From the NCBI GenBank assembly GCA_937128235.1, contig CAKZMG010000210.1:1-46704 (forward strand): a stretch of 46,704 nucleotides of DNA, read 5' to 3'. Origin of the DNA: an uncultured Verrucomicrobiales bacterium. GTDB lineage: Bacteria; Verrucomicrobiota; Verrucomicrobiia; Verrucomicrobiales; Akkermansiaceae. The notes under the pieces are model-generated. The model saw only the letters and a list, made by a program, of their open reading frames with translations, did no database searches and was not told where the DNA came from. This document shows, piece by piece, positions 1 through 46,704 of the stretch; the stretch's first letter is position 1, and each line of letters starts with the position of its first letter. The position numbers were made by a program, and so were the translations under genes.

Positions 1-123
1 AGCCGCGAGCATTATGGAGCGAAGAGGAAGTCTGGAGCTCGAAAGATGAAGGGAGTTGAGGAGATGGAAGGTGAAGCGATCTGTGTGATGAGGGATTTGA
101 GGAAGGATGTTTTTGGCTCGTGA
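1..123 (+). CDS. C-terminal end of a gene cut by the window start
   Basis: Frame 1 is open from the first base to a TGA at 121-123 and gives 40 residues, basic in the first half (RKSGARKMKG). The other two forward frames are stopped within the first 60 bases, so this is the likely reading if a gene enters from the left. The product cannot be recognised from this tail. It may also be chance. Confidence 0.35.
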   Translation, partial: SREHYGAKRKSGARKMKGVEEMEGEAICVMRDLRKDVFGS

Positions 124-399
124 TTAAGCTTTTTGGATACAATTCTAATACAGGTAGCTAACCACGTGGCAGCTAAGATGGTTAGTCATTGATGCAGTGC
201 AGGAAGATTAGAATGATCTTTTGATCGCTTAAAAAGCACTAGATAAAGGCAACTTGAGCAGAGATAGACGCGATGCTGTATTTCTGCTTATTTTAATCAC
301 TTGCTTAGGTAAAGAGAGCTCTCAGTAAGATATATGATTATTTATTAAACTTTGCTCTTGATAAAATTTTCAAAATCCCTAGTTCTTTTCACACTAATT
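124..399. other. Intergenic stretch before the H1-like gene
   Basis: No credible gene is seen here. There is one 7-bp perfect inverted repeat, CTAACCA (158-164) with TGGTTAG (179-185) and a 14-nt loop. It is not followed by a T-run on either strand, so I do not call it a terminator. The last 100 bases are A+T-rich and probably hold the promoter of the downstream basic-protein gene, but no convincing -35/-10 pair could be fixed. Confidence 0.4.
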
Positions 400-663
400 A
401 TGGGACAACAATACAATAAAGTTTTAAAGAGAAAGCGTCGTAAGGAATATCTTAGACGTAAGAAAGCGCAGGAGAAGTCAAACCCTACTGTAAAGAAGGC
501 TAAGCCTGTTGCTAAGAAAGCAGCGGCTAAAGCTGCACCAGCAAAGAAGGCGGCAGCTAAGAAAACTGCCAAGAAGGCAGCTAAGAAAGCACCAGCTAAG
601 AAGGCGGCTAAAAAAGCTCCTGCTAAGAAAGCAGCGAAAAAAGCAGCGAAAGACGATAAGTAA
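400..663 (+). CDS. Lys/Ala-rich histone H1-like basic protein
   Basis: An 87-residue, extremely basic protein, probably DNA- or RNA-associated. Residues 1-25 are Arg/Lys-rich (MGQQYNKVLKRKRRKEYLRR). From about residue 30 the chain is a low-complexity run of AKKA, PAKKA and AKKAA units, as in histone H1 tails and bacterial Hc1/AlgP-like proteins, ending KDDK. I chose ATG 400 over the in-frame TTG 352 because the 16 residues in between are hydrophobic and unlike the rest. There is no clear Shine-Dalgarno sequence. A strong terminator follows, so it is probably monocistronic. The repeats could change length by slippage. Binding nucleic acid is inferred from composition only. Confidence 0.8.
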   Translation: MGQQYNKVLKRKRRKEYLRRKKAQEKSNPTVKKAKPVAKKAAAKAAPAKKAAAKKTAKKAAKKAPAKKAAKKAPAKKAAKKAAKDDK

Positions 664-691
664 GATCCGTCTTTTCAATAATGAATTTATC

Positions 692-730
692 GAGCCAGTC
701 TTATCGCATCATGCGTGAGGCTGGCTTTTT
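692..730 (+). terminator. Rho-independent terminator after the H1-like gene
   Basis: AGCCAG (693-698) pairs with CTGGCT (721-726). The intervening loop contains the smaller stem GCAT/ATGC, and the outer stem runs into TTTTT (726-730). It lies 30 bp after the stop codon of the basic protein. Confidence 0.75.
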
Positions 731-754
731 GTTTATCAATTACTAGAGGGTGAT

Positions 755-1150
755 ATGGACAGGGTCCTTATAGTGGATGGTCATAGCGCTATTTTTTCTA
801 CTCCACATCTGGCTCAGGAGCATCTGGAGCACCCACGGAGAACCCGGCTGGAGTTAATTCGTGAGTTGACTCATTTTCAGGATATTTCTGAGTATCATGT
901 GGTGTTAGTTTTTGATGGGAAAGGGGAGAAACTGGATGCTCTGATGCGCCAGGATTTGGATATTCTGGTGATGTATAGCAGGGTGAACCAGACTGCTGAT
1001 GCGGTGATAGAGAGAATAGTGGCGCAGCATGCTGAGAAATATGATGTTGAGGTGGCATCAAATGATCGCTTCGTGCTCGATACGATTTCCGTCTTCGGTG
1101 CCATGCCTATGAGCATCCGTAGAATGTGGGAGTTGATTGGTGCTGTTTGA
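755..1150 (+). CDS. NYN-domain (YacP-like) predicted RNA-binding/nuclease protein
   Basis: 131 residues forming a single NYN/PIN-like domain of the YacP type, a family linked to RNA cleavage or tRNA/rRNA turnover in Gram-positives. The acidic positions expected in the fold are visible: LIVDGHSAIF near residue 5, VLVFDGKG near 50 and VASNDRFVLD near 100. GAGGGTG lies about 6 nt before ATG 755. The protein is shorter than YacP (about 170), mainly at the C-terminus. It stands alone between a terminator and the next promoter. The RNA substrate is unknown. Confidence 0.75.
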   Translation: MDRVLIVDGHSAIFSTPHLAQEHLEHPRRTRLELIRELTHFQDISEYHVVLVFDGKGEKLDALMRQDLDILVMYSRVNQTADAVIERIVAQHAEKYDVEVASNDRFVLDTISVFGAMPMSIRRMWELIGAV

Positions 1151-1198
1151 AGACTGCGCATATTTTGCTCTGCTAGTGTTGTATATGCATTGAGTTTA

Positions 1199-1228
1199 TT
1201 GAGTTTGAAACTAGAGTTATGTTACACT
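1199..1228 (+). promoter_or_regulatory. Extended -10 promoter of the PocR-like gene
   Basis: TTGAGT (1199-1204), an 18-nt spacer and TACACT (1223-1228), with TG at 1220-1221 forming an extended -10 (TGTTACACT). The same ATGYTACACTTC block recurs in front of the AraC-type gene at 13458. Predicted start of transcription is about 1235, leaving a leader of roughly 16 nt. Confidence 0.5.
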
Positions 1229-1250
1229 TCAAAGAAGGGTGGAAAAAATT

Positions 1251-1802
1251 ATGACAGATAATCAAATACTACAAAAGATTCGTGAGAGTGAGCATTTTAA
1301 AGTTCTATGTAGAGCGTTTAAGAGGATGACTGAGCTAGACCTGTGGTTAGACTCACTAGAGCAGGATGATCCTAGGTCACTGGATGAGCTTTCAAGTGAC
1401 TATTACCAGATCCTAAGCAGAGAGCTGGATCTTAAGGAGGAGTTAGAGGCTTCTCACCAGTCTATGCGAGATTCTACGGAGGGGAAGCATGTAAAATATG
1501 CACATGGAATATCTGGCCTGATTCACTTTTTGGTACCAGTGCACGATGGTGATCGGGAGATAGGATTTCTCCGTTGTGGGGGGATGAGAGATGCGTATAG
1601 AGGGGTTCTGAAATTTATGAATTTCTCTGAAGAACTCAAAGGTCAAGAACACGATGCAGAGAAGATCGCTGAGTTAGAAGCAGCATTTAAGAAAATACCA
1701 AATCTACATGGCGAGGACTTAGCTGAAGCGACTAGCTGGCTAGCAAAGAGAGCAGTCGAAATAGATAAAGAAATTTCTGAGATTAAGAAGGCAGCTTCAT
1801 AA
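1251..1802 (+). CDS. Stand-alone PocR-like sensory domain protein
   Basis: 183 residues with no DNA-binding domain. It aligns by eye with the N-terminal half of the AraC regulator at 13458: SEHFKVLCRAFKRMT against SELFAIYRTSFEKVT, YYQIL against YCSIL, and HFLVPVHDGDREIGFLRCG against GTLIPVKVDKVTVAYLRTG. That makes it a PocR-type ligand-binding domain, a family that senses small molecules, often through cysteines. Here the cysteine cluster of the paralogue is missing, so it may bind a different ligand or act as a protein partner. ATG 1251 is preferred over GTG 1239 because AGGG (1236-1239) sits upstream of it. Function is unproven. Confidence 0.6.
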   Translation: MTDNQILQKIRESEHFKVLCRAFKRMTELDLWLDSLEQDDPRSLDELSSDYYQILSRELDLKEELEASHQSMRDSTEGKHVKYAHGISGLIHFLVPVHDGDREIGFLRCGGMRDAYRGVLKFMNFSEELKGQEHDAEKIAELEAAFKKIPNLHGEDLAEATSWLAKRAVEIDKEISEIKKAAS

Positions 1803-1902
1803 TGTTGAGTGCTTTTCAAGTAGGTTCTAGTTGTGCTATTTTGATAGGTCTTAAAGCAAGATATGCACAGTTAAATTGAGTGGAAGGGTTAGTTTATAGG
1901 TG

Positions 1903-1925
1903 TCCTCTAAAAGGAGGATGCCTTT
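1903..1925 (+). promoter_or_regulatory. Two mutually exclusive small hairpins in the pckA leader
   Basis: TCCTC (1903-1907) can pair with GAGGA (1914-1918). Alternatively AAAGG (1910-1914) can pair with CCTTT (1921-1925). The two stems share bases, and the element ends 25 nt before the pckA start, which itself lacks a Shine-Dalgarno sequence. The stems are only 5 bp, so a regulatory role is speculative. Confidence 0.25.
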
Positions 1926-1950
1926 CTAACAGTTAACCAAAAAAATTAGT

Positions 1951-3525
1951 ATGAATACACTCTATAAACTCAATCCAAGTAAGCTCTACAAAAATGCATC
2001 ACCAGCTGAGCTCTACAAACTAGCTATACTCACAGAGGATAGTACTGAACTCTCTGATAAAGGCGCACTCATTGCTTACTCAGGTGATAAGACCGGCAGA
2101 TCACCTAAGGATAAGCGTGTGGTGAAGAGTCCTGAAAGTGAAGATGATATCTGGTGGGGAGATGTAAATATACCGATGGATGCCGCTCAGTTTGAAATCA
2201 ATAAAGAGCGTGCGCTGGATTATTTAGGCATACAGGACACGCTCTATGTTCTGGATGCGTTTGCAGGCTGGGATCCACAGCACAGGATGAAAATTCGTGT
2301 TATCTGTTCACGTCCTTATCATGCATTATTCATGCATAATATGTTGATCAGACCTACTGCTGAAGAGCTAGAGAGCTTTGGTGATCCAGATTTTACTATT
2401 CTTAATGCGGGCAAATTCCCTGCAAATGGGCACACTGAGGGGATGAGTTCTAAGACATCTATTGATCTCAATATCGAGGCACGAGAGATGGTGATACTGG
2501 GCACAGAATATGCTGGAGAAATGAAGAAAGGGGTCTTCACGATGATGAACTATTTGATGCCAAAGGTAGGAAATTTATCTATGCACTGTGGAGCTACAGC
2601 CGCGAAAGAAACGGAAGACTCAATGGTATTGTTTGGGCTTTCTGGAACGGGTAAAACCACACTCTCAGCAGACCCTAACAGAAGGCTTATTGGGGATGAT
2701 GAGCATGTCTGGACTGATGAGGGAATCTTTAACATCGAAGGTGGATGTTATGCAAAGGCGATTGATCTGTCTGAAGAGTCTGAGCCTGAGATCTTCCATG
2801 CGTTGCATTTCGGAGCGGTGCTGGAAAATGTCACTATTGATGAGGCTCACCATGTGAAATTTGAAGATACCAGCATTACGCAAAATACCCGTGGTGCGTA
2901 TCCAATTGAGTTTATTTCAAATGCTAAAATCCCATGTGTGGCGGGACAGCCTACAGACGTGGTATTTCTAACATGCGACGCGTTTGGAGTGCTTCCTCCA
3001 GTGTCAAAACTTACCTCTGAGCAGGCGGCGTATCACTTTATTTCTGGTTATACTGCCAAGGTAGCAGGCACGGAAGAGGGAGTGGTAGAGCCTTCTGCCA
3101 CATTCTCAGCTTGCTTTGGTGCACCTTTCATGGTCTGGCATCCAGGAAAATATGCCGAGCTTCTGAGCGAAAGGATTGCCCAGAATAATGTCAATGTCTG
3201 GCTAGTGAATACGGGCTGGACGGGTGGTAAATATGGCGTAGGGTCACGCATCAAGCTGAAGTATTCACGCGCGATTATCAGTGCGATCGCCGAGGGGACT
3301 CTGAAGGGTGTTAAGTCTCAGACTGATCCGTTCTTTGGAATCGAAACCATTCTAGAATGCGAGGGTGTGCCATCAGAAGTATTAGACCCAAGCACCTCAT
3401 GGGAGGAAAGCACTGATTATGAAAAGACTGCGAGTTATCTTGCGGGGTTATTTACTGAGAATTTCAAGCAATTTGAATCAGGTGTAGCACCTGAAATCCT
3501 TAAAGCTGGACCAGCTCAAGACTAA
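1951..3525 (+). CDS. pckA: Phosphoenolpyruvate carboxykinase (ATP)
   Basis: Converts oxaloacetate plus ATP to phosphoenolpyruvate, CO2 and ADP, the entry step of gluconeogenesis, in the cytosol. The 524 residues match the usual length of the ATP-dependent class. GLSGTGKTT (residues 229-237) is the kinase P-loop, followed by IGDDEHVW with the metal-binding acidic pair. SGDKTGRSPKDKR near residue 45 is the oxaloacetate-binding N-terminal signature. GWTGGKYGVGSR, near residue 425, is the conserved nucleotide-binding segment. ATG 1951 is preceded by an A-rich leader without Shine-Dalgarno. The next gene is a dicarboxylate-type transporter, a sensible metabolic neighbour. Confidence 0.97.
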   Translation: MNTLYKLNPSKLYKNASPAELYKLAILTEDSTELSDKGALIAYSGDKTGRSPKDKRVVKSPESEDDIWWGDVNIPMDAAQFEINKERALDYLGIQDTLYVLDAFAGWDPQHRMKIRVICSRPYHALFMHNMLIRPTAEELESFGDPDFTILNAGKFPANGHTEGMSSKTSIDLNIEAREMVILGTEYAGEMKKGVFTMMNYLMPKVGNLSMHCGATAAKETEDSMVLFGLSGTGKTTLSADPNRRLIGDDEHVWTDEGIFNIEGGCYAKAIDLSEESEPEIFHALHFGAVLENVTIDEAHHVKFEDTSITQNTRGAYPIEFISNAKIPCVAGQPTDVVFLTCDAFGVLPPVSKLTSEQAAYHFISGYTAKVAGTEEGVVEPSATFSACFGAPFMVWHPGKYAELLSERIAQNNVNVWLVNTGWTGGKYGVGSRIKLKYSRAIISAIAEGTLKGVKSQTDPFFGIETILECEGVPSEVLDPSTSWEESTDYEKTASYLAGLFTENFKQFESGVAPEILKAGPAQD

Positions 3526-3593
3526 TTCTCTCATTTGATAAATTCAGAAACCTCTAGGATTTGTGAAAGCAGATTTTAGGGGAATTTTTCGTC

Positions 3594-5072
3594 ATGCAAA
3601 GACCAAGATTTAGACAACTAAGTGATACGCAGACTCGTGCGAATGCGTTGCGCTGGATGAGAATCCATACCTTTAACCCGATTCTGAGCAGCATCAAATG
3701 GATTCTTTGTATCATTCTAGCTTGGTTAGTAGGGTATCTGCCGGTGATCTCAAATGCTCACGAATCTGGAGCGCTGAGTGCCGAAGGTGTGTGGATGTTT
3801 CGCATCCTTGTTTTGGCAGCAGGTCTGTGGCTTACGGAGGCTATTCCTTCCTATGCCACCGCGATGCTTATCATGGGCTTAGAATTACTTTTTCTTTCCA
3901 CTGCTGCGGGCTCATCTGAAATGTGGGAGTGGTCAGAGATCCTTGCTGTGTGGGGATCCCCGTTGATTTGGTTATTTTTTGGTGGTTTTTTAATCGCTGA
4001 GGCATTTCGTGAGGCGGGGCTTGATAAAATTACGGCAAAAGCAATTTTGACAAAAACGGGCAAGGGAGCCTTCTCAATAACTATTGGTCTCATGTTAGTC
4101 ACTTATGTGTTGAGTATGTTTATGAGCAATACTGCAACGATAACGGTAGTGATTGCCGTTGTTGCTCCCTTTATTAAGCAGGCACCGAAAGACAATTTGA
4201 GTATTCGCGGGATGTTGGTGGCGTTAGCTATGGCAGCTAGTTTAGGTGGAATGGTTACTATTGTTGGGACTCCTCCGAATGCTATTGCAGTGGCTAGCCT
4301 TGCCGAGAGTGGTATATCCATAAATTTTCTGGAGTGGATGTGGATAGCAGGGCCTCCATCACTTCTCTTGTTGATGCTCAGCTTTACCTACATTTGGTTT
4401 AGCTACTTTAAAAAGGATAAACAGAGATTAACTTTTGATCTCACTGAACTTACAAAGCCTTCAGAGGCAAACTCTGCAGATGGTGAGACTGGGTTTTCTT
4501 GGAAGCTGTTTTTTGTAGTGGTGATTACGCTGGGAACAATTGGATTATGGATGACGCAATCTATCCATCATATTCACCCAACGGTGGTTGTTTTCTTGGC
4601 TGTGACTTTGCTGACTTTGACTGGAGTATTAAATGCTGCTTCTCTAAAATCGGTGCCTTGGGACGTGCTTATATTGATGGCTGGGGGACTAGCTCTGGGT
4701 AAGGGGATCTCAGTGAGTGGTTTGGCTGGCTTTTTTTCTACAATGATTCCGGGTGATCTATCGATTACAACGCTGGGGTTAGTGTTTGCTATTATAGCAG
4801 TGATCGCCTCTAACTTTATGAGTAATACAGCGGCAGCTAATGCTATTATTCCGTTGGTCTTCTCAGCGGTAGCTGTTTCTGATTCTATGCTAGTTGTCAT
4901 TCCAGCTACGTTAGTGTGCTCCTGTGCTGCTCTATTGCCAGTTTCGACTCCACCTAATGCCATCTGCTATGCTACTGGGGTCTTGAAAAACTCGGATTTC
5001 TTTAAAATAGGCATGGTGTTGATTGTACTGGGTCCGCTAGTGAGCTATGGTTGGTGCCAGTTTATTTTCTAA
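3594..5072 (+). CDS. DASS-family (SLC13) sodium:anion symporter
   Basis: Inner-membrane carrier of 492 residues with about 11 hydrophobic segments. The two SNT signature motifs of the divalent anion:Na+ symporter family are present: MSNTATITVVIAVVAPF near residue 180 and FMSNTAAANAIIPLV near residue 410. Each is followed by a proline-rich substrate/sodium loop, GTPPNAIAVAS and STPPNAICYATG. Family substrates include succinate, malate, citrate and sulfate, and the sequence alone does not decide between them. Lying 68 bp after pckA, a C4-dicarboxylate is the plausible cargo. A terminator follows, separating it from the cbb3 oxidase cluster. Confidence 0.85.
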   Translation: MQRPRFRQLSDTQTRANALRWMRIHTFNPILSSIKWILCIILAWLVGYLPVISNAHESGALSAEGVWMFRILVLAAGLWLTEAIPSYATAMLIMGLELLFLSTAAGSSEMWEWSEILAVWGSPLIWLFFGGFLIAEAFREAGLDKITAKAILTKTGKGAFSITIGLMLVTYVLSMFMSNTATITVVIAVVAPFIKQAPKDNLSIRGMLVALAMAASLGGMVTIVGTPPNAIAVASLAESGISINFLEWMWIAGPPSLLLLMLSFTYIWFSYFKKDKQRLTFDLTELTKPSEANSADGETGFSWKLFFVVVITLGTIGLWMTQSIHHIHPTVVVFLAVTLLTLTGVLNAASLKSVPWDVLILMAGGLALGKGISVSGLAGFFSTMIPGDLSITTLGLVFAIIAVIASNFMSNTAAANAIIPLVFSAVAVSDSMLVVIPATLVCSCAALLPVSTPPNAICYATGVLKNSDFFKIGMVLIVLGPLVSYGWCQFIF

Positions 5073-5083
5073 AGCTGTCATTC

Positions 5084-5128
5084 CGCATATATTCACCGCT
5101 TGAAGACAAAATATGCGATGCTTTTTTT
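5084..5128 (+). terminator. Rho-independent terminator after the symporter
   Basis: CGCATAT (5084-5090) pairs with ATATGCG (5111-5117), with a possible outer AAAGC/GCTTT extension, leading into seven T residues (5122-5128). Confidence 0.6.
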
Positions 5129-5184
5129 GCTTGATGAATCATTCTCTGTCGCGTTAGTTCAAGACTGATTTTTCACTTCTGATC

Positions 5185-5391
5185 ATGCCCGTATTACATC
5201 TCACCATCTTTATTTCTATCGTTCTGACGATCGTATTTATCGTGTGCTATGTGATGGAAGCGTGGAGGAATAAAAATCAGGGGATTGAGCAGACATCGTT
5301 ACTTCCATTGGCAGATGACGATTCAGACATTTCAAAAATGGGAGATCATTTTACCAGCAAAAAGACACTTAGCGAAGAAGATAACAAATAG
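5185..5391 (+). CDS. CcoS/FixS-like small membrane protein
   Basis: 68 residues: one transmembrane helix (about residues 6-26), then a short charged tail with SLLPLADDD. The helix plus acidic Asp cluster is reminiscent of CcoS (FixS), the small cbb3 assembly factor with a DDD-type motif, but the match is weak and the sequence diverges from proteobacterial forms. Position supports the reading: it is the first gene of the oxidase cluster, 5 bp before ccoNO. CcoS is normally linked to cofactor insertion into CcoN. If it is not CcoS, it is an uncharacterised oxidase-linked membrane protein. Confidence 0.5.
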   Translation: MPVLHLTIFISIVLTIVFIVCYVMEAWRNKNQGIEQTSLLPLADDDSDISKMGDHFTSKKTLSEEDNK

Positions 5392-5396
5392 ATTCT

Positions 5397-7925
5397 ATGG
5401 ATCAGACAACAATACGATACAACGACAAATGCGTTCGTTGGTTTACATGGGCCTCAATCATCTGGGGAATAGTAGGAATGCTGGCAGGACTCCTGGTGTC
5501 CTTGCAGCTAAATATCACGCTTGCGACTGATGTTCCTTGGATAGAATATCTCTCTGGAGGGACGATGACCAAAGAAGGTCTTCCGTATCTTACGCTAGGT
5601 CGCTTAAGACCTGTGCACACCAATGCGGCTATTTTCGCCTTTGTAGGGAATATGATTTTTGCCGGTGTTTACTATTCTACTCAGAGACTTTGTAGAGTCA
5701 GAGTGGCATCGGATGTGCTCACACGCATACATTTCTGGTCATGGCAGCTCGTCATCGTGGCAGCTGCTATAACCTTACCTCTAGGTCTTACTCAGGGTAA
5801 GGAATACGCAGAGCTCATCTGGCCTATTGACCTTCTCGTGGTATTCTCATGGGTGATTTTCGCTATCAACTTCTTCTGGACTCTCATCAAGAGAAACGAG
5901 CAACATCTCTATGTTTCTATTTGGTTCTACATTGCTACGATTATTACAATCGCGATGCTTTACATCGTAAATAACCTACAAATCCCCACTTCTTGGACCC
6001 ATTCATATCCTATCTTTGGTGGTGTGCAGGATGCGCTGGTGCAGTGGTGGTATGGGCATAATGCTGTGGCTTTCTTCCTGACCACACCGATCTTGGGAAT
6101 CATGTATTACTTTGTGCCAAAATGTGTGAATAAGCCGGTGTATTCTTACCGCTTATCGATCGTTCACTTCTGGGCATTGGTATTCATCTACATCTGGACA
6201 GGTCCTCACCATCTTCTCAATACAGCACTTCCTAACTGGCTCCAAAGCTTAGGGATGCTCTTCTCAGTCATGCTCTGGGCACCATCCTGGGCAGGTATGC
6301 TGAATGGTCTCCTCACTCTCCGTAGTGCTTGGGGGACAGTGCAGAAAGATCCCGTGGTGAAGTTTTTTGCAGCAGCACTCACGTTTTATGGAATGGCTAC
6401 ATTTGAGGGACCTTTGCTGTCGATCAAATCTGTAAATGCTCTCTCTCACTACACGGACTGGACTATCGGTCACGTGCATAGTGGAACCTTAGGATGGAAC
6501 GGATTTATGGCAGCGGGTATGTTCTACTGGCTCGTCCCACGTCTCTGGAAAACCGAGCTGTATTCTAAATCTCTCGCAAACTTCCATTTCTGGATCGGTT
6601 TCGCAGGTGTGCTTCTCTACGTGGCGGCACTCTGGGTTTCTGGTATCACGCAAGGTCTCATGTTAGGTCAGAGCGTTGATGGGGCTGCTACATATAAGTT
6701 CCTAGAAACTCTCGAGGCAATCCAGATTCCATTGCTTGCTAGATCACTAGGTGGCTTGCTCTATCTACTCGGATTTGTGCTTCTCGTTTATAATTTATAC
6801 AAGACATGCAAAGGAGGCACTCCATCAGAAGTCAGTGTGGAAGTGACCCTCAGAGATAGAAATAATCCTGATAAGGCAACTCTTGGCCAGATCGTAAAGC
6901 GTGATCCATTCGCAGCGGCACTCGGTGCACTAGTGAGTCTGGTCTTTTGGGTCACTCACCCGAGTAATGTTCTGCCGCTGATCTGTCTCTTATTCTTCGT
7001 GTGGCTTGCGTTCCATAGGTTCAAGAGAAACAGACAGAGCTGGACTGAGTGGCATGATGCTCTCACGAGAAATTATCTACCATTCACCGTTCTAGCGTTT
7101 TTCGCGGCAGCCATCGGTGGTGCTGTGCAGATCATCCCGAATGCGATGATGACTAAGCCAGCACTCGTAGAAGACCGCCTTCAGGTAGTTTACACACCAC
7201 TAGAGTTAGCCGGGCGTGACATCTACATTGCAGAAGGTTGTTATAACTGTCACTCACAAATGATCCGGATGCTGGACTCAGATGTGATCCAGTTTGGAGA
7301 CTACTCCAGAATGGGTGAGTCTATTTTCAACTACCCGCACCAGTGGGGATCTAAGCGGACTGGACCAGACCTCGCACGTGAAGGTGGAGATCTAGTGGAA
7401 GGCTCTGATAAGATGCGGATTGGTATCAAAGACAACGTTTGGCACTACATTCACCTCATGGATCCTCGTGAGAAGGAGAAGAAATCTAACATGCCATCTT
7501 ACTCATCACTCGTGAGTGCTAAGACTGACATCAAAGCACTACCTAAAAAGATCAGAGTTCAGGCTCTACTTGGAGTGCCTTGGCCAGCGATGAATAAAAA
7601 TGAAATCGAGCAGCACGCCATCGAGCAAGGGTTAGAAATTTCTAAAACACTTGTCGGAGCTAACGTCAACATCCCATGGGTCACAGAGGAGATGACTCGT
7701 CAGGAGATGGAGGCGAAGCTCGCGGAAACTCAGATCGTGGCACTCATCGCCTACCTACAGAAAATAGGTGTCTATGAAGTTCCCGAGAAAGATGCTGTGA
7801 AGAGACCAGATGGCTGGATCTCACCAGATAAACAGCGCGATCAGAAAAAACGCAATAAGATGATTGATGCGGGAGTGGACCCTGACGCTGGATCAAGCGA
7901 AGAAGCAGAAACTGAATCACCTTAA
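5397..7925 (+). CDS. ccoNO: cbb3-type cytochrome c oxidase, fused CcoN-CcoO subunits
   Basis: Catalytic core of the high-affinity terminal oxidase, reducing O2 to water in the cytoplasmic membrane. Residues 1 to about 475 are CcoN: low-spin haem ligand H74 (RPVHTN), CuB ligands H221 (WYGHNA) and H271-H272 (GPHHLLN), haem ligands H359 and H361 (GHVHSG), and the VYSYRLS segment that holds the conserved tyrosine. After an extra hydrophobic linker (about 505-540) and a membrane anchor (562-582) comes CcoO, with haem c motif CYNCH (615-619) and axial Met in NMPSY. The two subunits are separate genes in proteobacteria; fused forms are known elsewhere. There is no frameshift at the junction. Confidence 0.95.
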   Translation: MDQTTIRYNDKCVRWFTWASIIWGIVGMLAGLLVSLQLNITLATDVPWIEYLSGGTMTKEGLPYLTLGRLRPVHTNAAIFAFVGNMIFAGVYYSTQRLCRVRVASDVLTRIHFWSWQLVIVAAAITLPLGLTQGKEYAELIWPIDLLVVFSWVIFAINFFWTLIKRNEQHLYVSIWFYIATIITIAMLYIVNNLQIPTSWTHSYPIFGGVQDALVQWWYGHNAVAFFLTTPILGIMYYFVPKCVNKPVYSYRLSIVHFWALVFIYIWTGPHHLLNTALPNWLQSLGMLFSVMLWAPSWAGMLNGLLTLRSAWGTVQKDPVVKFFAAALTFYGMATFEGPLLSIKSVNALSHYTDWTIGHVHSGTLGWNGFMAAGMFYWLVPRLWKTELYSKSLANFHFWIGFAGVLLYVAALWVSGITQGLMLGQSVDGAATYKFLETLEAIQIPLLARSLGGLLYLLGFVLLVYNLYKTCKGGTPSEVSVEVTLRDRNNPDKATLGQIVKRDPFAAALGALVSLVFWVTHPSNVLPLICLLFFVWLAFHRFKRNRQSWTEWHDALTRNYLPFTVLAFFAAAIGGAVQIIPNAMMTKPALVEDRLQVVYTPLELAGRDIYIAEGCYNCHSQMIRMLDSDVIQFGDYSRMGESIFNYPHQWGSKRTGPDLAREGGDLVEGSDKMRIGIKDNVWHYIHLMDPREKEKKSNMPSYSSLVSAKTDIKALPKKIRVQALLGVPWPAMNKNEIEQHAIEQGLEISKTLVGANVNIPWVTEEMTRQEMEAKLAETQIVALIAYLQKIGVYEVPEKDAVKRPDGWISPDKQRDQKKRNKMIDAGVDPDAGSSEEAETESP

Positions 7926-7941
7926 CCAGAAAAATTGAAAT

Positions 7942-8112
7942 ATGAAAGTTGTTAAGCAATTTGCCCTAGAAAATGGAGACACGATCAGTAATCTTGGTTT
8001 CTTCATCGTAGTCTCGCTGATCTTTGTCTTAGTCGTCATTCACTCATGGAAAATGAAACGCAGTACCACGGATAAACTCGCTAATTTAGCCCTCAAAAAC
8101 GACACAGAATAA
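7942..8112 (+). CDS. ccoQ: CcoQ-like small cbb3 subunit
   Basis: A 56-residue ORF starting MKVVKQFALENG, with one transmembrane helix (FFIVVSLIFVLVVIH) and a charged tail ending KNDTE. It lies between ccoNO (16 bp upstream) and ccoP (4 bp downstream), exactly where CcoQ is found. CcoQ stabilises the oxidase, especially the CcoP interaction. Identification rests on size, topology and position, as this family has little sequence conservation. Confidence 0.75.
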   Translation: MKVVKQFALENGDTISNLGFFIVVSLIFVLVVIHSWKMKRSTTDKLANLALKNDTE

Positions 8113-8116
8113 GATC

Positions 8117-8743
8117 ATGGAGAATAATAATACGAATACTGACAAAGAAAACAAAGAGGTCACTCCAATCAAAAAAGGTGAAGTAGTTCTCCGTGAGCAT
8201 TCATTTGATGGGATCCAAGAGTATGATCAGCGCATGCCGAACTGGTGGCTGACTATCCTCTGGGCTGGCATCATCTTTTTCTTCATTTACTACGTGGTTT
8301 ATTACACTTTAGGAACTGTGCCTACTAGTAAAGAGAGTATGGATGCTAGGGTGGAGGCTATCGAGCAGCTGAGAAAAGACGCCTTGCAGAAGACACTAGA
8401 CTCACTGGATGATGACATCTTTGTGAATAAACTCAGCATGGATGCAGAATTTGTAGCTGCTGGTGAGGAAGTTTATATGGGGAGCTGCGTGGCGTGCCAT
8501 GGTGCTGATCTGAAATCTAACGGTGGAGCCACAGCGCGTCCGCTTGATGATGGGGTCTGGCATTACAGTGATAAACCAATGGATATTTTCACCTTTATTC
8601 TGAAAGGCACACCTGCTGATAGTACTGGATACAAGATGATGAGAATGCCTCCATGGGAGCAGCTCGGCCCAGATAAAGTAGCTCAGGTAACAGCGTATCT
8701 CATCAGCAAAAATAAGAAAGACTTTGAGAAATTCAAAAAGTAG
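8117..8743 (+). CDS. ccoP: cbb3 oxidase cytochrome c subunit CcoP (single haem)
   Basis: Membrane-anchored electron-entry subunit of 208 residues. A charged N-terminus (VVLREHSFDGIQEYD, typical of CcoP) precedes a transmembrane helix at about 43-64, a short coiled region, and one cytochrome c domain with CVACH (124-128) and candidate axial Met in MMRMPPW. Proteobacterial CcoP has two CxxCH motifs and about 300 residues; only one is present here, so this is a mono-haem form, and electrons presumably pass from one periplasmic donor to one haem. It is 4 bp after ccoQ and 30 bp before ccoG. Confidence 0.9.
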   Translation: MENNNTNTDKENKEVTPIKKGEVVLREHSFDGIQEYDQRMPNWWLTILWAGIIFFFIYYVVYYTLGTVPTSKESMDARVEAIEQLRKDALQKTLDSLDDDIFVNKLSMDAEFVAAGEEVYMGSCVACHGADLKSNGGATARPLDDGVWHYSDKPMDIFTFILKGTPADSTGYKMMRMPPWEQLGPDKVAQVTAYLISKNKKDFEKFKK

Positions 8744-8773
8744 TTTAATAAGTATTTTAAGAAGTAATATGAC

Positions 8774-10201
8774 ATGAGCAATAAGAAGAAAGAGCCAAAC
8801 TTAGATTCCGTCACCACGATCAACGAAGACGGTTCTAAGTTGATCATTCATCCAGCGGATGTCAGTGGGCGGTTCACCACGTTGAGACGCATCACAGCGG
8901 TTTTTCTTCTCATCATTTATGTAGTTTTACCCTGGATCAAGATCAATGGGTATCCGGCTGTTTTTCTCAATATTGCAGACCGGCAGTTCCATCTCTTCGG
9001 GATCACCTTGTTTGCGAATGATCTCTGGGTGTTATTTTTCCTTATCTCAGGGATGGCGTTCGCGCTCTTTGTTCTCAGTTCTATTGTGGGTAGGGTTTGG
9101 TGTGGTTGGTACTGCCCATACACGGTATTTCTAGATCACGTTTACCGCAGAGTGGAGCGCTTGATAGAAGGAGATGCTCCCAAGCGTAAAAAGCTGGATC
9201 GAGCACCCTGGACTGCTGGCAAGATAGTGAAGAGGGGAACGAAGTGGCTCAGCTACGTCATCATCTCACTTATTTTAGCTCACATTTTTCTCGCCTACTT
9301 TATCTCGTTTCCAGAACTGTGGCAGCTCATGAGGGCGAAGCCATCATTGCACTTAGGTGAGTTCTATTTCATCCTCGCTTTCACAGCGGTATTCACCTTC
9401 ACTTTCGGTTGGTTCCGTGAGCAGTTTTGCATCATCATGTGTCCTTATGGCAGGTTTCAGTCTGCTCTAACAGATGACGATACCATCACGGTGACTTATG
9501 ATAATGTCCGTGGTGAGCCGAGAGGGAAGAAGCGTAAAGATCAGATCGATACTAGCATAGGCGACTGTGTGGACTGCAAACGCTGCGTCAGTGTTTGTCC
9601 AACTGGGATCGATATTCGGGATGGTATTCAGCTTGAGTGTGTAGCTTGCTCCGCCTGTATCGATGCCTGTAATGACATCATGGTGAAGCTAGACCGCCCG
9701 AAGGGACTCATCCGCTATGATTCCAGAAACGGTATCGATACTGGCAAAAGAAAAATTCTCCGAGCAAGAACTTACCTCTACGGAGTGTTCATATTATTAG
9801 GTGCGGCAGTTTTAGCCTTCACCTTATATAAAAAAGCACGACCATTTCATGCTGAAGTCTCCCGCTTCACAGGAGCTAGCTATATCAGTAATGATGATGG
9901 AGTGAGAAATATCTTCACCTTCCACGTCACGAACAAGAGGAGGGGAGATGTCACGTTCACAGTCTCTGGTAGTGGCTCAGAAGAAATACAATTCTCAGAA
10001 GTAGCTCCCATCGTTGTCTCTGAGTTGAAAACAAAATCGTTCACCATGGGAGTCTTCACTACCAAGGCAGACTATGATGGCAGTAAGGATATTCAGTTTA
10101 CAGTTAAATCTAGTGATGGCTCCGAAATGACGTTGGATGCCACCTTCTCTGGACCGAACAAGCACATGTATAAACGACCAAAAGAGGAGGAAGTGGAATG
10201 A
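8774..10201 (+). CDS. ccoG: cbb3 oxidase accessory iron-sulfur protein CcoG (FixG/RdxA)
   Basis: 475 residues. CcoG is a membrane-bound protein linked to copper delivery during cbb3 assembly, proposed to reduce Cu(II) before handover. Several N-terminal transmembrane helices carry VWCGWYCPYTVF and CIIMCPYGRFQ. Two ferredoxin-like clusters follow, CVDCKRCVSVCP and CVACSACIDAC, then another helix near residue 340 and a C-terminal periplasmic Ig-like domain. All expected cysteines are present. The stop overlaps the next start (ATGA at 10198-10201), indicating translational coupling. Confidence 0.93.
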   Translation: MSNKKKEPNLDSVTTINEDGSKLIIHPADVSGRFTTLRRITAVFLLIIYVVLPWIKINGYPAVFLNIADRQFHLFGITLFANDLWVLFFLISGMAFALFVLSSIVGRVWCGWYCPYTVFLDHVYRRVERLIEGDAPKRKKLDRAPWTAGKIVKRGTKWLSYVIISLILAHIFLAYFISFPELWQLMRAKPSLHLGEFYFILAFTAVFTFTFGWFREQFCIIMCPYGRFQSALTDDDTITVTYDNVRGEPRGKKRKDQIDTSIGDCVDCKRCVSVCPTGIDIRDGIQLECVACSACIDACNDIMVKLDRPKGLIRYDSRNGIDTGKRKILRARTYLYGVFILLGAAVLAFTLYKKARPFHAEVSRFTGASYISNDDGVRNIFTFHVTNKRRGDVTFTVSGSGSEEIQFSEVAPIVVSELKTKSFTMGVFTTKADYDGSKDIQFTVKSSDGSEMTLDATFSGPNKHMYKRPKEEEVE

Positions 10202-10341
10202 AGAAACTATTCAAAAGCCTCTGGTTCTGGGTGGTGCTGATGCATCTTATCGTAGTGGCTGCGTGGTCTTATTTAAAAAGCATCACGCCTGAGCCAACCT
10301 ACACACCTCAGGAAAAATCCACACCTCAACACAAGGAATGA
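10198..10341 (+). CDS. 47-residue single-helix membrane protein in the cbb3 assembly cluster
   Basis: A small ORF starting MKKLFKSLWF with one hydrophobic helix (about residues 6-25) and a short Pro/Thr/Lys-rich tail ending HKE. Both ends overlap neighbours by 4 bp (ATGA at 10198-10201 and 10338-10341), so it is translationally coupled between ccoG and the SafE/UreH-like gene. This is the place FixH/CcoH (about 150-170 residues) occupies in proteobacteria. It could be a reduced CcoH anchor or an unrelated assembly factor. The overlaps make it very likely a real gene. Confidence 0.7.
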   Translation: MKKLFKSLWFWVVLMHLIVVAAWSYLKSITPEPTYTPQEKSTPQHKE

Positions 10342-11036
10342 CGGTTACTACCATGACATCCGTAGCTGCGCTTAGTGCAGGGCTGGCGACCAGTCTGCAC
10401 TGCATCGGCATGTGTGGACCACTCGCATGTTCTGTCACGAGCCGCTGTAAATCTAAGCAACACGCGCAGCTGGAATCACTAGCGTATCATCTTGGCAGAG
10501 TCTTTTCCTACACACTCATCGGAGCCATCGCAGGTCTCATCAGCCTCCAGCCAATGGGGTTCTTCTTTGACTCACCAGCAGTAGTTCTGCCATGGTTGAT
10601 GATCCCATTTTTGATCATCACGGCTTTTCCTGAGCTGTTTAAAATGCCGCGTCTTAAGTTCCTCACCATGCCGTATTATAAAGCGAAACGTTGGGCAGAA
10701 TCAAAGCCGCCAGGCATCATGGGCGGTCTGTTAGGTCTCATTTCTCCCTGTCTGCCATGCACGCCGCTGTATCTTATTTTTGGCGTATCACTCCTCAGTG
10801 GCTCACCACTCTCTGGGGCACGCATCGCACTCTGTTTTGCTTTAGGTACCATTCCGTTACTCTGGGCAGCCCAGTCATCGACTCATCTCATCGCTAAATT
10901 TATCCCAGGGAAATGGCGCAGCGGGCTAAGGGTAAGTTTTCTGCTCATCGTCACCGCGATGTTGATCTTCAGGCTGCAAGACACACTTCCAGCAACTGAA
11001 GAAAAACCCGCTGGACAAACTGATCTTCCTGGCTGA
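10338..11036 (+). CDS. SafE/UreH-like membrane protein linked to cbb3 copper assembly
   Basis: 232 residues with about six transmembrane helices. Two conserved cysteine motifs face each other in the fold: LHCIGMCGPLAC near residue 25 and SPCLPCTP near residue 138. This pattern belongs to the UreH-like/DsbD-like superfamily, often annotated as sulfite exporter TauE/SafE family, whose members are frequent next to ccoG and ccoI. The paired cysteines suggest copper or thiol handling rather than sulfite export. It is coupled by overlap to the upstream 47-residue gene and lies 51 bp before ccoI. Confidence 0.8.
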   Translation: MTVTTMTSVAALSAGLATSLHCIGMCGPLACSVTSRCKSKQHAQLESLAYHLGRVFSYTLIGAIAGLISLQPMGFFFDSPAVVLPWLMIPFLIITAFPELFKMPRLKFLTMPYYKAKRWAESKPPGIMGGLLGLISPCLPCTPLYLIFGVSLLSGSPLSGARIALCFALGTIPLLWAAQSSTHLIAKFIPGKWRSGLRVSFLLIVTAMLIFRLQDTLPATEEKPAGQTDLPG

Positions 11037-11087
11037 TGAGGGACTAAATAATCGCTGCAAGTTTTGTAGCAAATTTCCAATCTAAAG

Positions 11088-13394
11088 ATGTCCGCCTGTC
11101 TTCACTGTACCACACCACTCAAATCTCATCAGGAACATTTCTGCTGTCGTGGGTGTGAGAGTGTTTATCAGATCATTCATGATTCTGGGCACGAGATGTT
11201 CTATGATCTCAAGGCTGAGACACCGCTCACTCCGCTGAGAGAGCGACCCTTCCAAGACCGAGATTGGGGCTGGCTTCAGGAGCTGTTAGAGAGCGATAGT
11301 GATGCAGCTCAAACCATCGTTCTCGGTATCCAGGGGCTGAGTTGCGTGGCTTGTGTCTGGTTAGTAGAATCAGTGGCTAAAAAAGTGAATGGTGTTTATT
11401 CGGTGAGTCTCAGTGTCACGCGCGGAAGTATCGAGCTAGTCTATCAGCCCCGTGAAATAGATCCGGCAGAATTTGCCAATAGCCTCTACAAGCTAGGCTA
11501 CGAAATCACGCGCACGCCAGCGAATAGCAATGAATCTGGTGGCGGCTCATCGCTCGCGATAAAACTAGGGATCTGCGGTGCACTCGCCATGAATACCATG
11601 GGGTTCACACTGCCGCGCTACACTGGCATGGAAGCATCTGATGAGCTTCATGAGTTACTTACGATTGTGGTGATCGCCTCATCCACACTGACATTTTTTA
11701 TCGGTGGATCGTACTTTTTTAAACGTGCTTGGGCTGCTTTGAAGCTCGGTCACATCCATATGGATCTGCCTATTTCTATCGGGTTAATTTTAGCATTCCT
11801 TGGATCTATCATTGGTTGGTTGTTCGCTCGTGAGGAACTTTTCTATTTTGATTTCGTGGCTATTTTCACTTTCCTGATGTTATTAGGTAAGCAAGTGCAG
11901 CAGGCATCACTGAGTAGGGCGAATGCTAAGTTTGGCTCAGAAAGTACGATCCCAGAACATTTCAAAACGCCAGCTGGGAAGCAGATCCACACGCAAGAAA
12001 TACAAGCGGGGGAGCAGTTAGTGATTCCCGCTGGCACGGTCATTCCCACAGCTTCTAGGCTCCTCTCTGAGGCTGCGGAGTGCTCACTAGCCTGGATCAC
12101 TGGCGAGCCAGCCACACTCGTGTATGAGAAATCTGACCCTCTGCCGGCGGGAGCGGTGAATCAATCACAAGACGACATCACCATCGAGACAGTGGATGCG
12201 GTAGATTCTGAACACTTCTTTCATCAGCTGCCGAAACAAAATGACGGTCTCAGCCCCGCGCTCGCTAAATTCATCCGCTATTATCTAGTAGGAATTTTGC
12301 TCATTGGTTTCATCGCAGGAGGAACATGGCTCTGGGTATCTCAAGATTGGGTAAAGGCGATCCAAGTGATGATTTCCGTCTATGTTGTATCTTGCCCATG
12401 TGGGATAGGATTAGCGCTCCCGCTGCTCGATACCCGCTTTAATAAACTCGCGAACAGCATCGGTGTTTTCCCGCTGACTTCTACGTGCTGGGCAGGCTTT
12501 CTGAAGCTAAGAAAAATTGTTTTCGATAAGACAGGGACGCTCACATTAGATCGCCCAGCATTAGAAAATACTCGTGATCTTACCAACCTAAATGATCGTC
12601 AAAAAGAGGTTCTTTTCTCTCTAACAAAAAAATCTCTGCACCCTCTGAGTCGGTCTCTTTTCTCAGAACTTATCCAGCAAGGCATCACTCACAGTGACCT
12701 GGTGTGTGATGTGTTAGAGACGCCGGGGAGGGGAGTTTCTACTGAGATAGGTGAGTCTAACTATACCAGTAACTATAGCCTAGAGCGCCCCGATGCGAGC
12801 AATGCATCACTCTCATGTGACTATCTCTGCGATGGTAAAGTTCTGGCACAATTTCATTTTATAGAGAGTCCACGTGAGGATACTAGGGAGTCGATCATGG
12901 AGATTCAGAAAATGCTACCTCAGCCAGCGATGATACTCTCAGGAGATGTCGAGCAGAGTGTGAGGGCAATGGCGGATGAACTTGGGATTAGTGATTACGC
13001 GGCATTACTCACTCCAGAGCAGAAGTTGCAGCGGATTCAGGATATGCAGGAAAGAGGAGATATTCTCTACATTGGAGACGGGATGAATGATATTCTCGCG
13101 ATGCGTGAAGCGAGGCTCAGTGCCGCACCATTTGCTAATATTAATCTGGTGACAAAGGACGTAGATTTCCTCTTTACGGATGAGACTCTCGGCTATCTGC
13201 TTAAACTTCTAAACTTATCAAAACTGAGGAATGCACTCAGTAGAGACCTCCTGATCTATACCACATTATATAATTTGGCGGTCGTAGTTATCGCGGCACT
13301 TGGCTACATGTCGCCATTTTTCGCAGCTATCATTATGCCTCTGAGTTCCTTAGTCAGCCTGTATTTGGTGACTCGCAAGAGGAAAATACAATAA
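11088..13394 (+). CDS. ccoI: Copper-translocating P1B-type ATPase CcoI
   Basis: 768 residues; pumps copper across the inner membrane for insertion into cbb3. N-terminal metal-binding segment CLHC...CCRGC (residues 4-23) of the type found in CcoI/FixI, then an HMA domain with CVAC (86-89). The transmembrane copper site CPC is at 436-438 and the phosphorylated Asp at D480 (DKTGTLT). The actuator TGE (WITGEPA), SLHPLS of the nucleotide domain and GDGMND near residue 665 are all present. Length and domains match CcoI rather than CopA. It closes the cbb3 assembly cluster. Confidence 0.93.
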   Translation: MSACLHCTTPLKSHQEHFCCRGCESVYQIIHDSGHEMFYDLKAETPLTPLRERPFQDRDWGWLQELLESDSDAAQTIVLGIQGLSCVACVWLVESVAKKVNGVYSVSLSVTRGSIELVYQPREIDPAEFANSLYKLGYEITRTPANSNESGGGSSLAIKLGICGALAMNTMGFTLPRYTGMEASDELHELLTIVVIASSTLTFFIGGSYFFKRAWAALKLGHIHMDLPISIGLILAFLGSIIGWLFAREELFYFDFVAIFTFLMLLGKQVQQASLSRANAKFGSESTIPEHFKTPAGKQIHTQEIQAGEQLVIPAGTVIPTASRLLSEAAECSLAWITGEPATLVYEKSDPLPAGAVNQSQDDITIETVDAVDSEHFFHQLPKQNDGLSPALAKFIRYYLVGILLIGFIAGGTWLWVSQDWVKAIQVMISVYVVSCPCGIGLALPLLDTRFNKLANSIGVFPLTSTCWAGFLKLRKIVFDKTGTLTLDRPALENTRDLTNLNDRQKEVLFSLTKKSLHPLSRSLFSELIQQGITHSDLVCDVLETPGRGVSTEIGESNYTSNYSLERPDASNASLSCDYLCDGKVLAQFHFIESPREDTRESIMEIQKMLPQPAMILSGDVEQSVRAMADELGISDYAALLTPEQKLQRIQDMQERGDILYIGDGMNDILAMREARLSAAPFANINLVTKDVDFLFTDETLGYLLKLLNLSKLRNALSRDLLIYTTLYNLAVVVIAALGYMSPFFAAIIMPLSSLVSLYLVTRKRKIQ

Positions 13395-13418
13395 TGGTCA
13401 GTTTGAATGTCATAGATG

Positions 13419-13447
13419 TTGCCAGAAAGTTTGGATCATGCTACACT
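13419..13447 (+). promoter_or_regulatory. Extended -10 promoter of the AraC-type regulator
   Basis: TTGCCA (13419-13424), a 17-nt spacer and TACACT (13442-13447), with TG at 13439-13440 (TGCTACACT). It shares ATGYTACACTTC with the promoter of the PocR-like gene at 1251. Predicted transcription start is about 13454, so the mRNA would be almost leaderless if ATG 13458 is used. Confidence 0.5.
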
Positions 13448-13457
13448 TCCAAGGAAA

Positions 13458-14411
13458 ATGAACATACAGGAAGAGATTGGTAAGCAAACGTATGATGAGC
13501 CTATAAAAACTCAGCTTTACGAGCATCTGTTGAACTCTGAACTATTCGCCATTTACAGGACATCGTTTGAGAAAGTCACGGGGCACACAGTGGCATTCAT
13601 CCATCCAGATGTGCGAGAGACTCCAGAGGTGGAAGTGCAGCGCTGTGGGAATGCATATTGCTCTATACTACAAGCCAATAACTTCTGTGATAAGCGATGC
13701 CTTAATCACACTCTCAAGTTAGCAGAAAAAGCAGTGGACAGTGCACGCACTGCTCAGTGTCCAGCGAAGATGACTGGAACGCTGATCCCTGTGAAAGTAG
13801 ATAAAGTGACAGTAGCGTACTTACGGACAGGACAGGTAAAAATTCAGGTGTCCTCAACAGACTTTGCCAAGTTAGATGAAGTACAGAAAAATTTACCTCT
13901 AAGTGTCGCCTCTGACCTGAAAGAAGAATATGACAAGATGGCAAGCCTCGATGAGAAACGCTACTTAGATCAGTTGGTGTTAATGGGAGCATTTGCGATG
14001 CAACTCTCTAATATTGCTAAGAAAGCATTAGACCGCACTCATAATGATTCTATTCTTACAGATCGCTGCAAGCAATACATCGCTAAGCATCTGAGCGAGA
14101 AAATCTGCCTAGACTCATTGGCAGATCACACGAAAGTTACGAATAGTTACATGTGTAAGCAGTTTAAAAAGCACACGGGGATGACTATTGTTGAGTATAT
14201 AAATTTGCACCGTATCAAGCAGGCTAAGCAGATTTTAATCGAGAAAGATACGAAGAAGATTATCGACATTGCCTATGAATGTGGATTCCAGTCGCTCTCA
14301 CAGTTTAATCGAACCTTCCAAAAATTTGTAGGAAGCTCGCCTACGAACTACCGGAAAAAATCCAAAATATGTGCCGCTGGAATATGCCAGCCTGGTAAGA
14401 TGATCTCCTAG
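13458..14411 (+). CDS. AraC-family regulator with PocR-type ligand-binding domain
   Basis: 317 residues. Residues about 20-190 form a PocR-type sensor with a cysteine cluster at C63, C68, C77, C81 and C101. Residues about 200-300 are a standard AraC double helix-turn-helix (KQYIAKHLSEKICLDSLAD, then IIDIAYECGFQSLSQFNRTF and GSSPTNYRK). The PocR family senses small organic ligands; the ligand here is unknown. ATG 13458 is chosen because the promoter lies upstream of it; ATG 13416 in the same frame would start upstream of the -35 element. The gene ends in CTAG, shared with the stop codon of the convergent PEP-CTERM gene. It may regulate ccoI-side genes or the paralogue at 1251. Confidence 0.82.
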   Translation: MNIQEEIGKQTYDEPIKTQLYEHLLNSELFAIYRTSFEKVTGHTVAFIHPDVRETPEVEVQRCGNAYCSILQANNFCDKRCLNHTLKLAEKAVDSARTAQCPAKMTGTLIPVKVDKVTVAYLRTGQVKIQVSSTDFAKLDEVQKNLPLSVASDLKEEYDKMASLDEKRYLDQLVLMGAFAMQLSNIAKKALDRTHNDSILTDRCKQYIAKHLSEKICLDSLADHTKVTNSYMCKQFKKHTGMTIVEYINLHRIKQAKQILIEKDTKKIIDIAYECGFQSLSQFNRTFQKFVGSSPTNYRKKSKICAAGICQPGKMIS

Positions 14412-14962
14412 CGTTGTCTGCGCAGTAACACCGAACTAAGCCCCAGAATAACGAGTAGCTGGCTAGATGGCTCAGGGACTACTTGGATGCGTCCAGTCAT
14501 GCCGGTGTGGCTCGTGACTAAGCAGGTGTAAAAGTAGTCGCCTACATCTGCGCTTCCTGGAGTCCAGGAAATAGTAGTGGCTACTGGTGGTGGATCAGCC
14601 GTGAAATCCTCGCTTGGGGAGAGAATAGCAGCATTGATCACACTGCTATCGGTGCTGTCTCTAAATAGTGAACCACCAATTTCTGATACAGAAAGTGAAT
14701 CATTTAAAATACCAAATGGGTGGCTAGATGAAGTGCGCGTGAAGGTGTAAGTCTCGCCCACGGTGAGGATGATTGTGGGGTCTGCTATGTCTGTCTGAGT
14801 GCCAGATATATCCGTCCAGCTGAAGAAATAATCTGAAGCTCCATCATTTCCTAGCATAAAGGCGACTCCTTCATCGACGGCAAAGGTATTATTCGGTAGA
14901 GCTGTCGTTGCAGCCATGCTGAGGTTAGCTGCTAGTGTGAGTAGTGTGATTACTTTTTTCAT
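14408..14962 (-). CDS. Exported cupredoxin-like protein with PEP-CTERM tail
   Basis: 184 residues: signal peptide 1 to about 18 (MKKVITLLTLAANLSMA), a beta-rich domain, and a PEP-CTERM sorting tail (VPEPSSQLL, hydrophobic helix, RRQR). The ligand set of a type 1 copper site is visible: H81 in SSHPFG, C147 in YFYTC, H152 and M155 (C-x4-H-x2-M). It is probably an electron-transfer or copper-binding protein, sorted by an exosortase encoded elsewhere. It follows the DUF1501 gene by 4 bp and is the last gene of the DUF1800-DUF1501 unit. The final 4 bp (CTAG) overlap the stop of the AraC gene. Confidence 0.8.
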   Translation of the reverse strand: MKKVITLLTLAANLSMAATTALPNNTFAVDEGVAFMLGNDGASDYFFSWTDISGTQTDIADPTIILTVGETYTFTRTSSSHPFGILNDSLSVSEIGGSLFRDSTDSSVINAAILSPSEDFTADPPPVATTISWTPGSADVGDYFYTCLVTSHTGMTGRIQVVPEPSSQLLVILGLSSVLLRRQR

Positions 14963-14966
14963 AATG

Positions 14967-16589
14967 TTAGATGAATCCTAGATTAGTGCTAGCAACCGTA
15001 AGAGGATTATCGAAGCGGTTGATGTTAGGGAAGATGAGCTCCTTCGAGTTTGAGTCCACTCCCATCCAGTTCGCTAACACATAGGAATACTGATCCACGG
15101 ATGTGTCTGGAATGAGTCTGCCTCGCGTTGAGTGTGAGTCTATAGAGCCTGTAGCGGCTCCGGTTTTTAGAGCAGGGAAGTGACCGTAAACATCACCGCC
15201 ATTCACAGAGCCACCCATCACGAGCGTGTGCCCGCCCCAGGCGTGGTCTGAGCCTGCGGAGTTGTTCGTGCCATTTGGTGTGAGGGTTCTGTTGAAGTCA
15301 GAGGCGGTAAATGTAGTCACATTATCAAAGACATCCATCTGCGGATCACTGAGACAATTTCTGAAGGCATCCATGGCTTCAGAAAGCTCAGTCATAAGGT
15401 CAGCGTGGCTACCTAACATATTCTGATGCGTGTCAAATCCTCTGATTTCACAGAAGAATACTTGCCGATTATTCCCGAGATGAGTCCTGCCCGCGATCAG
15501 TCTGGCGATCATTTTTAACTGGTCACCAAGTTTAGAATCCGCGTTTTTGAAGTAATGGTCGAAGATAGAAATCTCAGTTCCAGGGTTATCTGGATCGTCC
15601 ATAGTGAGTCCTGCGGATGTAACCGTGGCAGCTCCGATGTGGCTTTCATTTTCACGCGCACAGCGGATGACCCGAGTATAGTGATCTTCTAACAGATGAT
15701 CGCTAGATAAATTCATGATCGCGTCAAATGACTTCATCCGGTGCCCTTGATTAGTAGTTTTGTAGCCGTTTGTGGGGTCTGTTTCGTTGACGTAGGCATT
15801 TCCGTATGGCTTGTAAGTTCCGGCAGAAGAAGAGCCGGAGCTATATCCTGTAAGCGGGATCGCGCCATCTGTTCCTACGATGTATTGCGCTATACCTCCA
15901 GCAGTACCTACTTGGAATGAATTGATCCCAGCGAGAGAAATATTCATCGAGACCTGTGACTGTGGGTTCTGTGCGGCATTGATCAGCTCGGCGACTCTAC
16001 CACCCCAGCCAGTCTTGAGCCCTTGGTCCGCGATGGCTGTCTGCCACTGAGTGGTCTGATCTGAGTGTGAGAATAGCTGGATAGGTCTGGCAATGATGTT
16101 ATCTGTGTAGTCAGTTCTGGTAGGCAGCGGATAGGCAAGTGTTCCCACATTGCAGACCACGCTGAGGTCACCGTTATTGAAAAGCGTGGCTAGCTTTGGC
16201 GCGCTGGGATGGAAGCCTAAAGAGGGAGAGGTAGTCGTGCTGTAGTGTTTTTGAAAGGCAGTGGTATTTGGCAGTGTGATGGAATGGAGGGCGGTTCGAT
16301 CAAGCGCGAGAATGCCACGGTGAGTTTCATAGTCCATCCGCATTTCATCCGATGCTGGATCACCCATGGGAACGATCATATTGTGGGCGTCATTTCCGCC
16401 CTGCATGAAGAGGCAGACCATCGCCTTGTAGGGATCGCCTGGCGCACCGCCACTCTGGGCGAGAGCAGAGGCCATGAGGCGCATTTGCGCCAGAGCATTG
16501 ACTATGCCGGTGACTCCGAGTGAGGCACAGGCGGACTGGCGGAGGAAGTCTCTGCGGCTATTGAGATGCTCTTGTTTATGTTTTTTCAT
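14967..16589 (-). CDS. DUF1501 protein with Tat signal
   Basis: 540 residues. A twin-arginine signal (SRRDFLRQ, residues 11-18) and hydrophobic stretch show folded export, suggesting a cofactor. The body is DUF1501, a member of the alkaline-phosphatase/sulfatase-like fold, with FMQGGNDAHNMIVP near residue 62, FDTHQNML near 383 and AWGGHTLVMGG near 440 as typical blocks. Enzymatic role is not established for the family. It lies 19 bp after the DUF1800 gene; the two families are commonly paired in Verrucomicrobiota and Planctomycetota. Confidence 0.92.
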   Translation of the reverse strand: MKKHKQEHLNSRRDFLRQSACASLGVTGIVNALAQMRLMASALAQSGGAPGDPYKAMVCLFMQGGNDAHNMIVPMGDPASDEMRMDYETHRGILALDRTALHSITLPNTTAFQKHYSTTTSPSLGFHPSAPKLATLFNNGDLSVVCNVGTLAYPLPTRTDYTDNIIARPIQLFSHSDQTTQWQTAIADQGLKTGWGGRVAELINAAQNPQSQVSMNISLAGINSFQVGTAGGIAQYIVGTDGAIPLTGYSSGSSSAGTYKPYGNAYVNETDPTNGYKTTNQGHRMKSFDAIMNLSSDHLLEDHYTRVIRCARENESHIGAATVTSAGLTMDDPDNPGTEISIFDHYFKNADSKLGDQLKMIARLIAGRTHLGNNRQVFFCEIRGFDTHQNMLGSHADLMTELSEAMDAFRNCLSDPQMDVFDNVTTFTASDFNRTLTPNGTNNSAGSDHAWGGHTLVMGGSVNGGDVYGHFPALKTGAATGSIDSHSTRGRLIPDTSVDQYSYVLANWMGVDSNSKELIFPNINRFDNPLTVASTNLGFI

Positions 16590-16608
16590 ACTTAGGTTAT
16601 TTTAAATT

Positions 16609-19600
16609 TTACCGCTGGATCATTCCATACGGTGAGGAAGCGATGAGATAAGATGCGTAGCGGAGGCGATGCGTGAGAATGGATAGCTGTCTTCCTTCAT
16701 CTCTGATGAAATTAGCATGGTTCGGATCTGAGACGCCATCATCATCGTAATAGTCATAGCTTTGCGCTACAGCTTCAATGATTTGATCACGCGGATTATT
16801 GGCTCTAGGAGTGGTGTAGTCATAGCCAGCACCGAATCTCTTTTTGATTTTACCAGCAGAAAGGAAGAGGTCTAACTCATCCACGAGCGCGGCAGTAGCT
16901 GCATAGATAAACACTGGCTGGTCAAAGGTAGTATCGAGATCGTTCACTTTGCCGTCAGCGTTCGTGTCCATGATAGCGAGATATTTCTGGATGAAATGTG
17001 ATGTCGCGGGGTCTCTGTCTGGCTTCATGTGATCGGCATACTTTCCATAATTGTAGGGATTGTGCGCTGGATTTGGTTCATTCTGATTAGGCACTTCACT
17101 GCCAGACTGACCACTGGTGTAAAATAGAGCATGGAGCACATTGATATGGGTAATCACACTAACATCAGTAGCTATTTGAAATTCAGGAGCTTTGAGACCA
17201 TTCGTTGATAAGGTCCCAGCAGGTGAGTAGTCAGGGAGAAAATAGTTAAATACTGATGGAGCATATAGCGGTGTCTGCCCGATGGTGCCATCCGTATTAC
17301 TACCCAGTCTAAACATGGTAGTTCCTACTGGGAATTTAGCTATCTCACTTGTGATTAACGCATACTTTGGTTGTGAGTATGTATAGGCTGTGAGGTTAGC
17401 GGTATCAGCTAGATCGGTAATGGGAATTTCTGACTTGGACTCAAGCGCTCTCATGTAGGCTGCAACATGGATGAGAGGTTCTTTTTTCTTACCGTAGGAA
17501 GACGCTAAAGTAGGCTGGAGTGAGCGAGCTTCATAGTCTAACAGAATTGATTTAGTGACTTCTGCTAGATTTCCGTTGGTGTTTTTCCATACCTGAGTGA
17601 CCCTGTAGATGTAGCCATTTGATGGGTTAGAGGTGACGAGTCGCTGGATAAGCCTTCTGATGATGAACGGAGCAGTAGTTTGATGATTTGTATATGGGGG
17701 CGTGGCGGAATCATAATTCCCCAGATAATCTAACACTTTATCAAGGTCTTGTTCCCCTGTATTACCAGCGGGTATTGAGAGACCTAGAGTGGTCATTTCT
17801 TTTGTATTCGTATCATGATAGGCGGAGAAATTGATCATCGGGTTAGTCCAGCGATCTTGGTAGGTAAAGGTAGCTCCGGCATCACTATTGAAATTAGTGT
17901 TTGGCACTATATTGGGTGAGTTCCATGGAGAATTTACCACAGAAAATGACCAGCCAGTGAAGACTCTAGCCATCGCTGAGATGTCAGATTGGTCGTAGGT
18001 GGGAATAGGGAGTCCTTCAGGTGATAACTTGAGAGATCCGTCTTCATGTAAATGCACAAGTCCGATGGAGAATAACTGCATGATTTCTCGTGCGTAGTTT
18101 TCATCTGGTGACACTACTCCATTAGCTTTGGCATTACGTAGCGAGGATAGGTACTGCCCCATTATGGGGTGCTTAGAAATATCTTCAATCAGATCTCGAT
18201 AGGTTCCTGATGCACCAGCCTTCAGCATGTCATAGTAGTGAGCCATGCCATAATGACGACCATTGATAGTATTATCACTGCCTGAAACTACGAAGATTTC
18301 CGAAAGAGCAAATGCGGTTCGCTGGCGTATTTGGTCCTGTGCGGACTGTGTCATTGTCCACCAGCCTCTGGTGCGGTTGCCGTGGTTACTGTGATAATTA
18401 GCATTGTAGTCTGGAGATCCTATGATGTTAGCTAGATATCTTTCATGGGAATCTGCGGCATAGACCATCACTTCTAACGATGGTGACGGGAGTGGAGTGG
18501 CAGAGTTTAAACCGAAATTCATATCAATGTAATCAGAGAATGCAGCCATTCTGTCACCACCTTTGCTTGCTACCATCGCCTTCAGAGTATTGAAGCTATC
18601 GGGAGTTGCACCAAATGTGGACTGAGTGAGGAACCTAATAATATCACGGTCTAAATCATCACCTGTTAGATTCTCAATGGCTGGAGCAGGGGCGGGGGCT
18701 ACGAAAGTTTCTGAGCCTGAGGAAAGCAAAAACGTACCTCTAATGTCTCCGTTGATGTTCTTATCAGACTCCACATTCATCAGCACCTGACCAGAGAATA
18801 GCGCATCGAGGACTTGCTGATCAGTCGCTAGAAATTGCGCGGCATAAAGCCCATACGCATAGTTTGCCAGCTGACCACCAGGTAGTCCCTCAAGATTCGT
18901 CTGGGTATTCACATTGGCATACTGGATGTGTGCTCCAGTCTGCACGCCTTCTAACCCAGAGAAATTCATCGTTACAAACCCCACTTCATTATCACCTCTG
19001 AGTAACATCGCAGCCACGCCAGATCCGGTAGAATTGGTTCCTGCCACTGGCTTCAGTCTCGCTACAAAAAGACGTCTGTTCGCATCAGTATTTTCCGCAT
19101 CACAGATTCGGATAGCGGCACTCTTCGCTGTGTTTGTGATCGTGCTAGTAAGCGTCTCTGGGACTTCGAGCTTGGTATCGAGCTCTGGGTGAACGGTGAC
19201 TTCTACCGATGACGCTCCACTCGGGATGGAAATGAAGTTGTCAGGCAGAGTGTTACCATTTGCATCTTTTAAAACGTAATCGTTAGCGGAAGCTGAGCCT
19301 TTAGCCGGATCAGTATTTCCGCTCAATTCAAAATAAATGGTAAGTGGAAAACCAGCCGCACTAGTTCTCGTGAAAACGAACTTAGAAGTGATCTGCTCTT
19401 TCTCATAAGCATCGCCACCTGATTGAGAAATGGTGGCACTGCCTAGCTGTAATTGATGCTGAGCGATCACAGCCGCGTCATTTCCCTCACCAGGAAATGA
19501 GTTCGCATTGTCTGGATCAAAGCCGTCTAGCTGTTCTTCCTCCCAATCTGTTAGACCATCATTATCAGCGTCTCCGTCAGTGATGTTCACCCGGTAAAAC

Positions 19601-20025
19601 GCCTTATCAGACATCTGCCCTGTGAGTGTATCAGATTGTAATGGTGTGCTAGCACGCTCTGCGTTACCAATCCCATTCCAAATCGCTCCCGTTCCTAAAG
19701 TGTTAGAAACAAATACCTGATAGGTTTTTCCTATCTCAGTAGGGTAGCTCACAGCCACATTGCCACCAGATTTACTAAGAATGTCTATTCTAGGGCAGGA
19801 TTCTGGGTTTAAGGGATCAGTCCCCGCATTTGCTTCTGAGATGTTAGAATATCCATCGTGATCTGAGTCCTTAGCCCGCATAGCGGCATCAGCCACCAGA
19901 GCAGCAGCATTGTATTTCTGTTCCCAGATGTCACTGGCTCCATTGCTGTTCTCATCCACGATCGCGTAGGCTTGATTCGCAATTGTTAGAGAAGCGAGAA
20001 ACGTTAAGTTCTTAATGATTTTCAT
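16609..20025 (-). CDS. Large exported DUF1800 protein with CHRD domain
   Basis: 1138 residues. Signal peptide about 1-21. Two calcium-binding thrombospondin-3-like repeats follow (DSDHDGYSN near 53, DGDADNDGLTDWEEE near 151), then a beta domain with Calx-beta-like features (about 195-310), a CHRD domain (about 318-435) and a DUF1800 domain to the C-terminus (ARVFTGWSF near 690, FIIRRLIQRLVTSNPS near 795). DUF1800 proteins are exported, of unknown reaction, and pair with DUF1501. The extra N-terminal modules suggest surface or extracellular placement. It is the first gene of a three-gene unit. Confidence 0.88.
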   Translation of the reverse strand: MKIIKNLTFLASLTIANQAYAIVDENSNGASDIWEQKYNAAALVADAAMRAKDSDHDGYSNISEANAGTDPLNPESCPRIDILSKSGGNVAVSYPTEIGKTYQVFVSNTLGTGAIWNGIGNAERASTPLQSDTLTGQMSDKAFYRVNITDGDADNDGLTDWEEEQLDGFDPDNANSFPGEGNDAAVIAQHQLQLGSATISQSGGDAYEKEQITSKFVFTRTSAAGFPLTIYFELSGNTDPAKGSASANDYVLKDANGNTLPDNFISIPSGASSVEVTVHPELDTKLEVPETLTSTITNTAKSAAIRICDAENTDANRRLFVARLKPVAGTNSTGSGVAAMLLRGDNEVGFVTMNFSGLEGVQTGAHIQYANVNTQTNLEGLPGGQLANYAYGLYAAQFLATDQQVLDALFSGQVLMNVESDKNINGDIRGTFLLSSGSETFVAPAPAPAIENLTGDDLDRDIIRFLTQSTFGATPDSFNTLKAMVASKGGDRMAAFSDYIDMNFGLNSATPLPSPSLEVMVYAADSHERYLANIIGSPDYNANYHSNHGNRTRGWWTMTQSAQDQIRQRTAFALSEIFVVSGSDNTINGRHYGMAHYYDMLKAGASGTYRDLIEDISKHPIMGQYLSSLRNAKANGVVSPDENYAREIMQLFSIGLVHLHEDGSLKLSPEGLPIPTYDQSDISAMARVFTGWSFSVVNSPWNSPNIVPNTNFNSDAGATFTYQDRWTNPMINFSAYHDTNTKEMTTLGLSIPAGNTGEQDLDKVLDYLGNYDSATPPYTNHQTTAPFIIRRLIQRLVTSNPSNGYIYRVTQVWKNTNGNLAEVTKSILLDYEARSLQPTLASSYGKKKEPLIHVAAYMRALESKSEIPITDLADTANLTAYTYSQPKYALITSEIAKFPVGTTMFRLGSNTDGTIGQTPLYAPSVFNYFLPDYSPAGTLSTNGLKAPEFQIATDVSVITHINVLHALFYTSGQSGSEVPNQNEPNPAHNPYNYGKYADHMKPDRDPATSHFIQKYLAIMDTNADGKVNDLDTTFDQPVFIYAATAALVDELDLFLSAGKIKKRFGAGYDYTTPRANNPRDQIIEAVAQSYDYYDDDGVSDPNHANFIRDEGRQLSILTHRLRYASYLIASSPYGMIQR

Positions 20026-20105
20026 GGATTTTATACTGTAAAAGCTATCTACAAGTCAGATTGAAGTCAAGCTGATACGCAATAACTTACCTCTGCCGTT
20101 TGGCT

Positions 20106-20552
20106 CTATTGACAGAGAGCTCCGATGCTGTAGGAGACGAAGTTTACAATGCAGGAGTAGATGATAGCCTGCTGGGTTGTTATCTTTAGATTATTGAATT
20201 GATAGATTTTCAATATCGCGATGGATTCTACGATCACTACCCCAAGCTCAGCGATCAAAATACTATTCGTAAGCCGCTGTAGAGGCATCAGAACGATGAG
20301 TAAGGTGATGATGTTCAACACTACAAAACTGACCTTCATGGCTAAATCACAATCTGAATCGTGGAAGACTCGACTAAAGAGACAGAGAAGCATGGTCTCT
20401 AAGGCAATAGTTCCAGCGGCAATGAAAAAGAAGGTATAGGATTGCACTGCACCTGCGGGATCCATGTTTACGGGATTGGCTGAAGCTGTCCCCGAGACAC
20501 AGAGGATGATAGCGATTATAGCTAAAATAGAGAGTATAGGAAATTGCTTCAT
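20106..20552 (-). CDS. Small integral membrane protein of unknown function
   Basis: 148 residues: N-terminal hydrophobic leader ending around TASANPV, probably cleaved, then three or four transmembrane helices. No family is recognised. It is 6 bp downstream of the DUF58 gene, so it is probably the last gene of the MoxR/DUF58/ABC unit. An 80-bp gap separates it from the DUF1800 gene. Confidence 0.7.
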   Translation of the reverse strand: MKQFPILSILAIIAIILCVSGTASANPVNMDPAGAVQSYTFFFIAAGTIALETMLLCLFSRVFHDSDCDLAMKVSFVVLNIITLLIVLMPLQRLTNSILIAELGVVIVESIAILKIYQFNNLKITTQQAIIYSCIVNFVSYSIGALCQ

Positions 20553-20558
20553 GTAAAG

Positions 20559-21440
20559 TTACAGTGAAATTTCCAGTGCTCCAGTGCGGATGGCATCGAC
20601 TTGGAGTGATTCTAGGAGGTCTAGGTCTGAGGGGATGCGGGCTAGGGGGGATTGGTGTTTTAGCGCGGCATTGTGCCAGAGGGAGAAGTGCTTGTTGTAG
20701 GTTTTCTTATAATCTCGCAGTACGCTGGGCTCGATGCGGTGAGAGTGGCGACTGCTGGACTCGGCATCGATAAACTCATAGTTTCCCTGCCAGTCAGGAT
20801 CTGCCTCAGACTGGGTAAATGGACAGAGTAGAATGAGCGATCCCTGCCGCTGAGTGAAATGGCGGATCACCGGGTTAGCATCGCCTGGGAAGAGGAGATC
20901 GCTAATGAATACGCGGATAGTGTTCGGTCTCAGTGGGACGCTTTCCAGATTCGGAGCTTGGTTTGGGTGTTCGTCTTTTAGCTCGGTAGAAATGTTGAAC
21001 CATTGGTCACTGAGCACAGCTTCGATAGGGAGCTGCCGATGACTACTGCCTTTGAGTAAATGGATATTAGTGGCGGCTCCAGCCTGAAGCGCGGTGCTCA
21101 CGATGGTGTAGAAAATTTCTGCCACACGTGATGCCTTCGCTTCCTCAAAAAACATCGAGTCTGAAACATCTAACACAATGTCCACGATAGGACGGACTTC
21201 CTCGCGATAGAGCTTCATGGTGTAGCTACCTGTCCGCGCGTAGGCTTGCCAGTTGATGTGGCGAGGGTCATCGCCCGGGACGTAGTTGCGGTGGTCTTGG
21301 AAATCTAGGGATGATCCAGATCCAGCTCCTGCAAATTCTCCAGCCATACCTTTCCACACACGTGAGCGTAGAGGTAAGGAAACACTCTCAGCACAGACGG
21401 TGGCATTGATTCTGGCTTGTTTTAGCTGTGCCGGGGTCAT
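20559..21440 (-). CDS. DUF58 domain protein (MoxR partner)
   Basis: 293 residues. The DUF58 signature GDDPRHINWQAYARTG (about 76-91) is followed by a von Willebrand A-like region with a MIDAS-like DVSDSM near residue 111. DUF58 proteins work with MoxR AAA ATPases, probably as chaperone or metal-dependent adaptor, in maturation or export processes of membrane systems. MoxR is encoded at the head of this unit. The gene starts 3 bp after the ABC permease. Confidence 0.88.
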   Translation of the reverse strand: MTPAQLKQARINATVCAESVSLPLRSRVWKGMAGEFAGAGSGSSLDFQDHRNYVPGDDPRHINWQAYARTGSYTMKLYREEVRPIVDIVLDVSDSMFFEEAKASRVAEIFYTIVSTALQAGAATNIHLLKGSSHRQLPIEAVLSDQWFNISTELKDEHPNQAPNLESVPLRPNTIRVFISDLLFPGDANPVIRHFTQRQGSLILLCPFTQSEADPDWQGNYEFIDAESSSRHSHRIEPSVLRDYKKTYNKHFSLWHNAALKHQSPLARIPSDLDLLESLQVDAIRTGALEISL

Positions 21441-21443
21441 GGG

Positions 21444-22985
21444 CTAGTTGTTTTCTGTGCTTGCTGTTAGATTTTTTTCATCTTCTATGATCGCTTCTGC
21501 CTGCACATCATTATTTCTAATATGCTTCCAGAATTTCCCTGAAGTAGCGAGGCAACCTAGCCAGTAAATGAAAAATGTGGGCAGGGCAATTCCGTGAGCC
21601 AGGGCTTCAGTGACGTTGCGGTCAAAGAGGTTAAACTGGACAGGTGGAAGCCAAGAGAAAAGGATGTAGATGCCTCTTGATCTGGTTTCCTCAGCAATGA
21701 CTACGACAAGCAACCACAGCACACCCGAGGCGACTAGTCCACCAAGGTAGAATACGAATAACTGGAGGGTGTTTTTAAAGAAGATGCGAGCGAGTAGGAG
21801 AGGGAATACGAGGCACGAGAAGCAGATGCTGCAGGCTGTAATCATTTCCTGTTGGTAGCTGGAGTCATAGTAACTATAAGCATAGGTAGGGTTGTGGAAT
21901 TGTGATGAGAGGATGGTGAGTCCGAAGAGGATCATCACAAAGTTTAGCCCAGATGCCCATCCCGGGTAGAGGAAGTAGCTCGCTATTTTGCCTAGCATAT
22001 TTTTCTTTAGAAATGGCACACTTACGGTGGCTGTGGTGAAGGGATGCTCGGTGAGAGTGATGATGCCAATGGGAATGGATAGCAGCAGCATAAATATAGG
22101 TGCGGCTCTCTGAATGAATTCTGGACCTAGCCAAAACAGGATGAACAATACTGCTGCTATTCCTAAGCAGATCAAACGTCTAGGAGTGGAGCGGTTCTCT
22201 GAGATGGGGGCGATGGTGCCTGCCGCATAGTCTAGGGCGAGCCAAGCGACGTAAGCCATGGCGAGGGCAAGTAGGAGGTAGGCGTAAATGGTTCCTTCCA
22301 TTTCAAATGAGCAGAGTTGTACTACATCCCGATACATATATGGACTAGCAAAGAGTGCAACGACTCCCATACCAATAAAGAATGCACAGCCTAGCCCGAT
22401 GATCCCCCTGAGGATCAGCGAAGGAAGAGATGAGAGACCCACAAAAAATGCGGTGAATCCTGCTGACGCGAGGAAGATGGTGAACAGGATCATTAGCTCT
22501 GCAAACAGCTGCATACCTCCGAAAAAGTATCGCAAAATAAGGTAGGGAGCGACTGCTGCAATGATCAGCGCGGACTGCGATACGAGCGATATCCATTTCC
22601 CAAAAACAATACGCCAAGCAGAAAGTCTGGTGATAACCATGAGGTCAATGGTGTCTTCCTTGACCTCAGATCCGATCGCAGAAATAGCTCTGAGTGGCTG
22701 GAGAACGCAAGTAGCTAGACCAATGCAGATAAACACTGAGGTAGAGATATCCTTGCCCGCGTCATTGTATGATGAGGAGAATGAGTGCCCCAAGATAAGT
22801 ATCCCGAGTATCACCTGAATGGCGATGAATAGAATCATGAAGCTGATGCCCTTGAGACCCTGGCGGAGTTCTTTCACGAGCATCGGTGAGAGTCTATCCG
22901 AGAAGTCTGAGGTCTTCTTGATGAAGGGATGGATTCCTGAAGAGTCAGCTTCAGCAGGCTTCGGGTTTTCTAATGTTTCGGACAT
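21444..22985 (-). CDS. ABC-2-type transporter permease
   Basis: 513 residues with about twelve hydrophobic segments. The N-terminal segment LSPMLVKELRQGLKG is typical of ABC-2 permeases that act with a MoxR/DUF58 unit. The matching ATPase is the gene at 23806-24741, but the two are separated by the antitoxin/toxin pair. Substrate unknown. It lies 40 bp downstream of the toxin gene and could be read from the toxin-antitoxin promoter as well as from the moxR promoter. Confidence 0.8.
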   Translation of the reverse strand: MSETLENPKPAEADSSGIHPFIKKTSDFSDRLSPMLVKELRQGLKGISFMILFIAIQVILGILILGHSFSSSYNDAGKDISTSVFICIGLATCVLQPLRAISAIGSEVKEDTIDLMVITRLSAWRIVFGKWISLVSQSALIIAAVAPYLILRYFFGGMQLFAELMILFTIFLASAGFTAFFVGLSSLPSLILRGIIGLGCAFFIGMGVVALFASPYMYRDVVQLCSFEMEGTIYAYLLLALAMAYVAWLALDYAAGTIAPISENRSTPRRLICLGIAAVLFILFWLGPEFIQRAAPIFMLLLSIPIGIITLTEHPFTTATVSVPFLKKNMLGKIASYFLYPGWASGLNFVMILFGLTILSSQFHNPTYAYSYYDSSYQQEMITACSICFSCLVFPLLLARIFFKNTLQLFVFYLGGLVASGVLWLLVVVIAEETRSRGIYILFSWLPPVQFNLFDRNVTEALAHGIALPTFFIYWLGCLATSGKFWKHIRNNDVQAEAIIEDEKNLTASTENN

Positions 22986-23025
22986 AAATGATGAAGTGAA
23001 AGTAAATGTTAATACAGGCTAAAGA

Positions 23026-23409
23026 CTAATTTTTTTCTGACATAGCTGCCAGCCAGGTTGCATATTCTTGTTCAGAAACGACACTGGCTGCGAGACCAGC
23101 AGTCATGCGTAGAGCATCTTCTTCTGTGGCAATGAGTCGATGTCCATTCGCTGCCAAAAATGTATAGGCTGACATAAACCCAGTTCGTTTATTGCCATCA
23201 ATAAAGGGATGGTTTTTTATGATGCCAAAGGCATAAGATGCAGCAATAGAGAAAAGGTTTGACTGCTCATAATGAAACAGTTGCTGTGGTCGCGAGAGTG
23301 CGGATTCTAGTAAGCCTTCGTCCCGTATGCCATCAGAACCTCCATAGCGATGCAATAGTTTATCATGCATCGGTAAAATCACTTCCTTTGGAATCCAGAT
23401 AGGGTCCAT
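23026..23409 (-). CDS. doc: Doc-type Fic domain toxin
   Basis: 127 residues, the usual length of Doc. The Fic/Doc active site HPFIDGNKRTGF occupies residues 67-78, with catalytic H67 and the phosphate-binding GNKR. Doc phosphorylates elongation factor Tu and halts translation. The start codon overlaps the antitoxin stop by one base (TAATG), a tight translational coupling. The motif is intact, so an active toxin is expected. Confidence 0.92.
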   Translation of the reverse strand: MDPIWIPKEVILPMHDKLLHRYGGSDGIRDEGLLESALSRPQQLFHYEQSNLFSIAASYAFGIIKNHPFIDGNKRTGFMSAYTFLAANGHRLIATEEDALRMTAGLAASVVSEQEYATWLAAMSEKN

Positions 23410-23639
23410 TATTTAGCAAGCTCAGTCAGTGTGTTGTGGTAATCTTTCATTCCTTGGTCGACTATTTCCATCATGTCCTTGAAGTCAGGCTTAGAAGCCG
23501 TGATCTTCACGGATGAGTCTTTTGACTCAGTGATGTATAGTGCAGAGCCTTCTGATACATTGAGTTCCTGGAGCGCTTCTTTAGGTAGAATGATTCCGTA
23601 TGAATTTCCGATCTTTCTTACTTTTGTTTCTAGTGTCAT
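23409..23639 (-). CDS. AbrB/MazE-type antitoxin
   Basis: 76 residues: N-terminal swapped-hairpin DNA-binding domain (VRKIGNSYGIILPKEAL, residues about 7-23, then EGSALYI), C-terminal tail (about 48-76) that would block the toxin. Doc is often paired with Phd; here the partner is of the AbrB/MazE/SpoVT type. ATG is at 23639, with no Shine-Dalgarno, and the predicted transcription start is at or next to the ATG, so the mRNA may be leaderless. An AbrB-type protein would be expected to bind the upstream palindrome and repress itself. Confidence 0.88.
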   Translation of the reverse strand: MTLETKVRKIGNSYGIILPKEALQELNVSEGSALYITESKDSSVKITASKPDFKDMMEIVDQGMKDYHNTLTELAK

Positions 23640-23645
23640 GATTAG

Positions 23646-23674
23646 AATATGTTATAACATTTGTTGCTTGTCAA
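23646..23674 (-). promoter_or_regulatory. Antitoxin promoter with palindromic operator in the spacer
   Basis: On the minus strand: TTGACA (complement of 23669-23674), a 17-nt spacer, and CATATT (complement of 23646-23651). The perfect 12-bp palindrome ATGTTATAACAT (23649-23660) covers part of the spacer and the -10. This is the expected layout for autorepression by the antitoxin. Confidence 0.6.
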
Positions 23675-23712
23675 TTAAGTTTCTGATTTTAGGTGGCTTA
23701 TGTTTTTTTTAA

Positions 23713-23745
23713 CCGCTGGTTTACGTTGATTTTGCGCAGATTTTC
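23713..23745. repeat. Degenerate 11-nt tandem repeat, three units
   Basis: CCGCTGGTTTA, CGTTGATTTTG and CGCAGATTTTC run in exact 11-nt phase. They resemble a known class of scattered bacterial intergenic repeats with CGCNGATTTA-like units. It lies between the antitoxin promoter and the ABC ATPase end. Confidence 0.55.
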
Positions 23746-23780
23746 TTGGGCTGAGGCTTTGTTGTGTTGGAAATGACGAC

Positions 23781-23808
23781 ATGCTAGATGATCAATGCTA
23801 AATGTTTA
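23781..23808. repeat. Heptad repeat, four ATGNTNR-type units
   Basis: ATGCTAG, ATGATCA, ATGCTAA and ATGTTTA in exact 7-nt phase. The last three bases (23806-23808) are the stop codon of the ABC ATPase gene on the opposite strand, so the repeat abuts and enters that gene. Confidence 0.6.
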
Positions 23809-24741
23809 CTGCTTCTCTAGGATATCAATAAATGCGTCTTCGAGGTTTCGCTGCTCTTTGTGGAACTCGATGATTGGCAGTCCGTCTTTGACCATTCGGC
23901 GGAGCACATCTGCGGCTACTTCTGGGTCATCAGAGTCCACGCGGATTCTGCCGCCGCGCTTGCGGTCTTCTATAAATTCTACGTAAGGAGAAGTCGCTGC
24001 CCAGTCAGAAAGCTTGCCTGGGTCTCCTACGATCTGGACATCATAGAAAAATCCTCCAGCTGCATCCGTTCCTTGAAGTAGGGATTCTGCATCTCCGTGG
24101 TGGACTATTCTTCCGTCATTTATGAAGAGCAGCGAGTCACACATTTCTCCTAGCTCGGAGAGGATGTGGGATGAGATGAAAATGGTCTTTCCTTCTTCCG
24201 CGAGAATCCGGATGAGGTGCTTGAGCTCCACCCGTGCTTTCGGATCTAGACCAGCTGCCGGCTCATCCAGAATGAGAACCTGTGGGTCATGGATGAGTGC
24301 GCGCCCCAGACAGAGCCTCTGAGTCATGCCTTTGGAGAGTTTGTTTGAGAGGCGATCTGCCAGTGGGATGAGGTCTGCAAATTCCATCACCTCCTGAATC
24401 CGCATTTGTCTTTCCTTTCCCACGTATCCGAGCGCACGTGCATAGAAATCTAGATACTCCAGCACGGTCATGTGATCATAATTTCCAAAATGATCTGGCA
24501 TCCAGCCGAGAAGGGAGCGGACTTTGGCAGGGTGGTTGACCACATTGATGCCGCAGATTTCCACAGAGCCCATCGTAGGGTAATCGAGTGTGGCGAGCAT
24601 CCGCATGGTGGTGGTTTTACCCGCACCATTGGCACCGATGAATCCGCATACGGAACCGTGCGGAACCTCGAAGCTGAGCCCATCTACCGCTTTGAGTTTA
24701 CCGAAATAGCGGTAGAGGTTTTTGACTGAAATTGCAGACAT
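23806..24741 (-). CDS. ABC transporter ATP-binding protein
   Basis: 311 residues. Walker A GANGAGKTT (36-44), signature LSKGMTQRL near 138, Walker B LILDEPAAGLDP near 160 and the switch His (SSHILSE near 195). The C-terminal extension (about 230-311) is typical of ABC-2/CcmA-like exporters. It energises the permease at 21444, now separated by 820 bp with the toxin-antitoxin pair in between. Heptad repeats flank the gene on both sides. Confidence 0.92.
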   Translation of the reverse strand: MSAISVKNLYRYFGKLKAVDGLSFEVPHGSVCGFIGANGAGKTTTMRMLATLDYPTMGSVEICGINVVNHPAKVRSLLGWMPDHFGNYDHMTVLEYLDFYARALGYVGKERQMRIQEVMEFADLIPLADRLSNKLSKGMTQRLCLGRALIHDPQVLILDEPAAGLDPKARVELKHLIRILAEEGKTIFISSHILSELGEMCDSLLFINDGRIVHHGDAESLLQGTDAAGGFFYDVQIVGDPGKLSDWAATSPYVEFIEDRKRGGRIRVDSDDPEVAADVLRRMVKDGLPIIEFHKEQRNLEDAFIDILEKQ

Positions 24742-24750
24742 GGAGAAGTT

Positions 24751-24778
24751 TTAAGTGTTAAGTTTAAAGTGTTAAGTT
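24751..24778. repeat. Heptad repeat, four TTAAGTN units
   Basis: TTAAGTG, TTAAGTT, TAAAGTG and TTAAGTT in exact 7-nt phase, filling the 51-bp gap between the 616-residue protein gene and the ABC ATPase start. Confidence 0.65.
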
Positions 24779-24792
24779 TGGTAGCTATTTCA

Positions 24793-26643
24793 CTACTTTA
24801 CGACTGGTCCGGTGATGATGGATTCGGTGTGGGTCCATTTGATGGAATCTAGCGTGCTGATGGCGGGTGCTTCATCACTGATAGCAATGAAGTGGTTCTT
24901 GCGCTTGCGGAGTGAGTCCAGCTTGTTTTGAAGTTTAGCGGACATGTTTTTATGGTGCTTATGGATCAGCTTGAGCGACTCCACCGGAGTGCTAGGGGTA
25001 AGTTTTACGGTTTCACCAGCGGCTATGTTAGAGGCTTCCCAGACTTGACCTGTGGCATCGATGTAGATGAGTGATTGTAGCTCGAAGTCGAATGATGAGT
25101 TCAGCATCGGAGCACCTTCATTGCTTTTGAGGTTAATTCTGCCACGCGTGGAAATGACGCTTTCGAGGTAGTGACCATGCACTGAGCGAGACTGGAACCA
25201 ATCGCCAGATGCGCTCAAGCCAGTGTCTCCGTGCTTGGCAGTGTAGTTGGATGAGCCGCCGCCATTATTTCTGGTGACTCTGGAGAAACGTGAGGGTGCC
25301 ACAGGGACTGGTGACAGGTAAGTGGCGGATGAGGTCTCAAATGATCCACCTAGGATAACTCCAGTGCGGGCGACTTGTTCTTGCCAGACGTAAGCTTTAT
25401 TTTCACCTCCATCTGCCCGCACTTCGATAAGCTGCACGCGCTGTCCGTGACCACCGAATCCGTCCTGGATGATGATGAGTAAAACGAGTAGTAAACTAGC
25501 TCCAAGCGCGATTAGTGGGGTGGTGATGAATAAGCGATGACGCTGCCCAGCCTTCGCAAAGACGAAGAGATTTACCGGGCCTACAAGGATTCCGAAGGCG
25601 ATGAGGATGAGGATGAGGTAGATGGGGGAGAAGCTTAGTTTTCCGAGTGCCTTCTGTAGTGACCAAGTTCCAGATCCGGTGATGTCTGACTCGTAGTTTT
25701 CATTGAGTGAGAGAATTTTTGGGTGCTCAATGGTTGATCCATTGATGAGCTTAACCGCTTGCTTTACGTCGAGTGACTTGATGCTGGAGAGGGGAGTGAT
25801 GGTGATCTTGCCAAAGGAACGCGTGATGCTCGCTTTGTTTTTATTTTCTGCGGAGTTATCTATCTGGAGTGAATTCAGGTTCGAGGCTGGGTTGAGCTTG
25901 TAGATGAAAATATTTCCTCCTAGGCGGTTCCACTCTAGGATGGCATTTTTCACTTCTGCTGTCATTTCACGCCAGTCTTCATCCGTGCAGACAATGGCAT
26001 CAAACCCACTGAAGGCTCGCCAATCTGTGGGCATGTTTGCCGGTGTGAACTCGGTGGTGTAGTCATTACTCCCGCTGCCGTAGCCTCTAGATGAGTGTGG
26101 GATGTGGGTGTTAAATGTTCCGTTGTGTGGGACGTAGAGCTTGGTGCTGAGAAGGGTGGCAGGGACTTCCATGTGCTGCTCGCAGTTCATGCTGTCATGA
26201 ATGGTGTTGCCACCTGAGTTCAGCTGGATGCTGAGGCTTGAGGTAGCGATGTCAGTATGTGAGTGAGGTATGGAGGTGACAATAGGAACCAAGATGTCAT
26301 AGGTCTTGGTGCTCTCAGGTGGGCAGGTGTAGCTAAACTCTGAGGTCAGTGTGGGGTGATCATTTCTACCTGAGTAATAGTAGTGATTCTGTCCCTCGGA
26401 ACCAAAGTTCAGTGACCAGTCTTTTTCAAATTTTGTTCCATTTTTTAGCGTCAGACGAAAGGGCATGTAGCCACTGCTAGGGAGAGAGCCTACGAGTGGT
26501 AATAGCTTCGCGGTGGTCTTGTTCTTATCATCATAGGAATGATTGATCAGCTCATGCTGAGCCTGAAGCTGAGCCTGGAGTATGACACTGTTCACGAACA
26601 AAAGTGCGAGCAGTGCGGTGATGGTTTTTTTAAACTGGATCAT
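24793..26643 (-). CDS. Exported membrane-anchored protein of the MoxR/ABC unit
   Basis: 616 residues, no recognised family. Signal peptide about 1-28. Residues about 30-335 form a predicted periplasmic part that includes FDAIVCTDEDWREM near 214 and GGNIFIYKLN near 242, reminiscent of a glutamine-amidotransferase-like fold often seen in ABC-linked membrane proteins. Two transmembrane helices follow (about 345-365 and 373-396), then a second soluble half (about 400-616). Position between moxR and the ABC ATPase indicates an accessory of that system. Function unknown. Confidence 0.75.
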   Translation of the reverse strand: MIQFKKTITALLALLFVNSVILQAQLQAQHELINHSYDDKNKTTAKLLPLVGSLPSSGYMPFRLTLKNGTKFEKDWSLNFGSEGQNHYYYSGRNDHPTLTSEFSYTCPPESTKTYDILVPIVTSIPHSHTDIATSSLSIQLNSGGNTIHDSMNCEQHMEVPATLLSTKLYVPHNGTFNTHIPHSSRGYGSGSNDYTTEFTPANMPTDWRAFSGFDAIVCTDEDWREMTAEVKNAILEWNRLGGNIFIYKLNPASNLNSLQIDNSAENKNKASITRSFGKITITPLSSIKSLDVKQAVKLINGSTIEHPKILSLNENYESDITGSGTWSLQKALGKLSFSPIYLILILIAFGILVGPVNLFVFAKAGQRHRLFITTPLIALGASLLLVLLIIIQDGFGGHGQRVQLIEVRADGGENKAYVWQEQVARTGVILGGSFETSSATYLSPVPVAPSRFSRVTRNNGGGSSNYTAKHGDTGLSASGDWFQSRSVHGHYLESVISTRGRINLKSNEGAPMLNSSFDFELQSLIYIDATGQVWEASNIAAGETVKLTPSTPVESLKLIHKHHKNMSAKLQNKLDSLRKRKNHFIAISDEAPAISTLDSIKWTHTESIITGPVVK

Positions 26644-26658
26644 GAAAATTGAGTAAAT

Positions 26659-27666
26659 TTATGATGCTTTGATGGTCTTCGGTGTGGACTTATCTTGTCC
26701 AGGGATTTCCTTGAGCAGGTTCATCACTACGTCATTAGTAGTGATGCCTTCCACGCGTGCATTGTAGTCTAACAGAATTCGATGACGGATCACCGCAGGC
26801 GCGACATACGCCACGTCCTCGAATGAGGCATGGGTGCGCTCGTTCATGAGTGCGCGTGCCTTCGCGGCAGATGCCAGCGAGAGTGCCGCACGTGGGCTGG
26901 CTCCGTATTTCACATTAGCAGATGCCGCGGACTGTCCCGGATGAGTAGCATCCACGAGTCTTGCGATGTAGTTTGCCACTACGTCTGGGAGGTAAATTTT
27001 CCTCACCAACCTGAGCAGCGTATCCAGCGTGCCGGCATCCATGATGCTATCGACATAGGGCTCGGTGCCGAGCTCACGTGAGTTGACAATTTTCTCTAGC
27101 GTAGAGACCGAGTTCCGCGTGACTTCGAGCTTGAAGAGGAAGCGGTCTAGCTGAGCCTCCGGAAGCGGATAAGTGCCCTCTAGCTCGATGGGGTTCTGCG
27201 TGGCGAGCACGAAAAATGGTGACGGCAGGGGATGCGTCTCACCAATGACGGTGACGCGCTGTTCCTGCATCGCTTCCAGCAGTGCGGACTGAGTTTTTGG
27301 TGAGGCGCGGTTGATCTCATCCGCGAGCATGATGTTTGTGAAGAGCGGACCAGGCTGGAATTTAAATTCTCTACGACCATCGACTTCTTGCAAAACAGGA
27401 TTTCCCGTGATGTCGCCAGGGAGGAGATCTGGCGTGAACTGAATCCGTTTGGTGTCTAGCCCTAATGTCTTAGAAAGCCCTTTGACAAGCTCCGTTTTCC
27501 CAAGCCCCGGCAGACCTTCTAGCAAAATATGACCACGAGCGAGAAGCCCTGTGATCACAAGATCGATGAGTTGCTCTTGACCGAAAAGGACTTGATTGAG
27601 CGCGGTGTTCAGTGAGCGGATATGCTTCGCAGCATTGGTGACTTCAGTTTCTGATGCGTATTCCAT
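26659..27666 (-). CDS. moxR: MoxR-family AAA ATPase
   Basis: 335 residues. Walker A GLPGLGKT (51-58), Walker B LADEINR (114-120), sensor-1 region VLATQNPIELEGTYPLPEAQLDRF. MoxR ATPases act with DUF58/VWA proteins, present downstream, probably remodelling or inserting cofactors into substrates. ATG 27666 is used because the 62 codons upstream in frame lack any AAA homology and cover the promoter region. It is the head of the minus-strand operon. Confidence 0.9.
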   Translation of the reverse strand: MEYASETEVTNAAKHIRSLNTALNQVLFGQEQLIDLVITGLLARGHILLEGLPGLGKTELVKGLSKTLGLDTKRIQFTPDLLPGDITGNPVLQEVDGRREFKFQPGPLFTNIMLADEINRASPKTQSALLEAMQEQRVTVIGETHPLPSPFFVLATQNPIELEGTYPLPEAQLDRFLFKLEVTRNSVSTLEKIVNSRELGTEPYVDSIMDAGTLDTLLRLVRKIYLPDVVANYIARLVDATHPGQSAASANVKYGASPRAALSLASAAKARALMNERTHASFEDVAYVAPAVIRHRILLDYNARVEGITTNDVVMNLLKEIPGQDKSTPKTIKAS

Positions 27667-27746
27667 GGTGAGTAAATTTAGGCAAAATCGCCTGATGAAG
27701 GATTCGTTTTTTATTGAGAAAAAACCAAACCACCAAACGACATCTG

Positions 27747-27775
27747 AAAGTATGAAATGGCAGAGTTTGTGGCAA
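27747..27775 (-). promoter_or_regulatory. Possible moxR promoter
   Basis: On the minus strand TTGCCA (complement of 27770-27775), 17 nt, then TACTTT (complement of 27747-27752). The same TTGCCA -35 occurs before the AraC gene and the tRNA. The -10 is weak, and the leader to moxR would be about 75 nt. Confidence 0.3.
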
Positions 27776-27844
27776 GGATAGATTTCGTACCCATCAAATT
27801 GAATCAAGTTGACTGGATTTAAAGGGCGGCTAGGGTTTGGGCTA

Positions 27845-29953
27845 ATGAGCATGGAGATACGAGAGGTGGCGGAGAGGGTTTTGTTTGGGCGGAGCCTGGA
27901 TGAGAAGTTGGCTGTGGGAGAGTGTGCTGGGATGGCTCCTAAAGTAGTGTCGGATGTGGTGCGGGAGTGTGGAGTGAGTATGCCGGATCTGCCAGGGAGA
28001 CCGAGTGAGTTGGTGATTTCTGAGCGTGGGGTTACTCATAAGGGGGGATCGGCTTTTCCGAAGGTGAATAGGATGGATGAGACGGCGGAGCGCGGTAAGA
28101 TGCTGCATTTTCTGGCGAACCATGAGCTGCTGGCGACTGAGTTGATGGCGTTGGTGTTATTAAAGTTTCCGAATGCTCCAGCGGAATTTCGTCAGGGCGT
28201 GTATGAGACGATGCGAGAGGAGCAGGCGCACACGCTGATGTATATGCGGCGGATGCGGGAGTGTGGGATGGATTTTGGTGAGCTTCCAGTGAATGATTAT
28301 TTCTGGCGAATGGTGGCTCCGATGGAGTGCCCGATGGATTTTGTGAGTAGGTTGAGTTTGGTTTTCGAGCAGGCGAATCTGGATTACTCACTGCATTACG
28401 GGAAGCTGTTTCGCGAGGTGGGTGACACGGGGACGGCGGCGGTGCTGGAGAAGATTTATCAAGATGAGATAGGGCACGTGGGGCATGGGCTGAAGTGGTT
28501 TAGAAAATGGAAAGACGAGGGGCTGACGGACTGGGCGGCATTTAAGAAGCAGCTACATTTCCCGCTGACATTAGCACGAGCAAAAGGTATGGCTCCCTAT
28601 GATAGAAGTGGGCGCGAGCTGGCAGGAATAGATGCTGAGTGGGTGGATAAGCTAGAGGTGATAGAGCAGAGTAGGGGGAGGACTCCAGTGGTGCATTGGT
28701 TTAATCCGAATGAGGAGCTGGCTATGGCTTCATCGAGAGGGGCGGATTTTCAGCCCAATTTTCAGCCCAAGCGCGCACATTTGCTGTTAGAAAAAGATTT
28801 AGCGATGCTTCCGCTTACGTGGGCAAGAAGAGATGATGTGGTGTTGGTGGATGAGATGCCGAGTAGGGAGCATGTCTTGCGTTTAAAGCGGAACGGATTC
28901 ACGCTTCCAGAGTTTATTAAAATAGCTGATGATGAAGCGCTGTTAGAGAGAAAAATAGGAGGTCTGAAGCCTTGGGCATGGGGACCGATGGCGAGTGAGC
29001 TGATGAGCCGTTTTAAGCCAGCTATTCCAGTGGGTGTGGATCTTCCTTGGCAAGCATTTGGAAGTGAAGATGCGGAGTTGTTTTCTAAGGGATATGGTTT
29101 GAAATTAGCCGGACTGTTAGATGAAACGATAGGTAAGTTTTGTAAGTCTGTGGATGAGGTGTTAGATTCTGTTAGAGAGTTGTCTGAAGGCGGGGATGTG
29201 TTACTGAAAGCACCGTGGTCAAGCGCGGGTAGAGGGCATCTTAGGCTGCTGGGTGGTGAGTGGACTGTAGCGGGTGAAGGCTGGCTGAATAAGGTCTTAG
29301 CCGAGCAGGGAGGAGTGGTGGTAGAGCCTTGGTTGGATAGGGTGCTAGATTTCTCCGCGCAATATGAAGTGAGCGAGGATGGCATAAAGCTAGTAGGGAT
29401 GACGCGTGTGGTGAATGATGCTGCGGGGAGGTATTTAGGGACATTTGTGCATCATAAGTGGACGAGCGGTTTGGAGCCAGAACTTACGGAGTTTTTATTT
29501 AGAAAAGCAGGTGTGAAGGAGCTCTATAAAAGAGTGATTCCTGAAGTGTTAGAAACATTGTTAGATGAGAATTTCCGTGGCAGCTTCGGGGTGGATGCCA
29601 TGGTTTACCGGGCGCTCAATGGTGAGTTGAAATTAAGAAAGGTAGTGGAGGTAAATCCACGTGTGACGATGGGACGAGTTGCCCTAGAATTACTTAAAAA
29701 ATTTGGGTTTGCTGGAGCTGGGTATTATCAGATTTTACGTAAATCATCTTTGGGGGATATCGATGAGTGGCTAGAGCATTTAGGGTGCGATTCTGGGCAC
29801 GTTGATTTGCGAGATAGTTTGCTAAATAGTTTAGATAAGATGATGACTAAAATCAGCTGTCCTATCAATGATCCTCATTTGGCTGAAGAATTTATCGCTA
29901 TTTGGCATCTTAGGAAAAGCACTGAGGAGGTGCAGAAATGCTTTATTTTATAA
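27845..29953 (+). CDS. DUF455 ferritin-like domain fused to an ATP-grasp-like domain
   Basis: 702 residues. Residues about 1-260 are DUF455, a ferritin-like four-helix bundle, with a complete diiron ligand pattern: E99, E126-x2-H129, E175, E208-x2-H211. Residues about 280-635 look like ATP-grasp: a glycine-rich loop LLKAPWSSAGRG (453-464), a core strand VVVEPWLDR (491-499) and the metal-binding VEVNPR (601-606). DUF455 is usually a stand-alone protein of about 270 residues of unknown reaction. The fusion suggests coupled oxidation and ATP-dependent ligation, an inference. ATG 27845 is preferred to TTG 27809. It is divergent from moxR. Confidence 0.72.
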   Translation: MSMEIREVAERVLFGRSLDEKLAVGECAGMAPKVVSDVVRECGVSMPDLPGRPSELVISERGVTHKGGSAFPKVNRMDETAERGKMLHFLANHELLATELMALVLLKFPNAPAEFRQGVYETMREEQAHTLMYMRRMRECGMDFGELPVNDYFWRMVAPMECPMDFVSRLSLVFEQANLDYSLHYGKLFREVGDTGTAAVLEKIYQDEIGHVGHGLKWFRKWKDEGLTDWAAFKKQLHFPLTLARAKGMAPYDRSGRELAGIDAEWVDKLEVIEQSRGRTPVVHWFNPNEELAMASSRGADFQPNFQPKRAHLLLEKDLAMLPLTWARRDDVVLVDEMPSREHVLRLKRNGFTLPEFIKIADDEALLERKIGGLKPWAWGPMASELMSRFKPAIPVGVDLPWQAFGSEDAELFSKGYGLKLAGLLDETIGKFCKSVDEVLDSVRELSEGGDVLLKAPWSSAGRGHLRLLGGEWTVAGEGWLNKVLAEQGGVVVEPWLDRVLDFSAQYEVSEDGIKLVGMTRVVNDAAGRYLGTFVHHKWTSGLEPELTEFLFRKAGVKELYKRVIPEVLETLLDENFRGSFGVDAMVYRALNGELKLRKVVEVNPRVTMGRVALELLKKFGFAGAGYYQILRKSSLGDIDEWLEHLGCDSGHVDLRDSLLNSLDKMMTKISCPINDPHLAEEFIAIWHLRKSTEEVQKCFIL

Positions 29954-30143
29954 GGTGATGTGTTGTTGAACTGCTTGTTCATTAGTGGCTTGTTAGAAGC
30001 GTGATAAAAAATGATTAGGAATATTCATCAGCAAGCTTGACGAGGAGAGAAGAGTTGTTCAGTGTGTTAGAGTAGCATAAACGCTCATTACCAATGTGCG
30101 AACTTAGCTAGAAAATTAATCTCTAATCATTAAAAATTTTACC

Positions 30144-31814
30144 GTGTATTCCAACGAAGACTATCTTTTAGAATTGATCGCCGATCATGGCTTGATCACA
30201 CCTGATGATGTAAACATCTACCGTAGCAATTTATCGGGCAACCAGAGTGTGATAGAGCTAATGATTCAGGAACAAAAGCTCACAGAAGAACAAGTGGCAC
30301 AAGTATGTGCTGAGAGTTCTAGTGTGGATTATATTGATCTTGCTCACACTCCAATCGCTCCAGATATTTTTGATGCGATGCCAGAGGAGGTAGTGAGAAG
30401 ATTTAAGGCAGTTCCTGTAGCTGAGAGTGGAGGTTACCTTGTGGTGGCGCTAGCAGATCCGTTAAATTTTGAAGCACTTGATACGTTGCCACATGTTATT
30501 GGAAGAGAAATATCTCCAGTTTGCGCTACTCCGAGCGCGATTGAATCCACCATTAAAGCAAACTATGGTTCTAGTGAGGATGAGATGGGAGAGAGTCAGG
30601 AGGGACTCAGCTGGGGAGGAGAAGAGGATATTGATGAGAATGATGCTCCTATTATTAAGCTGGTGTCACATATTTTAGTGGAAGCATTTAAGATGCGAGC
30701 TAGTGATATTCATATTGAGCCATTAGAAACTTCATTGAGAGTCAGATACCGTGTAGATGGAAAGCTGATGGAGATAGATAACCATCCTAGAAAGCTGCTA
30801 CCTGCTATTGTTGCTCGTCTGAAAGTAATGAGTGGTACGATGAGTATTGCTGAGAAACGCCTGCCTCAAGATGGTAGAATTCAGATCCAAGTTTCAGGGA
30901 AAGAAGTGGATCTACGTGTTTCTAGTGTGCCGAGTAACCACGGTGAGAGTATCGTGATGCGTATCTTGGATAAGACGGCATTGATGCTAGGATTGCCTGA
31001 ACTCGGATTCCTCTCAGATGATCAGGATACTTTTAAAGAGATGATAGGTCTTCCAGACGGTATCATTCTAGTAACTGGTCCTACAGGTAGTGGTAAAACA
31101 ACGACCCTTTATGCGTGTCTGAATGTAATTAATCGACCAGATAAGAAGATTATCACTGTGGAGGATCCTGTGGAATATGAAATGCCAGGGATTAACCAAG
31201 TCATGGTGAAGACTGAGATTGGAATGACATTTGCGGCTGCTCTACGAGCGATGCTGAGACAGGCTCCAAACATTATCATGATTGGTGAGATTCGAGATGA
31301 AGAGACTGCAAATATAGCGATCAATGCCGCGCTTACTGGTCACTTAGTATTTTCAACACTTCACACAAATGATGCACCGAGTGCGGTGGCACGTCTTGCG
31401 GATATTGGAGTAAAGAAATTCCTCATAGCCTCTGCGATCCGAGCGATCATTGCTCAGCGATTGGTGAGAAAACTCTGTCCGGCTTGTAAAGCTCCAGCTG
31501 AACTCACGGAACGCGAGCAAAGAATGCTCAACATCGATGGCTCTCAAATGTCTGATAGCTCTATCTACGGTCCTGGTGGCTGTGAGAAATGTAGGCAAGG
31601 AGGATACAAGGGACGTATGGGCTTATTTGAGATTCTCAAAGTGGATGATGAAGTGAGCCACATGATCAATGATGATCTCTCCTCACCACAACTTAGAAAG
31701 CGTGCGAGAGAGCTAGGTATGAGAACGCTTAGAGAAGACGGGATCAGAAAAGTACTTTCTGGCATGACCTCGGCAGAAGAAGTGATAGGAGTGACGATGG
31801 CGGATGGAATATAA
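30144..31814 (+). CDS. GspE/PilB-type secretion ATPase, first copy
   Basis: 556 residues. N-terminal MshEN-like domain (about 1-150), then the ATPase domain with Walker A GPTGSGKT (312-319), Asp box and Walker B IIMIGEIRDEETA, His box GHLVFSTLHTND, and a zinc-binding CPACK...CEKC motif near the C-terminus. It powers type II secretion or type IV pilus extension at the inner membrane. GTG start with no Shine-Dalgarno. The next gene is a second full-length copy, 59 bp downstream. Confidence 0.9.
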   Translation: MYSNEDYLLELIADHGLITPDDVNIYRSNLSGNQSVIELMIQEQKLTEEQVAQVCAESSSVDYIDLAHTPIAPDIFDAMPEEVVRRFKAVPVAESGGYLVVALADPLNFEALDTLPHVIGREISPVCATPSAIESTIKANYGSSEDEMGESQEGLSWGGEEDIDENDAPIIKLVSHILVEAFKMRASDIHIEPLETSLRVRYRVDGKLMEIDNHPRKLLPAIVARLKVMSGTMSIAEKRLPQDGRIQIQVSGKEVDLRVSSVPSNHGESIVMRILDKTALMLGLPELGFLSDDQDTFKEMIGLPDGIILVTGPTGSGKTTTLYACLNVINRPDKKIITVEDPVEYEMPGINQVMVKTEIGMTFAAALRAMLRQAPNIIMIGEIRDEETANIAINAALTGHLVFSTLHTNDAPSAVARLADIGVKKFLIASAIRAIIAQRLVRKLCPACKAPAELTEREQRMLNIDGSQMSDSSIYGPGGCEKCRQGGYKGRMGLFEILKVDDEVSHMINDDLSSPQLRKRARELGMRTLREDGIRKVLSGMTSAEEVIGVTMADGI

Positions 31815-31873
31815 CCATTCCGCGATGATAATAATGCAATTTAGGAATCAATTTTACAGTTTAGAAAATAACA

Positions 31874-33541
31874 ATGGATAATCAACAAGTCATAGACCTC
31901 TTCATGTCAAGAGGCTTAGTAGATAAGTATTTGGCACAAGATATGATCACCTCAATGGAGACTAGTGGCAAAAGCATTGCTGAGACGCTTGCAGATTTCG
32001 ACATCGTAGCTGATAAGGACGACATCTGGCCAGTAATAGCCACTGAGATGGGTGCTGAAATGGTCGATCTCACGCAATTCGTTCCACCTGAAGAGCTTCT
32101 AGGGCAGATTCCTGGAGGGATGGCTCGGTTGCATGGGGCATTTCCCGTTAATTTAGCAGCAGAGGGACTCTATGTAGCACTTGCGGATCCTCTTAATCCT
32201 CAGGCGGCAGAAGATCTCCGTTTCGCACTCGGGAAAGAAATCATCGTTGTTGTTGCTCCAGATCATCTCATTGAGAAGAAGATAGCTGAATATTATGGTG
32301 GTGAAGATAGCATGGGCGATGTCCTCAGCCAGCTAGATTCTAAAAGCATGGGAGACCTCTCTGCGGAAGATTTAGAATCTGAGGCAAACTCAGCACCGAT
32401 CATCCGTTATGTGGATTTGGTAATGTATCAGGCGATCAATGAACAAGCCTCAGACATCCACTTCGAGCCATTTGAGAGTGAGTTCAAAATCCGCTACCGT
32501 GTGGATGGCGCCTTATTTGAAATGTCGCCACCACCGATGAATCTAGCGCGAGCTATCATTTCCCGCCTCAAGGTGATGTCGAACATGAACATCGCAGAGA
32601 CTCGTGTTCCGCAGGATGGTAGGATTGTAAAAAATATTGGTGATAAGCAGGTTGATATGCGTGTTTCATCGCTTCCTACCCAGCATGGCGAGAGTGTGGT
32701 GTTACGTATTCTTGATAGAAGTAATGTGAATCTTGAGCTTGATGTGTTAGGGCTTCCCGATGAAATGTATAGTTATATCTCTGAGACTATTCATAAACCA
32801 AACGGAATTTTCGTAGTAACTGGTCCTACTGGTGCGGGTAAAACTACTACTCTTTACGCAGCCTTGCGTAAGATTAATACGATTGATGCTAAACTTCTCA
32901 CCGCAGAAGATCCTGTAGAATATGATATTGATGGGATTATCCAGATTCCGGTGAATGATGCGATCGGTCTCGATTTCTCAAGGATTCTCAGAGCGTTCCT
33001 GCGACAAGATCCGGATCGAATCCTAGTGGGAGAGATACGTGATAAAGAAACAGCACAGATTTCAATTCAAGCATCACTCACTGGTCACTTGGTGCTATCT
33101 ACACTTCACACTAACGATGCAGCTGGTGCTGTGACTCGTCTGGTTGATATGGGGGTCGAGCCATTCCTTGTCGCGGCTTCTCTTGAGGGAGTGCTAGCTC
33201 AGCGACTCGTGAGAACGATTTGTAAAGACTGCCGAGCATCCTATGAGCCAAGTGAAGCACTCATTAATCAGCTAGGACTCTCTCCACATGAACTAGGAGA
33301 TAAGGAGTTTTATACAGGTCAAGGCTGTGAAGTTTGTGGAAATGGATACAAAGGAAGACAAGGGCTTTTCGAGCTTTTAGATGTCACAGATCCAATTCGC
33401 GAATTAATCACGAATCGGTCACCTTCAGTAGTAATCAAGCAGAAAGCGATAGAGCTAGGAATGCAGACACTGCGAGAGGATGGGCTGCGTAACATCTACA
33501 CGGGTTCTACGACCATCGAGGAGGTTCTTAAATACACATAA
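31874..33541 (+). CDS. GspE/PilB-type secretion ATPase, second copy
   Basis: 555 residues, paralogous to the preceding gene throughout. Walker A GPTGAGKT (317-324), Walker B RILVGEIRDKETA, His box GHLVLSTLHTND and zinc motif CKDC...CEVC are all intact, so both copies look active. PilT-type retraction ATPases lack the MshEN domain and zinc motif, so this is not PilT. The two may make alternative hexamers or a hetero-oligomer. A 96-bp gap separates it from gspF. Confidence 0.9.
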   Translation: MDNQQVIDLFMSRGLVDKYLAQDMITSMETSGKSIAETLADFDIVADKDDIWPVIATEMGAEMVDLTQFVPPEELLGQIPGGMARLHGAFPVNLAAEGLYVALADPLNPQAAEDLRFALGKEIIVVVAPDHLIEKKIAEYYGGEDSMGDVLSQLDSKSMGDLSAEDLESEANSAPIIRYVDLVMYQAINEQASDIHFEPFESEFKIRYRVDGALFEMSPPPMNLARAIISRLKVMSNMNIAETRVPQDGRIVKNIGDKQVDMRVSSLPTQHGESVVLRILDRSNVNLELDVLGLPDEMYSYISETIHKPNGIFVVTGPTGAGKTTTLYAALRKINTIDAKLLTAEDPVEYDIDGIIQIPVNDAIGLDFSRILRAFLRQDPDRILVGEIRDKETAQISIQASLTGHLVLSTLHTNDAAGAVTRLVDMGVEPFLVAASLEGVLAQRLVRTICKDCRASYEPSEALINQLGLSPHELGDKEFYTGQGCEVCGNGYKGRQGLFELLDVTDPIRELITNRSPSVVIKQKAIELGMQTLREDGLRNIYTGSTTIEEVLKYT

Positions 33542-33637
33542 AGTTTCACTATCGAAAATTTCCATAAAATTGGCAATCTTTGAGCTTTTCACACACCACC
33601 AACATAGTTTAATACTAATCAAAACACACACATACTT

Positions 33638-34924
33638 ATGGCGCATTTCCAATATCTAGCACTCGATGCTAAAGGCGAACAGACAACGGGCTCTATAGAA
33701 GCTGGCTCAGAAGCAGATGCAATCACCCAGATCAGAGCTCAAGGGCTCTATCCTACGCAGGTGGTGGAGCAGGGCAAAGGCACCCTAAATGCTGCCTCGA
33801 CAAAAGGTAAGTCATCTGTCGGTAAAAAAGGCAAAGGCAAGGCAAAGGCGAAGAAGGTATCCGGAGGTAAGGTAAAGCCAAAGGTAATGATGATCTTCAC
33901 ACGTCAGCTCGCTACATTGATTGACTCAGGCCTTCCCTTGCTCAAAGGACTCAATGTTTTAGCCAAGCAGGAGCCAAATCCAGTGCTGAAGAATACGATC
34001 ACTAGCATCGCGGACTCTGTGCAGAGTGGTTCAACATTCTCAGAAAGTCTAGCGCAGCACCCTAAGCTATTTAACAAGCTCTATGTAAATATGGTCAAAG
34101 CTGGTGAGCTCGGTGGTGTTCTCGAAGTCGTTCTCACACGTCTTGCAGAATACATGGAGAAGGCGAATAAGCTGAAAAATAAGATTGTTTCAGCGATGGT
34201 CTATCCGTTCATCGTGATGTTCATTGCGGTGGCGATCCTCGTCTTCCTTATGGTCGTCGTGGTTCCTCAGTTTAAGAAAATGTTTGAAGACATGGATCAG
34301 ACTTTGCCTCCGATCTCAGAATTTGTGTTTAACTTCTCGGATGCATTGATGGCAAACTTCATCTTCATGCCGGTCGTCGTTTGGTTAGTTCTCGGTTTCA
34401 TGTTACTCGTCTTCCTGTTCAATCAATGGGCAGGCACGGTATCTGGAAGAGAGGCTGTAGATGGATTTAAACTTAAAATGCCTCTACTAGGTGACCTTCA
34501 AAGAAAAAGTGCGATTTCAAGATTTAGCCGAACTCTCGGAACCCTAGTCACATCAGGTGTGCCCATTCTCCAAGCTCTCAACATCACTAGTGATACCGCT
34601 GGAAACGTCGTAGTTTCTAAAGCTATTAACAACATTCACGGTGCGGTTAAAGAAGGTGAGTCCATTGTTACTCCGATGTCGGCAAGTAAGGTATTCCCTC
34701 CAATGGTCATCAGTATGGTGGATGTTGGTGAAGAAACTGGTAAGCTTCCAGACATGTTGCTCAAAGTAGCAGACGTCTATGATGACGAGGTGGATAATGC
34801 TGTGTCAGCACTCACATCGATCATTGAGCCACTCATGATCATTATCCTCGCGGTTATCGTGGGAACCATCGTTGTTGCGATGTTCTTACCACTCATCAAG
34901 ATGATGAACTCAGTGGAGCAGTAA
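33638..34924 (+). CDS. GspF/PilC-type inner membrane platform protein
   Basis: 428 residues with two T2SF domains (about 85-205 and 285-410) and three transmembrane helices near 185, 245 and 395. It links the assembly ATPase to pseudopilin extraction. N-terminal 47 residues are the usual MAHFQYLALDAKG-type domain. The linker at about 47-83 is rich in Gly and Lys (KGKGKAKAKK), longer and more basic than in most GspF, and may contact the ATPases or the membrane. Confidence 0.92.
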   Translation: MAHFQYLALDAKGEQTTGSIEAGSEADAITQIRAQGLYPTQVVEQGKGTLNAASTKGKSSVGKKGKGKAKAKKVSGGKVKPKVMMIFTRQLATLIDSGLPLLKGLNVLAKQEPNPVLKNTITSIADSVQSGSTFSESLAQHPKLFNKLYVNMVKAGELGGVLEVVLTRLAEYMEKANKLKNKIVSAMVYPFIVMFIAVAILVFLMVVVVPQFKKMFEDMDQTLPPISEFVFNFSDALMANFIFMPVVVWLVLGFMLLVFLFNQWAGTVSGREAVDGFKLKMPLLGDLQRKSAISRFSRTLGTLVTSGVPILQALNITSDTAGNVVVSKAINNIHGAVKEGESIVTPMSASKVFPPMVISMVDVGEETGKLPDMLLKVADVYDDEVDNAVSALTSIIEPLMIIILAVIVGTIVVAMFLPLIKMMNSVEQ

Positions 34925-35020
34925 TCCACTTCAGAAATTTAAACTCGCAATTCACGCGAAATCAGGTATATTAGTAGCGTGGTAGAAAATAGTTTTCTGC
35001 CGCGCAACTCCCTTATTCAT

Positions 35021-35584
35021 ATGAAATTATCAGCTCAATATAAAAATAATAGTTCCTTTTCTAAGTCAACGAAAGGCTTCACGCTCATCGAAATCATTGT
35101 GGTCATGGCGATCATTATCAGTCTCGCTGGGATTGGCTTTGGCGTGTTCTTTCAAATGAATAAAACTGCGAGAGAAAATGAAACTCAGACAATACTCGAG
35201 GCTGTTTCAAATGCTATGATCGCGAGATCCGCAGACATTTCTGCTGAGCAGCGTGCAACTGTAGGAATTCAAACTGGCTTCACTTTCCCAAATGGTAATG
35301 GAAGTGATGGCAGCACTGAGGATCTGGTAAGCTACATCTCTGGAGATTTTGATGGCGATGGTAAGACCGATGAAGGTGCTGAAACTAAACTGCCAGAAGT
35401 CTCACCTACAAAGTCAGGTAAAAACTCTTACCTCGATGAAGATGGTAGAATTATTGACTCCTGGAACACTCCTATTCGCTATACATTCCCTGGTGTTTAC
35501 CACACTGAGGACGATGGATTTGACCTCCAGTCAGCAGGTCCAGACCGGACATTTGATACGGATGATGACATCATCCTGAAGTAA
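35021..35584 (+). CDS. GspG-like major pseudopilin
   Basis: 187 residues. Prepilin peptidase site KG/FTLIEIIVV at about 19-20, followed by the hydrophobic helix. The C-terminal part has the GspG pattern SWNTPIRYTFPG and FDLQSAGPDRTFDTDDDI, the calcium-binding loop of major pseudopilins. ATG 35021 is preferred to GTG 34979 as it gives a leader of normal length. No minor pseudopilins (GspH-K) or secretin appear here, so the rest of the machine is encoded elsewhere. Confidence 0.85.
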   Translation: MKLSAQYKNNSSFSKSTKGFTLIEIIVVMAIIISLAGIGFGVFFQMNKTARENETQTILEAVSNAMIARSADISAEQRATVGIQTGFTFPNGNGSDGSTEDLVSYISGDFDGDGKTDEGAETKLPEVSPTKSGKNSYLDEDGRIIDSWNTPIRYTFPGVYHTEDDGFDLQSAGPDRTFDTDDDIILK

Positions 35585-35692
35585 AGCGGGATATTTTTTC
35601 GCTATCTAGTTGAAAAATACTCAGCTTCAGCTATGTATAGACATGTGGGGAAGTAGTTCATTACTTCCTGGCTCGTTCTACTATTGTATCTC

Positions 35693-37006
35693 ATGTCTGA
35701 AACTAGTTATAGCTGGAAAAATGTGCGCTACGGCTCCGGTCGTAAAGCGGCACGTCCAGATAATCTTACGCGCTGGATTCTGATCGCAGTCATACTTGCT
35801 ATTGTCAGTCACATCATCGTTTTGATCGCCATGAAGAAAATGCCGATCTTTTTTAACACATCAGATGCGAACGAAGTAGTCACTCAGAGCGTGGTGGTGC
35901 GGAATGTCATGGATAGGGAATACATCGAGCCTCCTAAAGAAAATAGCACTCCAGAAATAGCTCCACCTACCGAAACAGCAAAAAATCTGCTCGAAGAGTT
36001 AGAAATGCTCGAAGAAGCTCCAGAGGATATGGAGATAGATTTCTCACCTTCGATAGAGGAGCCAGAAATGCTAGTTCCCCATGAAGCGCCACCAATAGAG
36101 GGTGATGTGGATGCTACGGCTGAAGAGCTCACGGCTGGGCTAGAAATCACCGAGAACATTGAAGATCTCGGAGCTACTGATGATTTCCTTAAGCCAGCAG
36201 TGGGACAGATTACCATTGATCCAGGCAAGCAAGCTGCGGATGAGTTTGATCCAGATAAATTTAACACTGAATTAGCGAAGGGAGCAGGTGGAGATACCAA
36301 GGAAGGTGTCATAGAAGGCTTTACTCCATTAGCTGAAATGACCCGTCTCTCACAGGCTGACTTAGAGAAAGCCAAAGGCATGATCGGCTCTGATCTGCTC
36401 TATGATTTCAATAAAGCAATCCTGCGAGATAGTGCAAAAAACAGCCTGCTCAAAGTGGTGCTCATCATTGACAAGAACCCGAATATGAAATGCTGGATCG
36501 AAGGGCATACTGACCTGATCGGTACTAATGAAGCGAATGCGGCACTATCACTCGCTAGAGCAGAAGCGGTGAAACATTGGCTCGTGCATTCCATGAGAAT
36601 TTCAGAGGATAGGCTGTTTGTGCGCGGGCTAGGAAAATCTCAGCCAATCGTCCTCACGGGAGATAAGGATGCGCAGGCTATCAATCGTCGCGTTGAAATA
36701 AAAATGCGTAAGAACCTTCCTCCAGAATATAGAGGGGATACAGCAATCGCTAGGAAACCAAGAATCATTAAGCCAAAGAGAAACCCTAATTTACCAGCAC
36801 TTCCGGCAGATCAGGAAAAACCAGATACAGAACCTAGAGAACCCAAACCACCTAGAGCTGTTCCTGTAGAAGACGATGAGCCTGTAACCCCAGCCACCCC
36901 AGTGAACCCAACAGACCCTGTAATTCCTGTTCCGCCAAAAGCCATTCCGGTAGAGGATGATCCACCGTCTGAGCCCGCCCCTCCAAAAGCGATCCCTGTG
37001 GAATAA
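35693..37006 (+). CDS. TonB-like, proline-rich protein with OmpA domain
   Basis: 437 residues. One N-terminal transmembrane helix (about 28-47) after a basic cytoplasmic start, an acidic Pro/Glu-rich stretch (about 65-190), an OmpA/MotB peptidoglycan-binding domain (about 235-345: LLYDFNKAIL, IEGHTD, SLARAEAVKHWL, NRRVEIKM), and a Pro-rich tail with PPKAIPVE repeated twice. The TonB-like anchor plus OmpA domain suggests a link between the inner membrane and the cell wall. Its place after gspG hints at a structural role for the secretion/pilus machine, though an independent gene is possible (108-bp gap). Confidence 0.75.
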   Translation: MSETSYSWKNVRYGSGRKAARPDNLTRWILIAVILAIVSHIIVLIAMKKMPIFFNTSDANEVVTQSVVVRNVMDREYIEPPKENSTPEIAPPTETAKNLLEELEMLEEAPEDMEIDFSPSIEEPEMLVPHEAPPIEGDVDATAEELTAGLEITENIEDLGATDDFLKPAVGQITIDPGKQAADEFDPDKFNTELAKGAGGDTKEGVIEGFTPLAEMTRLSQADLEKAKGMIGSDLLYDFNKAILRDSAKNSLLKVVLIIDKNPNMKCWIEGHTDLIGTNEANAALSLARAEAVKHWLVHSMRISEDRLFVRGLGKSQPIVLTGDKDAQAINRRVEIKMRKNLPPEYRGDTAIARKPRIIKPKRNPNLPALPADQEKPDTEPREPKPPRAVPVEDDEPVTPATPVNPTDPVIPVPPKAIPVEDDPPSEPAPPKAIPVE

Positions 37007-37070
37007 AATCTAACCCATTAGAACGTGGTTTGCTGTTGCATGTGATAGAGAAATCGGTAGCGTTCCACGT

Positions 37071-38861
37071 ATGCAAAGTCAGAATAATCCGAGCCATACC
37101 CCGAGAAGAACTGGGATGCTTTTTCCCGTGTTTTCCATGCGCCGAAAAGGCGATCTCGGGATAGGTGACACTACCTCAGTGCGTCAGTGTATTGATTGGT
37201 TAAGTGCCTATGATGTAGGTTTTCTACAGCTTTTACCGATCAATGTCAGTGGTTCAGACAACAGCCCATACAGTGCCATTAGTTCTATTGCGCTAGACTT
37301 TATCTACCTCGATATGGCTCAGATCCCTGAACTCAGCCAAGATGATGTAGATACCGTCAGAACCGAGCTTGCGGGTGAGTGGCTAGAGTCGGAAAAGGTG
37401 GACTACACGATGGTGCGAAAGGCAAAGTCACAGCTACTCCGCCTAGCCTATGAGCGATACCAACAAGACTCGACTGACTCCTCGGAATTTAAGGCCTTCA
37501 TGAAGCAAGAGGCTGACTGGCTAGTCCCATACTGCAAATACCGTTGGCTCATGGAAGAAGCTGGTGGAGCAGAGGGAAGCGAGGACTGGACCAGCTGGCC
37601 AAAGGAATTTAATACACCGCGCAAGGCTCTCAGCTATGAGCGAAAAAAAGATAAAGTGACAGACGGCGGTCCACGAGCCGTCCAAGAATACTACGCTTGG
37701 GTTCAGTGGCACGCATTTTCACAGTGGCGCGCTGTCAGAAACTACGCAGACACCACGGGTATGAAGCTCATGGGGGACATTCCCATCGGTGTTTCAAATG
37801 CCAGTGCAGACGTATTTTTCGAGCCGCAATGGTTTAAAGAAGACTGGTATGGCGGTGCTCCACCTGAGACCGTGTTTAAGGATGATGCCTTCGCTTGTAA
37901 GTGGGGGCAGAACTGGGGAGTCCCGCTCTATGACTGGGACGCTCTAGAGGATGATAAATTTTCCTGGTGGAAGAGAAGAATCACCAAACTCACGGACATC
38001 TTCCATATTTTTAGGATCGATCACATTCTAGGCTTCTACCGCATCTATGCTTTCCCTTGGCATCCTAAGAAAAATGCCGAGTTTCTGGAACTCACTCCCG
38101 CTGAGGCGAAAAAACTTACCTTTGGCGAGCTACCACATTTCTACCCAAGAGCAGATGATAGTATGGCTAATAAGGCTCAGAATCTCATGGATGGCGATAC
38201 CTACCTCAAAGCGATCCTAGAAGCTGCGAAAGGCTACGAAGTAGTGGGCGAGGACCTAGGCTGCGTTCCAGACTATGTCAGACCTCATCTCGCTGAGCTC
38301 GGCATCGCAGGGTTTAAAATCTGTCACTGGGAAACTAATATGTTTGGAGATGCGCAGCAGCCGCATGAGCATCCGCACTGTGCCTTCGCTACCTATGCCA
38401 CGCATGACCATCCATCCATCCGCTCCATGTGGGAAGAGCTCCGCCAAAATATAGCCGATGGCTGTGAAGGATCTGGCGATGGCTTGAAAATCATCAGCCA
38501 ATACGCGGATTTGCCAGTCATGGACGCAGATCAGTATCCTGCATTTAACTCAGTGATAAAGTGGGCACTGTTAGAGTCTCTGCTGAAATCAGGCGCAAGC
38601 TATGCCGCTCTCATGATCACAGATATTCTCGATAGCCGAGCACGTATCAATGCCCCTGGCACAGTAGGCGATCACAACTGGACATACCGAGTCGACTGGA
38701 AGCTAGAGGATGTTCCAGACGAAGTTTCTAAAGAAATGGGTAAGCTCGCGGTCTATACGGAGTATCACGATCGTATCGTAGAGCAGCATACTGATGATTC
38801 AAAAAATTCACCTACTTCACTTAAACTCTCCCAGAATTTAGCTACGAAAACATTTAACTAA
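37071..38861 (+). CDS. malQ: 4-alpha-glucanotransferase (GH77)
   Basis: 596 residues, transfers alpha-1,4-glucan segments between maltodextrins. FRIDHILGFYR carries the catalytic nucleophile Asp, GEDLGCVP the acid/base Glu, and ATHDHPSIRSMW the third conserved Asp. SGSDNSPYSAISS near residue 62 is the N-terminal GH77 glucan-binding loop. The next gene, a GH13 enzyme, starts 3 bp after the stop, so the pair forms a glycogen or maltodextrin operon. Confidence 0.93.
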   Translation: MQSQNNPSHTPRRTGMLFPVFSMRRKGDLGIGDTTSVRQCIDWLSAYDVGFLQLLPINVSGSDNSPYSAISSIALDFIYLDMAQIPELSQDDVDTVRTELAGEWLESEKVDYTMVRKAKSQLLRLAYERYQQDSTDSSEFKAFMKQEADWLVPYCKYRWLMEEAGGAEGSEDWTSWPKEFNTPRKALSYERKKDKVTDGGPRAVQEYYAWVQWHAFSQWRAVRNYADTTGMKLMGDIPIGVSNASADVFFEPQWFKEDWYGGAPPETVFKDDAFACKWGQNWGVPLYDWDALEDDKFSWWKRRITKLTDIFHIFRIDHILGFYRIYAFPWHPKKNAEFLELTPAEAKKLTFGELPHFYPRADDSMANKAQNLMDGDTYLKAILEAAKGYEVVGEDLGCVPDYVRPHLAELGIAGFKICHWETNMFGDAQQPHEHPHCAFATYATHDHPSIRSMWEELRQNIADGCEGSGDGLKIISQYADLPVMDADQYPAFNSVIKWALLESLLKSGASYAALMITDILDSRARINAPGTVGDHNWTYRVDWKLEDVPDEVSKEMGKLAVYTEYHDRIVEQHTDDSKNSPTSLKLSQNLATKTFN

Positions 38862-38864
38862 AAG

Positions 38865-40562
38865 ATGAAGACAACCATTTATCAACTCTTTGTTAGGCAT
38901 TTTGGTAATCTCAAAAACTCTGGGAGAGAGGGCGGGAATATAGAGCGAAATGGCTGCGGAAAATTTGCAGATATTACTGATAAAGCACTCCTAGAAATTA
39001 AAAAACTAGGATTCACTCATGTCTGGCTCACCGGTGTACTAGAACATGCCAGTGGAACAGCTTACCCAAACAGACCGGCAGACAACGCTAAAATACTCAA
39101 GGGTGTCGCTGGTAGCCCCTATGCTGTTAGAGATTATTTCGATGTCTCTCCGGATCTCGCGCTGGATGTCGATAAAAGGATAGATGAATTTAAGTACCTC
39201 GTAGAACGCTGCCATGGTGCTGGTCTGCGAGTGCTGATCGATTTCATCCCAAACCACGTAGCGAGATCTTACGAGAGTGATGTCCGTCCGTATCAGAGTT
39301 TTGGTAAAGATGATGACGTTACGCAATTCTGCACGATGGATAATAGTTTCTACTATCTTGAGGGCAACAAGCCACTAGAGCTACCAGGTGGAATCTATAA
39401 CGTTGAAAAAAATCCGCGTGTGACCGGTAATAACGCCGTGACTCATGCCCCTAGTAATCATGACTGGTATGAGACAGTGAAGCTCAACTACGGCTATGAC
39501 TTCACTAATAATGGAGGTGAGAAGCTTTTCAGCGATGATCAGATCCCCAAGACCTGGAACCTCATGGACTCCATCCTGACTTATTGGCAGGAGCTCGGAG
39601 TGGATGGGTTCCGCTGTGATATGGCTCACATGGTTCCTATGGAATTTTGGAAATGGGCAGTGGATAAAGCCAGAGACCGATACGCACATGTGTATTTCCT
39701 AGCAGAAGCCTACGCCGGAGACCCGATGAAAGTGACGGACGGTAACGTTCTCAAGGAATTGTTAGAATCTGGATTTGATGAAATTTATGACAGCCATAGC
39801 TACGATATGGTCAAAGGACTCTACGAGCATGGCAAGTGGGCAAATGATCTGGATGAACTCCTCTGGGACGCTGACAGGCTCCACAAAATGACGCGCTACG
39901 CAGAAAACCACGATGAAGTAAGAATAGCCTCACCACAGCACTGGGGTGGTCATGGTCCTAACATCGGCATGGCTGTGAGCGGGTTTTTATTCGGCATCGG
40001 ATCTGGTGCTTGTCTTTTCTACAACGGCCAAGAAGTAGGAGAAACTGCCGAGGGAGCTAAGGGCTACAGTGGCGATGATGGCAAGACGAGCATTTTTGAT
40101 TACATCGCACTCCCAGAACTCCAGAAATGGGTCAATGGCCACACCTACGATGGCAATGAACTCAGTGATGAGCAGGACGAACTCCGCGAGTGGTATGGAA
40201 AATGGATCAACGTCTTACAGGAGCCTGCATTCAGTAAAGGGGAGACCTACGGGCTGAATTCCTTTAATAATGACAACAAGAACTACGGCAGACTCGATGG
40301 CGAAAACGTGAGTGGTCATTGGCTCTACAGCTTCTTGAGATATGACAAAAAAAGCGATCAAGCATACCTCGTAGTGATCAATTTCCACCCAACAGAAACC
40401 ATGCATGATCTGGACATCTGGTTCTCCAAGGATGCCCGAAAATGGCTAGGCAACTACAGCTACGAGAGCATCCAGCTCGAAAAGCTCCGCCCATGCGAGG
40501 TCATGACCTACTGCATGAAGCATGCAAAAGAGGAGACCGCTACTGCAGAGCAAAAAAAGTAA
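38865..40562 (+). CDS. Alpha-amylase family glycoside hydrolase (GH13)
   Basis: 565 residues. The conserved GH13 regions are: LIDFIPNHVA (I), GFRCDMAHM with nucleophile Asp (II), FLAEAYAG with acid/base Glu (III) and ENHDEVR (IV). No signal peptide, so it acts in the cytosol, on glycogen- or maltodextrin-type glucans or as a transferase such as a trehalose-forming or maltosyltransferase enzyme; specificity is not clear from motifs. Coupled to malQ (3-bp gap). Confidence 0.88.
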   Translation: MKTTIYQLFVRHFGNLKNSGREGGNIERNGCGKFADITDKALLEIKKLGFTHVWLTGVLEHASGTAYPNRPADNAKILKGVAGSPYAVRDYFDVSPDLALDVDKRIDEFKYLVERCHGAGLRVLIDFIPNHVARSYESDVRPYQSFGKDDDVTQFCTMDNSFYYLEGNKPLELPGGIYNVEKNPRVTGNNAVTHAPSNHDWYETVKLNYGYDFTNNGGEKLFSDDQIPKTWNLMDSILTYWQELGVDGFRCDMAHMVPMEFWKWAVDKARDRYAHVYFLAEAYAGDPMKVTDGNVLKELLESGFDEIYDSHSYDMVKGLYEHGKWANDLDELLWDADRLHKMTRYAENHDEVRIASPQHWGGHGPNIGMAVSGFLFGIGSGACLFYNGQEVGETAEGAKGYSGDDGKTSIFDYIALPELQKWVNGHTYDGNELSDEQDELREWYGKWINVLQEPAFSKGETYGLNSFNNDNKNYGRLDGENVSGHWLYSFLRYDKKSDQAYLVVINFHPTETMHDLDIWFSKDARKWLGNYSYESIQLEKLRPCEVMTYCMKHAKEETATAEQKK

Positions 40563-40571
40563 AACCAAGCA

Positions 40572-40599
40572 TTGCCAAACAGAACACTTTAAGTATATT
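40572..40599 (+). promoter_or_regulatory. Promoter of the CAU tRNA
   Basis: TTGCCA (40572-40577), 16-nt spacer, TATATT (40594-40599), ending 21 bp before the tRNA. Good match to a housekeeping promoter. Confidence 0.6.
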
Positions 40600-40620
40600 C
40601 GCAACGTTCTCAAATGAGAC

Positions 40621-40693
40621 GGGGGTGTAGCTCAGCGGTTAGAGCAGTCGACTCATAATCGATTGGCCGAGAGTTCGATTCTCTCCACCCCTA
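40621..40693 (+). tRNA. tRNA with CAU anticodon (Ile2 or elongator Met)
   Basis: Complete cloverleaf: acceptor GGGGGTG/CACCCCT (G1-T72 wobble), D-stem GCTC/GAGC, anticodon stem GTCGA/TCGAT with loop CTCATAA (anticodon CAT), T-arm GAGAG/CTCTC with TTCGATT, discriminator A. CCA is not encoded. The CGACTCATAATCG arm and TTGG junction resemble tRNA-Ile2, whose C34 becomes lysidine, more than elongator Met. Oligo-T (TTTTTCC, TTTTTTT) follows as terminator. Confidence 0.9.
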
Positions 40694-40706
40694 CTTTTTC
40701 CTTTTT

Positions 40707-42116
40707 TTATTCTCCCAAGCAATACAAAAACCCATTTTTCGATGCTGCATAAATGCGTTTATTCCACACCACTGGCGTAGCGTCAAACATCGGTCCCTTG
40801 AGGCGATCTAACAGTTTGAGCTTATGGTTGGGAGTGACTTCATAGAGGTCGAGCCCGTTGTCGTATCCGATGATGATTTTGTTATCGATAAAGAGCGGAG
40901 TGGAAATAGAACCCTGCGGAAGTCTCACCGTATCGAGCACGAGCGGGGAAGGATATTGTTTCTTCTGATTGGGACCCCAGACGCGTTTATTAGGGGTAAG
41001 TTTTTTGTGATTGATGAGAGTGAGCGTGCCATCCACTCCTGCGAAACAGGCGAGGTCTCCAGAAATGTTAGAGGCGGTTCTGTGATTCACAGCAGGTGAG
41101 CCAACCATGCCGCCAGCCCACTCATACCACTTTTTGTTAGGGAGCGGGTGATACCACTCTACTCTTCCACGAGGTTTGATTTTCATCACTCCGCCTTGAC
41201 CAGCGATGAATTCCTTTTCTATCCCTAACAGAAGATGATTGTCATTGGTCAGCGGCATGGTGGCATTGAGATCTCCACCCACATTGAAATGCCATTTTCT
41301 CCCAAACATACCAGCTGTGTGACCATATATCCTACCACCACCAGTCGCTGTGTAGGCTACTCCCTTATACACGGTAGGCGATGACTCGCAGGAGAGCTCG
41401 TAGCTGTGGGTCTTGGTATCGATGCTTTCAAACAAGTTGTATTGCTTGTAAATATGAGGCTCGGCGATCCCTGTTTTTGGATTGAGCTTTGCTTTAGCTG
41501 GATCTGGATTGAGATAGAGGAGTTTGCCGTTTTCTGTGGGGATACAAAACTTACCTCTAATCATCACGCCTGAGGCATCGACATCGCGTGAGTTGCAGAA
41601 GGTGCGCGGTGAGTTGTGCTGCCATTGTTTTTTTCCTGTTAGATAGGAAATTCCATGCAGACTGTAGGCTGGATCTTTGAAAAAGTCAGCATTCGCTCCA
41701 CGGCGAGAGCCAGAGATGATGAGAAATTTCTGCTCAGGGTTTCTGTTAGAGGTAGTGACAAATGTCGGTGTGCCTTTGATGACATCACCAAGATCACAAT
41801 TCCAGATGAGCTTGCCATCACGCGCACGGATTTTGCGGAGCTTGTGGCTCAGTGTGGGCTGGATCAGGTAGAGTTCGCCATTTTCACTGATGATGAGCGG
41901 CTGACCGGTCCAGCCGGCACCGCTCCAGTATTTCTTCTTCCCGCTGATCATCGTGTAGCCCGTGCCCAGATGAGTTTTCCATTTCAGGCGGAGTTTGCTC
42001 GGAGCTGAGTTCCCGTAGTAATTTCGCTGCTCATCACCGAGGTAAGTTTTTATGATCGGCTTGATCTGCGCGGAGCAGATAGAAGTGAGGAGGGTGAAAA
42101 TGAGGATAAGTTTCAT
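40707..42116 (-). CDS. Exported PQQ-like beta-propeller protein
   Basis: 469 residues. Signal peptide about 1-16 (ending ICSA). The rest is a series of WD/PQQ-type beta-propeller blades, with repeated GKLIWNCDLG, KQWQHNSPRT and YLNPDPA type strands. PQQ-binding-like propellers include dehydrogenases and BamB-like scaffolds; catalytic residues of quinoprotein dehydrogenases are not recognisable, so a binding role in the periplasm is more likely. It is 5 bp after engB on the same strand. Confidence 0.78.
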   Translation of the reverse strand: MKLILIFTLLTSICSAQIKPIIKTYLGDEQRNYYGNSAPSKLRLKWKTHLGTGYTMISGKKKYWSGAGWTGQPLIISENGELYLIQPTLSHKLRKIRARDGKLIWNCDLGDVIKGTPTFVTTSNRNPEQKFLIISGSRRGANADFFKDPAYSLHGISYLTGKKQWQHNSPRTFCNSRDVDASGVMIRGKFCIPTENGKLLYLNPDPAKAKLNPKTGIAEPHIYKQYNLFESIDTKTHSYELSCESSPTVYKGVAYTATGGGRIYGHTAGMFGRKWHFNVGGDLNATMPLTNDNHLLLGIEKEFIAGQGGVMKIKPRGRVEWYHPLPNKKWYEWAGGMVGSPAVNHRTASNISGDLACFAGVDGTLTLINHKKLTPNKRVWGPNQKKQYPSPLVLDTVRLPQGSISTPLFIDNKIIIGYDNGLDLYEVTPNHKLKLLDRLKGPMFDATPVVWNKRIYAASKNGFLYCLGE

Positions 42117-42121
42117 GTCCG

Positions 42122-42721
42122 TTACTTGCTTTTAATCGCAGCGTCAATGAAGGCGAGGATTTCTCTTCGTCCATCACGCTTCTTAGATGAGCTAGTGAAA
42201 AACTTTGGAAGACCCTCACAAAACTCACTCATGGAATGCAGGAACGCGTCTTGGTTTCTCCGCACAGCACCAGGCTTGGCTTTATCTGACTTAGTGAAAA
42301 CCAGAACAAACGGGATGTTAGAGTTCATCAGCCACTCAGTGAAGCGGAGGTCTATTTCCTGTGGCGGTAATTTAGAATCTATCAGCACGAACACACAGCG
42401 CAGGGTCTCGCGGTTAATGAGATAGTCATCTACAAATTCTTGGAACTTCGCTTGCTCAGCTTTAGAAATTTTTGCGTAGCCATAGCCAGGAAGATCAATG
42501 AGCTTCCATTTCTTATTGATGTTAAAAAAGTTAATCAGCCTGGTTCTGCCAGGTGTGGATGAGACAATGGCGATGTCTTTTTTCTGCCCAGAAAGCATGT
42601 TGATGAGCGATGATTTACCTACATTTGATCTGCCCACGAAGGCAAATTCAGGTAGCGATGCCGGCGGGCATTCATCGAGCACTGAGGCACTAGTTTCAAA
42701 CTCTGCGGAGTGGATTTGCAT
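42122..42721 (-). CDS. engB: Ribosome-assembly GTPase EngB (YsxC/YihA)
   Basis: 199 residues, normal length. G1 GRSNVGKSS (about 29-37), G2 Thr in STPGRT, G3 DLPGYG, G4 TKSD and G5 SSSKK. Essential GTPase acting on the large ribosomal subunit. ATG 42721 is chosen because the preceding 36 codons are unconserved. The G domains are all intact. Confidence 0.95.
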   Translation of the reverse strand: MQIHSAEFETSASVLDECPPASLPEFAFVGRSNVGKSSLINMLSGQKKDIAIVSSTPGRTRLINFFNINKKWKLIDLPGYGYAKISKAEQAKFQEFVDDYLINRETLRCVFVLIDSKLPPQEIDLRFTEWLMNSNIPFVLVFTKSDKAKPGAVRRNQDAFLHSMSEFCEGLPKFFTSSSKKRDGRREILAFIDAAIKSK

Positions 42722-42797
42722 AGGCAGAGAGTAACAGTAGATTTCTATGGTGCTAGTCAGAATATGTAGATTTTTTGAATGAAGGTGATGAAGCCTT

Positions 42798-42986
42798 GGG
42801 TTGATGGATTTTTTACCACGAATCGGCACGAATCTTCACGAATGGGTGCACGATGAAGGTGCACGATGAAACTTTTTTGAACCACGGAAGACACGGATTA
42901 GCACGGAACTGGGTTGATGAAACGGAACTTGGGTTGAAGGGTTGATGGATTTTTTTCTACAGAATTAACATAATGGACAGAATTTT
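42798..42986. repeat. Composite intergenic repeat: 10-, 13- and 9-nt period blocks
   Basis: The 429-bp gap between engB and comM holds no gene. CACGAATCGG, CACGAATCTT, CACGAATGGG (42817-42846) run in 10-nt phase, followed by a 13-nt duplicate (TGCACGATGAAGG, TGCACGATGAAAC, 42847-42872). CACGGAAGA, CACGGATTAG, CACGGAACTG (42883-42911) and CAGAATTAA, CATAATGGA, CAGAATTTT (42960-42986) follow. The spacer GGGTTGATGGATTTTTT occurs at 42798-42814 and again at 42939-42955, so the blocks are separated by T-rich spacers. Confidence 0.7.
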
Positions 42987-43020
42987 GGGATGATGGAATG
43001 GAGTTAGGCTTGGTGAAGGA

Positions 43021-43090
43021 TTTAGTGTTTCATTGTTTTGTAACTGGTAACTGGTAACTTTTCACAAAATGATAAACGCTAAATGTCCGA
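43021..43090. repeat. Heptad-phased repeat region
   Basis: GTAACTG, GTAACTG, GTAACTT (43040-43060) in 7-nt phase, and TGATAAA, CGCTAAA, TGTCCGA (43070-43090) in the same phase set. The second part matches the ATGATCA/ATGCTAA repeat at 23781-23808. It lies 60 bp before comM. Confidence 0.5.
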
Positions 43091-43150
43091 GTAATGTTTT
43101 TTTGAACACTTATTGATTGCCAGATCCGTGATGGCTGTTAGGGTGGGGGA

Positions 43151-44686
43151 ATGTTAGTGAGATTATTTTCAGCAGCACTGCAAGGTGTGGAAGCGACCGA
43201 GGTGGAAGTAGAGGTGAACCATGCTGTGCGTGATCAGTTTAAAATAGCCATAGTCGGGCTGCCTGATGCTGCCGTGCGCGAGAGTCTGGAGAGAATGATG
43301 AGTGCTATTTCAAATAGCGCGATGAAGTTTGGAGGGGGAGTCAACACCATCAACCTGGCTCCTGCTGACCTTAAAAAAGAAGGTCCCAGCTTTGACTTAC
43401 CCATCGCCATCGCCACAGCAGCCGCGGGGATGGAGGAAGAGATCGCGAATATTGATCAGTATTGTTTGGTAGGTGAGCTGGCTCTGGATGGGAAACTTCG
43501 CCCAGTGAAGGGAGTTATTTCTATCGCACTAGAGGCGAGGCGAAAGGGGAGAACGAGGCTCATCGTGCCAGCCGCGAATGCTGAAGAAGCTGCCGTCGTG
43601 GATGGAATAGAAGTCTATGGAATGGAACACCTGCACGATGCTTGGATGCTGGTGACAGGGCAGAAAGTGTTTGCTCCTTACTATTTAGACAGGAAGGAAT
43701 TTTTTAATTCACAGAAAACTTACCTCGAAGATTTGTCAGATGTGAAAGGTCAGCACCAAGTGAAGCGTGCTCTGGAAGTAGCGGCTGCGGGTGGGCATAA
43801 CATGCTCATGGTGGGACCTCCGGGAACTGGGAAATCCATGATCGCGAAACGCATGGCGACCATTCTACCAGACATGACTGAGGAAGAGGCGATCGAAGCC
43901 ACCAAGATCCACTCCATCGCAGGTAGGCTGAGCGACAAGAGCTTCATGGTCACGCGTCCATTCAGAGCACCGCATCACACCATTTCAGATGCAGGATTAC
44001 TCGGTGGAGGGACGAATCCTGGACCAGGAGAGGTGAGCCTAGCGCATCATGGGGTGTTATTTTTAGATGAATTACCAGAGTTTAGAAGACAGACACTGGA
44101 GGTCCTGCGCCAACCACTAGAAGATGGGCATGTGACTATTTCTAGAGCGGCGGGGAGTCTTACTTTCCCATGTCAGTGCTTATTAGTAGCTGCCTTAAAT
44201 CCTTGTCCATGTGGCTACTACGGAGACCCCAAGCGCGAGTGTCGCTGCTCGCCAGTGCAGATAGATCGTTACCGTCAGCGCATTAGCGGACCTCTGTTAG
44301 ACAGAATAGATCTCCATGTAGAAGTGCCATTGTTAGAGTATAAGGAACTTAACAATGGCGATGGTGGTGAGAAAAGCGAAGTAGTCCGAGAACGTGTCAT
44401 TGAAGCACGAGACCGCCAACTTCGCCGATTCAAAAATGACCAAGGAGTAAACTGCAATGCCACCATCCCCTCCAGACTCATGCGCGGCTACTGCGGACTA
44501 GACAGCGAGACCTCCGCCTACCTAGAGCAAGTCATGGGCGAGCTAAACTTCTCCGCCCGCGCCCACGACAGAATCCTGAAAGTAGCCAGAACCCTAGCAG
44601 ACCTAGAAGGCGCAGAAAACATCCAGATGCAGCATCTGTTAGAAGCCGTGCAATATCGGACGCTGGATCGGAAGTTGCTGATGTGA
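43151..44686 (+). CDS. comM: ComM/YifB-family Mg-chelatase-like AAA ATPase
   Basis: 511 residues. N-terminal Lon-like domain (about 1-165; ends around GMEHLHDAW), AAA+ domain with Walker A GPPGTGKS and Walker B FLDELPEF, a cysteine motif [17 protein letters not shown], and a C-terminal ATPase lid. ComM family members are hexameric helicase-like motors promoting branch migration of incoming DNA in natural transformation. ATG 43151 begins [12 protein letters not shown], the usual family start. Confidence 0.95.
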
Positions 44687-44768
44687 TGATTTAATTTCTA
44701 TGATAACGTGTCTATTAAGATTAGCTACTAAATGTCAGACCTAGTTTCGATTACTCTCCTGCAAGTTT

Positions 44769-44809
44769 AAAAAAAACTGAGAAGCTGGATACAGGCTAGA
44801 ACTTCTCAG
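44769..44809 (-). terminator. Rho-independent terminator on the minus strand
   Basis: CTGAGAAG (44777-44784) and CTTCTCAG (44802-44809) are a perfect 8-bp stem, with an inner CTG/CAG stem. Read on the minus strand, it is followed by eight T residues (complement of 44769-44776). The only minus-strand gene upstream is at 45074-45772. Confidence 0.6.
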
Positions 44810-44861
44810 ACTCTAAACGCCCGCGAACCTAGCACTTTTAAAGCGGGGCAAATCACCAATA

Positions 44862-45068
44862 ATGACCAAGGGCAGCCACATAGGAGAAAAAGCGCATGTT
44901 GACCACTTGATACTCGTAAAGCTTGCGGCCGAACTAGAAAAGAGTTTTGCAAATCTTGTGTGGCTTCCCGTCTCACAGAATCAAGCCAAGCCTGCTAAAT
45001 ATACTAGAGCAGGGGAGAGAAGAGCAAAGGCTTTGAATGAGGAAGCGGGGTGGGAGTTAGAAAATTGA
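44862..45068 (+). CDS. Small ORF of unknown function
   Basis: 68 residues, starting MTKGSHIGEKAHVDHLILVK. Mixed, moderately charged composition, no family recognised. It is convergent with the coiled-coil gene (5 bp between stops). The minus-strand terminator lies beyond its start, so the transcript of that gene would be antisense to this ORF; either the ORF is not real, or it is silenced by the antisense RNA. Confidence 0.35.
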   Translation: MTKGSHIGEKAHVDHLILVKLAAELEKSFANLVWLPVSQNQAKPAKYTRAGERRAKALNEEAGWELEN

Positions 45069-45073
45069 TAGTG

Positions 45074-45772
45074 TTATTTTTTTGTTGGACTGAAAGAATA
45101 TTTATTTGGATCAACATATTGAGCTACTTCATGGCGAACTTCACCCAGTTGGAGAAGTCGTAATTCAGTTTCTTTTAATGTTTTAGTGGATTTTTCTAAC
45201 TGTTTTTTATAGCTCTCAGCTTCTTTCTTTAAAAGTTTTAATTCCTTACTAATTGCTTTTAGTTTTTTGTGTGTTCTTACCAGCTCAACTTTAGTAAGTT
45301 GCTCGTTTGCCTCTGCATCTTCTTGTTGAACTGCAAGAGTGGCTTTTTCGTTTCTTAAATCTACAATCTCTTTTTGTTGTTTCCTTTCTAAAGCGTCATA
45401 GTCAACAGCTAGTTTATTATATTCATCCTGATTATGAGGCATGGTTTGATCGATATACATTTTAACAAATTTTAGCCAAACTTGTGTTTTTTGCCACCAA
45501 GCAAAAACGAGTATTGATAATATCGGATAAAAGATTAAAAACGCCATAGCCCCATATAAAGGGTTTAGTATTCCATTAACAAGTATACTAATTCCATCTG
45601 GAAAGCATGTTACTCTTGCAAGATCAAGACGGCTTTCTATTGATCCACTAGAAAATAATATAATAAAATATTTATGGTTGAACGTTAGCCAAGCCAGCGC
45701 AAACGCCCCAAAGAGCGGGGAATTAATGCGCGTGCTTATCTGGTTTTTTAGTGATGTTGCAAGTTCTTTCAT
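45074..45772 (-). CDS. Two-helix membrane protein with long coiled coil
   Basis: 232 residues. Two transmembrane helices (about 19-41 and 72-93), with the N-terminal segment RINSPLFGAFALAWLTFNHK shared in style with a scattered family of uncharacterised proteins. A long coiled coil follows (about 115-215), rich in Lys, Glu and Leu heptads. The tail is about 20 residues. Base composition is A+T-richer than the rest of the window. Divergent from an AbiC-like gene with 100 bp between starts, so a functional partnership is plausible but unproven. Confidence 0.72.
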   Translation of the reverse strand: MKELATSLKNQISTRINSPLFGAFALAWLTFNHKYFIILFSSGSIESRLDLARVTCFPDGISILVNGILNPLYGAMAFLIFYPILSILVFAWWQKTQVWLKFVKMYIDQTMPHNQDEYNKLAVDYDALERKQQKEIVDLRNEKATLAVQQEDAEANEQLTKVELVRTHKKLKAISKELKLLKKEAESYKKQLEKSTKTLKETELRLLQLGEVRHEVAQYVDPNKYSFSPTKK

Positions 45773-45810
45773 ATTCGCAGGAATACTAAACAGTTTGAAA
45801 TACGATTACC

Positions 45811-45818
45811 ATTATAAT
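45811..45818. promoter_or_regulatory. Shared palindromic -10 for divergent genes
   Basis: ATTATAAT is self-complementary and contains a perfect TATAAT on both strands (45813-45818 +; complement of 45811-45816). No strong -35 is found at 17 nt for either side. Predicted leaders are about 48 nt (+) and 32 nt (-). Confidence 0.4.
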
Positions 45819-45872
45819 AAGTTTCGCAGATTGTAATTTCAGTTGGTGATTCTTTCTGCTACTTTCGGAGCA

Positions 45873-46658
45873 ATGAGAAATACAGAAGATGAAGACAAAA
45901 AAGAGAAAGAAAAGAGATACGGAATAATCATATTTGGAGTGCTTGTTTTAGCGTTCCTTGGTTTGGCATTTGCTGGATATTCAAATTTCTTAGCAGATAA
46001 CCGCAAATACGGATTTTCCGACATTGGAGCAATAGGGGATAGTTTCGGAGTCATCACTTGTGTTGCTTCACTTATAACCGTTGTTCTAGTTTATCTGGCT
46101 TGGAAGACACAAAGAGAGGAATTGCGGGAAACTAGAAATGAATTGAGCGAAGCAAATAAAGCTTATAAAGTAGCCAACAAGGCGCGTGACGAAGCAAACG
46201 AAGCCTACAGGGAGCAATTACGGAATAATGAGCGAAACAATTTTTTTAGTGAGTTTAAGGAGTTGGTAAATCCTCTTAATAAAATACACAACGAGCCAAA
46301 TACGAATATAATTATTCTCAGAAATATACACGACTTTAACCTCATAGAAGAATGCCTTGAGTCTGATGAGGTGTTTAAAAATAGTTTGTATCGACTCTAT
46401 GCTCTATTGCTAATGCTGCGTGAAAGTAGAATTGTTTTTGGTGGTGTTTTATCAGATGATGATTTAACTAAACTTTATACTTATATGAATTTACAAATGA
46501 ATTATAGTAATTATAAGTTATTGAATGAAATCTGTAATGCTGGCTACTTCAAACACGGTGGTTACGCTGATGAGAAAGGTGTTAAATTTGCAATTGATGA
46601 CTGGCTAACTCACAATTTCACTAATGAAGAATTTTCAAAAATAACTGATAAGACTTAA
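45873..46658 (+). CDS. AbiC-like putative phage abortive infection protein
   Basis: 261 residues. Two transmembrane helices (about 17-36 and 58-77). The second includes GDSFGV (55-60), matching the GDxFG motif of putative abortive infection proteins (putAbiC family), followed by YLAWKTQREELRETRNEL, the family's typical coiled-coil entry. A coiled coil (about 78-120) and a C-terminal helical domain follow. Function in phage defence is by family resemblance. ATG 45873 is favoured over TTG 45843 as it follows GGAG. An 11-bp gap leads to the next start. Confidence 0.68.
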   Translation: MRNTEDEDKKEKEKRYGIIIFGVLVLAFLGLAFAGYSNFLADNRKYGFSDIGAIGDSFGVITCVASLITVVLVYLAWKTQREELRETRNELSEANKAYKVANKARDEANEAYREQLRNNERNNFFSEFKELVNPLNKIHNEPNTNIIILRNIHDFNLIEECLESDEVFKNSLYRLYALLLMLRESRIVFGGVLSDDDLTKLYTYMNLQMNYSNYKLLNEICNAGYFKHGGYADEKGVKFAIDDWLTHNFTNEEFSKITDKT

Positions 46659-46669
46659 TCTAAAATTCG

Positions 46670-46704
46670 ATGCCTAAAAAAACAACAAACAACAAAAACA
46701 CAAT
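46670..46704 (+). CDS. Start of a gene cut by the window end
   Basis: ATG 46670 opens a frame to the window end: MPKKTTNNKNT, a basic, Asn/Thr-rich start. It lies 11 bp after the AbiC-like stop, the usual spacing for an operon partner. Too short to identify. Confidence 0.4.
   Translation, partial: MPKKTTNNKNT

Follow-up and report, generated by a model that had tools for sequence, protein, structure and literature searches.

A ferritin-like DUF455 domain fused to an ATP-grasp ligase domain in Verrucomicrobiota, with both predicted catalytic sites retained

We describe a gene of an uncultured Verrucomicrobiales bacterium in which a ferritin-like DUF455 domain and an ATP-grasp domain are joined in one chain. 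The gene lies in a stretch of 46,704 nucleotides, the whole of which is referred to here as the window. An earlier note had read the fusion from the DNA letters, and its reading is borne out by a DUF455 profile match (PF04305, E=5.6e-47), by fold comparison of both halves (Z to 17.6 for the N-terminal and to 27.4 for the C-terminal half), and by residue conservation. The fold of each half, the retention of both sites, and the descent from one long-lived fusion are well supported computationally, on the basis of models and alignments. With slightly more belief than doubt, we infer the activities, their order, and the substrate: the protein would act as a bifunctional diiron oxidase and amide ligase on an amino-acid-like or small-peptide substrate. 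DUF455 is a domain of unknown function, and the fusion is among the few clues tying it to a partner chemistry, as it narrows the candidate substrates to those bearing an amine or a carboxylate.

One intact gene without a conserved neighborhood

The fused DUF455/ATP-grasp protein is encoded by one intact frame of 702 codons plus stop at 27845..29953 of the window (+ strand, as for all features of the protein given below). Alignments with homologues run from a shared start region across the whole protein, the homologues beginning either at the ATG at 27845 or 2 codons downstream; a possible upstream TTG start would add 12 residues. Searches of the source genome with each half return a single copy of DUF455 and a single copy of the ligase half.

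The gene is flanked by a divergent MoxR-type AAA gene and by tandem PilB/GspE-type ATPase genes (starting at 30144 and 31874). As listed, the MoxR-type ORF spans 26659-27852 (- strand), and its ATG start falls within the fusion gene. More plausibly, the gene starts near 27666 (MEYASE; gene 26659-27666), leaving an intergenic gap of ~180 bases to the fusion gene. The tandem ATPase genes (30144-31814 and 31874-33541) share 46% identity over 511 residues, and a T2SSF/PilC-type gene comes next at 33638-34924. The pair is a duplicated assembly ATPase of a type IV pilus or type II secretion machine. Clustering of ~30 flanking regions reveals no conserved operon around the fusion gene, and the neighbors common to its close relatives are MoxR/ABC genes and pilus genes. 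The gene thus stands alone, as the earlier note had stated. The neighborhood was ruled out as a guide to the substrate, since no context is kept beyond close relatives.

The N-terminal half is a predicted ferritin-like bundle with a complete metal-ligand set

The N-terminal domain (residues 1-280, 27845..28684) is assigned by sequence to DUF455, with the PF04305 profile matching residues 46-267 at 160.8 bits, well past the curated cut-off of 34.3. Predicted alone from 12 homologue sequences, the domain displays four long helices (80-107, 113-139, 163-191, and 195-222) at medium model confidence (mean pLDDT 69, pTM 0.71). Bacterioferritin and aldehyde-deformylating oxygenase are the top matches in Foldseek, with weak E-values and a probability near 1. 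In VIA-align, each of the 50 matches listed (Z 15.5-17.6) is a ferritin-like protein or a related one with four helices; ferritin-like folds fill the listing, and the fold of heme-oxygenase-like diiron oxidases (HDO) is absent among the matches listed. At the moderate confidence of the model, the domain is a ferritin-like four-helix bundle. Sequence comparison with the PDB gives marginal matches only for the DUF455 profile (best 1nf4 at 0.053) and nothing at E<=1 for the full fusion protein as a single sequence. Further, the MiaE profile (PF06175) does not match the window's own protein at E<=1, and membership in the MiaE family was rejected on this ground.

Six residues of the domain, E94, E126, H129, E175, E208, and H211, are invariant in the alignment (40/40 homologues) and distributed one set per helix. 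Helix 1 carries E94 (28124..28126), helix 2 the pair E126-x-x-H129 (28220..28231), helix 3 E175 (28367..28369), and helix 4 the pair E208-x-x-H211 (28466..28477). As judged from the aligned sequences, the predicted metal-ligand set E, ExxH, E, ExxH is complete in the DUF455 half. The ligands named by the earlier note in helices 2, 3, and 4 are among these invariant residues, but its choice for helix 1, E99 (28139-28141), gives way to D in the homologue that stands alone in Sinorhizobium. E94 is the more probable helix-1 ligand: it is invariant, is separated from the turn between helices A and B by the same distance as E126, and matches in register E18 of E. coli bacterioferritin, which we take to be a ligand position of that protein (structural alignment of residues 78..225 to 2..144).

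The closest folds to the N-terminal domain, among the matches listed by Foldseek and VIA-align, are bacterioferritins and Dps-like proteins. This ranking would suit a diiron half that handles iron or redox chemistry, as a ferroxidase, a peroxidase, or an O2 sensor, and regulates or protects the ligase, with no substrate shared between the two, and the peroxiredoxin gene that precedes the stand-alone DUF455 gene of Sinorhizobium points the same way. However, the protein shows no sign of a storage cage, its N-terminal domain being fused to a 420-residue enzyme. Ferritin-like oxygenases such as aldehyde-deformylating oxygenase lie within ~2 Z units, too narrow a margin for the ranking of folds to settle the matter, and the fold match does not separate a ferroxidase from an oxygenase. 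We consider a regulatory or protective diiron half unlikely, if deserving of attention. Two ferritin-like diiron monooxygenases, aldehyde-deformylating oxygenase and the MiaE-annotated structure 8fhc, align with the N-terminal domain at Z about 15.7 over 168-170 residues, a match that extends beyond the four helices; they differ from it in having no significant sequence relation and in their substrate, which is another one or unassigned.

The C-terminal half resembles ATP-grasp peptide ligases

The C-terminal domain (residues 281-702, 28685..29950) is an ATP-grasp ligase by modelled fold and by residues, with predicted pre-ATP-grasp, ATP-grasp, and C-terminal lid parts, as indicated by VIA-align and by stand-alone Bacteroidales homologues. 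Its core is confidently modelled in the full-length prediction, where most blocks from 415 to 640 score 80-95. Aligned with solved structures, residues 281-702 match 3wvr best (Z 27.4), followed by the Streptomyces ATP-grasp peptide ligase 8ynd (26.6), BesA (24.1), and LdmS (23.6), whereas the remaining ATP-grasps, among them glycinamide ribonucleotide synthetase, PurK, and biotin carboxylase, score Z <=20.0. A C-terminal fold other than ATP-grasp, which would have spoken against the earlier note, was not found. We take 3wvq/3wvr to be PGM1 of pheganomycin biosynthesis, and 7r8p/7r8q are presumably LdmS (SAOUHSC_02373). By modelled fold, the C-terminal half is closest to the ATP-grasp peptide and dipeptide ligases of the PGM1, BesA, and LdmS group.

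The ATP-grasp motifs quoted in the earlier note were all located, with LLKAPWSSAGRG at residues 453-464, VVVEPWLD at 491-498, and VEVNPR at 601-606. K455 and the glycine-rich loop (KAPWSSAGRG, 29207..29236) are predicted to bind the ATP phosphates, with K455 present in 44/44 and G462 in 39/44 homologues. By analogy to the superfamily, the E494-PWL-..-DFS hinge (29324..29356; E494 and F503 44/44, D502 43/44) would bind the adenine/ribose side. The same analogy makes D584 (29594..29596) a putative Mg ligand and assigns to the E602-V-N604-P-R606 segment (29648..29662) further Mg ligands and a phosphate-contacting arginine. K455, E494, D584, E602, N604, and R606 are invariant in the alignment (44/44 homologues), so that the VEVNPR motif, whose conservation the earlier note had counted on, is kept in its E, N, and R positions throughout.

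Within this superfamily, the domain passes no named family's cut-off. It scores 13.4 bits with Pfam ATP-grasp_3 (PF02655), under the cut-off of 23.2. LdmS is the sole match of the C-domain profile among PDB sequences (E=0.019), and a stand-alone relative, P0003, matches the LdmS model (L-aspartate--L-methionine ligase, NF047900) at E=8e-8 with 31.4 bits, far below the equivalog cut-off of 475 bits; the same model gives no match at E<=1 to the window protein or its ligase half. LdmS itself differs further from the window protein in that it is not fused. Analogously, PGM1, the best whole-domain fold match (rmsd 3.5 over 365 residues), shares 15% identity with the C-terminal half and is a separate protein without a fused oxidase.

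PGM1 joins a non-proteinogenic amino acid to a small core peptide (PMC8939145). As the best fold match, it would also be compatible with a ligase that attaches an amino acid to a macromolecule, be it a protein, a peptide terminus, a tRNA, or a cell-envelope component, with the diiron half hydroxylating the same target in a MiaE-like manner. Moreover, one stand-alone DUF455 protein weakly matches MiaE (E=0.0036, under the cut-off), and a gene that stands alone and is widely retained would fit a target general to the cell. Yet the fusion protein itself lacks a MiaE match at E<=1, a profile search reveals no nucleic-acid-binding domain, and no neighbor is retained beside the gene. A universal target also fits poorly with a gene as patchily present as this one (22/388 phylum genomes), and we judge a macromolecular target to be quite improbable.

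A probable single old fusion recurs in Verrucomicrobiota

The fusion is not peculiar to the source genome but recurs in many Verrucomicrobiota. A profile search of genome contigs yields 11 fusion loci, all from Verrucomicrobiota by record titles. The same two-domain order is found in 22/388 sampled genomes of the phylum and in 64/97 of the source's own family. In the own genus, 12/12 sampled genomes carry it, while it is missing from every sampled genome of another genus of the family (g2), a gap that would suit a diiron half with a redox or iron-handling role. Across the 11 contig loci, the phylum samples, and the plasmid records, the fusion is confined to Verrucomicrobiota, and no further relatives were found in viral contigs and phages.

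The earlier note had described DUF455 as normally a short stand-alone protein, which holds elsewhere (275-284 aa) but not for the strong matches sampled in Verrucomicrobiota. In a 289-genome sample of the phylum, all DUF455 matches above 140 bits reside in frames of 648-724 aa and are fusions, whereas matches of 37-54 bits, weaker but still above the cut-off, come from other ferritin-like proteins, whose frames span 216-596 aa. Frames of ~430-600 aa with DUF455 scores as high as 54 bits occur in the phylum (family f5 and others), in some genomes in several copies; by sequence, they look like a different, unfused ferritin-like group.

The alignment set comprises 45 non-redundant sequences, namely 39 fusions, 5 Bacteroidales stand-alone ligase halves, and 1 stand-alone DUF455. 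All 39 fusions retain the full predicted catalytic set in each half without exception, and the domain boundary is constant, with an FNP motif at residue 270-287 in 37/39. In a midpoint-rooted tree of the ligase half, in which some branches are long, the 39 fusions form one group with full support, apart from the Bacteroidales stand-alone relatives. Distances in the N-terminal half correlate with those in the C-terminal half (r=0.86), as joint inheritance would predict. The N-terminal half is the better conserved of the two (mean difference 39% vs 64%), more like a substrate-bearing active site than the accessory expected of a regulatory or protective module. As far as these sequences indicate, the pattern fits one old fusion, inherited mostly vertically and occasionally lost.

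That the protein is a read-through, a misassembly, or a degenerate fusion with one inactive half is hardly credible in view of 39 non-redundant homologues with the same order and linker position (FNP motif at 270-287 in 37) and of every predicted catalytic residue being kept in both halves; no observation spoke in favor of such an origin. Recurrence in phylum and family (22/388 and 64/97), together with residue conservation, led us to reject an artefactual fusion as a general explanation, and chance is excluded as the source of the DUF455/ATP-grasp observation.

Proposed oxidase-ligase activity

The two-step modification by a fused oxidase and ligase that the earlier note had proposed is a reasonable inference. 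The DUF455 half would be a carboxylate-bridged diiron (or Mn/Fe) oxidase or oxygenase with its site formed by E94, E126/H129, E175, and E208/H211. Using O2 and two electrons, it would hydroxylate, desaturate, or cleave a substrate, or oxidize the ligated product. With Mg-ATP bound, ATP-grasp enzymes turn a carboxylate into an acyl-phosphate, from which an amine then receives the acyl group. Because this mechanism is common to the superfamily and the residues are kept, we propose the corresponding reaction for the ligase half, which would be a carboxylate-amine ligase of the peptide/dipeptide ligase type. Mg-ATP would be bound via K455, E494, D584, E602, N604, and R606, the carboxylate converted to an acyl-phosphate, and the acyl group passed on to an amine. 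A single substrate, either a short peptide or derived from an amino acid, would be processed by the two halves one after the other, resulting in an oxidized amide product.

That both sites serve one shared molecule is suggested by the fusion, by the unbroken retention of both sites, and by published cases in which HDO genes lie beside genes of ATP-grasp amino-acid ligases. In all, 1447 HDO sequences have an ATP-grasp ligase nearby, across at least 25 types of cluster; for mangotoxin, whose enzymes were studied in vitro, MboA (HDO) and the ATP-grasp ligases MboC/MboD belong to one peptide pathway (PMC13185094). A 2010 paper described predicted operons of a similar kind (PMC2922099). These clusters resemble the fusion in that a diiron oxidase and ATP-grasp amino-acid ligases are encoded together. 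In contrast, their oxidase has a heme-oxygenase-like fold and is encoded by a separate clustered gene, while the window holds a ferritin-like domain in a lone fused gene; the clusters show a shared logic with the fusion, not kinship. Both activities, the order in which they act, and a common, peptide-like substrate are proposed for the fusion protein. In its most specific form, the proposal is a single-chain oxidase-ligase whose DUF455 diiron oxygenase and PGM1/BesA-like ligase pass one intermediate between them to give an oxidized amino-acid or peptide metabolite, which we find plausible, with doubt just outweighing confidence.

If the halves act in sequence, the fusion would provide a compact one-gene oxidase-plus-amino-acid-ligase route, otherwise known from gene clusters. 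If the single-chain oxidase-ligase proves true, DUF455 would gain its first assigned reaction, to judge from our literature and database searches. In the titles and abstracts of open-licence literature, we found no published study of DUF455 function; a large-scale fold assignment paper mentions DUF455 in one line. The DUF455/ATP-grasp architecture was likewise not found in open-licence literature. PMC13185094, a match for ATP-grasp with ferritin-like, mentions the latter only when comparing Fe-Fe distances. The other match for the pair was, by its abstract, a general survey of NTP enzymes.

Each half also occurs alone

DUF455 occurs alone in Alphaproteobacteria; plasmid records contain it in Sinorhizobium, Azospirillum, and others (275-284 aa). 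The Sinorhizobium meliloti pSymB protein shares 32% identity over 182 residues and the same E/H ligands except E99, but stands alone where the DUF455 domain of the window is fused to a ligase. The ligase half alone (query 282-620) occurs on plasmid records of Prevotella, Parabacteroides, Bacteroides, and Phocaeicola, in Bacteroidales proteins of 369-419 aa that are hypothetical or without annotation. WP_004363789.1 of Prevotella nigrescens is 28% identical to the C-terminal half over 351 residues and carries the same K/E/D/E-N-R residues; proteins of this type differ from the fusion in having no diiron domain and are annotated as hypothetical. The fusion links this unnamed ATP-grasp-like protein to DUF455, so that a function assigned to either would aid the assignment of its counterpart. 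In 4/5 records, the Bacteroidales gene lies divergently beside an AAA ATPase gene and nifJ (pyruvate:ferredoxin oxidoreductase), possibly a conserved context of the unnamed protein.
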